Source: a virus. Taken from it: a stretch of DNA of 41,271 nt. Numbering within the stretch: the first letter of the stretch is position 1; each line of letters opens with the position of its first letter. The DNA is taken from positions 1 through 41,271 of IMG/VR virus record IMGVR_UViG_3300010885_034267. One strand, written 5' to 3'. Positions 1-41,271 of this stretch are shown here, one piece after another. The notes under the pieces were generated by a model, which saw only the letters and a list, made by a program, of their open reading frames with translations, was not told the origin of the DNA and did no database searches. A program made the position numbers and the translations under genes.

Positions 1-207
1 AACTTCTCTTCTAACTATCTTAGCATTATCAAAACTGGATACAATTCGTTCTACTTCAGAATATGTACTGAAATCTTCCCACTCATATACAACAATAAAC
101 ATTTCATCAACTATATCTTTATAATGATTTAATAAATGGTTTAAAGTATCAGTACGTGAGCCCGTAACCGTAAGTAACCTTATCTTTTCTTTTTCCTTAC
201 TTTTCAT
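1..207 (-). CDS. Partial gene, possible glycosyltransferase N-terminus
   Basis: Sixty-nine codons are open from an ATG at 205-207 to the left edge, so only the N-terminus is seen. After a basic start (MKSKEKEKIR), a beta strand LLTVTGSRTDTLNHLLNHY is followed by a second strand (DEMFIVVYEW) and a helix. This strand-helix-strand pattern with an early Arg resembles the nucleotide-binding start of GT-A (family 2-like) glycosyltransferases, but no DXD motif lies within the window. It follows the methyltransferase gene by 13 bases in the same direction and probably belongs to the same fibre-linked sugar-modification operon. The family assignment is an inference from a short fragment; the existence of the gene is well supported. 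Confidence 0.5.
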   Translation of the reverse strand, partial: MKSKEKEKIRLLTVTGSRTDTLNHLLNHYKDIVDEMFIVVYEWEDFSTYSEVERIVSSFDNAKIVRREV

Positions 208-220
208 TCTTAACTTTCTT

Positions 221-988
221 TTACTTTTTTGTTAGTATTGTCAATCCTGAAGTAGTAGCTTTCTTATTTTTTGTATCAAACATACGATAATTTTTTAACA
301 TTAACAAGTCCCATTCAGTATTTTTTCTTAATTCTTTAATAAAATTTGCTGGCCCATCAAATGGAACAAAATCTTTCTTAGCATCTTCAGTAACAATTAA
401 CGTATTATGGTAGTTGATATCGGTATCGTGTATGGATATAATTCCGTTCTCAGACATTATAGTTGAATACAAATCAAAATCTTGCTTAACTCCTTCATAA
501 GAATGGTCGCCATCGATGTGTAGGTAATCAATCTTAATATCTTGCCTAACAAAATAATCATAAAATGCTCTTTCAGATGTTTCCAAAATAACTTGCGGAC
601 AAAATGTTTGACGTAAAAAACTATTCTCATCTATCCAATCGGCAAACCCACCTACTCCGTTATTTGCATCAACTATAATTGTAGAACCAATATCTCCCCA
701 CTCAACTGAATTATTTCCATCAAAAATACCTTGCTCCCATAAATCTTTTCGTGATTGTGTCATAAGACGTGGAATGAACCCACCACCAGTTCCAATACAA
801 ACACATACCTTTGCTCTTGCGAATTGTATAAGTGAATATATCAACAACCCATCTCCTAAGTGAGTATCAGTTGCACCATGTGTCCATCGGTAAGCAACGG
901 GTTGTAGTTTAATATCTCCCGTTTCCGAATCAATAGTCTGATTGTTAGTCAGAAACTCTTTAATCAATTTATCGTTAAGTAGTTGCAT
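221..988 (-). CDS. Class I SAM-dependent methyltransferase (Methyltransf_24-like)
   Basis: This 255-residue protein probably moves a methyl group from S-adenosylmethionine to a small molecule or sugar. Residues about 60-70 carry the glycine-rich SAM loop (VCIGTGGGF). Residues about 153-190 carry a strand with YLHIDGDHSYEGVKQDF followed by IISIHDTD, the acidic pair and 'IDGDHSY' block typical of Methyltransf_24 proteins, often found in polysaccharide and glycan gene sets. The start ATG overlaps the end of the upstream glycosyltransferase gene by 25 bases, indicating translational coupling. Its position between two putative glycosyltransferases just downstream of the fibre suggests methylation of a glycan, perhaps on the virion or on the host surface; this is inference. 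The substrate is unknown. Confidence 0.75.
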   Translation of the reverse strand: MQLLNDKLIKEFLTNNQTIDSETGDIKLQPVAYRWTHGATDTHLGDGLLIYSLIQFARAKVCVCIGTGGGFIPRLMTQSRKDLWEQGIFDGNNSVEWGDIGSTIIVDANNGVGGFADWIDENSFLRQTFCPQVILETSERAFYDYFVRQDIKIDYLHIDGDHSYEGVKQDFDLYSTIMSENGIISIHDTDINYHNTLIVTEDAKKDFVPFDGPANFIKELRKNTEWDLLMLKNYRMFDTKNKKATTSGLTILTKK

Positions 989-1947
989 ATTTCAGTAACC
1001 CATTTATGTTTATTAGTATATACCTCTAGATTCGATTTTAAGTGGGTAAATTCCGATTTAGTGGTATCATCGTTATCTTCTATCATTCTGATATACTGAT
1101 GGTTAAATTCATTCTTATTTGATGCTCTATACCTATAATCTATATTACTCATCCAGTCCGAATGTAGTATCGGTAGTTTCCCACTATCAACTGCATCAAA
1201 GATTGCATAACCGAATGGTTCTTTGGTATAACACCCATGAAATATTTGAAAATCTTTATCAAAAAACTTATTGTGATATCGGTAATCAAATTCTAAAAAG
1301 GTATGCAGTTCAGTATTTATTCCAGAACCTTCTACCATTCTCCTATAATCATATTTATTCGAAAATATAAAACTTGGTAATCCATCTAAGAAATCTGCGT
1401 TCTTTCGTGTTTCGCATCTGGAAGCAAATCCTATCTGTTTGTTTTGTATTCCGTTAAATTGGATATTACGTTTGAACTGATAATAATTTGTTATTGTTTT
1501 TGTATTTGGATATAGTTTATGTATTGTATCACCTTCGTAACCAATCCAAATAATATTTTTAGAATTGTCCAAAATACTCCGTTGCCATTCCCAATCCAAC
1601 TTTGTCATAATATTCTCATACTCATTTTTCAATCCCAGCATATCGGGTATGAAAGCATGGACAAAGGTAGTATCGGTTTTATGTAACCATTTTTTTATAA
1701 TTGGATTTTCTTTGTATGCCGAATGTAAAAACACTATCTTATCACACTCACTTAGTATCCTATCGATTTCGACATCATTATTATAAGTGTAGATAGCAGT
1801 AGGTTCGGTAAGTAATGGACGACCATCTATTATCAACTTATATTCATCGGTAACCAATGGTAAAATATTCTCTACAAAATTATTGCACCAAATATCTGCA
1901 CCACCTATGATGTTTTTCCCGTAACCAGTTGTTATAAATATTGTCAT
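964..1947 (-). CDS. GT-B fold (GT4-like) glycosyltransferase
   Basis: This 327-residue protein resembles family 4 glycosyltransferases, which transfer a sugar from a nucleotide-sugar. The N-terminal half starts with a Rossmann strand and glycine loop (IFITTGYGKNIIGGADIW). The second half opens with IGFASRCETRKNADFL, similar to the 'vGR...KN' start of the C-terminal domain of GT4 enzymes. It ends with FHGCYTKEPFGYAIFDAV.SGKLPIL, which matches the 'E.fG...lEAma.G.Pvi' donor-binding motif. The start ATG overlaps the fibre stop codon by one base (TAATG), so it is probably translated with the fibre. It may glycosylate the fibre or another virion protein; the acceptor cannot be read from sequence. 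Class confidence is good, acceptor confidence low. Confidence 0.75.
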   Translation of the reverse strand: MTIFITTGYGKNIIGGADIWCNNFVENILPLVTDEYKLIIDGRPLLTEPTAIYTYNNDVEIDRILSECDKIVFLHSAYKENPIIKKWLHKTDTTFVHAFIPDMLGLKNEYENIMTKLDWEWQRSILDNSKNIIWIGYEGDTIHKLYPNTKTITNYYQFKRNIQFNGIQNKQIGFASRCETRKNADFLDGLPSFIFSNKYDYRRMVEGSGINTELHTFLEFDYRYHNKFFDKDFQIFHGCYTKEPFGYAIFDAVDSGKLPILHSDWMSNIDYRYRASNKNEFNHQYIRMIEDNDDTTKSEFTHLKSNLEVYTNKHKWVTEICNYLTIN

Positions 1948-4900
1948 TATAACGATGCTCCCAATGTTAATGGTCTATAATTAGTACCATCAAACCAGCA
2001 AGGCCCATTTGCTCCAATTAATATAAAACAATACGCAGGTGGATTAGATAATCCGGCTGCTATTTTATTTGTATACGAAGTAGTCAATCCAAGTGTCATA
2101 GCGCCTAACCCATGTGAGTTACCTGTAATCACACCATTAAAACAATCCAAAAATCCCGTAGCACCTTTTAATGATAGTGCACCATTTTCAATAACTACAC
2201 CATTTGTAGAACTATCAATCGGTCCAATCGTTACTTGCCTATTTCCACTAAAATCGTATATATTTAAACCAGTATTATCAAGTCTTGCATTTCCAGGAAA
2301 TACACCAACAGAACCACTCATTTCAATCACACCTCCCGTAATAGTAGCAGTTGATGTAATGTTTCCACTAAAGTTACCAGCGGTTGCGTTAATAGTTCCT
2401 TTTACATCTAAACTAGTACCATCCCACTTTAAATAATTAGTTGTACCATTAACTGCACTGAACTTTGCAGTTCCACCATTCATACCCATAAATAATCCGT
2501 TTAAACCATATCCTTGTGAACCTATTGTTCCAGATTGCCCTATTGAGATATATGGTGAAGTCCCACTACCTGCCAATGTTATATTTGCAGAAGCTACACC
2601 ACCATTATTATTTGTACCAATATTTAATGTGTTTTTAACAAATGATTCGTCAAATATTGCAATCTTAGCTGCTACAAAGAAATCCGCAGTTCCTAAACTT
2701 TCCCAATACGTTGTATTCGTAGGAGATGTACCAACCGGTGGCGCTGCTTTGGTTGCGTAATATGTACCACTTAATAATACGGCATCTCGTCTACCATTTG
2801 AAATATCAAATTGGTATGAACGACCAGAATTCCATTCGCCTGTAAATACAATACCTGGACCTGTACTTCCATCGAGTGCAACTGATACTATGTGAGTTTG
2901 TGAAACTGATACGATTGTTCCAACTGAGTTTTTGTATCTAACGGTAAACGATACAGTAGTTCCACCCATAGTTGATGGTGTAGTTGGCGTAACAGTACCA
3001 CTACTATTTGAACCACCGGTTATAGATGTTACATCGAATGTATTAATAGAACCAACTCCCGTTGAGTATGAATATGATGTCCCACTCTCAACAACTGATA
3101 TTGTAAAGTTAACAGGAGTACCATATGCACCTGCTATTGATTTTGAAACCGTCTGACTTGCTGGTGATATTGTTATTACCGTTCCATTGACACCATTTGA
3201 ACCATTAGTTCCATTAGTTCCGTTAGTTCCATTAGAACCAGCTGCACCGTCGGCACCAGCGGCCCCTTGTGCCGATACACTAACTTTGTGTGTTTTTGAA
3301 ATATTACCAGTAGTTCCTTCTGAGTTTTTATAATATATTACTAAGTTTACCGTTGTACCACTTACCGATGATGGCGTAGTCGGTGTAACTGTTCCACTAC
3401 TATTCGAGCCACCACTTGATACGGATACATAATATGTACTATTTGAACTAAGTCCTGCATTATAACTATAATTTCCAGCACCTTCATTTGCCGTAACTGT
3501 AAATGTTGCCGCTGATGCGTACCCGCCCATAGTTGTATATTCTACCGCTTGCGTTTCGGAAGATAATAATGCCACCGTTGTTGGAGATGCTGTTTTTGCT
3601 TTGGAATAGGTTACAACTTTTGTTACATCTGTTGTAGTTCCTCTACCATCTTTGTATCTAACTACTAATGATAATGAACCACTATCTGCCGATAATGCAG
3701 TAATTCCATAAGTAGCATCAGTTGGAGCAGTATTAACGGGAGTACAACCAGTACCCGTTGCTGATATAATATCCCATCGATTATTTGTAGATAAACCTTC
3801 TTGTCGTGTAATATCTTCACCACCAACTTTAACACTCACCACTCCGTTTGTTAAGGAGAATGCACCAGCTGCTACATATCCAGTAGAAAGTGATGGAAGT
3901 GTTGTATTTTCATTTGAAAGGTTTACAGAAATCTGTGCTTCGGATATTACAGGTGCGATACTAATTTCATCGGAATATAATACACCATTTAAATCATATG
4001 CGGAAAATGTATATTTTGTAGTACCACTATTGTATTGGTAATTTGTAGATTGCCCTGCCGTTAATGTGTATGTTGCAACGCCAGATGAAGTACCAACATA
4101 TGTTAAATCAGGTCCACTTCCAGTTTTTGTTACAGAAATGGTATTTGTTAAACTTCCTAAGTTCTGCCTCTTAACTAATATCGTAGCAGTTTGAGAAGAT
4201 GGAGTAGGTGCTAAATCCGTCATCTTATAGAAGAACTGATTTCTATCTACCGATGCAAATAATCCTTTTCCTTTATCACCTTTTAATATTGCATCAATTG
4301 TTACCGAAGATGTGAATGGTCCGTCTGTTGTAATCAATGAGAAATCATAATGAGATTGTCCAATATCATATGAATAACCATCCACCGATGATAGATGGGT
4401 TGAAGAAGTTGCGTACAACCGATATACCGATGCATTTCCAATACTACCTTGACTAACTAATGGTGGTGGAGAACCAACTTCTGAACCAGAGTATATAGTT
4501 AATCCTACTCCCGTATAAGATGGAAGATTTTGTTGAACTAATCGTATATCTATATAATCATCAACTATCGAAGATTTATTATTATCATCTGGATCATATG
4601 TGAAATTGTTCTTATCAGCAGTTGCATAGAATAATCTAGCTGGAGCACCTTGGTCAATTCGGAATACCGTAAAGTATCGGTTTATACCATCACAACTTGC
4701 CGTATACGATACAGCACCAACCGTAGTACCACTTAATGAACCAGTGAACGATTGTAATGTTAATTTCTTTGTATCATCATCAACATATGTTAATCCACCC
4801 GGTTGTGGAGAACCAGAAATTACATTTCCGTTTGTATCAAATGAACTTGAATTAAATACTACTGCTCCCGATAATGCCGTCTTAACATAATCAATCGTAA

Positions 4901-6656
4901 TAAATTGTGGAAATACAGATGATGTTGAAAAGTTGAAAGCCGTACTGGATACATTTAATTGTAAATCTTTTTTTATTGCTATATCGTTACCACCTGTAAA
5001 TGTATATGATTTTTCTAACTTAACAGGTACATAATTATTATTTATATCGTATATTTCAAAACGGAAATCAAATGTTTCACCAGTAATTTTTACGGGTACA
5101 TTCACACTTAATGAAATCTCATTCGGAGAAAAAGAAGATTCTTGCGATGCTCTTAAACTAATATCTGCAATCTGCCATAATCCACCTCTAACTAAAAATA
5201 CTAATTGACCATTACCATCCGCATCTGGCTTAAAGTTTATCTGTTGTTTATCATATTTTCTAAATGCAGTATTTGTACTTAACTCCAATACTCGTTTACC
5301 ATAATCATTTGTAGATTTCGTATTTACAAAAGCCGAACCACTCAAATATACTTCAATGTTTCCATACCCATCTGTTGCAGAGTTTAATAATGGAGTGAAA
5401 TCTAATTGGTATTCCGTATTCTTTATGAAATTAATTGTATTCAATGTATAAAACTTAAATAACCCAGTTTCAACATATGAATCCGATGTCGGAGTTAACA
5501 CCACCGATTTTAATAATCTACTATTATCAATAGAACTTGTAACAGTTGTACTCAATGGTGATGATGTCCAAAATGTATTCAGAACTGGAGTGCTAAACAT
5601 ACCAGTTCGTACATTTAATATATTTTCAAATGAACCCGTCTGTAATATTTCAGCACTTTCTAATTGTACATCTTCTAATAACTGAAAATCACCTAAATCG
5701 TTTTTACTACTTCCATATATCTTAATCCTATACGCATCTCCACTAAATGTTTCCAAATCGGTTAACTTAATAGATGCGAATGAAGAACTAACACTTGAAT
5801 TAGATACCGTAGCATCTTCTGAATATGATAGTGTGAATGATGCGCTTGTAAATGATTTTACTGACTGATATGATGGTGAAATTGAACTAGTTTGGTAATA
5901 TGGTATGTTTACAAAAGAAGTTTTATCAGTAGTAACATCAGTTAATATAGGAGCATAACTACTACCTAACCCAGTTATGTTAATAGTGCTACCTTCCATT
6001 GATTGTGAAAATATATTACTACCATTCATCGAAAGTTCATATCGTAGAATCCCTTTGAATTGCTTATAATCAGCACCCTCTATTGGATTTTGTGCAGTAC
6101 CATTTATAGAACCGGAAATTACTCTTGTAATTACTGAACGATTGTATATTGGAAGTACGGATTCTGTTATATCGATTTTAGGTCTTCTATAAAAACGAAT
6201 CTTTGTGGTATTGGCAAGTAATGGGTTTACATTTACTCTTTTCTCCCATTTTACATTATAGGTATCTTTCCAATTATCAGGAGTAGGAACACTAATACCA
6301 GTCGATGTAACATATTCACTTAACTCACCTAATATAGTAATTGTGCAAGGTCCGAATGAAGTATCTGGATAAATGTAAACAGAAACTACCTTAGATGTTC
6401 CTTCATAATACTCCGGAATACCTTCACCTGGTTCATTATATATTATCTTTCCTTGAGAATCTCTAACTTGTACCTTTACAACGGTATCTGCAACCAATTC
6501 CGAAGAACCTTGTATTAGAAAAGCGTTTTTACCACCAGAAAAAGTTGCAGGTAGTTCGGTAATGTTAAAGTATCTACTATTTGGTTCAGTATCGTTAACT
6601 AAAACATTTATATTCTCTAAACGTTCATCAAACAGAGTTTTTTTAAGTATAGCCAT
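1947..6656 (-). CDS. Long tail fibre / receptor-binding protein with collagen-like stretch
   Basis: This 1569-residue, Ser/Thr/Asn/Gly-rich beta-type protein is a likely tail fibre or adhesin. About residues 1-170 look like a virion-attachment region. The middle holds beta-sandwich-like segments with short 'YK(N/D)S.GT' strands. Three related domains occur at about 900-1240; two share the 15-residue string GGSNSSGTVTPTTPS. Between those two lies a collagen-like run of about nine Gly-X-Y triplets (GAAGADGAAG then SNGTNGTNG). The C-terminal third has GTIN.TAGNFSGNI-type strands, as in fibre tips, and ends FDGTNYRPLTLGASL. It is the first gene after the single plus-strand gene, and a TATTTATA element lies 21 bases upstream. 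It probably recognises the host surface. The receptor is unknown and no enzymatic motif was seen. Confidence 0.7.
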   Translation of the reverse strand: MAILKKTLFDERLENINVLVNDTEPNSRYFNITELPATFSGGKNAFLIQGSSELVADTVVKVQVRDSQGKIIYNEPGEGIPEYYEGTSKVVSVYIYPDTSFGPCTITILGELSEYVTSTGISVPTPDNWKDTYNVKWEKRVNVNPLLANTTKIRFYRRPKIDITESVLPIYNRSVITRVISGSINGTAQNPIEGADYKQFKGILRYELSMNGSNIFSQSMEGSTINITGLGSSYAPILTDVTTDKTSFVNIPYYQTSSISPSYQSVKSFTSASFTLSYSEDATVSNSSVSSSFASIKLTDLETFSGDAYRIKIYGSSKNDLGDFQLLEDVQLESAEILQTGSFENILNVRTGMFSTPVLNTFWTSSPLSTTVTSSIDNSRLLKSVVLTPTSDSYVETGLFKFYTLNTINFIKNTEYQLDFTPLLNSATDGYGNIEVYLSGSAFVNTKSTNDYGKRVLELSTNTAFRKYDKQQINFKPDADGNGQLVFLVRGGLWQIADISLRASQESSFSPNEISLSVNVPVKITGETFDFRFEIYDINNNYVPVKLEKSYTFTGGNDIAIKKDLQLNVSSTAFNFSTSSVFPQFITIDYVKTALSGAVVFNSSSFDTNGNVISGSPQPGGLTYVDDDTKKLTLQSFTGSLSGTTVGAVSYTASCDGINRYFTVFRIDQGAPARLFYATADKNNFTYDPDDNNKSSIVDDYIDIRLVQQNLPSYTGVGLTIYSGSEVGSPPPLVSQGSIGNASVYRLYATSSTHLSSVDGYSYDIGQSHYDFSLITTDGPFTSSVTIDAILKGDKGKGLFASVDRNQFFYKMTDLAPTPSSQTATILVKRQNLGSLTNTISVTKTGSGPDLTYVGTSSGVATYTLTAGQSTNYQYNSGTTKYTFSAYDLNGVLYSDEISIAPVISEAQISVNLSNENTTLPSLSTGYVAAGAFSLTNGVVSVKVGGEDITRQEGLSTNNRWDIISATGTGCTPVNTAPTDATYGITALSADSGSLSLVVRYKDGRGTTTDVTKVVTYSKAKTASPTTVALLSSETQAVEYTTMGGYASAATFTVTANEGAGNYSYNAGLSSNSTYYVSVSSGGSNSSGTVTPTTPSSVSGTTVNLVIYYKNSEGTTGNISKTHKVSVSAQGAAGADGAAGSNGTNGTNGTNGSNGVNGTVITISPASQTVSKSIAGAYGTPVNFTISVVESGTSYSYSTGVGSINTFDVTSITGGSNSSGTVTPTTPSTMGGTTVSFTVRYKNSVGTIVSVSQTHIVSVALDGSTGPGIVFTGEWNSGRSYQFDISNGRRDAVLLSGTYYATKAAPPVGTSPTNTTYWESLGTADFFVAAKIAIFDESFVKNTLNIGTNNNGGVASANITLAGSGTSPYISIGQSGTIGSQGYGLNGLFMGMNGGTAKFSAVNGTTNYLKWDGTSLDVKGTINATAGNFSGNITSTATITGGVIEMSGSVGVFPGNARLDNTGLNIYDFSGNRQVTIGPIDSSTNGVVIENGALSLKGATGFLDCFNGVITGNSHGLGAMTLGLTTSYTNKIAAGLSNPPAYCFILIGANGPCWFDGTNYRPLTLGASL
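3180..3270 (-). repeat. Collagen-like Gly-X-Y repeat inside the fibre gene
   Basis: The coding strand carries near-perfect 9-base units (GGAACTAAT variants) encoding successive Gly-Thr-Asn and Gly-Ser-Asn triplets, preceded by Ala-rich Gly-Ala-Asp and Gly-Ala-Ala triplets. Such runs form trimeric triple-helical spacers in phage fibres and can change length by slippage. The repeat separates two duplicated beta domains. Confidence 0.8.
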
Positions 6657-6677
6657 AGCATCAATAGTTTATTTAGC

Positions 6678-6685
6678 TATAAATA
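6678..6685 (-). promoter_or_regulatory. TATTTATA element, candidate late promoter of the fibre gene
   Basis: Read on the coding strand this is AATATTTATAGC, ending 21 bases before the fibre ATG in a non-coding divergent region. The same octamer at similar spacing precedes genes starting at 13206, 16392, 21574 and 39823, and a close variant precedes 28550. Promoter function is inferred. Confidence 0.5.
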
Positions 6686-6751
6686 TTCCCAAAAAATAAA
6701 TTAGTAGATATTTATTTTAGAAATATAAAATAATCTAAAGAAATAGATGTT

Positions 6752-6937
6752 ATGAAATACGCAATGATTCAAATAAAAAAAGAAACCCACGAACTTCTCA
6801 AAAATTATTGTGAAGAACATGGGTTCAAAATTGGTAGCCTTGTTGAAAACTTAGTTAAGAAACATATTGTAGTAAATAACCCACAATCTGGTACACTAAG
6901 AGCTGATAAGATAATTACTAAAAGTCAATCTTACTAA
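6752..6937 (+). CDS. Small ribbon-helix-helix-like phage protein
   Basis: This is the only plus-strand gene in the window, 61 residues long. The first 40 residues fit an Arc/MetJ-type ribbon-helix-helix plan: a short strand (AMIQIKKE), a helix (THELLKNYCEEH), a turn with Gly (GFKIG) and a second helix (SLVENLVKKHI). A 20-residue polar tail follows. Small proteins with this plan are common in phages and usually bind DNA, often as repressors, but DNA binding here is inferred. It diverges from the fibre gene across a 95-base AT-rich gap and converges tail-to-tail, with a 20-base overlap, on the endonuclease gene. A TATTTATT sequence in its own orientation lies at 6709-6716. The opposite strand and the neighbours suggest it arrived separately or regulates the adjacent genes. 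Confidence 0.6.
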   Translation: MKYAMIQIKKETHELLKNYCEEHGFKIGSLVENLVKKHIVVNNPQSGTLRADKIITKSQSY

Positions 6938-7682
6938 ATCCGTTTACTATATCATCCATATGAGTGGCTTCGGTAATTCGTATGAACTTACATTTTAATA
7001 TATTTTCTATTTCACGTTGTCTTATATAATCCTTCTCTCTTAAATCGCCTTTTGAATTAAAATGACGTGGTTCATCGTATTCGTATACGATATTATTGTC
7101 TGCATCGTACCCATCTACCCAATAATACAATTCACTAATAAAATATTCTCCACCATTATTACCATGCTGTATTTTAGTATTGGTTCTTTTGGATATTAAA
7201 TCAAATATATCACACGCCGATTTATTATAATTTGGTATAAACCCGGATAATCCTTTTAATTTTCGTTGTTCTATTATAGATTTTCTAAGTTTCATCCTAC
7301 CATTATCCGAAATCTTCCAGTTTATATCGGATTTATTGTGCGGGCCAAATATATGTGGATTATTATTATTTAATGTTTGTCTAATACTTACTTTCTTTCT
7401 ATAATCATCCGATTGTACCGCTTTAATTTGATTTTCCATCATTTTATTATAATGAATTGGATTTTTCATAGCACTATTATCGCCCGATTTGGTCTCTTTG
7501 TTTATTTGCCTAATTCGTTCAATGTGCCAATCAGTCCGCAGTGGTGCATCTGGGAATTCAATCTTATACTGCTTAACTGTTATATTTGAACATTTTACTA
7601 AATGCTTTTCAGTTATTTGATGAAAATTTTGTTTACATTTCAAACATTTAATCTGTTGATTTCTGTTTAGACTTTTGTTCAT
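6918..7682 (-). CDS. Putative homing endonuclease with Vsr/EDxHD-like nuclease domain
   Basis: A 254-residue protein. The N-terminus has a Zn-finger-like or MucR-like module (CLKCKQNF..I...HLVKC) followed by TVKQYKIEFPDAPL, a combination seen at the start of phage homing endonucleases. A basic Asn/Lys-rich linker follows, with GDNSAMKNPIHYNKM resembling NUMOD-type DNA-binding repeats. The C-terminal 80 residues hold YYWVDGYDADNNIVYEYDE, then H, KDYIRQREIE and CKFIRI. This is the order expected for a Vsr-like or DUF559-type PD-(D/E)XK nuclease of the EDxHD group, which would cut DNA to spread its own gene. The start overlaps a 51-codon frame that itself looks like a homing-endonuclease N-terminal module. 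Nuclease family confidence is moderate; mobility is inferred. Confidence 0.65.
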   Translation of the reverse strand: MNKSLNRNQQIKCLKCKQNFHQITEKHLVKCSNITVKQYKIEFPDAPLRTDWHIERIRQINKETKSGDNSAMKNPIHYNKMMENQIKAVQSDDYRKKVSIRQTLNNNNPHIFGPHNKSDINWKISDNGRMKLRKSIIEQRKLKGLSGFIPNYNKSACDIFDLISKRTNTKIQHGNNGGEYFISELYYWVDGYDADNNIVYEYDEPRHFNSKGDLREKDYIRQREIENILKCKFIRITEATHMDDIVNGFSKIDF

Positions 7683-7803
7683 AATATTTATTCATTATTT
7701 TTTTATTTATTCGTTCCTTATTACGATGGTAATATTCTTTAGACCACTCTCTCTGAGCATTTAATTTGTCTATTTCTGTTTTGTATTTCTTAATTCTTCC
7801 CAT
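7648..7803 (-). CDS. 51-residue basic peptide with HNH-endonuclease-like N-terminal motif
   Basis: ATG at 7801-7803 opens a 51-codon frame ending in TAA at 7648-7650, overlapping the start of the endonuclease gene by 35 bases in a different frame. The peptide is very basic and carries WSKEYYHRNKERINKKI followed by KYYEQK. This Trp/Tyr/Lys pattern is common at the N-terminus of phage HNH and related homing endonucleases. It may be a separate small DNA-binding protein or a leader separated by frameshift from the 254-residue nuclease. A TATTTATA element sits 4 bases upstream of its ATG. The reading frame is clear; expression is inferred. Confidence 0.5.
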   Translation of the reverse strand: MGRIKKYKTEIDKLNAQREWSKEYYHRNKERINKKIMNKYYEQKSKQKSTD

Positions 7804-7807
7804 CGTA

Positions 7808-7815
7808 TATAAATA
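7808..7815 (-). promoter_or_regulatory. TATTTATA element before the endonuclease locus
   Basis: On the coding strand it reads GTTATATTTATATACG, ending 4 bases before the ATG of the 51-residue frame. If it is a -10 element, the transcript would start at or inside the start codon (leaderless), as also inferred for 14459 and 34835. Confidence 0.35.
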
Positions 7816-7842
7816 TAACTAAAATAAAAAAACTAAAATAAA

Positions 7843-10800
7843 TTAATGTTGAAGTGAACTAAATCCTTCTATTTTCTTTATTTCTATGAACCCATCTACA
7901 ATATCCCTAATGGCATCCAAATGTGATATCAGAATTATAAAATCAAATTGAGTTTTCAAATACTGCATCATCATAAACAGGGAAGATAGATTACTAGCAT
8001 CCAACGTTCCCATTCCTTCATCTATTACTAAGAAGTTAGGACGAGGTAAATTACATATGTTGATAAGAGCAACTCTGATTGCCAATCCACTAATAAACTT
8101 CTCCATACCACTACACATCTCCAACGGCCATTCTCTATCATCATATACAATCTTAGCATTAATAGATTTACCATCTACTTCCATTGATATAGCAAAATCT
8201 ACAACGTGTCCTAAGATATTATTTATCTCATTCTCAATAACTGGTAACGCTTTGGAAATCAACTCATACGGTATACCATCACGCTTCACAGCGTCTAAGT
8301 AATAGGTGTATAATCGGTTCTTTTCTTCCAATACCTTAACCTCATCCATCTGTTTCCTAATACCCTCTATAAACGATTGCAAAGTGGCAATAAATGAATG
8401 CAAGTCTGTAACACTTTTGGTAAGTGCTTTAACTTCGTATTCTATCTCACTCTTTGTTCTTTCTAATCCACTAATAATAGTTTCAATCTGTTTGTTTCGT
8501 TTAATTACATCTTCATTGTCGTGGTATCTTTGTATATCTCCGATAACCGACTCCAATTGGTGTGATAGCAATTCTTCTTTTGTTTCTAAACCTTTTAATT
8601 CAGCTTCACTCTTTTCTTTGATTACAATTGCTTTCTGATATTTTGATTTAAGTTCAACTAAAGTATTCCACTGCTCTTCAACATCTGATAATAAACCAGC
8701 TTGTTGAATTAAAGAGTTATGTAATATGGTTAGGTTGTTCAACTCATCTTCTTGTAATTTAATAATACCTTTGGTTTCAATTGCATCTTTTACGAATACA
8801 TTGTTCATACAAAAGTTACAATTTGGGTCATATTCGTGTTGTACCAAATGCGCAACTTTCTCTGTGTTAGTATTTATAGATTGTTCTAATAATTCTATTT
8901 GATGCTGAGTATCGTTTATTTGGTTTCTAAGAGTATCCCATTGACGTTTAGCATCTTCGATTGGATGCCCATTCAGTATCTTATTTTCACTTATTGAACC
9001 GGATATCTCATCCAATATAACACTATACTCATTTATCTTATTATCTTTATTAATAACTTCGGATTTTAAAGATACAATATCCTCTTCAATCTTACCCTTT
9101 GTATTTTCCAATTTGGTAATATCCAAATTACCATCGATGTGAGTAAGTTCTCTAGTTAATCCCAATATCTGTAAAGCAATATCATCTCTATCCGATGTTC
9201 TACTAACTAATATTTTTTCTAAACCTTTTAATTCTGTTTTCTTATTTTTTAATTCACTTCCTTTACTAATAAGTTCAGATGTGAAATCTGTTTTCTTAAA
9301 GTTCTTAATCAATACAGAAACTTCCTTAATATCTTCACTTGCCGCTTCGTATAGTTTATCAAAGATATTTAATCCCATAAACTGAGCAAGTAAATCTTTA
9401 CGTTCTGATTGTGATTTATCAATGAAAAGTGCATTGTTACCTTGTAGAGATAATGAAGTTAAAATAAAATCTTCGTATGTTCCAACATATTGTTCTATTG
9501 CAGAATTAGTATCTCTACGTTCTGTGCCATTTAGTGAAATATTGGTATCGCCTTCTACTCTCCAAAACTGAACATCTACTTTAACATTTCTTCCTTTATT
9601 TATAGTACGAGCTTCTCTTCGTATTCCATAATCAATTCCGTTAATCTGAAAGTCCAATTGACAGAAGAAGTTTGTTTTACGATTATTCATTATATGTTGA
9701 GCTTTGAATGCTCTACTACACTTATCATATAAACAAAACGATACTGCATCAAATAGTGAAGATTTACCACTTGCATTTGGTGCAAACAATCCCATCAATC
9801 CACCTATCTTAGTAAAATCAATTTTGTTATCTTCACCATACGAAAACATATTAGAGAACTTAAACTTTATAGGTTTCCAATAAATGTTTCGGTGCGTATC
9901 ACTTGCATCGATTCTGGTATTGATATCTGTATTTATATCTTCTAATCCTGCTAAATCTTCATCGGTTGCAAATGGCATCATTCTTTGAACATACTCATTG
10001 ATAAGTGAGTTCTGATAATTAACATCGCCAACATCTTCGAAATCCAATTTGTTTAATCGGTTTCCGGTCTTTAACTTAGAAAGTGAATCGGTTCTGATAA
10101 TAGTGAAATCATCCACACCATATCTCATTTTAATTTCGGTAATTGCTTTCTTAGTATCAACGGCATCTGTATTAGATATACGAACTCTAAGACGTGGATG
10201 TAGTGGCATATTATTCACAATTGGAACTACACCATTGGCAACATCCAATGTATAGTATCCGTAATCATTTGGAATATCAACCGATTGGTATTTCAATGTA
10301 TCTAAATCCCAAATTACAAACCCATGTTTATCAAGTGATTCACCAAAGTTCTGCTGAATAGTAGAACCTGGATACACAATCTTACATCCCTTTGGGGAAA
10401 TCATCTCTTGTCTTTTATGTATATCTCCTAATAGTGCCAAATCGTATCCATCAAACATATCAGGTGTGAAATGGCGACTACTTACAACATATCCAATATC
10501 AGTAGATGAATTATCAACAGGTCCGTGAAATAGTGCAATCTTTTTGTTTCCTACTAACGTATCTGCTTTAGGCCAGTTATCTCTATGGTCAAATATACTA
10601 AATACTGCAAACTCAGCATCTTCATATTTCCAAATCTGAGTATCTTTAAGATAATAAAAATTAGGTAAGTTCAAAGCATCAACTATTGGAGTTAGTGCAT
10701 CTAACCTATCTGAATTATTCATATTACAATCGTGGTTACCTGTGATAAGAATGGTAGTACATAGTTTAGAACACTCTGTAAATATCCAACTTATTTCACG

Positions 10801-10986
10801 CACAAGTTCTGGAGACATTTCTAATTTTGCATGAGTAATATCTCCACCTAAATATATAATACTATCGTCTGTTCCTCTTTTACGAATCTCATCAAATACC
10901 TTTTGAAATACTTCTCGGTATTCGGTGTGTCTTTGAACGTTTCGGTAATGGATATCTGCTAAATGATATATCTTTTTTAAACTCAT
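7843..10986 (-). CDS. Fused SbcD-SbcC (gp47-gp46 / Mre11-Rad50) recombination nuclease
   Basis: This 1047-residue protein joins both subunits of the Mre11-Rad50 complex, which processes DNA ends for recombination-dependent replication. T4 encodes the two parts separately as gp47 and gp46. Residues 1-340 are a metallophosphoesterase with DIH (residues 11-13), GGD, GNHDCN, FHGPV and GDIHKRQ. From about residue 370 an ABC ATPase half follows, with Walker A APNASGKSS near 400. Long coiled coils flank a Zn hook CNFC near residue 722. The signature-like CSGMEKFISG is near 958 and Walker B FLVIDEGMGTLD near 990. The start overlaps the methyltransferase stop by four bases (ATGA). All key residues of both enzymes appear intact, so this is a working fusion and not a frameshift product. 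Confidence 0.93.
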   Translation of the reverse strand: MSLKKIYHLADIHYRNVQRHTEYREVFQKVFDEIRKRGTDDSIIYLGGDITHAKLEMSPELVREISWIFTECSKLCTTILITGNHDCNMNNSDRLDALTPIVDALNLPNFYYLKDTQIWKYEDAEFAVFSIFDHRDNWPKADTLVGNKKIALFHGPVDNSSTDIGYVVSSRHFTPDMFDGYDLALLGDIHKRQEMISPKGCKIVYPGSTIQQNFGESLDKHGFVIWDLDTLKYQSVDIPNDYGYYTLDVANGVVPIVNNMPLHPRLRVRISNTDAVDTKKAITEIKMRYGVDDFTIIRTDSLSKLKTGNRLNKLDFEDVGDVNYQNSLINEYVQRMMPFATDEDLAGLEDINTDINTRIDASDTHRNIYWKPIKFKFSNMFSYGEDNKIDFTKIGGLMGLFAPNASGKSSLFDAVSFCLYDKCSRAFKAQHIMNNRKTNFFCQLDFQINGIDYGIRREARTINKGRNVKVDVQFWRVEGDTNISLNGTERRDTNSAIEQYVGTYEDFILTSLSLQGNNALFIDKSQSERKDLLAQFMGLNIFDKLYEAASEDIKEVSVLIKNFKKTDFTSELISKGSELKNKKTELKGLEKILVSRTSDRDDIALQILGLTRELTHIDGNLDITKLENTKGKIEEDIVSLKSEVINKDNKINEYSVILDEISGSISENKILNGHPIEDAKRQWDTLRNQINDTQHQIELLEQSINTNTEKVAHLVQHEYDPNCNFCMNNVFVKDAIETKGIIKLQEDELNNLTILHNSLIQQAGLLSDVEEQWNTLVELKSKYQKAIVIKEKSEAELKGLETKEELLSHQLESVIGDIQRYHDNEDVIKRNKQIETIISGLERTKSEIEYEVKALTKSVTDLHSFIATLQSFIEGIRKQMDEVKVLEEKNRLYTYYLDAVKRDGIPYELISKALPVIENEINNILGHVVDFAISMEVDGKSINAKIVYDDREWPLEMCSGMEKFISGLAIRVALINICNLPRPNFLVIDEGMGTLDASNLSSLFMMMQYLKTQFDFIILISHLDAIRDIVDGFIEIKKIEGFSSLQH

Positions 10987-11597
10987 AATAATTTATTTGT
11001 TATATTATCGCTATAAAACTTATTGCCATCAAATCTTGTATACTTTAATTCAAAAATATTATTTAAGAACGCAATATGTTCTTTGTATGGTAGGGAATTA
11101 AAATCTTCTTCAGGCATAGAAAATCTAAATCCGTTTAATCTAAAATCAAATACTGGATATTCAAAAAATGCAACAATAGTACCTTTCTTACAATTATCTT
11201 TTACATAATCTAAAAAAGCGGGTATGTGACAATCTAAATGAGTATCGTGTACTACTCCATCAAATTTGATATTTTCTAATGGAAGAACATCTTTCCAATC
11301 ACCTAATATAATTTTAGTATTTGGTTTATCCTTTGCCCACTCCAATGCTTGCTTATATATTTGTGGATGTATTTCTATAATAGTATGTGATTTTATATTC
11401 GGAGTACGTTGTATAGCATCTGCTGATAAATGTAATCCAAATCCTATCTCTAAAATATCACCACCATTTGGTGTAGCTATTTCAACTAACTTTTCCATTA
11501 ACTTTCTCTCACCGGAATGCATTACCGCAGCATCGTTCGGGTCTGTTGATAATTTTATGGAGTTGTTGGTAAAAATGAGTTCTTCTTTTCCATTCAT
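10983..11597 (-). CDS. RMT2/GAMT-like SAM methyltransferase
   Basis: This 204-residue methyltransferase carries ILEIGFGLHLSADAIQ near residue 48, then HTIIEIHPQIYKQALEW, IILGDWKDVLP and FDGVVHDTH. This order (GFG loop, 'IIE.hP', 'GdW.d', 'fDg...Dt') is that of the guanidinoacetate / arginine N-methyltransferase RMT2 group, which methylate guanidino nitrogen of arginine residues or small molecules. The N-terminal MHSGERKLM resembles the substrate-covering segment of that family ('WE.p.M'). It lies one base downstream of the primase gene and overlaps the SbcD-SbcC start by four bases, so it is co-expressed with replication genes. It may modify a replication or host protein; the substrate is not evident. 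Another class I methyltransferase function is possible. Confidence 0.7.
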   Translation of the reverse strand: MNGKEELIFTNNSIKLSTDPNDAAVMHSGERKLMEKLVEIATPNGGDILEIGFGLHLSADAIQRTPNIKSHTIIEIHPQIYKQALEWAKDKPNTKIILGDWKDVLPLENIKFDGVVHDTHLDCHIPAFLDYVKDNCKKGTIVAFFEYPVFDFRLNGFRFSMPEEDFNSLPYKEHIAFLNNIFELKYTRFDGNKFYSDNITNKLL

Positions 11598-11598
11598 A

Positions 11599-12540
11599 TT
11601 ATAAACTATTTATTTTATTTAATAATAAATCTTCTCCATTGAATTCTTTTGTATTAACTAATTCTTTGTGAAATGCCGTATAACCAATTTCGGAAGCATC
11701 TTTATCTTCCAACTTAATCATCTTAACATTTATTCCTTGCTTCCTAAAATATTCTGCTGCTTTAAGTGCTTCATTAATTGCATCGTTATCCAATGAAATA
11801 ATAATATCACTAATACCACTCATAAAAATCTTTTCAACTAATTGTTTGGATGGAAACTTACCCAATAACGGAATTGCATTTCTTCGTATCGCAATTGCAT
11901 CAAATACACCCTCACATAATATAATCGGTTCATTCCAATTTATCTGAGAATCTAAACAAATAATATTTTTAGATATTGGTGGATTCTTATATTTCATTTT
12001 CTCATCAGCATAATACGAACGAGAAATAAAGTAATTTAAAGAACCATCGGATGTATATGATGGTATAATAACTCGTCTGCTATATAATCCATCTTTACAA
12101 TAACCAATGTTATATTTAATAATTTCTTTCATACCAATTCCTCTTTGAGTAAGATAGAACATAGCATGTTTGTATTCTGGGTTAAATCCGTTGGCAACTT
12201 CACTAAGCGATATAAACTCTTTTGGTAATGAAATGTATACCTTTGTATCGGTATCTTCCGTTTGTGGTGTGTAATTAGAATCTCCGTAGATTTCTCTAAC
12301 TAATGCAATTGTTTTTCTATCAACATCTAATCTTTTTAATAAAGATGTGAGTTTCTTTCCACCACTATTACAATTCCAACAATGCCACTTTTGAGTTTCG
12401 GCATTGACTTGTAATTTTTGTTTATGGTGGTTGCAGAAAGGACAGTAAAATGCTCTTTCGTTTTGTTTCAATGTAGAATAACTTCCTAAAGCATTAGAAA
12501 GTATTGAAACAACCTTTGTTTTATCGGTTTCATTTATCAC
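11599..12540 (-). CDS. DnaG-type DNA primase (Zn finger plus TOPRIM)
   Basis: A 313-residue compact primase that would make RNA primers for lagging-strand synthesis, in the role of T4 gp61. The N-terminus carries a Zn-binding domain (CPFC..H, then CWNC). The C-terminal half carries a TOPRIM domain: IILCEGVFDAIAI with the catalytic Glu, LLGKF, then IISLDNDA with the Asp pair. No helicase domain follows. I choose the GTG at 12538-12540. The frame remains open to a TTG at 12558, but that part lies over a host-type promoter (-7 box 12545-12552), so those codons are unlikely to be transcribed. From that promoter the message would be nearly or fully leaderless. Co-transcribed with the methyltransferase and SbcD-SbcC genes. 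Confidence 0.85.
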   Translation of the reverse strand: MINETDKTKVVSILSNALGSYSTLKQNERAFYCPFCNHHKQKLQVNAETQKWHCWNCNSGGKKLTSLLKRLDVDRKTIALVREIYGDSNYTPQTEDTDTKVYISLPKEFISLSEVANGFNPEYKHAMFYLTQRGIGMKEIIKYNIGYCKDGLYSRRVIIPSYTSDGSLNYFISRSYYADEKMKYKNPPISKNIICLDSQINWNEPIILCEGVFDAIAIRRNAIPLLGKFPSKQLVEKIFMSGISDIIISLDNDAINEALKAAEYFRKQGINVKMIKLEDKDASEIGYTAFHKELVNTKEFNGEDLLLNKINSL

Positions 12541-12544
12541 AAAA

Positions 12545-12576
12545 CAAATATACAACAAATATTTTAATTTTCCAAA
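12545..12576 (-). promoter_or_regulatory. Bacteroidota-type promoter of the primase operon
   Basis: On the coding strand TTTG (12573-12576) is followed by exactly 20 bases and TATATTTG (12545-12552). This is a perfect match to the -33 TTTG / -7 TAnnTTTG consensus used by the primary sigma factor of Bacteroidota. It overlaps the end of the endonuclease I gap and lies just before the primase GTG, so host polymerase probably drives primase, methyltransferase and SbcD-SbcC expression. Confidence 0.75.
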
Positions 12577-12990
12577 TTATTTAATGAACCAATTATCAGG
12601 TATGATTTTATCGGAATAGGTATATCCGTTTTTATCACACCAATCCGCATATGTGGTTTTAGATGATTTAGTTAATTTATTCTTTGAATTACTAAATACA
12701 AATCGGATATCAAGTTCTGGGTTCTGTGATTTAACTAATAGATGCTTCTTTCTATCAGCGGCAACGAAACGGCCCTTAGTTTCTATAAGGATGCCGTTTG
12801 GAAGTAGAAAATCGGGGCGGTATGTGTGATTGGATGCAGGAATGATGTACTTAACCTTTTCAGTTTCGTATTTCACTTCAATTCCTTTACCGTCTATTTG
12901 GGTTGATATGGATTCTTCTAAACCAGACTTAAATCCATACTTCTTCGCAACCCATTTTGGATTTGATTTTTTCGTAACCTTTTTAACCAT
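12577..12990 (-). CDS. T7-type endonuclease I, Holliday junction resolvase
   Basis: This 137-residue protein matches phage T7 gp3, a dimeric nuclease that cuts Holliday junctions and branched DNA. The catalytic residues known from T7 (E20, D55, E65, K67) appear here as E25 (SGLEESIS), D60 (YRPDFLLPNG), E70 and K72 (ILIETKG). Their spacing is identical, and the surrounding strings IPASNHTY and PNG are also shared. The C-terminal DRKKHLL..SQNPELDIRFVF and DKIIPDNWF complete the match; T7 gp3 has 149 residues. It would resolve recombination branches before packaging, the job done by endonuclease VII (gp49) in T4. It lies between a small probable virion gene and the primase. The identification is very secure. 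Confidence 0.95.
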   Translation of the reverse strand: MVKKVTKKSNPKWVAKKYGFKSGLEESISTQIDGKGIEVKYETEKVKYIIPASNHTYRPDFLLPNGILIETKGRFVAADRKKHLLVKSQNPELDIRFVFSNSKNKLTKSSKTTYADWCDKNGYTYSDKIIPDNWFIK

Positions 12991-12993
12991 TAT

Positions 12994-13206
12994 TTATTTT
13001 TTAACAATCGAATCGGAATATTTTGTATTCGAAAGCGTTCCACCTCTACCTACTCTGAATTTATCAGCGGTAAGCACTTGCTCATCTGCTTTTACTAAAT
13101 CGTTTGTACTATATGGTGTGTGTGCATTTTGACCTGCTGCAAAACTAATTTTATTAACTCCTAATGAGTTTTGTGCTGCATCGTATAAATCTCTAATTGT
13201 TGGCAT
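12994..13206 (-). CDS. Small uncharacterised protein, 70 residues
   Basis: Not recognised. The protein is soluble and mostly polar, beginning PTIRDLYDAAQNSLGV and ending with a basic KYSDSIVKK. No Cys, no membrane segment and no clear motif are present. A TATTTATA element lies 23 bases upstream of its ATG, in the gap after the preceding virion gene, and it ends 3 bases before endonuclease I. Promoter type and position suggest expression with the late virion genes, so a small structural or assembly role is possible, but this rests on context only. Confidence 0.6.
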   Translation of the reverse strand: MPTIRDLYDAAQNSLGVNKISFAAGQNAHTPYSTNDLVKADEQVLTADKFRVGRGGTLSNTKYSDSIVKK

Positions 13207-13229
13207 ATCTGTTAGTATTAATTATTTAA

Positions 13230-13237
13230 TATAAATA
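13230..13237 (-). promoter_or_regulatory. TATTTATA element upstream of the 70-residue gene
   Basis: The coding strand reads GTTTATATTTATATTAAAT, ending 23 bases before the ATG and lying wholly in the intergenic gap. Same octamer and spacing as the other candidate late promoters. Confidence 0.5.
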
Positions 13238-13252
13238 TAAACTATTTCAAAA

Positions 13253-14452
13253 TTAAGTATCAAACCTAACAATGAAGTTAACTGTGTAATCTGGCATTGT
13301 TTTAATTGGTTGTGGAAGCTTAGCAACTGCTACTAAATCATTGTTATCATCATATAATCCAATGGTAGTAATGAATGGTGCAAGGAATGAACCAGTAGTA
13401 TCAACTGAACCACTTTTATCCCAATGTTCAAATCCGGCATATACCGATGATGAAACGGATGAATGGTATCTGTAATCCAATGCAGTTCCATTTGGTAATG
13501 TAGATGCTTTTCTAATATATTTAACACCGGGTGATGTAACAACGTGTCTATTAACTCCATCTGAATCCGTAAATATAGATTCTTCTTTACCAACGGATAC
13601 TACTGCTGATGGATTTGTTGAAATATTATATTCATCGGGTTCAACGATTAGTAGAAACTCATTTTCATATATGGTTTCGGTTGAACGATACGACAATGTC
13701 CAATCGGATAACAACGTAGTATCCGACTCGTGCGTTATTGTAATTATACCTTGTGAGTAAAATACGTTACCAACTCTATTATCGACAGTTATGAATGGTA
13801 ATCCACTAATTACCATAACTTCGTTTTCAGCATTGAAAGATATTAAATCACCAGTATATGTATGTGCGTTGTATTCTAATATAATCTCTCCTGATGGTAA
13901 ATTAACCGAATCTAAAATAGTTGAGTAGTGGTTACGGGCCGCATCATCAAAATTGAAAACGCTTGAACCATTATCCAATTTAGATACATATAGTTTATCC
14001 AAATTAGTACAAATTAGGTTACCATGCGAATCATCTTGATAGATAAACCCACCATCAACAATATATACTGAACCACGTTTGATTCCTTCTCCAATATACT
14101 TTTGTGGGATTGATATTACCTTTGCGCTACCACTTAGAAATCTTTCAGTATAGGTATCTGTATCATCGTATACATTTGTTTTATCACCAAATCTCAGAAA
14201 TGGGTTATCTATATTATTGTTGTAGAACTGAGAAGTTAATTGTCCGTAGATAGATACTGGATAATATGTTATATCATCACCATTAGGGTTATTCAAAGTT
14301 TGGGATACCCAATCATTCACAACATTACCACTATTGTTGGCATTGTAAACATAAACAGATGAAGATGCGGCAGAACTACTTACGAACTGCCACTCTTTAT
14401 ATGCCTTAAAAGGTCTAATACTAATATCCGATGTAGGAATGGTTTTTAACAT
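13253..14452 (-). CDS. Virion structural protein A, shares C-terminal domain with its upstream neighbour
   Basis: This 399-residue beta-rich protein has no enzymatic motif. An early Ser/Ala run (SSSAASSSVYVYNANN) is followed by long beta segments. The last about 45 residues contain ITTIGLYDDNNDLVAVAKLP followed by QPIKTMP. The neighbouring 408-residue protein ends in a closely similar block (ITTVGLYDGGNELIAVAKIS then KPIQKSF). This block is familiar from tail/baseplate-associated proteins of T4-like environmental phages; an exact assignment is not possible. The gene starts a new transcription unit: a terminator at 14475-14502 and a TATTTATA element at 14459-14466 lie just upstream. It is probably a baseplate or fibre-attachment protein. 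Confidence 0.65.
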   Translation of the reverse strand: MLKTIPTSDISIRPFKAYKEWQFVSSSAASSSVYVYNANNSGNVVNDWVSQTLNNPNGDDITYYPVSIYGQLTSQFYNNNIDNPFLRFGDKTNVYDDTDTYTERFLSGSAKVISIPQKYIGEGIKRGSVYIVDGGFIYQDDSHGNLICTNLDKLYVSKLDNGSSVFNFDDAARNHYSTILDSVNLPSGEIILEYNAHTYTGDLISFNAENEVMVISGLPFITVDNRVGNVFYSQGIITITHESDTTLLSDWTLSYRSTETIYENEFLLIVEPDEYNISTNPSAVVSVGKEESIFTDSDGVNRHVVTSPGVKYIRKASTLPNGTALDYRYHSSVSSSVYAGFEHWDKSGSVDTTGSFLAPFITTIGLYDDNNDLVAVAKLPQPIKTMPDYTVNFIVRFDT

Positions 14453-14458
14453 ATCTTA

Positions 14459-14466
14459 TATAAATA
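14459..14466 (-). promoter_or_regulatory. TATTTATA element directly after a terminator
   Basis: Coding strand GAATATTTATATAAGAT, 6 bases before the ATG and 8 bases beyond the terminator U-run at 14475. The terminator-then-element arrangement supports a promoter that restarts transcription. The short gap would give a leaderless or nearly leaderless message. Confidence 0.5.
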
Positions 14467-14474
14467 TTCATTAA

Positions 14475-14502
14475 ACAAAAAACCCACCAAAATAGGTAGG
14501 TT
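14475..14502 (-). terminator. Rho-independent terminator after virion protein B
   Basis: Read on the minus strand: AACCTACC, loop TATTTT, GGTGGGTT, then a T-rich run. The 8-bp stem has one G-U pair. It lies 31 bases past the stop of the 408-residue gene and ends the 207/408-residue gene unit. Confidence 0.85.
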
Positions 14503-14532
14503 CTAAGTTTATATACTATTGTGTTAATCTTT

Positions 14533-15759
14533 TTAGAAATCAAGCTTGACTTTGATTGCCACCTCAGTATCGAAGGATTTCTGAATTGGTTTGCTTATCT
14601 TAGCTACTGCGATTAATTCATTACCACCATCATAAAGACCTACCGTTGTAATATACACTTTAGGGTCGGTTTCAAATGTTGGTTGAACGAATTTTCCAGT
14701 CGAACCGGTTACAAATGTTGGATTGTTTGAGAAATTAAACTCTCTATTGTTTGCTCTTACAAAATAATGAGATGTAGAAACGTTTTCAGTTCTACGAGCT
14801 TGGAAATCTGCACTTGCACTAATTAGATTAAATAATGCTACATTATTTGCTTCCCAAACATTTGCGGTAGATGAACTATATGTCGCAGTTAATCTGTTAC
14901 CACCAGCGGTAGATGCTGAAATAGCGTTTGGATTCAATACGATAACACCGGCATCTGGATAGAATAATCCAAATCCTTGTCCGTTTGATGCGGTTGTACT
15001 ATTAATTGTACCTTCGTTAGCAGTACCAATGTTTAATGCTCCACTAACCATATTAAATACACGACCAGAAGCACCAACTGCGTTAATCTGACCAGAATCA
15101 TCAATTAGACTGATGTATTTTCCGTTAGAACCTCGTAAGTTAAGTTGGATATTGCCTGGATCCAATTGTTCTTTGTATCTTGCACGATTAATGTTGATTA
15201 CAAAAATATCATCCAAATCATGCCCACCTGCAGTTGCCCCATTATATACTGAGAAATATGAATCACCTGAATCTAATAAAATATTCCTAAATTGTGAATA
15301 TACTGCTTTAGTTGGTAATGTAGATGAATCAGTTTGGTCTAATGTTGGAGCTCCACCACCACTAATGTGTCCATATGCAATTGAGAATTGAACCTCAGAT
15401 GCCGATGAAGATGGTGTTAGATTATATGTATCTAAATAATATTTACCACTAATAGTTGCCTGCTGTGCAGATGATGTGAAGAATGTTCCTAAAGAACCAC
15501 TATCCCCACTCCAAATACCAGAAGTAACTACTTCGGTTCGGTTCGTTACCTTATCGATTGAACCAAATTGTTTGTAGATACCATTACTTACTGAGTTGGA
15601 ATTTGCACCAACTTGGTCACCTTCTCCCAAAAATTGGTTAAGAATATTTACCAATTCGGTAGTATCAACAGGAGTTCCTGCAGTACCAGCAGCACTCGCT
15701 AAGTATTGTGATAAATTACTTGCTAAAAGTGCTCCCCGATTATCTCTAATTATTGCCAT
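14533..15759 (-). CDS. Virion structural protein B
   Basis: A 408-residue probable tail structural protein. It starts AIIRDNRGALLASNLSQYLASAAG and contains a segment (LVNILNQFLGEGDQ, then NSNSVSNGIYKQFGSIDKVT) and a central region with FSIAYGHISGGGAPTLD and TKAVYSQFRNILLD. These are recognisable from conserved structural proteins of environmental T4-like phages, though the precise role is not established. The C-terminal block ITTVGLYDGGNELIAVAK parallels that of the 399-residue protein. It begins 9 bases after the stop of the 207-residue gene and ends in a terminator. No SAM, ATP or nuclease motif is present. A role in the baseplate or long-fibre attachment is plausible. Confidence 0.7.
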   Translation of the reverse strand: MAIIRDNRGALLASNLSQYLASAAGTAGTPVDTTELVNILNQFLGEGDQVGANSNSVSNGIYKQFGSIDKVTNRTEVVTSGIWSGDSGSLGTFFTSSAQQATISGKYYLDTYNLTPSSSASEVQFSIAYGHISGGGAPTLDQTDSSTLPTKAVYSQFRNILLDSGDSYFSVYNGATAGGHDLDDIFVININRARYKEQLDPGNIQLNLRGSNGKYISLIDDSGQINAVGASGRVFNMVSGALNIGTANEGTINSTTASNGQGFGLFYPDAGVIVLNPNAISASTAGGNRLTATYSSSTANVWEANNVALFNLISASADFQARRTENVSTSHYFVRANNREFNFSNNPTFVTGSTGKFVQPTFETDPKVYITTVGLYDGGNELIAVAKISKPIQKSFDTEVAIKVKLDF

Positions 15760-15768
15760 AGTTTATTA

Positions 15769-16392
15769 TTATTGAACGTAAGTTACGGTTACTGGAATAG
15801 TTTGTGAACCACCCGTTTCATTACCATATACGGTTATTGTTGTTTTTATAGTAGAAGTCAATGATGGGTTTGAAATAAACTTAAATGTTAATCCCTTAGC
15901 TACTGCAGCAGTTGCTGATACAGAATCACCAATAAAGATTGGAACAGTACCAACATCAGATGTTACACCTTCGCCTACGATATCTCCTGCATTTTTATTT
16001 GCTAAGATGATAGTATACCCTAACCGTCTGTTTCCAGCTGGTGAAGTTGTTGGTGATAATGCAACTTCTCCACTTCTTTGATTAACCGAGATATTCGGAA
16101 TACCAAATTCTACAACTGGAATACGAGTTGTATTTTTAGGAAGAGTTACTAATTTATATTTCATCACCTGCGTTTTATCAGGAGATGCTTCGATAACAGG
16201 CATATTTTTAATAGCCGTATCGTAGTACGCAGACCCAAGTGGGTGTGCTGGTTCGTATAAGGAATAATCAATCTCATCATCTGCTAATGCAAATTGTGTG
16301 ATATTCAATCCTTGTCCTGCTGCCAATTTCTCTCTACCTTTTTTGGTAAGAATTGCATCAACTGTTAGTTCATTGTTACTTAAATAGCCCAT
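15769..16392 (-). CDS. Conserved virion protein, 207 residues
   Basis: The N-terminus (MGYLSNNELTVDAILTKKGR, then EKLAAGQGLNITQFALADDE) and the block YEPAHPLGSAYYDTAIKNMP are recognisable as a conserved structural protein next to baseplate genes in T4-like phages of aquatic bacteria. The C-terminal half is beta-rich with an Ig-like ending (TTITVYGNETGGSQTIPVTV). It follows the 1707-residue tail gene by a 58-base gap holding a TATTTATA element 19 bases before the ATG, and is co-transcribed with the 408-residue gene. Probable baseplate or tail component; no enzymatic function is visible. Confidence 0.7.
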   Translation of the reverse strand: MGYLSNNELTVDAILTKKGREKLAAGQGLNITQFALADDEIDYSLYEPAHPLGSAYYDTAIKNMPVIEASPDKTQVMKYKLVTLPKNTTRIPVVEFGIPNISVNQRSGEVALSPTTSPAGNRRLGYTIILANKNAGDIVGEGVTSDVGTVPIFIGDSVSATAAVAKGLTFKFISNPSLTSTIKTTITVYGNETGGSQTIPVTVTYVQ

Positions 16393-16411
16393 AATGTATT
16401 ATTATCTTTTG

Positions 16412-16419
16412 TATAAATA
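16412..16419 (-). promoter_or_regulatory. TATTTATA element upstream of the 207-residue virion gene
   Basis: Coding strand TTATATTTATACAAAAG, ending 19 bases before the ATG in an intergenic gap. Matches the other candidate late promoters in sequence and spacing. Confidence 0.5.
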
Positions 16420-16450
16420 TAATTATTTTTAAAAATCAGTTATTCAATTA

Positions 16451-19400
16451 TTATTCAACTTCTAAAATTGGTTCTGAAACATCTCTACCTGCTTTATTTA
16501 CTCTTAATGTATTAGGATTGGTTGCAAATACTTCAACCGGCGATGTACCATCTAATGTAGTTGCTGCAGTATTTTTACAACCTCTAAAGAAACTATTTTC
16601 CAATCCTCTCGTTAAATCCGAAGTATTTCTAAAATGTGTTAGTGCGTATCCGTTTAATGGAGTAACTTCAATAGTAGCAGTTGATGTTGGTGCAGTTGAA
16701 CCAGAAAATGGCTGTATGTTAAATCTCGTTTCAACATACGATTGTGTTCCTTCTGCTTCATATAATCGATTACCAACACTACCAGTTAAATATGTATATC
16801 TATGTGATTTAGTTTCTTTGATTATCTGAACCAATACACGTTCTTTTATTAGTGCACCGTCTGCATTATAGTATGTTCGAATTGCGTTACCATTTTGACC
16901 GTAAATACCAAACCCTAATCTTTCTAAATCAGATTGACCAGCAATTGTGCTACCTTTGAGTATATCAACTTCGGTAACAATAGTAGGTTCGCCTAATCCA
17001 CAGTCTATATTAGTATTTTGTGAATAAATATCACTTTCTAAAATTAATTGTGTATCATCTGCAATTAAACCATCATATTGTTCATTTTCACCAATTATAT
17101 CTACAATCCTACTTTCATCAATTACGGCTTCGTATTGTTCATTAAGACCGGTTAAATAGTATTCACTCTGCGTATTTATGGTAGTATCGTATTGTTCATT
17201 CTCCATCACTACCAAAGTTGTATCGGAATAATGTATTTCGCTGGATAACTGCTCGTTTTCAGCTACTGGTCTTTTGTGACGATACTTACTTCTTTCTAAT
17301 ATATGTGGTTCAATTAATAAACCAACAGTTGCTTTAGTTCTACCCGGTAGCATCTTCTTAATATCATCAAACATAGATTTCTCATATAGTTTGATTAAGT
17401 TGATGTATTGATAAATATCTCTATCATTAAATCGTTGGAAGTAATAATTTCTTAATTCATCCAATTGTTTGTAATTATCATTATATACATCCGATGGATT
17501 GCCAATATAATTATCTAAATTGATTCCACCAAACGATTTTGCAATATCAATGTTTAATTCCTTTGTAGGAGAAAAGAATAATCCAACTCGGTTTGAATCA
17601 ATTGGTGATTGGTCAAATGCCTTTTTAGTAGAACGAGTATCCGGTGATAACGTTACACCAACACTACCAGATATTTCATTTTCATTATCGATTCGGTATT
17701 GTGATTCAAAACGTACTTTGTTTGTTGCGTATCGCGAAACACCTACATCTGGTATTTCCAATACAACACTTCTATCTACTACTTCAAATTGATAAGGATA
17801 TGTTGTTACATTAGTAAATCCATATACAGATGCGCTAAATGATGCTGATGGATTTATTGAGTATATCCTACTACTATTTCCATCTTCATAATCATTTCTT
17901 GTTAGAGATCCTGAGAAGTATATGTTCGAATCAACATTTATTAAAGATGCCGATTGGTATAGATTTTTTGGATATTCAAAATCCAATCGCAGGTATAAAT
18001 CATCAGTAGATGCCGATACATGGTTTCCATTAATCATTTCTGGGAACGATACATGCTCATAGAATCTTTCCTTATCCAATGGCGTAGACCATAAACGGAA
18101 TTCATCAACACTACCACTATACCCATTACTACCACTTCCTATGTAAATGTTATTACCACTATCCCAACTAGCGGAAGTATTTAAAACCGACTGAGATACT
18201 GATTCTACAAATATAGTTCTTTCTTTATCTGCTTGTCTTACATTTAATTCAAAGCTTGATGAAATACTACCAGATGTTCTACTTACTTCAATACCAAAGA
18301 ATCTATCGTTGAAAATTGGAAGTAATGATGTTGTTATTTGGTCTGCACCATAATCTAATATTACTCTACCATAATCACTATTTGTAGAACCACTAATCTT
18401 TACACCCCAATTAGTGCCAGTTATAACATCCCATTGCCCACTATATGCGGGTTTAACGAATAGTTCAATAGTATCTGGTTTTTTATTTAATTCCGTATTA
18501 GTCCAACTTAATTCCACCTTCGTTGTAGGTGTCATTTTAAGAGCAGTTGTAAGATTATCCATTACTAACTTACTCTTATTTGTATCGGTTACTTCCGGTC
18601 CTCCAAACTCTAAAATGGAAAGATTAGATGATGGAATACCATAGCATGCCATAATTGCATAGATTCCTCTACGAGTTCCTTTATGTTTTAATAGGTATGG
18701 TAAGTTATTTATAATACGTCTCCAAACATCTGCTGTTCTTTTCTTTGCAGGATTTGTTTCTTGTACATCACCATCTATATTAACTCCAAATACATATTTC
18801 CATAATTTTTCATCTACTGCCAGATTCTTAGCATCCCATCCAAATGATTTTAATATATCGTAAAGTATTTTGTCAGATATACCATTTGTTGATTTATACC
18901 CAAGTCCTCTACTACGTTCTATTGCTTTTGTATGGTAGTATAGAACATCGAAATGTTGTCCAACCATTGTAAAGAATAAAACTAAACTATCATTTTCGGT
19001 ATTATTAATAATATATTGAGGTATATTATTAGTTACACAATTTTGATTAAACCTGTCAAACTGAGTTGATGCATCTGAAATAATAGTATACCAACTACCC
19101 ACTTGTGTTGAAGTGCTAAGTCGTCTAGTCGTACCATTATATGGCCAACTTAAAGATGATGATGTGTATAAGAAATTTTCAAATCCATCGAATGATTGTA
19201 TGATTTGATTTTTCTTTGTAGTTTGTCTTTCAACTTCTTGTTTAGATGCTACTGAATTTATGAAACCGGTATGTGTTACATCAGTTGTAGCGTTAACAAT
19301 TAGTTCTTCGTATTTCTCTATGAGTTGAACTTTATATACAAAGTTTTGAAATCTTTCTGTTGCAGAACTAAAGTGAACAAAGTTGTTCCATATAATTGCT

Positions 19401-21574
19401 TCACTTTGTAATACCGATCCAGAACCATACTGAATATTTAAATCAGTAGTATCGATTACTGAACCATTTATATATGTTGCTATTAATTCGTTCGAAGAAG
19501 TTGAACCACTTAGAATCAATGTATCAAGCGATTCGAAGTTTGTAGACTGGCCTGTGATATGGTCTACTGCTATATTGAAATTAGGTCCTTTTAGTGGTGG
19601 ACATAATACATTTGATTGGTCGGTTAGTATTACCGTTGTTACCAATGGGTTTGCCATCAACTTAGTAACCCAGAATGTTGAGTTTTCAGATATATCTGCT
19701 GGTAGTGGTGTATATAATTTTAGTATTAACGCATCTACCGTATTATTTTTATCTAATACTAAATTGCCAAGTTCATCGGTAATCTTATTGGATAGTGTCC
19801 AATTATCAGAATCCCATGAAGAAATAAGTACCTGTTCGTTATTTCCAAAGTTAGCTAAGTGGGTTAGATATTTACTTTCCTTCTCCGGCTCAATAAGTTT
19901 AATAACATTTTTGAATGAATTAAATAATAAAGAACTGAAAATGTTTTCATCTAACTGAATTGTAGGAATTGTTAGTTTAGTAGTAACCGTATATGGATTA
20001 CCTTCCAACTTATCTACTCCACTTGAATTGTATGGAATAAATTTTAATGTAACCGAACTACTTCCTGCCCAATTTGGATATGAATCTCTTAATGATTTTA
20101 AGTTTATGGTTATATCACCATTTGCTTGTCTATCTTTGTATAGTGGTATAAATGAATTATCTCTTTGTAATAAATGTATATCTACGCTTGTTACACTAAA
20201 CGATGTGTATGCAAATGTTAAATCAATGTTGTAATCTGAAAACGATGGAACATCTACACTTTCTGCAAATACGATTTGAGTTATTGATGGAAAATCATTT
20301 ACTGCTGTGAATGTAATTAACACCTCAACTTTAGAACCAGTACCATACTGAACACTCTCTGGTACTAATACTATCTTCTTAACACCATATACTTTACTAA
20401 AATGTTTTTTGAATTCAAATGTAACAACTCCATCTGTTGCAGGAATGGTAATCACATCTGCAAACCCTGAAACATATACCGAAACCGTATCGGTGTGTGT
20501 TGTAGAGAACGGAATAGAAACATTCTTATCATCATCCGAATCTTTAACTTGCACTCCGATTTGAGATTGCGCAACTGTTAGAGTTGGAGCATCTACTATT
20601 ACATCTTTTTCAAAGAATGTTGCAACGGATATACCGGTTTGTAGTTGTTTTGCCGGAACTAAGAAACTAGTTGGCTGTTTATCCCACTTAGAAAAATCAG
20701 GATCAGCAGTTACTAAAGATGGTACGCTTGTTTGATATAGATTTATTATTCTATAATCAGTAGGAAAGTTTTCATATCGTAATTTAAATGCAACATTGCC
20801 ATTAAGACTACTTAGTGGTAATGATTTATCAACTGCACTATTTCCTAAACTAATTGAATCCGTATCCAACACATCTCCGTTTAATCCAAATACGGTATAA
20901 TCTAAGAATACATTACTTTGTAAAGTATCATTAAAGTTTGAACCAAACGTAATCTGATAATTTATTAATTTATATGTGGTTTCATCAACTTGTTGAATTT
21001 TTTGTATACGTTGCTCTTGTGAACTAACCGGAGATGTGGATGCTTGTGTAAATGTAAATTCTAAATCAACAATTGCATCGGTTGAACTAAGTGTAGTAGA
21101 ATCTGATATTTGGTATGAACCATCCGATTGTAAAGTATATGTTACTTTATTTAAAGATTCCACACGTGAGTTCTGCCCATCGAACATTCTTTTTACTGCG
21201 AACCAATACCATTCATTTGCTAATATACCATCTTTCTTTGCTTCATATTTTTTATTTTCTGAAAAAGTAGTTGATGGTGAAAATATTTTAGTAGTGCCAT
21301 TGGATATTCCCAATGAATTATCGTTTTCAAAAAACTCACAAGTTTCGGATGAATTAAGTGATATTTTTATTACACCACTTATAATATCATATTCAAGCGA
21401 TGGTTCTATAAATAATGGGTTTGGCTGTACAGGTGGAACATACCCACCATCCATACCATTTGGAAATGGATTATATGGTCGATTTGATTGTGTGATTGCG
21501 GCAGACCCTCCATACGCATCTGTCATCACACTATTATCATTACCACCCATTATGTTACTTAATGCTTGAATCAT
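16451..21574 (-). CDS. Giant baseplate/tail protein with tail-protein-I-like and LamG-like regions
   Basis: At 1707 residues this is the largest protein here. Its first 800 residues are beta-rich repeats. Residues about 850-980 hold a helical segment with SLVLFFTMVGQHFDVLYYHT, ILYDILKSFGWDAKNL, VWRRIINNLPYLLKHKGTRR and IYAIMACYGIPSSNLSILE. The 'NLPYLLK.KGT..GI....YGIP' pattern resembles tail protein I (P2 gpI) type wedge proteins, so this may fill the T4 gp7 place; that is inference. Residues about 1020-1180 look like a LamG/concanavalin-type sandwich (NIYIGSGSNGYSGSVDEFRL). Residues about 1438-1501 carry four NEQ(Y/L) repeats. The gene is last in the long baseplate series after gp25- and gp6-like genes. 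Confidence 0.75.
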   Translation of the reverse strand: MIQALSNIMGGNDNSVMTDAYGGSAAITQSNRPYNPFPNGMDGGYVPPVQPNPLFIEPSLEYDIISGVIKISLNSSETCEFFENDNSLGISNGTTKIFSPSTTFSENKKYEAKKDGILANEWYWFAVKRMFDGQNSRVESLNKVTYTLQSDGSYQISDSTTLSSTDAIVDLEFTFTQASTSPVSSQEQRIQKIQQVDETTYKLINYQITFGSNFNDTLQSNVFLDYTVFGLNGDVLDTDSISLGNSAVDKSLPLSSLNGNVAFKLRYENFPTDYRIINLYQTSVPSLVTADPDFSKWDKQPTSFLVPAKQLQTGISVATFFEKDVIVDAPTLTVAQSQIGVQVKDSDDDKNVSIPFSTTHTDTVSVYVSGFADVITIPATDGVVTFEFKKHFSKVYGVKKIVLVPESVQYGTGSKVEVLITFTAVNDFPSITQIVFAESVDVPSFSDYNIDLTFAYTSFSVTSVDIHLLQRDNSFIPLYKDRQANGDITINLKSLRDSYPNWAGSSSVTLKFIPYNSSGVDKLEGNPYTVTTKLTIPTIQLDENIFSSLLFNSFKNVIKLIEPEKESKYLTHLANFGNNEQVLISSWDSDNWTLSNKITDELGNLVLDKNNTVDALILKLYTPLPADISENSTFWVTKLMANPLVTTVILTDQSNVLCPPLKGPNFNIAVDHITGQSTNFESLDTLILSGSTSSNELIATYINGSVIDTTDLNIQYGSGSVLQSEAIIWNNFVHFSSATERFQNFVYKVQLIEKYEELIVNATTDVTHTGFINSVASKQEVERQTTKKNQIIQSFDGFENFLYTSSSLSWPYNGTTRRLSTSTQVGSWYTIISDASTQFDRFNQNCVTNNIPQYIINNTENDSLVLFFTMVGQHFDVLYYHTKAIERSRGLGYKSTNGISDKILYDILKSFGWDAKNLAVDEKLWKYVFGVNIDGDVQETNPAKKRTADVWRRIINNLPYLLKHKGTRRGIYAIMACYGIPSSNLSILEFGGPEVTDTNKSKLVMDNLTTALKMTPTTKVELSWTNTELNKKPDTIELFVKPAYSGQWDVITGTNWGVKISGSTNSDYGRVILDYGADQITTSLLPIFNDRFFGIEVSRTSGSISSSFELNVRQADKERTIFVESVSQSVLNTSASWDSGNNIYIGSGSNGYSGSVDEFRLWSTPLDKERFYEHVSFPEMINGNHVSASTDDLYLRLDFEYPKNLYQSASLINVDSNIYFSGSLTRNDYEDGNSSRIYSINPSASFSASVYGFTNVTTYPYQFEVVDRSVVLEIPDVGVSRYATNKVRFESQYRIDNENEISGSVGVTLSPDTRSTKKAFDQSPIDSNRVGLFFSPTKELNIDIAKSFGGINLDNYIGNPSDVYNDNYKQLDELRNYYFQRFNDRDIYQYINLIKLYEKSMFDDIKKMLPGRTKATVGLLIEPHILERSKYRHKRPVAENEQLSSEIHYSDTTLVVMENEQYDTTINTQSEYYLTGLNEQYEAVIDESRIVDIIGENEQYDGLIADDTQLILESDIYSQNTNIDCGLGEPTIVTEVDILKGSTIAGQSDLERLGFGIYGQNGNAIRTYYNADGALIKERVLVQIIKETKSHRYTYLTGSVGNRLYEAEGTQSYVETRFNIQPFSGSTAPTSTATIEVTPLNGYALTHFRNTSDLTRGLENSFFRGCKNTAATTLDGTSPVEVFATNPNTLRVNKAGRDVSEPILEVE
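17065..17265 (-). repeat. NEQYD peptide repeats in the giant tail protein
   Basis: Four copies of a short unit (ENEQL, ENEQYD, LNEQYE, ENEQYD) occur at intervals of about 15-25 residues, separated by acidic, beta-like segments. The DNA copies, seen on the plus strand as (g/t)(t/c)attgttcatt, are near-identical in the core, suggesting duplication. Confidence 0.7.
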
Positions 21575-21594
21575 AGAACTATTGCTTTATTTGG

Positions 21595-21602
21595 TATAAA
21601 TA
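21595..21602 (-). promoter_or_regulatory. TATTTATA element upstream of the giant tail gene
   Basis: Coding strand AAACTATTTATACCAAATAAA, ending 20 bases before the ATG, within the 43-base gap after the 484-residue gene. Confidence 0.5.
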
Positions 21603-21617
21603 GTTTGATATATAAAA

Positions 21618-23072
21618 TTATTGTGGTTCAGCTAAATTTCTAAGTGAATTGTTTGCAATTATCTGTGTTCTTCGTATACTACGTGCCGCATCTTTAGCCG
21701 TATCTTCTTGTATTTGTAATTCACTTGCAGTTTGTACACCCGTCAACGTAGGAACAAAATTGCCATATGCATCGTACCAAGAGAATCCAGTTTGTACCAT
21801 TTCACTTAGTGGAACTTCCATTATAGTACCAGGTGAATTAAATGAATCAACTATATTTCTAATGTTTGGGTCGAGTATTAAATCAACTACCGGTTGTATA
21901 GGAGCTAATACAACTACGGGAGTAGGTGGTATTACTTCCGGTATTACATCTATTATTTGTGGTATTATTTGTATATTCGCATCCAATACAGGTACAGGTT
22001 CTGGAGTGAATGTTGTTACATTTTCCGTTGTTATATTCTGAATGGTTGCGGTTGCTTGTGTAACACTAACAGCCGATGGTGTGTATACATTTGCTACTTT
22101 CTTTTCAGTTATCACCAAATCACCAGTCGCATCTTTAACTTCTTTTTGAATTTGAGTTACATCGAATTCTTTTGGAATATTGACAATATCAACATTACGT
22201 CTTTTTAATACCGTTGCATTTGCTTTTATACAATTACTCAATATATCTTCTATGCCAGCAACTATATCATCGAAATTACACATTTCACAATTACTGAATC
22301 TCATTCCAGATGGTTTTCCAAAATTAGATTGTGTTATATCGTAGTATTTATTATCCAAATAGTTAGTTACACTTTCTCTGAAATCTGCGAATATTTTCTT
22401 TTTAAATGCTTCAAAATCGGATAACCCAAAATCTTTTCTAAGAACTGCAATAAAATCATTACCAAACTTGGCAACTAATTCATTTGTTATAGAATCCAAT
22501 CCAATCTTTTCGATTTCATCTAATGAATCTATAATGGTTTTTTTGTAATACTTAAAATCTTGGCTTAACTTATCTACATTACCAAACTCAGTTTTTGTGA
22601 TTTTACTAATTGTATCATCCTTTACCTTCAATGGTAATATACGAACCTCAGTTCGTGATGGTGATATCTCATGAATCCAAACTCGTGTTGAATCATTATC
22701 AGAACCAACACGATTACGAACAAAGTTAATATTTAATTTTAGAATACCATTTGTAAATCCTAAATCATTTAATAACTTTTCAGCATCGATTGCCAATTCC
22801 TGCAAACCACTTGCATTTGTTAAGTTATATAAATAGTTTTTAATATCACCGGTTTTAATATATGCTATGTTATTTCCGGATTTGTGTGGAAGGATATTGT
22901 TATTGATATCATATACCGCTACTTCCATTACATCATAATTACAATCACCGAAATCAGTTGCTTCAATTTGGTTTTGTGAGATTATGATATTATCAGATTG
23001 TTGTAAATAAGCTCCTTCGTTTTGCTTATTGGTATTTATCTGTTCAATGTTTGTGTAATTTTTAATACTCAT
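21618..23072 (-). CDS. Tail/baseplate structural protein, 484 residues
   Basis: Not assigned to a named family. The N-terminal 160 residues are beta-rich and end with FVRNRVGSDNDSTRVWIHEI then SPSRTEVRILPLK, a block seen in structural proteins beside baseplate genes of T4-like environmental phages. Residues 165-300 are helical and include one CxxC (NCEMCNF). Residues about 340-400 are a Pro/Val/Ile-rich extended linker (PEPVPVLDANIQIIPQIIDV). The C-terminus is helical and basic. It lies between the 383-residue coiled-coil gene and the giant tail gene, each within about 45 bases, so all are probably produced together and assembled into the baseplate periphery or short fibres. Confidence 0.6.
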   Translation of the reverse strand: MSIKNYTNIEQINTNKQNEGAYLQQSDNIIISQNQIEATDFGDCNYDVMEVAVYDINNNILPHKSGNNIAYIKTGDIKNYLYNLTNASGLQELAIDAEKLLNDLGFTNGILKLNINFVRNRVGSDNDSTRVWIHEISPSRTEVRILPLKVKDDTISKITKTEFGNVDKLSQDFKYYKKTIIDSLDEIEKIGLDSITNELVAKFGNDFIAVLRKDFGLSDFEAFKKKIFADFRESVTNYLDNKYYDITQSNFGKPSGMRFSNCEMCNFDDIVAGIEDILSNCIKANATVLKRRNVDIVNIPKEFDVTQIQKEVKDATGDLVITEKKVANVYTPSAVSVTQATATIQNITTENVTTFTPEPVPVLDANIQIIPQIIDVIPEVIPPTPVVVLAPIQPVVDLILDPNIRNIVDSFNSPGTIMEVPLSEMVQTGFSWYDAYGNFVPTLTGVQTASELQIQEDTAKDAARSIRRTQIIANNSLRNLAEPQ

Positions 23073-23097
23073 TGTATATGATATTGTGTATTATGAT

Positions 23098-24249
23098 TTA
23101 ATATGAGTTCTTATGATATTTACCAAATCCGGCAGTATATGTTTTAGTTTCAGTTCCACCGGCTGAATCGGTTATCGTAATCTTTAATGCACCATTCTTA
23201 GTATACTCAACGGATTTACCACCATTGTTTGATTGTAAATTACCAAACCCAGCTGCTCTATTTGTTAATATGAAGTTTAACTTTTTAGTTGCACCTGCTC
23301 CTAATGTGAATTCCATTGGAGAATCGATTGTATAGAAATCAGTAGCTCCATCTGGATTTGTTTTAGCAATTGCAACTGTAACAGTTGCAGTATCTTTATT
23401 TATAAGTGTTAATGAGTTACCATTAATAAATTCATATGTATTGGTATTCGATTTAAACCTACCCCATACATCTGGCTTAGTAGAATCTTTCTTATCTCCA
23501 ATTGTTGCTATAACTACTTTATTTATCGTAGCACCACCTGCTGCTTCTGCTGCTTTTGCTGCTCCTTGTACAATTGCTGCTTCTGTTTGTATCTGAGTTT
23601 GTATTGCTCCCAATTGTGCAAACAATCCGTTTATTATAGCGTTTAATGAATCGATTTGTTTGAGTAAAGAGTTTATCTGAGATTTGAATCCAGTATTTTG
23701 TGCTAACAAAGATGTTTTTAGAATACTTGCTTCGGCCGATTTCTGCAATGATGTTGTAATCTGACCGGTAAATGAATCAATGGTAGAAACTAAAGTATTC
23801 AATTGATTTGCTAAAGCATCATTGGTTTGTTCTATTGCTAATCTGTTATTCTTTTCAGTTTGAACTTCGGCTTCCAATGTTGTAATTGTACCTTTTAAAT
23901 CTTGTACCGTAGTGGTTAACATTGAAACTTGCTTTCTTAAATCAGCAGAAGCAGTTACCTCAGTATCATATAATGGTTTAGGAACTAAATTTAGATTTGG
24001 TATCGGTATGTTTGGCATTAATTCCTTTACATTGACATCAATCGCCTTTAATAACTCAGCTTTATCGTATTTATTTTTATGTAATTCTTTGAATACTAAT
24101 GAAGTTGCAACATTTGTATCATCTACTACGGTAATACCATACTCATTCTTAGAGATAGCGGCAGATCCTGATATACTTAGAATTGCTTCTAAATCTACTT
24201 TTCTCTTCTCTTCTAATTTCTGAGCAATGGCTTCTACTGATGTTATCAT
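23098..24249 (-). CDS. Coiled-coil tail protein with C-terminal Ig-like domain
   Basis: A 383-residue protein in three parts. Residues 1-90 are mixed (KNEYGITVVDDTNVATSLVF then helix). Residues about 95-225 form long heptad-rich helices (LRKQVSMLTTTVQDLKGTIT, LEAEVQTEKNNRLAIEQTND), strongly suggesting a trimeric or dimeric coiled coil. After an Ala-rich linker (AAIVQGAAKAAEAAGG), a C-terminal beta domain of about 130 residues begins with KVVIATIGDKKD and ends FGKYHKNSY. The architecture is that of a short fibre, whisker or baseplate spacer. Its start follows the stop of the DNRLRE-like gene by one base, so translation is coupled. No homologue can be named with confidence. Confidence 0.65.
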   Translation of the reverse strand: MITSVEAIAQKLEEKRKVDLEAILSISGSAAISKNEYGITVVDDTNVATSLVFKELHKNKYDKAELLKAIDVNVKELMPNIPIPNLNLVPKPLYDTEVTASADLRKQVSMLTTTVQDLKGTITTLEAEVQTEKNNRLAIEQTNDALANQLNTLVSTIDSFTGQITTSLQKSAEASILKTSLLAQNTGFKSQINSLLKQIDSLNAIINGLFAQLGAIQTQIQTEAAIVQGAAKAAEAAGGATINKVVIATIGDKKDSTKPDVWGRFKSNTNTYEFINGNSLTLINKDTATVTVAIAKTNPDGATDFYTIDSPMEFTLGAGATKKLNFILTNRAAGFGNLQSNNGGKSVEYTKNGALKITITDSAGGTETKTYTAGFGKYHKNSY

Positions 24250-24250
24250 A

Positions 24251-25582
24251 TTATACTATTTCAAAAATGTGTTTATTGTCAATTATGGTAGAGATACCAT
24301 CTTGCACAACTTTAACTTTTAATTTGTATGTTCTATTAGGTGCAAAGTTATATAAATCAACTAAGAAATAGTTACTAGTCGAATCACAACTTACCTTTGT
24401 ATACTCTCCGTATGGTAAAATAATATCACCTGTCTTATAATCTTCTATCTGATAATAAGTAGTTGCTGGTAGATATTTGGATTGGTCATATTCAAATTCA
24501 GTCCCAAATGATTTTAATGGAAACATATCCCTACCCTTTACTCTTATCTTTATTATTGTATCTTTTGGATATTTTGTCTTTAGGTTTGTCAGAACTACTT
24601 TATAATTATCTTCAGTAGAACCCGTTACCGGAGTTAAACTACCAGTTGAAAATACAAAATCATTCCATACTATTTCCAACTTAGGTTGGTATATTGTATT
24701 TGTTTCTTTTGAAAAGAATTTAAGAACTCCATAATCGGAAGAATCCGATTCATTTTTTAAACTGTGATGAACAATAAATCCATTATTTGGTATTGAACCA
24801 CTTATCCATTGCTTAACAATACCAGTTGTATCCATTCTAACATCATCTGGTTCATAATTAAATGATTGAGATGCTTCTGAAATGGTATACCAAGTACCAC
24901 CTTCTGCATTTGCAGAACCAGTTGTTCCTGCAGCATAAATTGCCGTACCACCTACCACATTATCTTGCCAATTATTAACTCCGTTTCGGTATTTCCAACT
25001 AACACCATCGGTTGAGATGTTATCAAATTTAGTACCTGTTCCCATTGTCCAACTCTGAGAAACTGCGTTAGCATAAATGGTGTACTCTAATGGAATTTCT
25101 TCTGCGTTTGCGGATTTAAGATTTAAATAAGTTTTATAGCTACTAAAGATATAATTCCCATTGGAAATATTTGATGTTAGCGTTGTGTATTGGGTATTAT
25201 AAGATGCAGATAAAATACTGGAAGATATAGCAAATTGTGACCAAGATGCAGAATATGAAGATGATAAACTACTAGTAGTGCTCAAACTAGAGCTATACGA
25301 TGAAGACCAATATAACGATGATGATGTTGCCGTATACCAAGAAGAAGATATAGTAGAAACGGATGCACTATCACTTTGTAATATACTTGATGATATTGCT
25401 TGTACTTCCGCAACCGATGCTGACAATTCGGTTATATCAAATTTAATTAGAGTTCTATAAATATCCTTTGTAGAACCATAATATAGTTTTCCAACTTCTA
25501 ATACTTCATCCCTACCGGCATTTTGTTCCGGTTGTTGAAGATATACACTTGCATCATACAATGATGTGAAAAATTTATGCAT
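24251..25582 (-). CDS. DNRLRE-like structural protein with Ser-rich insertion
   Basis: A 443-residue protein. The N-terminus (MHKFFTSLYDASVYLQQPEQ, then NAGRDEVLEVGK and RTLIKFDI) has the look of DNRLRE-type beta-sandwich domains: conserved 'D..v', 'N.G....L.vg' and 'r.liKFDl' elements. After a 70-residue insertion made mostly of Ser, Tyr, Trp and Thr (about residues 60-130), the domain resumes with WTMGTGTKFDNI, DDVRMDTTGIVKQWISG and NNGFIVHHS, the latter typical of the second half ('vt..v..W..g...NnGf.l'). The C-terminal 130 residues are another beta region. It overlaps the gp6-like stop by one base and is in the baseplate operon, so a wedge-peripheral or fibre-network role is likely. Confidence 0.7.
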   Translation of the reverse strand: MHKFFTSLYDASVYLQQPEQNAGRDEVLEVGKLYYGSTKDIYRTLIKFDITELSASVAEVQAISSSILQSDSASVSTISSSWYTATSSSLYWSSSYSSSLSTTSSLSSSYSASWSQFAISSSILSASYNTQYTTLTSNISNGNYIFSSYKTYLNLKSANAEEIPLEYTIYANAVSQSWTMGTGTKFDNISTDGVSWKYRNGVNNWQDNVVGGTAIYAAGTTGSANAEGGTWYTISEASQSFNYEPDDVRMDTTGIVKQWISGSIPNNGFIVHHSLKNESDSSDYGVLKFFSKETNTIYQPKLEIVWNDFVFSTGSLTPVTGSTEDNYKVVLTNLKTKYPKDTIIKIRVKGRDMFPLKSFGTEFEYDQSKYLPATTYYQIEDYKTGDIILPYGEYTKVSCDSTSNYFLVDLYNFAPNRTYKLKVKVVQDGISTIIDNKHIFEIV

Positions 25583-27606
25583 TAAACGGCCCTCCCTTTT
25601 ATGTCCTTATTTGGATACTTAACTTCAAATACCGATGGGTCTAAAGATGGATATACCATTTTATCTCTAGTAGCAAAATCGATATTGTAATCGTTTGGTG
25701 AGTATGTTCCATCTGCTGCACATAGATTATGTATCTTAACCGATGGTACACTCATTACTCCAGCTATGTTTGCTAAAATTAATTCTATCTCTGAAATGTT
25801 AATTGGTTTATTGAATGTCCAATTATCTATATTAAAGTGTTGTTGTAATTTTGTTAAACATTCCGCTAACACTTCATTCTTATTGTAATTGGAATACGTT
25901 ACTATTTCAAAATCAATACCAATGTTAATAACGAATCCATTAATAATATTTACAGAATCTGTCATCATTCGGTATTCACCCAAATACGTCTTCAGGTTTT
26001 GCTTTACGGCCTGGTTTAAAAGAGTAAGATTCTTATTGATATCGTAACCCAACACATACATATTAATAGCAAATGGGTTGTTCATTTCGGAAACAGATGT
26101 ATTCTTTTTAGTAAGATACTTAACTAACTCTGTTTGAGTTTGTTGTGGTGTCATACCTTTTAAAGATTCTACCAATGATGTAAACTCTGCTATATTTTTT
26201 GGACTTGCAAGAATAGATGCTGGTGAATTATTATCAAGCTCACCATCTGCCGATACATATACTTTGGCAACACTACCATATCGTTCTGGCATACTTAATG
26301 CTCTTACGATGTAATCTTGTTGAGTTACTGCTCTGTTCTGAGAACCAAATGTTGCCAATGCATTTTGACGAATCTCTTCGATACTTTCTGCACCACGTCC
26401 ACCGGTTGCAGGTTCTAAATTTTCAGTAGATACCGATGCTTTAACGTCATAATATGATGCCAACAATTCGGTAGGTATTGCTAATAAATCTTCTTCAAAT
26501 TCGATTCTACGGATTGTAGTTAAATCACCTTGATTAACATTTGCAGTAATTCCACCACCAACTAAATACTTTACACTTAGTGTAGTATTTACAGGTGCAA
26601 CTCCAAATGTATTTGTTTTTAGAAAATTAGATGGGTCTAATCCGGCATCCAATCTGTTTATAGATGTTGCTAATCCCAATCCAATATTTTTAGTATTTGG
26701 AATTAGTTTTTCAGAATTCAAACTATTATTTCCACTTCCAAATTGTAAATCCATTGTGTTATCGGAATTTACTTTTACTGAAAATCTGTTTGGAACTTTT
26801 TGTACTTCTAAAATATATGGTACGGTAGTCGAGTATTGTGTTAGTTGTGTATCGTTTGCAGATGTGTTTGGTTGTTCTACAAATACACTTTCTTGTGCCA
26901 AATATGGTACTTCATAGTATTTAGTTGTATTAGAATCCAATACACTTGTTACTTCGATTATATTTGTATCACTTATAGTTACAGATGGGTAGTCAGTATC
27001 AGCTCCCATTGTAAATGTTGTACTTATCTCTTTAGCGGATATTGCCTTTACACGTTTGGTAATCAAAAAATGAAGAGGTGTTCCAGTTATATCTCTATCA
27101 AATACTTCAATATCTCTATCAGTTTCGTTCGCAAAATCAACCGAATCAACTGTTCTAAATACTATACCAGAATTAGTAGTTGATATAACTTCCATACCAT
27201 TTTTTATTTTAAGATAATATCGTGAATCCGGTTTACTATCAACACCAACACCCGTATTTGGAACTAATTGATATATGGTAAGTGTTGTTACAGCCGGAGC
27301 GGTTACCTTTGGTTTGTATCCAAATGATTGTGCAATTGCCATAACGTTCTTCCTTTCCGTAGCATATAGCAACATCGATTCCTTTAACTGAACATCTTGA
27401 TAGAATGATAATACATCTCCAATGGCTGCCGCCTGTTCAACAAACACCATTCCAGGCGATGCTTCATTAAAGTCTGAATATGTGTTTGGGAAATATGTTT
27501 TGGTATAATCTATAAGATTCTGCTTTAATGCTGCAAAATCCTTTCCAAGATAATTTAAGGTTCTACCATCTGCTCCCCACGTATTATTTGAAGGTTTGAG
27601 TGACAT
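25582..27606 (-). CDS. Baseplate wedge protein, gp6-like (BaseplateJ family)
   Basis: At 674 residues this is close to T4 gp6 (660), the wedge protein that forms the iris-like ring of the baseplate. Residues about 14-115 hold LGKDFAALKQNLIDYTKTYF, DFNEASPGMVFVEQAAAIGD, VLSFYQDVQLKESMLLYATE and AIAQSFGYKP, the conserved N-terminal pattern of gp6/J proteins. The middle has FGSGNNSLNSEKLIPNT and TGGRGAESIEEIRQNALATF followed by RAVTQQDYIVRAL, the BaseplateJ core signature. The C-terminal part (INGFVINIGIDFEIVTYSNY) matches the third J-domain. It follows the gp25-like gene by three bases. The order gp25 then gp6 agrees with contractile tail clusters in general. Confidence 0.93.
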   Translation of the reverse strand: MSLKPSNNTWGADGRTLNYLGKDFAALKQNLIDYTKTYFPNTYSDFNEASPGMVFVEQAAAIGDVLSFYQDVQLKESMLLYATERKNVMAIAQSFGYKPKVTAPAVTTLTIYQLVPNTGVGVDSKPDSRYYLKIKNGMEVISTTNSGIVFRTVDSVDFANETDRDIEVFDRDITGTPLHFLITKRVKAISAKEISTTFTMGADTDYPSVTISDTNIIEVTSVLDSNTTKYYEVPYLAQESVFVEQPNTSANDTQLTQYSTTVPYILEVQKVPNRFSVKVNSDNTMDLQFGSGNNSLNSEKLIPNTKNIGLGLATSINRLDAGLDPSNFLKTNTFGVAPVNTTLSVKYLVGGGITANVNQGDLTTIRRIEFEEDLLAIPTELLASYYDVKASVSTENLEPATGGRGAESIEEIRQNALATFGSQNRAVTQQDYIVRALSMPERYGSVAKVYVSADGELDNNSPASILASPKNIAEFTSLVESLKGMTPQQTQTELVKYLTKKNTSVSEMNNPFAINMYVLGYDINKNLTLLNQAVKQNLKTYLGEYRMMTDSVNIINGFVINIGIDFEIVTYSNYNKNEVLAECLTKLQQHFNIDNWTFNKPINISEIELILANIAGVMSVPSVKIHNLCAADGTYSPNDYNIDFATRDKMVYPSLDPSVFEVKYPNKDIKGRAV

Positions 27607-27609
27607 CTT

Positions 27610-28047
27610 TTAGTTATTTACATTTATAGTTACTGACTCTGATAATTTCGGGTTGGATTTTAATGAAAACTTTACATCTAATACGATTCGATTAGCATCA
27701 ATATCAGCATCATCATAATCAAATATGATTGTATCGATATTTAAATATGGTAACCATATACTCACAGCATCCAATACTGCGGATTCTATATTTGACTCGA
27801 TTTGTCCAGGTACGATTTGTTCAAATAATAATTTCCAAACATCACACCCAAACTCAGGTTGCATTAATCTCTCACCTTTACGTGTTAGGATTAGATTTAT
27901 TAAATTATTTTTAGCTTGAGTTAATGTTGTATAATTGACAGCAAATATCCCATTAGAATTGGATGTAGTGTTTATACCAATACCCAATACCTTATAGTTA
28001 TTATCCGTTAAATCTGTTACATTTACTTTACCTAACTCTATTGCCAT
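27610..28047 (-). CDS. Baseplate wedge protein, gp25-like
   Basis: A 145-residue protein of the GPW/gp25 family, which anchors the first sheath ring and the wedge core; T4 gp25 has 132 residues. The family signature is visible at about 50-75: NNLINLILTRKGERLMQPEF then GCDVWKLLFEQ. The C-terminal beta element (DANRIVLDVKFSLKSNPKLS) fits the usual final strands of the family. It overlaps the upstream 167-residue gene by one base and precedes the gp6-like gene by three bases. This is the expected partner arrangement, since gp25, gp6 and gp7 bind each other in the wedge. Despite the family's historic 'lysozyme' label, no lysozyme activity is expected. Confidence 0.92.
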   Translation of the reverse strand: MAIELGKVNVTDLTDNNYKVLGIGINTTSNSNGIFAVNYTTLTQAKNNLINLILTRKGERLMQPEFGCDVWKLLFEQIVPGQIESNIESAVLDAVSIWLPYLNIDTIIFDYDDADIDANRIVLDVKFSLKSNPKLSESVTINVNN

Positions 28048-28550
28048 TATTTAAATCTTTTTACTAATTCTGAATAATCTCTTGTTAATGCTTTTGTTAT
28101 CGCTGCTATTTCTGGATTACTTTCATCAATTTGCATTTGCGGAGTTACACCACTACTACGATAATCCATAGTTTCCCACTCACCATCCATACTTACACTT
28201 GGTTGTAGAGAATCCAATATACTTGCTTCATTTACCATACTACCACCTTCAGCTCGATGTGATGCTGTGAATGGCTGTGTTTGATTAAGTATATCATTAA
28301 TTACTGAGTTATTCGAATATTGTCTAGGTTTTACAGCAGGTCTGGTAACATTGGCCAACTTAGTTGGGGCGTTAGTACGTCGCACATCGGTTGATGTAAT
28401 TTCCTTTAATGTGGTTGGTGTAGGTTTTTTTACATTACCAATGGTAAGTGCACCGGATTTGATAAGTTTTGTTATCTCTTCCTTAACCTGTTGTTTTACT
28501 TCATTTTTAACTACTTCCTTAATGAGAGTTACTAAAATGTCTGCTTTCAT
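28047..28550 (-). CDS. Baseplate-operon protein, 167 residues, unknown
   Basis: Not recognised. The first 35 residues form a charged amphipathic helix (LIKEVVKNEVKQQVKEEITK), followed by a basic, Pro/Thr-rich, probably disordered centre. The C-terminal helix (NPEIAAITKALTRDYSELVK) is of a kind that recurs at the ends of small phage tail proteins. It sits directly before the gp25-like gene with a one-base overlap, so it is made together with wedge proteins. It could be a small connector or chaperone, perhaps in the place of T4 gp53; this is a guess from position. An AATATTTATT element lies 21 bases upstream of its ATG, the only likely promoter inside the early baseplate series. Confidence 0.6.
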   Translation of the reverse strand: MKADILVTLIKEVVKNEVKQQVKEEITKLIKSGALTIGNVKKPTPTTLKEITSTDVRRTNAPTKLANVTRPAVKPRQYSNNSVINDILNQTQPFTASHRAEGGSMVNEASILDSLQPSVSMDGEWETMDYRSSGVTPQMQIDESNPEIAAITKALTRDYSELVKRFK

Positions 28551-28571
28551 AAAAATTCTGTGTTGTTTGTT

Positions 28572-28579
28572 AATAAATA
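28572..28579 (-). promoter_or_regulatory. TATTTATT element, variant of the candidate late promoter
   Basis: Coding strand TCAATATTTATTAACAAAC, ending 21 bases before the ATG of the 167-residue gene, in a 43-base gap. One mismatch (final A to T) to the TATTTATA octamer; the same variant occurs at 34835. Confidence 0.42.
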
Positions 28580-28593
28580 TTGAAATATAAAAT

Positions 28594-29142
28594 TTAATCC
28601 GAAACTATGTACGAATTCCAAGGTACAATACCTGGAGCTGCTGGCGCAGGTGGTGGATATTGTGCAATAACTGCATAGAATCCAGAAATTGTCATCAGAT
28701 GTAATTTTGCCGATAATACAAACGCATCTAAAAATACTTTAGATGTATTTGATGGTGGACATGGAAATGCCGTCCATGTGCCTGGATTTAAAACGGGAGC
28801 AGATGTAGTGGTTATATTCATCAATGCACCAGTTGCAGGTATTACTGGTGGCATTAGTGCCAATTGAGCACCTGCCCAATATGCTATAACGGCAGGGCCA
28901 ATTACATCAAGTAATGTTATGGTATCCGATAATTGAGTAGTCATAAGTACTTGAGAAAGTATGGTTTCCATCATATCCGTATTACCATGCATTAACGGAA
29001 CATTATTAATAGGATTACTACCCATCTTAATTGCCATATCATACGCATTTGTAAATGAAGAAGCAAATGCATCCATATCATTACCATACACATGCCCTTC
29101 CATTGCAGGTTGTAATATTGATTTAAATAATCCCCAAGACAT
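28594..29142 (-). CDS. Conserved tail/baseplate protein, 182 residues
   Basis: Unknown by name. It opens with MSWGLFKSILQPAMEGHVYG, then has hydrophobic helices (LLDVIGPAVIAYWAGAQLAL, VFLDAFVLSAKLHLMTISGF). A Pro-rich end (QYPPPAPAAPGIVPWNSYIV) finishes the protein. It lacks a signal peptide and is probably not a membrane protein; the hydrophobic helices more likely pack in a multi-subunit assembly. It overlaps the stop of the gp5-like gene by one base and precedes the 167-residue gene. Genes of this size and composition sit between hub and gp25 genes in other T4-like phages of aquatic bacteria, so a hub or tube-associated role is likely, but not shown. Confidence 0.6.
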   Translation of the reverse strand: MSWGLFKSILQPAMEGHVYGNDMDAFASSFTNAYDMAIKMGSNPINNVPLMHGNTDMMETILSQVLMTTQLSDTITLLDVIGPAVIAYWAGAQLALMPPVIPATGALMNITTTSAPVLNPGTWTAFPCPPSNTSKVFLDAFVLSAKLHLMTISGFYAVIAQYPPPAPAAPGIVPWNSYIVSD

Positions 29143-30359
29143 TATGTTTTGCTTAAATAGTTGTTAGCCGAAAGTATTACTTTTAATTTTGATTTTATAG
29201 ATTGAAAATCAGCAACGTTTGTAGGACCGGTTGGCGGAGTCGGACCGGCTGGTGTTAGATATACTTGCTTAGTTATTGCTTCAATTAAATCTGTTAATAT
29301 TTTAACTAACTCACCACCCATTACCATCTTCTGAACAGCTGCCCCATCATCTCCTTCTCCGTTATTCTTACCTAAATATATTTTACCACTATCTGAGTTT
29401 AAGAATATCTGATTAGAACCTTCAGAATGCATTGTTACATTTTTCTTATTATGAAAATAGATTTCGTTTTCAGCATCTACTGAAAAATTGCCATCTGTGA
29501 TTATTCCAGTATTTCCTTTTCCAAATATAATAAACTCACTTGCTTTTGCAGATAATAATATTCTATCGGAATTTACGAATAGTTGATTACCACTTAAATC
29601 TTTAGAGTTTGGAAAATCTTTAAAACCAATTCGTGTCTTTTTTATTGTTTCCGTAAATGGAACTTTTACTTTATTAGATGTAATGTAAATAGATGTACCA
29701 TCCTTATTGATATCTTCATCTACTAACTCACCAATCTTTTTAGAATCTAATTCTGGGTTCTGACCATTACGAATGAATATAGCAGGAGAAGATGTTTTAC
29801 CATCTTCCGTTAAAAAGAACTCTGAGAATCGTATGGTATTACCAACTCTACCCGTTAGTATTGTATCACCTTCTCTGGGTTTCAAAAACTTAACTTTTTC
29901 TTTTACGATATATGATGGAGTATCATTCGTTGGGGCAGGTGGTTTGGTCTCACCACCGGTAGCCGCTTGTTCTCTTTGGTTTTTAGCAGTTGTACTCCCA
30001 CCAACTTCAGTAGTATCCTCTACTTTGGTGGCGTGATATGTTACATAATCCTGTTTATAGTTGGGATATGGTGTAGATGAATATGGTAAATAGAATGCCT
30101 GTTCATTTATCTTTAAAATAATTACGGTTTCACCCTTTATTGGTAGAGTAAAATTACCAGTATCAAACGGATGTGCATAATCATCTACTACTATTGTATC
30201 CTGAAATATATAAGTGATTGCTCCATACATTCTGGCATCGCTATCCGAAAAAGAAGTATTATCGTTGTATACCGATATACTATCTTTAATATTTGTATTT
30301 TGCGAAAAATCCGTATTTGTAGGATAAACTTTATCAACCGATGCTAAAAATGATTCCAT
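29142..30359 (-). CDS. Baseplate hub / central spike protein, gp5-like
   Basis: A 405-residue protein. Residues about 45-110 (MYGAITYIFQDTIVVDDYAH, then FTLPIKGETVIIL) resemble the OB-fold of gp5/VgrG-type spikes. Near residue 165, ILTGRVGNTIRFSE recalls the strand before the spike helix in T4-like gp5 proteins ('GR.GnsIRfg'). From about 250 to 330 there are short repeating strands (LFVNSDRILLSAKA, FIIFGKGN, IYFHNKKNVTMHS, IFLNSDSGKIYLGK) with the look of a triple-stranded beta-helix needle. T4 gp5 has a lysozyme domain in the middle; none is visible here, so the cell-wall enzyme must be elsewhere or absent. It overlaps both neighbours by one base. Confidence 0.8.
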   Translation of the reverse strand: MESFLASVDKVYPTNTDFSQNTNIKDSISVYNDNTSFSDSDARMYGAITYIFQDTIVVDDYAHPFDTGNFTLPIKGETVIILKINEQAFYLPYSSTPYPNYKQDYVTYHATKVEDTTEVGGSTTAKNQREQAATGGETKPPAPTNDTPSYIVKEKVKFLKPREGDTILTGRVGNTIRFSEFFLTEDGKTSSPAIFIRNGQNPELDSKKIGELVDEDINKDGTSIYITSNKVKVPFTETIKKTRIGFKDFPNSKDLSGNQLFVNSDRILLSAKASEFIIFGKGNTGIITDGNFSVDAENEIYFHNKKNVTMHSEGSNQIFLNSDSGKIYLGKNNGEGDDGAAVQKMVMGGELVKILTDLIEAITKQVYLTPAGPTPPTGPTNVADFQSIKSKLKVILSANNYLSKT

Positions 30360-30763
30360 TATAGTTTAGTTTTTATTTCATCAATTTCAAACTGAATATC
30401 TTCCAATTTATCTTCATTCTTCTTTTCAATCTCACTTACGGTATCTTCCAACTGCATTAGTAATTGATTCTTTTCTGCTTCACTTAACCAACCATCTTCA
30501 CCAATACTCTTTGCTTCCGATTGTGCTAACCTCTGTGCTATCGTTGCAAGTTTAATTAAGTGGTCATCATTCTTTACCGATACCTCAATTAAATCCTTTA
30601 TAATAGGAGCAATTACCGTTGCTTCCCCAACATTCTTAATCAACTTTCGTAGGGTTTCAATTAATTCAGATATATTTCGTTTCTTTACCGTTTGGTTTTC
30701 GTATATATCCTTAAAAAGTGATGAAAGTGTTTTACCATCAAATAACTTAAATTCTGCTGACAT
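30359..30763 (-). CDS. Helical protein beside the hub gene, 134 residues
   Basis: Unknown family. The sequence is almost wholly helical and charged: LKDIYENQ-like helices (KRNISELIETLRKLIKNVGE), then DLIEVSVKNDDHLIKLATIA, and a coiled-coil end (QLEDTVSEIEKKNEDKLEDI). There is one Trp near the centre (DGWLSEAEKNQ). It starts the hub cluster, overlapping the gp5-like start by one base, and follows the small 62-residue gene by 20 bases. It might be a tail chaperone, hub accessory or tape-associated factor; sequence alone does not decide. Confidence 0.6.
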   Translation of the reverse strand: MSAEFKLFDGKTLSSLFKDIYENQTVKKRNISELIETLRKLIKNVGEATVIAPIIKDLIEVSVKNDDHLIKLATIAQRLAQSEAKSIGEDGWLSEAEKNQLLMQLEDTVSEIEKKNEDKLEDIQFEIDEIKTKL

Positions 30764-30783
30764 CTTTTTTATTTTTTATTTTA

Positions 30784-30972
30784 TCATTCATTACTTATTA
30801 TATGCTTTAAGAAAGCTATAATCTTAAAACTATCTCCATTCGGTTGTGGATTATCATCTGTAAAGAATGCTAACTCCCAACCAAACTCTTTATAGACTTC
30901 TAACTTTGCATCAATCTCTGATGCATCTTGATATATAATTTCGATTCTTTTATAATCCCGATTAGCCACCAT
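30784..30972 (-). CDS. Small protein, 62 residues, unknown
   Basis: A compact alpha/beta protein (RDYKRIEIIYQDASEID, VYKEFGWELAFFTDDN, GDSFKIIAFLKHI). The pattern of two strands around helix and 'fGWEL' recalls small DUF-type phage proteins that pair a KIVVI-like strand with an amphipathic helix, but no family is named. It is the first gene after the sigma-factor terminator. It has the only clear Shine-Dalgarno-like sequence noted here (AAAGGATG, about 7 bases before the ATG) and a short palindrome (TAGTTA-4-TAACTA at 30988-31003) in its leader, so translation or promoter use may differ from its neighbours. Confidence 0.6.
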   Translation of the reverse strand: MVANRDYKRIEIIYQDASEIDAKLEVYKEFGWELAFFTDDNPQPNGDSFKIIAFLKHIISNE

Positions 30973-30987
30973 TATCTACATCCTTTA

Positions 30988-31003
30988 TAGTTACATATAA
31001 CTA
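30988..31003. promoter_or_regulatory. Palindrome in the leader of the 62-residue gene
   Basis: TAGTTA and TAACTA flank four bases, giving a 16-base inverted repeat between the sigma-factor terminator and the next gene. It is AT-rich and too weak for a terminator; a protein-binding site is possible but unproven. Confidence 0.3.
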
Positions 31004-31038
31004 TTTAGATATTAAATAATTCAAAAATTGGTAGAAAC

Positions 31039-31071
31039 AAAAAAAGTTGTCAGAACCTAATCTGACAACTT
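31039..31071 (-). terminator. Strong Rho-independent terminator after the late sigma gene
   Basis: On the minus strand AAGTTGTCAGA, loop TTAGGT, TCTGACAACTT, then TTTTTGTTTC. The 11-bp stem is perfect. It separates the sigma-factor transcription unit from the hub and baseplate genes, and lies 39 bases beyond the sigma stop codon. Confidence 0.9.
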
Positions 31072-31104
31072 AATTGCGTTTGTGAGATTATAATCTGACA
31101 ACTT
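31058..31104. repeat. 14-base direct repeat offering an alternative terminator stem
   Basis: TAATCTGACAACTT occurs at 31058-31071 and again at 31091-31104. The second copy is followed by TTTT on the plus strand (31105-31108), so pairing of 31044-31054 with 31094-31104 would make a plus-strand terminator, while the first copy makes the minus-strand one. Confidence 0.7.
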
Positions 31105-31110
31105 TTTTAC

Positions 31111-31800
31111 TTAAATTCTAATATCACCATATGTGGCAAACTCATCATACAACGACATTTGCTTAGTTTTCATCTTATTAACAACCTTTGTTACATAGTG
31201 TGTAGGGTGTCCTGTCATCTCTCTGATGAGTAGATATAAACTTTTCTTATTGAAGTTTTCTATATAACTTGCTCTACGAAATAATTCTAAAACTGCATCG
31301 GCAATTTGTATATCACGTTTCTTCTGAAAGTAGTTTTCTAAATGAACATCCCAATACTCCAACATGCGAATGTTAAATGTATGGTAATCATTGTTCTTAA
31401 TATCTTCACCCCAAGAACTTTCAACATCCCAACTATCCGGCATACCAGACATTAAATCTGTTTCTTTATATCTCTTATAATTTGAATTATTATTGAGTAT
31501 CAAATAGTTTCTTGCTACAATAGTAAAGTATGAGAATGCTTTACCACTTGTCTGCTTGTACATATGTATTTTCTCAACTAAGAACGAAACAACTTCTGCC
31601 ATAACATCTAATGGTTCATCATCGAAATATGTAAACTTCCATTTATTATAAACAATCTCTGCTAACTTCTCAAATGATGGTTGAATTCTATCTTTAAATA
31701 TCTTATTCTTTACTAATTGGTCATCGGTTGAATTATATTCTATGATAGCATCTTCTGTATCTTGAGTAAAATACATTCTTGGTACTCTTTTCTTTGGCAT
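31111..31800 (-). CDS. Late-transcription sigma factor, gp55-like
   Basis: A 229-residue sigma-like protein (T4 gp55: 185). Residues about 40-110 contain FEKLAEIVYNKWKFTYFDDE followed by DVMAEVVSFLVEKIHMYKQT and GKAFSYFTIVARNYLILNN. This is the sigma region 2 pattern, with 'a..yl..i.r..l' for -10 recognition, as in gp55-like proteins. A C-terminal helical part (SLYLLIREMTGHPTHYVTKV then VNKMKTKQMSLYDEF) looks like a helix-turn-helix with a basic tail. It would direct polymerase to late promoters, for which TATTTATA elements are candidates. It follows the 88-residue gene by two bases and ends in a strong terminator. Sigma function is well supported; orthology with gp55 is inferred from context. 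Confidence 0.82.
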   Translation of the reverse strand: MPKKRVPRMYFTQDTEDAIIEYNSTDDQLVKNKIFKDRIQPSFEKLAEIVYNKWKFTYFDDEPLDVMAEVVSFLVEKIHMYKQTSGKAFSYFTIVARNYLILNNNSNYKRYKETDLMSGMPDSWDVESSWGEDIKNNDYHTFNIRMLEYWDVHLENYFQKKRDIQIADAVLELFRRASYIENFNKKSLYLLIREMTGHPTHYVTKVVNKMKTKQMSLYDEFATYGDIRI

Positions 31801-31802
31801 AT

Positions 31803-32069
31803 TTAAACTTGTTTAAAGCGTTCAATTGTTTCTTTAATCTGATAAAAGATAGAACCCACTTCATCATCTTTTTCAAACATCTGTCTGTTGTCAATCTGGC
31901 GTAACGCTTCTAATAGAGCTTCGTTACGAGTAATCTCACTTTCAATGAACTCTTCATATTCATTAACCACATCTTCATATTTTTCTATTTTCCGTAATAA
32001 ATTGAAGATTATATAGGACATTACGGGTATTAGAATCGAAAATACTGCTAATACTATTGTTTTTTCCAT
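31803..32069 (-). CDS. Membrane-anchored coiled-coil protein, 88 residues
   Basis: A single N-terminal membrane helix (TIVLAVFSILIPVMSYIIFN) is followed by a charged coiled coil (KIEKYEDVVNEYEEFIESEI, NEALLEALRQIDNRQMFEKD) and a C-terminal amphipathic helix. No cleavage site for a signal peptidase is evident, so the protein is expected to stay anchored in the inner membrane with its coil in the cytoplasm. It lies between peptide deformylase (5-base gap) and the sigma gene. Function unknown; anchors of this shape sometimes belong to phage lysis or membrane-remodelling systems, but nothing here identifies it as a spanin or holin. Confidence 0.6.
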   Translation of the reverse strand: MEKTIVLAVFSILIPVMSYIIFNLLRKIEKYEDVVNEYEEFIESEITRNEALLEALRQIDNRQMFEKDDEVGSIFYQIKETIERFKQV

Positions 32070-32074
32070 AATAA

Positions 32075-32704
32075 TTAAACTAATTGGTATCCTTTTAACA
32101 TATATTCGTGTGCTTTCTTATACTTAACTTCTATCAATTCACCGGTTTCGGATTTTAATACAATCTTATCATTACGTCCGAATGTTGTTTGTTTTACAAT
32201 TGTAGTAGAATATACTCTATCTTTAATCGTAATACCATCCAAATGGTCAATCTCATGCTGAACAACTACTGTCTTAATCGTATCTTCTGTCATCTTCTCC
32301 CTATCACTTTCTGGATCAATCTCAAATGTAAGTTCACCAAGATTATCAGTTTGGACTACCACCTTGGTAGAACGAATAGTTTTAACCTTAGTTTGATTTG
32401 TAGATGGTATAGATAAACACCCTTCATAAAAAAGAAACGAATCATCACTTTTTTCGGTAATAAAGGGATTCAATAGAAATAACTCCGTATCATTATAGTT
32501 AATAATACAAGCACGTTTATTAATTCCTAACTGATTAGCTGCGATACCATATCCACCATATGCTTTAAGAGCCGAACTTAATGTACGTCTTAACACATCT
32601 GATTCTAATTGGTTTAGTTCTGATTTCTCAACTGGAGTTTTTAGGAACTTTTCAAACTCTGGATTTGGTAACCCATTCTTTAATTTGTCTACTATTAATT
32701 TCAT
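32075..32704 (-). CDS. def: Peptide deformylase
   Basis: A 209-residue metalloenzyme that removes the formyl group from new N-terminal methionines. All three motifs are present: GYGIAANQLG near residue 50, EGCLSIP near 93 with the metal-binding Cys, and QHEIDHLDG near 150 with the two metal His and the catalytic Glu. Bacterial enzymes have about 170 residues and phage ones are often shorter. This one carries an extra C-terminal 40 residues (VKQTTFGRNDKIVLKSETGE...) with beta character, of unknown use. It begins 10 bases after the UvdE stop and is co-transcribed with the sigma gene. Phage deformylases are common in aquatic T4-like phages and are thought to support fast protein processing during infection. 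Confidence 0.93.
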   Translation of the reverse strand: MKLIVDKLKNGLPNPEFEKFLKTPVEKSELNQLESDVLRRTLSSALKAYGGYGIAANQLGINKRACIINYNDTELFLLNPFITEKSDDSFLFYEGCLSIPSTNQTKVKTIRSTKVVVQTDNLGELTFEIDPESDREKMTEDTIKTVVVQHEIDHLDGITIKDRVYSTTIVKQTTFGRNDKIVLKSETGELIEVKYKKAHEYMLKGYQLV

Positions 32705-32713
32705 ATTAAATTA

Positions 32714-33604
32714 TTATTGTATAAATGGTAATATTGCTAATTCTTTTGCTTTGCACTCACACATTATATCAACTTGATTACCATATGTGTTAGGTAGTGA
32801 ATTAATATAATCCGAATGTGCCTGTGGTTTTAACTTTGTATTGTTTTCGTGTATTGCTTTACTTTCTGAATAATGAACTACCGGTCGAATACCATCTGGC
32901 CAACTAGTTGCTGCCAACTCTAAAGCCGTTTGCTCAGTTAAATCGCCTGTACAAAATTGGTGATGATGATAATCAAATACAATTGGTATACCAATCTTTT
33001 TGTGAATATACATTAAATCGTTAACAGAGTACATAGATGCTTTATCATCATTCTCAACGGTAAGTCGGTTTTTAACCGATTCTGAGAGTCTTTGGAAATT
33101 AGTACAGAATCTATCCATTGCTGACTGTTTATCTCCGTATACCCCATTACAATGAATATTAATCTTATTGTAAGGAGTTTGTGATAACCCCATCATATCA
33201 AATATCTTACCATGCAATTCTAAATCGGCAATACTATTTGTTACAACGTTTTCTTTAGGAGAAACTAACACAACAAAAGGACCTGGGTGAGATGTGATAC
33301 GCATATTGTGTTTATTTGCGAAATCACCTGCTTCACGTAGTTTGGATTTGATTGCGGTGTAATCTTTTAGTTGAGTTAAATCGATATGGTCTCCCCAAGG
33401 GATAATTGCTGATGATAATCTGAAGAAATTGATTCCATTCTTCTGATTCCACTCTAAAATACGAATAATATCACTCGCATTTGCTAATGCTAACTCTGAT
33501 ACATAATCTAACCCACGTTCGTTGAAGGTTTTTTTAATCATTGTCCTATTTGTAGTAACCTTGTTACTTAATGAGACGTTTATACAGGCATATCCGATTT
33601 TCAT
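32714..33604 (-). CDS. uvsE: UV damage endonuclease UvdE
   Basis: A 296-residue TIM-barrel nuclease that nicks DNA 5' to UV photoproducts. The start IGYACINVSL, the block FFRLSSAIIPWGDH, ITSHPGPFVVL, INIHCNGVYGDK, RLTVENDDKASMYSV and VFDYHHHQF together give the His/Glu/Asp metal ligands of the UvdE (UvsE) family. Length is normal (about 300). The ATG follows a host-type -7 box (33609-33616) by 4 bases, so transcription would begin at or near the start codon, giving a leaderless message. Peptide deformylase, membrane protein and sigma genes follow within a few bases and are probably co-transcribed. It likely repairs virion or intracellular DNA after sunlight exposure. Confidence 0.95.
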   Translation of the reverse strand: MKIGYACINVSLSNKVTTNRTMIKKTFNERGLDYVSELALANASDIIRILEWNQKNGINFFRLSSAIIPWGDHIDLTQLKDYTAIKSKLREAGDFANKHNMRITSHPGPFVVLVSPKENVVTNSIADLELHGKIFDMMGLSQTPYNKINIHCNGVYGDKQSAMDRFCTNFQRLSESVKNRLTVENDDKASMYSVNDLMYIHKKIGIPIVFDYHHHQFCTGDLTEQTALELAATSWPDGIRPVVHYSESKAIHENNTKLKPQAHSDYINSLPNTYGNQVDIMCECKAKELAILPFIQ

Positions 33605-33608
33605 AACA

Positions 33609-33640
33609 CAAATATATAAAAAATATTTGTAATTACCTAA
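33609..33640 (-). promoter_or_regulatory. Bacteroidota-type promoter of the UvdE-sigma operon
   Basis: On the coding strand TTAG (33637-33640, one mismatch to TTTG) is followed by 20 bases and a perfect TATATTTG (33609-33616). It lies between the stop of the membrane protein and the UvdE ATG, and would place uvsE, def, the 88-residue gene and the late sigma under host RNA polymerase. Confidence 0.6.
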
Positions 33641-34653
33641 TTTTTTTCACGTTTTATTTTATGCAATTCTTTCATTGAACCACCTTGTGAATTTAACCAA
33701 TAATTTATGGCATTTTCATCATTTATCCATAAATCATAGTTATCCCAAGGAAATGCAGGGTGCATCCATTGTTCCCAACCCAACGGTGATGCAGGTTCTT
33801 CTACTTTTTCAGTAATTTGTGGAGTTTCACCATAAACTTCGTAAGTTTTTACTTCAGATTCAATATTTTTAGTGTATCCACTAATACCACCATCATCGAT
33901 TATCACATCTATACCAATTTCTTCTTTTCGTTTACCAATTAAACCATTAAATGCGATAATTAGTGCTATCGCAAGTGGGTCAAACACAAAAACTATTAAA
34001 AATATGAAGAATTTTACTACTGATTGTAATGGTACATCAAAAATCTCTGCTACAAAACGAAATCCACCAACTTCTTTTTCCAAATCCATATTGGCAGTTC
34101 TGATTTCGTTGATTTTTGTGTTATTTTTGATATTTTCCTCTTGTAAGGTGTTGATTTTTTGATTAAGTTTACCGATTTCCTTATCTCTGTTATCAAGTGA
34201 ACTCAGTAGTCTACTATTTACTTTACCTTTCTGAATAATCGATGATTGTAGTTTGGAATAATTAGGTATTTGTTCGGAAATTTGGGTAATTTGTGAATTA
34301 TTTATGGAAATTCGGTTTGTGTATACTGAAACTTCTCTTTCAACTTGAGATAATTTCAGATTTTGTTGTTGAAATGCGTTAGAAAGATATCCAAAAATAC
34401 CTGCTGAAGTAATTAACATCAATATAACAACGGCAGATGTTAAATACCACTTATTAAATCCTCTAATTTCACCCCAAGTTTGCTTTAAATAAGTAGCAGA
34501 CACAATTTTGGCAAACTCCAAAGAGCTTGCCATTATCATTACGGATATAGATGCACCACTAAATAGAATACTTAACCCCGATATAGAAAAGTATGCAGCA
34601 CATCCCGCGATTAATACGGCAGAAATACCTACTAAATATTTAAGCCAATTCAT
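33637..34653 (-). CDS. Multi-pass membrane protein with central coiled coil
   Basis: A 338-residue membrane protein. Three N-terminal membrane helices occur at about 6-24, 29-50 and 70-91 (LKYLVGISAVLIAGCAAYFS, LSILFSGASISVMIMAS, WYLTSAVVILMLITSAGIFG). A long coiled coil (VYTNRISINNSQITQISEQI; KEIGKLNQKINTLQEENIKN) is followed by a fourth helix around 210-235 (VVKFFIFLIVFVFDPLAIAL). The C-terminus is soluble and rich in Glu/Pro/Trp (PLGWEQWMHPAFPWDNYDLW). The ATG at 34651-34653 is preferred over an upstream TTG. This architecture recurs in aquatic T4-like phages without known function. The long coil flanked by membrane helices suggests a membrane-organising or lysis-timing role (inference only). 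Confidence 0.7.
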   Translation of the reverse strand: MNWLKYLVGISAVLIAGCAAYFSISGLSILFSGASISVMIMASSLEFAKIVSATYLKQTWGEIRGFNKWYLTSAVVILMLITSAGIFGYLSNAFQQQNLKLSQVEREVSVYTNRISINNSQITQISEQIPNYSKLQSSIIQKGKVNSRLLSSLDNRDKEIGKLNQKINTLQEENIKNNTKINEIRTANMDLEKEVGGFRFVAEIFDVPLQSVVKFFIFLIVFVFDPLAIALIIAFNGLIGKRKEEIGIDVIIDDGGISGYTKNIESEVKTYEVYGETPQITEKVEEPASPLGWEQWMHPAFPWDNYDLWINDENAINYWLNSQGGSMKELHKIKREKN

Positions 34654-34654
34654 A

Positions 34655-34831
34655 CTACCGCTCAATACTAATCAACTCATCAATTCTTTCAATAATCTGT
34701 TTAGTATCGTTCAGTATTTGGTTTAGTTCAGCAGGTGTTATCTGAATACCACCACTAGCTGCACCTTGAATGATTCTAAATCTTCCATGCAACGTTTCTA
34801 ATAATCCTTGTACTTTTTCTTTGTAAATCAT
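34655..34831 (-). CDS. Small helical protein, 58 residues
   Basis: The chosen ATG (34829-34831) gives a 58-residue protein beginning MIYKEKVQGLLETLHGRFRI, with a central AASGGIQITPAELNQILNDT and a C-terminal helix. The frame remains open upstream, but those codons run through the terminator of the hsp20 gene and are unlikely to be translated. The protein resembles small helical phage proteins of the 'ETLHGR...GG..ts.el...L......IE.I...I..E' type, frequent next to the membrane protein encoded downstream. The stop overlaps the following start region (TAG in GGTAGTATG). Function unknown; it may associate with the membrane protein. Confidence 0.65.
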   Translation of the reverse strand: MIYKEKVQGLLETLHGRFRIIQGAASGGIQITPAELNQILNDTKQIIERIDELISIER

Positions 34832-34834
34832 ATT

Positions 34835-34842
34835 AATAAATA
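34835..34842 (-). promoter_or_regulatory. TATTTATT element after the hsp20 terminator
   Basis: Coding strand ACAAATATTTATTAATATG, 3 bases before the ATG of the 58-residue gene and 9 bases past the terminator U-run. A promoter restarting transcription is inferred; the spacing would make the message leaderless. Confidence 0.4.
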
Positions 34843-34849
34843 TTTGTAA

Positions 34850-34881
34850 ATAAAAAAAGTGGTAGCACCATGCTACCACTT
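34850..34881 (-). terminator. Rho-independent terminator after hsp20
   Basis: Minus strand: AAGTGGTAGCA, loop TGG, TGCTACCACTT, then TTTTTATTT. The 11-bp stem is perfect with three or four G-C rich positions. It lies 25 bases beyond the Hsp20 stop codon. Confidence 0.9.
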
Positions 34882-34905
34882 CAACATAACCTGTTCTTAA
34901 CGAAC

Positions 34906-35286
34906 TTACTTAATTTGGACTGATATTCTCTTTGGTTTCTTTTCTTCTAACTTATCAACCGTAATAGTTAATAAACCATTTTCAATCTTTGCATGAATAG
35001 TTGACCAATCATATGTGGTAGTTTTTGGAATTGAAAATTTGTAATCAATATCCTTAACCAATGATTTTGCATCTTCTGGCTTTTCTGCTTTGATTTCAAG
35101 TAGTGAATCGGTAACATCTATCGTAACATTCTTTGGAGTGTGACCTACTACATTCACAAAGAGTTGTAGTTGTTTATCTTCAGTATGAGAAATGGTGTAA
35201 TTTTCATTTGTTTCATACTTGAATCCACTCGATAATAAATTGTTTAATAATGAGTCAAATGCTGTTGTTGTTGTGTTGTAATACAT
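34906..35286 (-). CDS. Small heat-shock protein (Hsp20 / alpha-crystallin family)
   Basis: A 126-residue chaperone with an alpha-crystallin domain. After a variable N-terminus the pattern is LQLFVNVVGHTPKNVTIDVT, LLEIKAEKPED, YKFSIPKTTTYD, and a last block IENGLLTITVDKLEEKKPKR. These correspond to the family's 'v.lpGv.k.di.v......L.I.g' and 'a...nGvL.i..pk' signatures, with an I-x-I/V tail (ISVQIK). Such proteins bind unfolding polypeptides without ATP; phage copies are widespread in aquatic T4-like phages and may assist virion protein folding. The gene is monocistronic by the evidence of its downstream terminator; its upstream gap (77 bases) shows no clear host-type promoter. Confidence 0.9.
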   Translation of the reverse strand: MYYNTTTTAFDSLLNNLLSSGFKYETNENYTISHTEDKQLQLFVNVVGHTPKNVTIDVTDSLLEIKAEKPEDAKSLVKDIDYKFSIPKTTTYDWSTIHAKIENGLLTITVDKLEEKKPKRISVQIK

Positions 35287-35362
35287 AATTATAATATTTT
35301 AATTGTTAATAATGGTATGTATAGTTCAACTTTTATACCAAACGAAATTAACTGACATTTTG

Positions 35363-36013
35363 TCACTTTTTATCATTACTTTGTGACTCAATTACCGTAC
35401 TCATATGGTCTGCCCAATGCATTATGTATGGTAGTTTGTATCTAACACTTTTGTTTGGGTCATATGTTTTAAGATATTTCTCATTATCTTCATCATACAT
35501 ACCATCTGTAAGTTTAATACCAAAATACTCAGCTTCCGAATATTTCACACCATATTGTTGTAATGTAAAGAATCCTCTATCCGTTATAGCCATAAAAGCA
35601 TCTGCTATATTTTTCTTATATAATTCTCCACGATTCTTAACATGCCAATCTGAATCATTTGGTATATAGTGTAGATTTTCTTTTGTTCCTAACTTACCAA
35701 TATCATGGTGCAATGCACAGAATATTAATTCTTCATCTGTGAAATCCGGTATCCCACCCATCTCAACGAACAACCCTTTTACTTTGAGTGCATTTTTACA
35801 AACATTAAAGATGTGGTCGATGTATCCACCTGGATAGCAATTGTGATAACCCGCATTGCCGCTAGCCGGTGATACCATAAGGTTTCCACCTAACTCTGTT
35901 TCGGAATACATAAAGAGTAGTTTTTCTAATCGTTCGCCGGTGAAGTATTTATTAATGATATTAATAAACCGGTCATAGTTCGCTTGTAGTTCTGCTTCTG
36001 TTTTCTGTTTCAT
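35363..36013 (-). CDS. HD-domain phosphohydrolase (YhaM-like)
   Basis: A 216-residue metal-dependent phosphohydrolase. NAGYHNCYPGGYIDHIFNVC gives the first metal His, ALHHDIGKLG the HD pair, and YIMHWADHMSTVIE the last Asp. The order matches HD-domain proteins and the opening resembles YhaM-type 3'-5' exoribonucleases ('yHha..GGlleHt'), although the N-terminal OB domain of YhaM is absent. It probably acts on nucleotides or short RNA. I take the ATG at 36011-36013; the frame runs further up to a GTG in the promoter. The promoter at 36043-36074 is a perfect host-type match, so the gene is expected to be early. TGACA/TGTCA half-sites surround its stop codon but are too weak for a terminator. Confidence 0.8.
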   Translation of the reverse strand: MKQKTEAELQANYDRFINIINKYFTGERLEKLLFMYSETELGGNLMVSPASGNAGYHNCYPGGYIDHIFNVCKNALKVKGLFVEMGGIPDFTDEELIFCALHHDIGKLGTKENLHYIPNDSDWHVKNRGELYKKNIADAFMAITDRGFFTLQQYGVKYSEAEYFGIKLTDGMYDEDNEKYLKTYDPNKSVRYKLPYIMHWADHMSTVIESQSNDKK

Positions 36014-36042
36014 TGTGTTTTTAAAGTTTAATTGATATAACA

Positions 36043-36074
36043 CAAATATACAAAAAATATTTTAAACTACCAAA
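36043..36074 (-). promoter_or_regulatory. Bacteroidota-type promoter of the HD gene
   Basis: On the coding strand TTTG (36071-36074), exactly 20 bases, then TATATTTG (36043-36050): a perfect -33/-7 match, identical in both boxes and spacing to the primase promoter. The start codon is 29 bases further, giving a short leader. Confidence 0.78.
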
Positions 36075-36085
36075 TAAATTGTGGA

Positions 36086-36517
36086 TTATTTTTGGGCGAA
36101 TCCTAACTTTCTGAAAACATTTATTGATTTCCTATTCCAGCTATCAACTTCAGCATATACATTACCATTTACATAATTTGAGATTACATAGTATAACATA
36201 TCCGATGCTCCATAGTTACGTTTGAATTGTGATGATTTAGAAAATACATTATAGATTTTGTATTGTGATTCATCCGATTGATGTAACCAACAATACCCAA
36301 ATAACTCCGCATCGTAACGTGCTACATATAATCTATCTCCATTCATTATCCGTTCTAATGCAGTATCTATATTAAACATACCATCCCAATCCAGTTCCCA
36401 ATTGAACATATCAATACATTGTCCAATCACTACCACATCAGTAGATTCTGTAATTACTAATTTGGTTGATAATTTCCGTTGGATTAAATCAGTAGGTTCT
36501 AATGAAAATGTTATCAT
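36086..36517 (-). CDS. GNAT-like acetyltransferase
   Basis: A 143-residue protein resembling small N-acetyltransferases that move acetyl from acetyl-CoA to an amine. The C-terminal half follows the GNAT layout: GDRLYVARYDAELFGYCWLH (beta4), IYNVFSKSSQFKRNYGASDM (acetyl-CoA loop region, here without the standard Q/RxxGxG/A in full), YVISNYVNGNVYAEVD and a final WNRKSINVFRKLGF, which matches the common 'N..a...yeklGF' ending. It overlaps the radical SAM gene by four bases (ATGA), so the two are translationally coupled and may act on the same substrate. The incomplete cofactor loop makes activity uncertain. Confidence 0.65.
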   Translation of the reverse strand: MITFSLEPTDLIQRKLSTKLVITESTDVVVIGQCIDMFNWELDWDGMFNIDTALERIMNGDRLYVARYDAELFGYCWLHQSDESQYKIYNVFSKSSQFKRNYGASDMLYYVISNYVNGNVYAEVDSWNRKSINVFRKLGFAQK

Positions 36518-37557
36518 ATCAGACCTCGTATGGTTGGTTTAATCGAATGTGTTTCTATAATATCATACATATTGTGTCTACAATTGTATATCTTTGTTAT
36601 CTTATGTAGTTGTTCTAAGAATGAATTAAATTGTGGATGAGATTCACTCCATATCTGTTTCTTCAAATATTGTTCTTCTGAATATGTTCCCCAATTACTT
36701 ATCTTATTAAAATAGGTAGTTGCTTTATTCTTAAATATTTTCATAATCATATCGTGAAAATCTCGCATTTCCAAATAATTTGTATCTTGTACAACAAATG
36801 AAACACGAACATCTCGTAATTTAAGTGTAGATATAAATTCTAAATTAGTTAGTAGTGTTTCCCAATTACCACCACGTCTTACTTTCTCATATGTTTCCTT
36901 AGTTGCCGCATCCACACTTATCTCTATTGTATTTAATAAATTATATATTGGTGCTAATTCATCCCAAAGTTCTTTCGTCAATAGCAGTGCATTGGTATGT
37001 AGATGTATATTACTTATATTCGGAAATTTCGTTCTATCAAAATTTATTAAAAAGTTTCTAAATGATTTTGATGCAAATGGGTCTGCATTACCACATAGAT
37101 ATATAGTCCGAATACTATTACCATATAACTCAGTAACTGCTTTAATCGTCTTCTCTGTGAACTCTACTTCAATCTTATTGGACATTATAACACTTGTCCT
37201 ACATGATTCGCAAGATAAGTTACAACTTCTATCAAATGAAAAGTTAACAGTAGTTGGACCTGTATTGTGTGTGAGTTGTTTAACTAAGGATTTTTCAGCA
37301 AACCCAGTAGAATCGGATTCGTTTATTAGACGTGAAAGATATGGACATTCCGTTTTGGAACAATAACGATACGAACCATCTGAAACGGATTCTCTAACTT
37401 TATTAGCAATCTCTCCATCCCAGACTCCGGCTAATTCAGCCGTTTTACCATATACAATTGGCAACCAAGTTGGACAGCAACCATATACATCATTATTGTG
37501 AATTTCCAAATAGTTGAATGGAGAATGGCAGATGTATTTATCTAGTATAGTGACCAT
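36514..37557 (-). CDS. Radical SAM enzyme
   Basis: A 347-residue radical SAM protein. The [4Fe-4S] motif CxxxCxxC is present as CNLSCESC near residue 113, following the strand TVNFSFDRS. Later YLCGNADPFASKSF matches the 'GGEP' region, and TIEISVDAATKETYEKVRRG with NWETLLTNLEFI matches the 'iSlDg....h...Rg....d....nl' block of SPASM-type enzymes. The N-terminal 80 residues carry four more Cys (CHSPF, YGCCPTW, YCSKTECPYLS), which may bind an auxiliary cluster or Zn; in SPASM proteins the extra cluster is usually C-terminal, so this is unusual. It lies between a Zn-ribbon protein and the GNAT-like enzyme. Target unknown; a protein or peptide modification is plausible. Confidence 0.82.
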   Translation of the reverse strand: MVTILDKYICHSPFNYLEIHNNDVYGCCPTWLPIVYGKTAELAGVWDGEIANKVRESVSDGSYRYCSKTECPYLSRLINESDSTGFAEKSLVKQLTHNTGPTTVNFSFDRSCNLSCESCRTSVIMSNKIEVEFTEKTIKAVTELYGNSIRTIYLCGNADPFASKSFRNFLINFDRTKFPNISNIHLHTNALLLTKELWDELAPIYNLLNTIEISVDAATKETYEKVRRGGNWETLLTNLEFISTLKLRDVRVSFVVQDTNYLEMRDFHDMIMKIFKNKATTYFNKISNWGTYSEEQYLKKQIWSESHPQFNSFLEQLHKITKIYNCRHNMYDIIETHSIKPTIRGLI

Positions 37558-37572
37558 TATATAGTTATAATA

Positions 37573-37842
37573 CTATAAAAGTGTTTTCTTTTTTTTAGTT
37601 GGATTAAAATGTATATCATCAACTTCTTTCCATTTATTCAATGGACATGGGTTGAAATCATTAGTAAATATCTTCTTACCAATTGGACACCCACATTCTG
37701 AACAAAATGGTATTTTTTTTAGAATCGTATTTTTAGAATCGCAATCATCACATATACTACCCCGTAACTCAGCCAATTTCAATTGTCTTTCATTTGGGTT
37801 ATTAGCAATAGACCAAGCTTCTATAATTTGTTTGAAGTTCAT
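37573..37842 (-). CDS. Small Zn-ribbon protein, 89 residues
   Basis: The protein has a helical N-terminus (FKQIIEAWSIANNPNERQLK) and six to seven Cys in Zn-ribbon spacing: CDDC, then CSECGCPIGKK, then CPLNKW. The 'C..C......C..CGCpi..K......CP...W' pattern is known from small phage and bacterial zinc-ribbon proteins. It ends with a basic KKKKTLL tail. It lies 15 bases before the radical SAM gene, and both lie in the same small operon as the GNAT-like gene. It may present a substrate or nucleic acid to these enzymes; this is inference. The reading frame and Cys pattern make the gene itself secure. Confidence 0.7.
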   Translation of the reverse strand: MNFKQIIEAWSIANNPNERQLKLAELRGSICDDCDSKNTILKKIPFCSECGCPIGKKIFTNDFNPCPLNKWKEVDDIHFNPTKKKKTLL

Positions 37843-37863
37843 ATCCGTAACAATGTTTATTTA

Positions 37864-37947
37864 TTACGAATTTTCAGTAACAATCAATTCACCAATTGTT
37901 ATCATAATGGTATTCATATCTTTGATTTCTTGTGTTGTAATATTCAT
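37864..37947 (-). CDS. Possible 27-residue peptide
   Basis: In the 144-base gap between the 505- and 89-residue genes, ATG at 37945-37947 opens a 27-codon frame ending in TAA: MNITTQEIKDMNTIMITIGE followed by LIVTENS. The peptide starts with a helix-like, acidic N-terminus and has a hydrophobic core. It has no Cys. It lies between an ATP-grasp-like protein gene and a radical SAM gene, which is why it is listed, but its length is near what chance would give in AT-rich DNA. No promoter or ribosome site was seen. Coding potential cannot be confirmed by eye. Confidence 0.35.
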   Translation of the reverse strand: MNITTQEIKDMNTIMITIGELIVTENS

Positions 37948-37986
37948 ATCGTTTATATTTTTAAATTATATTAAATGTTATGTATT

Positions 37987-39504
37987 TTAAGGATTACAAA
38001 TTGCACACGTAACGCCTCTGGTTCCTGAACATTTACCAGCATCACTTCCATCCGTTTGTGGACAACAATATTGACCCTTTCCACACTCGGCTTGGGTGCT
38101 GCATGATGTTGCGGGTGCCGTACATGTTACGTTGTGTTCAATTGCGGCAAATGATGTATTATCGGATGTTTGTGTTAGGAATATATGATTCTCTTCAACT
38201 GTAATTTCCCATCCACTAAATATTTGTCTACTCATTACAACGGATTGTACTTCTTTCAATACGGCAGTTAATTCTGAATTTGCTGTGTTGATTAGGATTA
38301 TATTATCACCAACTTGAATTGAATTGGGTGATTCCGATATGTGTAAATTGACAAATCTAACATTATTATTTCTTAATATTAAATAATTTGAATTATTTGT
38401 ATCTTCCCATATGGTATTATCCGTAAATGTAATAGTAACATAATCAACCACCTTATCAACTCGTGTTTTATTTAAAATTTTATTAGAGGTATATACTACA
38501 CCATCTACGAATGTTTGATAATCAATTGCAAAATCTGCTAAATTATTTTCCAAACTAACATTATTTGGATTTGGCATTATGATGGTTTTTACAACATCAC
38601 CATTTTCCAATTCCAGTGCTGTTTTAAATGTACCATCTGCCATCTCAACCTTATCTGTATCTAATAACTTTGGTTGGCTTATACCACCTTCCGCTGTAAT
38701 ATATTTAGTTCTATCTGTATTTGATAATTCAAATGTAGTGTTATCAAATGTAGAAGTTTCATCAATATTTCTGGTAGTTATTTTTGTATTTTGCCCGATG
38801 GTTATACTGTTCAGATTTGGTGGAAATAATAAATTGAAACTTCTAAATACCTGAATATGGTTTTGGTATAATTTAGTTGGGTTATAGTGAAACTCTACCA
38901 AATGATACTCTGATGTTACATTTTGTAATACAACATCTAATTCCGATTGGTTTGCTACTTTGAATAATTTCGGATATACATTTTTATCATAAGTGGGATA
39001 CACTGCTTTTAGAATAAAGTTTGGATGATTACCATTATCCGGTATATTTGTTATGTTATTAACCAAATTGCCATCCGTATCTTTATATGCAAATTGAGAA
39101 CCAAATGTTTGATTCTTAATTAGGTTTAAGAAATTGGTTTTAACTTTACAATACTCATCATCTACTAATGCAGTTGAATCATACGCACTTCGTATAATAA
39201 GATGTGTATCCGAATCCTCAACAAATGGAACAGTTAATCCATTTACTTCAAAATGCTCATACTCTATTCCAATTAAAGTGCAGAGTTCCTGTAATTTTAG
39301 ATATAATCGGTATAACCCACCAATGTATGAAATCTTTGTAAATCCATTTGAGTTTACGAATGTGGTTAATTGTGTTAAATCAAATATATCATTGGATGCT
39401 TCGACAGGATACCAGTCCATTCCTAGATTCGTATTTGTTTCGATTGGTACTAAACTACCATCACTTTTAAACATAAAGTCTGTTCCTAATAATACCGTTC
39501 TCAT
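37987..39504 (-). CDS. Mosaic protein: ATP-grasp-like part, degenerate Hint domain, Cys-rich tail
   Basis: A 505-residue protein of unknown role. Residues 1-260 look ATP-grasp-like: LLGTDFMFKSDGSLVPIETN with TN resembles the 'E.NtN' metal motif, normally near the end of that fold. HLIIRSAYDSTALVDDEYCK and FILKAVYPTYDKNVYPKLFK resemble nucleotide-binding strands. At about 278-460 there is a Hint (intein/hedgehog) pattern: DKVEMADGTFKTALELENGD, then VGDNIIL, and VEENHIFLTQ ... AAIEHN. The N-terminal Cys/Ser nucleophile is absent and no Cys, Ser or Thr directly follows HN, so splicing is not expected. The last 45 residues have ten Cys (CGKGQYCCPQTDG). It is not a signal-peptide protein. Domain calls are inference from pattern. 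Confidence 0.5.
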   Translation of the reverse strand: MRTVLLGTDFMFKSDGSLVPIETNTNLGMDWYPVEASNDIFDLTQLTTFVNSNGFTKISYIGGLYRLYLKLQELCTLIGIEYEHFEVNGLTVPFVEDSDTHLIIRSAYDSTALVDDEYCKVKTNFLNLIKNQTFGSQFAYKDTDGNLVNNITNIPDNGNHPNFILKAVYPTYDKNVYPKLFKVANQSELDVVLQNVTSEYHLVEFHYNPTKLYQNHIQVFRSFNLLFPPNLNSITIGQNTKITTRNIDETSTFDNTTFELSNTDRTKYITAEGGISQPKLLDTDKVEMADGTFKTALELENGDVVKTIIMPNPNNVSLENNLADFAIDYQTFVDGVVYTSNKILNKTRVDKVVDYVTITFTDNTIWEDTNNSNYLILRNNNVRFVNLHISESPNSIQVGDNIILINTANSELTAVLKEVQSVVMSRQIFSGWEITVEENHIFLTQTSDNTSFAAIEHNVTCTAPATSCSTQAECGKGQYCCPQTDGSDAGKCSGTRGVTCAICNP

Positions 39505-39514
39505 ATATTGTATT

Positions 39515-39823
39515 TTAAATAATTAACTTCTTCTTAATAGATATTACTCTTCCACAATTTTCATATGCTTCGGATACTAATGAATGTTCGTATATCCATT
39601 CTAATAATTCGATATACTCTTTTCTAACTACGGTAACGTATGCTGATATACCTTTGAATCGGAATATGATAATTTCATCTACGTCAAACTTCTCAGAGAA
39701 CTCATCTACTATATTCAACATAGTAACTAAATCTGATTCCGTTAGTCTGACACGATTAATGTATTCTTTCCAGTCTACCGTAATATATTTATCTTTTGAA
39801 CCACTTAATTCTTTTACATTCAT
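39515..39823 (-). CDS. Uncharacterised protein, 102 residues
   Basis: An alpha/beta protein without recognised motifs: YITVDWKEYINRVRLTESDL, VDEIIIFRFKGISAYVTVVR, then YIELLEWIYEHSLVSEAYEN and a basic IKKKLII end. It lies 10 bases before the 505-residue mosaic gene and is probably co-transcribed with it. Upstream, 25 bases before the ATG, is a TATTTATA element, itself inside a near-consensus host promoter (TTTG, 20 bases, TATATTTA). It may thus be expressed both early and late. Function unknown. Confidence 0.55.
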   Translation of the reverse strand: MNVKELSGSKDKYITVDWKEYINRVRLTESDLVTMLNIVDEFSEKFDVDEIIIFRFKGISAYVTVVRKEYIELLEWIYEHSLVSEAYENCGRVISIKKKLII

Positions 39824-39839
39824 ATCATATACACATATG

Positions 39840-39871
39840 TAAATATAGTATAAATATTTAATATTTCCAAA
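39840..39871 (-). promoter_or_regulatory. Overlapping host-like promoter and TATTTATA element
   Basis: The coding strand has TTTG (39868-39871), 20 bases, then TATATTTA (39840-39847, one mismatch to TAnnTTTG). The late-type octamer TATTTATA lies inside the spacer at 39849-39856, 25 bases before the ATG of the 102-residue gene. Two sigma factors could use the same stretch. Confidence 0.45.
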
Positions 39872-39895
39872 TTAATTCAAAAACGGATTGAGTTA

Positions 39896-41014
39896 TTAAG
39901 CAGTAGGTGTTGTAGGTGTGGGCGGTGGTAGTTTACTTGCCAATGCATTCAATCTATCCAATGTACGAGTATTTTGTGCATCTAAGCTCGATTGTAAGGA
40001 TGCCTGTGCTGCTGCATCACCTGCTTGTGCTGCTTGGACACTTGCATCTAATTCTGTAATTTTGTTATCCAATGTAGTTTGGGTATCTACAATAGATGAT
40101 GATACTGCAGATACGGCTTTATCAGTTGCTCGTCCGGCAGTTTCGGCAGGTGTAGGTTCTATCTTTATAATAGTTGAATTCCGTAATGCAGAACTATCTA
40201 TTAATACCGTATCACTCTCACTACCTTCGGATGGGTCGAATGTTGTTGACACCTTATATGGTAAACTTACTCCATCGGGTTGAACTCTTGAGTAATACAT
40301 CTTCTTTATGGTGTTCGTATCTGTTTCGATATTCTTAACCAATGCTTCTATTCCGTTTATATATGTAGCTAGTGCTTTAGAATCCAAACGATTTGTCTTT
40401 GGGTCTATTCCGGCTGCTTTTATAGAGGTTGGAGTAGAAACATTATAATCTGCTATTAGCACATTTGCTAAATCCAATACAGAATATTCTGCAGATGGTG
40501 GCGTTTGTCCTTCTACCAATGACCACCCGAGTTGTTGGATGATACCTTTGTAGTTATCTTCGGTTTCCCACTTCACTTCGGTTACTCCTGCATTCTTAAC
40601 TATTTCTCTTTGATTCTTAGTTATTAGTTCGATTGCATCCGCATCTATCTTTAAGATAGGAATTGTCTTACCCATCTTAGCAGATGTTGTTTTTGTTGTA
40701 ATGGATGAGTTTTCCTTATAGGTATAGTGTGGAGTAGTTGCCGTTGCAGTCTGAAGAGTTGATTGTAAGTTAGGTGAGTATATCTCCTTATCTATTATAC
40801 TGCCACTTAGATGTATAATAAGATTATCCGCACCATTTACCAAATCAGCCGTTAATGGCAAATCGGATTCCGTTACTTTAATCGTTACGGGTGATATGTG
40901 TCGAACAATACTACTGCTTTCGATATCTCCATCGGCAGATATAATCCACGTTGATGTGTTGGTATCAAAACTATATCGTTCTGGATGTTGGATTAAATCG
41001 TAGTTTATACTCAT
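39896..41014 (-). CDS. Probable structural protein with C-terminal coiled coil, 372 residues
   Basis: Not recognised. The first 100 residues are beta-rich (YSFDTNTSTWIISADGDIES, LIIHLSGSI). The middle is mixed, with GIIQQLGWSLVEGQTPPSAE and a helix (LATYINGIEALVKNIETDTN). The last 90 residues form a Ala/Gln-rich coiled coil (DKAVSAVSSSIVDTQTTLDN, VQAAQAGDAAAQASLQSSLD) ending in a Pro/Thr tail. This build suits a virion fibre, whisker or tail-associated protein. It lies 72 bases before the 102-residue gene and 49 bases after the 61-residue gene, and has no clear promoter of its own. Function is open; structural assignment is an inference from composition. Confidence 0.5.
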   Translation of the reverse strand: MSINYDLIQHPERYSFDTNTSTWIISADGDIESSSIVRHISPVTIKVTESDLPLTADLVNGADNLIIHLSGSIIDKEIYSPNLQSTLQTATATTPHYTYKENSSITTKTTSAKMGKTIPILKIDADAIELITKNQREIVKNAGVTEVKWETEDNYKGIIQQLGWSLVEGQTPPSAEYSVLDLANVLIADYNVSTPTSIKAAGIDPKTNRLDSKALATYINGIEALVKNIETDTNTIKKMYYSRVQPDGVSLPYKVSTTFDPSEGSESDTVLIDSSALRNSTIIKIEPTPAETAGRATDKAVSAVSSSIVDTQTTLDNKITELDASVQAAQAGDAAAQASLQSSLDAQNTRTLDRLNALASKLPPPTPTTPTA

Positions 41015-41063
41015 CTATACTTTACATTTACTATAAGTATAATCGGATTGGGTTTTTAGGTAT

Positions 41064-41249
41064 TCACCAATTTTTCCATTCATTGTGATCGGAATGGGTT
41101 TTAAATGTGTAATATTGATACCAAGGCAATCCTTCGATTATGCCGTCAGGATAACTTTTAACATCTTCCATTGTAACACCATACTTCTCTAACTCCTTAT
41201 TGATAAATAACTCAACAATTTTTGGGTCGCCAATTTTCAACTTTTTCAT
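41064..41249 (-). CDS. Small conserved phage protein, 61 residues
   Basis: The ATG at 41247-41249 gives 61 residues; four further codons to a TTG at 41259-41261 are possible, and the frame stays open to the window edge, so a longer form cannot be excluded. The C-terminal half (VTMEDVKSYPDGIIEGLPWY then QYYTFKT..DHNEWKNW) belongs to a small family with a 'G.PWyqyYtf.t......Wk.w' ending, common in T4-like phages, function unknown. The protein is soluble and basic at the start (MKKLKIGDPK). It begins the block of accessory genes at the right end of the window. Confidence 0.6.
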   Translation of the reverse strand: MKKLKIGDPKIVELFINKELEKYGVTMEDVKSYPDGIIEGLPWYQYYTFKTHSDHNEWKNW

Positions 41250-41271
41250 ATTAATAATCAATCCATGTACT

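Follow-up and report, generated by a model that had tools for sequence, protein, structure and literature searches.

A viral protein family joining an ATP-grasp-like part, a Hint domain and a hypervariable cysteine-rich tail heads a cassette of tagged enzymes

The Gene and Its Family

The window, by which we mean the whole stretch of DNA analysed (41,271 nucleotides, IMG/VR virus record IMGVR_UViG_3300010885_034267), comes from a record with a GC content of 33% in which baseplate, primase and SbcCD-like genes are present. A preliminary description of this DNA had placed an open reading frame at 37987-39504 and read it as a mosaic of ATP-grasp-like, Hint and Cys-rich parts. The frame is a real gene, on the minus strand and 505 amino acids long, and both structural and family evidence now support the three-part layout. 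The gene and its neighbors are laid out as follows, with counts that refer to 58 homologues and their loci:

39515..39823, minus strand: small upstream gene, 102 aa, ending ...KKKLII, which is tag-like (from its sequence)
38674..39504, minus strand: circularly permuted ATP-grasp-like region, residues 1-277 (AlphaFold/Foldseek match to yeast glutathione synthase)
38131..38673, minus strand: Hint domain, residues 278-458, N-terminal chemistry half lost and C-terminal end kept (Foldseek)
38131..38136, minus strand: His457-Asn458, predicted C-terminal cleavage pair, equal to positions 6 and 7 of intein block G (58/58)
37990..38130, minus strand: hypervariable Cys-rich tail, residues 459-505, 8 Cys (even Cys number in 58/58; dN/dS)
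37573..37842, minus strand: zinc-ribbon-like protein, 89 aa, ending ...KKKKTLL (family in 49/58 loci, mostly just downstream)
36514..37557, minus strand: radical SAM protein, 347 aa, ending ...IRGLI, which is tag-like (Pfam Radical_SAM, E 5e-10; 29/58 loci)

Besides the window protein, scans of IMG/VR returned 57 distinct full-length homologues (identity to the query 43-56%), each with all of the parts in one order, so that the layout is common to 58 distinct proteins, far beyond chance. We call these proteins carriers and their main group family A. They are common in freshwater viral contigs, some of them longer than 200 kb. One 211 kb phage (IMGVR_UViG_3300042892_005961; L018 and L077) has two carrier genes whose tails differ. 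Neither the window protein alone nor the family could be reliably matched to Pfam, PHROGs or NCBIfam, relatives were not found among GenBank phages at E values up to 10, and the family was absent from 50,697 phage records and from the bacterial and archaeal genomes searched. A profile search of the fetched loci found neither enzyme-only nor Hint-only relatives: every family-A relative there consists of enzyme part, Hint and tail (contig-end fragments excepted), and proteins lacking the middle part, which the preliminary description had proposed to look for, were not among them. The records compared are fragments, and all of the evidence is computational.

The N-Terminal Part

An AlphaFold model built with 58 sequences reached a pLDDT of 86.5 and a pTM of 0.82 (a model built with 3 sequences, at a pLDDT of 48.5, was set aside). 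When it was compared with the PDB by Foldseek, the only non-Hint matches above noise were yeast glutathione synthase 1m0t (E 2.9e-4, probability 1.00, at a whole-chain TM-score of only about 0.25) and the glutathione-synthetase-like nematode effector 5oev (probability 0.98). Along residues 1-277, the motifs run from D9 and E22-x-N24-T25 through a Rossmann-like part to R105, D109, D115, K122, K166 (in HPNFILK) and R221. Every one of these residues is present in 58/58 homologues, and the equivalents of D9, E22, N24, T25, R105, D109, D115, K166 and R221 show no variation across an alignment of 19 members with identities down to 19%. This set of Asp, Glu, Asn, Lys and Arg looks like that of an active ATP-grasp, with the metal-site D/E/N and the Lys/Arg positions assigned by motif and not by superposition.

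Why should the E-x-N-T motif come first, an oddity that had been noticed from the start along with other ATP-grasp features? Polekhina and colleagues (1999, cited in PMC2213659) are reported to have shown that eukaryotic glutathione synthetase is a circularly permuted ATP-grasp, and the unusual order in the carrier would follow because the enzyme it resembles is itself permuted. Foldseek follows chain order; a permuted protein should therefore match a permuted family, and that is what we see. The methods that read sequence tell us less. Pfam and PDB profile searches with the N-terminal part in native and permuted order gave no match, HH comparison with Escherichia coli GshB and Gss gave a signal not above that of unrelated controls, and short-motif searches of the PDB returned nothing. 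Because sequence methods give no support, we hold the ATP-grasp assignment as probable and go no further than that. Could this part instead be an unrelated alpha/beta domain, ATP-grasp-like in motif and partial fold only? Such a domain would be compatible with every other reading given below, and the nil HMMER and HH results in either order, along with the low global TM-score, are what it would predict. Against it stand the D-x(12)-E-x-N-T motif with its invariant Lys and Arg and the fact that the only above-noise matches outside the Hint are glutathione synthetases, a family known for permutation; we consider it quite unlikely. The carrier thus shares with eukaryotic-type glutathione synthetase the permuted order (E-x-N-T ahead of the Rossmann-like part) and the fold match, but its N-terminal part is shorter, has no sequence-profile match, is fused to a Hint and a Cys-rich tail, and has been found only in phage contigs.

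A Hint Domain with One Working End?

The Hint layout proposed for the second half of the protein is borne out by the model. Its best match is the BIL2 structure 6y75 (E 8e-8, TM 0.72 by target), with further Hint-fold matches to hedgehog 1at0 and to many inteins, and some family members give weak PT-HINT and Hint profile matches. Splicing by inteins needs the N-terminal residue, and the C-terminal site is cut by Asn cyclisation (PMC4031507). By motif register, the position of the nucleophile is Pro278 in 58/58 carriers, in agreement with the preliminary description, which had also remarked that no Cys, Ser or Thr directly follows the His-Asn pair. That holds for the window protein, where residue +1 is Val; in the family, V, Y, G and A predominate at this position (few have Ser or Thr), and no first Cys comes earlier than +3. 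The block-B T-x-x-H is missing, its His position being Ser in 56/58 (Ser372 in the window protein), and the block-F His is kept in 46 and absent in 12. The His-Asn terminus, by contrast, is invariant (58/58). Judged by conservation, what remains of this Hint is what C-terminal cleavage needs. In some inteins, the penultimate and block-F His are dispensable, and in several, C-terminal cleavage is tightly coupled to the earlier steps (PMC4031507).

Has the domain decayed? Pooled over 12 pairs, dN/dS is 0.15 for the enzyme part, 0.14 for the Hint and 0.34 for the tail. Because of that low value and the invariant His-Asn, we regard the Hint as not decayed, with only the N-terminal half of intein chemistry gone. 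The earlier wording had been “domesticated or decayed”: structure and family favor the first word, and the second finds no support in a Hint as constrained as the enzyme in front of it. The same observations weigh on the idea of a fossil, a selfish insert in an ATP-grasp gene that lost splicing and is now inert, followed by a degenerate C-terminal extein. The lost nucleophile and block-B His would fit, as would the canonical Hints that sit behind a degenerate one in the relatives that we call subfamily C; yet purifying selection on the Hint, the His-Asn pair, about 60 distinct family-A members with one architecture, and no Hint-less relative among the fetched loci make it very improbable.

Known Hint domains offer two comparisons. 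BIL and hedgehog domains share the fold and the HN end, but in BIL type A the residues remain intein-like and an N-terminal thioester step is retained (PMC4031507), whereas the carrier has Pro at position 1 and Ser at the block-B His. The PT-HINT of polymorphic toxins likewise stands immediately before a variable C-terminal cargo (its profile matches one member weakly and subfamily C strongly), but the carrier Hint is without the N-terminal nucleophile, has an ATP-grasp-like part in front, and is followed by a Cys-rich peptide of 23-62 residues and not by a toxin domain, in a phage and not in a secretion system.

The Tail and What Replaces It

Across the 58 homologues, the tail is 23-62 residues long, contains 18% Cys, and is enriched in Cys, Pro, Gly and Tyr. 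It diverges fast: between pairs whose enzyme parts are 75-85% identical, tail identity averages 39%. The number of Cys is nonetheless even in 58/58—4, 6, 8 or 10—and is eight in the window protein (the ten first credited to this tail are the total for the whole protein). Because the counts stay even despite such divergence, they suggest that all Cys are paired and that the tail is destined for an oxidising place. Tail searches of the PDB returned nothing. We also considered positive selection on the tail, for which dN/dS (0.34, or 0.47 without the Cys) gives no support.

More distant relatives have other tails after HN (in some, the end is Peptidase_S74-like) or up to three canonical Hints. 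In subfamily B, the tails have 25-32 residues with 6 or 8 Cys, an even number in 18/18; HN is present in 18/19 members of a divergent subfamily. In subfamily C, the degenerate Hint precedes one to three canonical Hints in tandem. Very short linkers (RA, KF, RF) join these Hints, which mostly end in HN-Lys, and examples lie in L255:2218-4956, L275:11210-13060 and L334-L402. By pattern, T-x-x-H and HN are found in 72/78 of these canonical Hints, and HN of the first Hint lies near the junction in just 34/49. Strict conservation of HN thus goes with having a tail. Still other proteins (L403-L405) have merely a short end after HN.

A further group (L332, L411 and L412/L413) has longer Cys-rich parts. 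L411 stops there, and in L332 (2-1459) and L412 (4512-6503)/L413, a Peptidase_S74-like end follows just past them (Pfam E 0.0035 in L332, below the Pfam cut-off; judged from sequence in L412/L413). Might the whole protein then be an adhesin on the virion, in line with the virion protein suggested at the outset, the Hint a structural spacer, the tail a fast-changing receptor-binding tip, and the neighboring enzymes decorators of virion or host-surface molecules? The chaperone-like ends invite the thought, and there is more: some cassettes adjoin a tail-sheath gene, many predicted phage proteins contain a Hint domain by Foldseek, and a cyanophage 2OG oxygenase adjoins a tail-fibre gene. Phage proteins that combine Hint with Peptidase_S74 do resemble these relatives in their Hint fold and S74-like end. 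However, that end occurs in 3 loci only and is absent from family A, the window protein matches no structural-protein family and the carrier no PHROG tail or fibre family, and a spacer leaves the invariant His-Asn unexplained while other catalytic positions are lost. We rate an adhesin as rather unlikely, although of the alternatives it is the one that we take most seriously.

A Cassette of Enzymes with a Shared Ending

The carrier gene stands at the head of a conserved cassette whose enzymes are 2OG-Fe(II) oxygenases, sulfotransferases, radical SAM proteins, and SET and FkbM methyltransferases. Gene clustering around the 58 loci gives families present in 49 (zinc-ribbon), 47 (2OG oxygenase), 46 and 30 (sulfotransferase-like), 30 (SGNH-like) and 29 (radical SAM), and the Pfam assignments among the members are 2OG-FeII_Oxy_3, Radical_SAM, Sulfotransfer_2, Stf0, SET and FkbM, several below the Pfam cut-off. 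The linkage holds in reverse: when loci were fetched by radical SAM or sulfotransferase, 115 of the 137 contained a carrier, and most of the others were cut by contig ends. Of the cassette, the zinc-ribbon and radical SAM genes alone were recognized in the window; relatives of the small gene at 39515..39823 adjoin the carrier gene in L011 and L014. Often upstream of the carrier are a NodU carbamoyltransferase, an APS kinase-like gene (23 loci), a nucleotidyltransferase and a small membrane protein; in L007, L020, L042, L054 and others, this block, with a DUF2061-like membrane protein, has no tag.

What is the tag? Most of the cassette enzymes, mutually unrelated as they are, end in [KN]-x-[LI]-[LI]. 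This ending occurs in 12 families and at L001, L255, L287, L212 and about 50 other loci (in the window, at 36514-37557, 37573-37842 and 39515-39823) and recurs in subfamilies B and C, a grouping that is partly circular in that the tag was first noticed by eye and then tested. It is found in 0/58 carriers and in no neighboring core family; unaffected families close by score 0/58, 0/26, 0/21, 0/23 and 0/23, and cyanophage homologues of the 2OG oxygenases are without it. We asked whether it might be a DNA element, such as a recombination site or a promoter, and rejected the idea because codon use at the Leu positions is the same as elsewhere in the genes (p 0.66 and 0.63) and nothing is conserved past the stop. 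At the final Ile there is a preference for ATA, for which overlap with the following start is the probable cause. By these measures, the tag is kept at the amino acid level, and we read it as a putative docking or sorting peptide.

A possible peptide-ligating role for the window protein had been raised early on. In one form of it, an active carboxylate-amine ligase could join the Hint-released tail, through its fresh amino end, to the C-terminal carboxylates of tagged proteins or to some other target. ATP-grasp enzymes of the peptide-ligase group make peptide-like linkages (PMC4431377), the equivalents of Asp9, Glu22, Asn24, Thr25, Arg, Lys166 and Arg221 hold down to 19% identity, and carrier and tags co-occur. 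But the tag could equally serve docking, and no sequence match to any ligase family was found; we think such ligation improbable.

Discussion

We have come, tentatively and at somewhat less than an even chance, to the idea that the carrier presents a disulfide-rich peptide on which the tagged enzymes have acted, and releases it by Asn cyclisation. The N-terminal part would be a circularly permuted, glutathione-synthetase-like ATP-grasp in a self-processing protein. Its Hint would be specialised for the C-terminal side of intein chemistry: cyclisation of Asn458, aided by His457, would sever the chain after Asn458 and free the tail without splicing. The tail would be a mini-protein, hypervariable and disulfide-rich. 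Either it or the carrier would be modified by the linked enzymes (2OG-Fe(II) oxygenases, sulfotransferases, radical SAM proteins, and SET and FkbM methyltransferases), assembled by their shared tag, and the mature peptide might act on host or competitors, extracellularly or from the virion. Computation shows the architecture, the conservation, the even numbers of Cys, the linkage and the tag, and cleavage, tail modification, docking by the tag and the place of action are what we infer.

The Hint fold, an HN pair kept in 58/58 alongside the loss of nucleophile and block-B His, the low dN/dS of the Hint, the even tail Cys, the linked enzymes and their tag, and the APS kinase-like gene upstream all speak for such a carrier. 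So does a rise of 2OG gene number with tail Pro (rho 0.46, p 0.0035), only a hint, as it is one of 15 tests, uncorrected and made on related sequences. On the other side, tail Tyr and Lys numbers do not track sulfotransferase numbers, the block-F His is absent in 12/58, the carrier itself is untagged, the S74-like end of two relatives suggests a fibre-type protein, few cassette genes are recognized in the window, and C-terminal cleavage in inteins is sometimes coupled to earlier steps.

The nearest known parallel is the RiPP cluster (graspetides, radical-SAM peptides), in which a hypervariable peptide end is likewise linked to an ATP-grasp as well as to enzymes of radical SAM, oxygenase, methyltransferase and sulfotransferase-like kinds. 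In the phage cassettes, by contrast, a single protein combines precursor, ATP-grasp and processing domain, the enzymes share a C-terminal tag, and the peptide product is a candidate only. The observations point to an undescribed phage system that makes, and probably releases, a modified peptide. The fullest version—a self-contained system of permuted ATP-grasp, one-sided self-cleaving Hint and hypervariable disulfide-rich peptide, with mobile tailoring enzymes directed by a tag and diversified peptides aimed at host or rivals—is one that we would call unlikely as a whole. Should the carrier model hold, the Hint domain would serve phages as a built-in protease in producing modified Cys-rich peptides, and a C-terminal tag would label the members of the modification pathway; the tag alone provides a sequence handle for finding such clusters.
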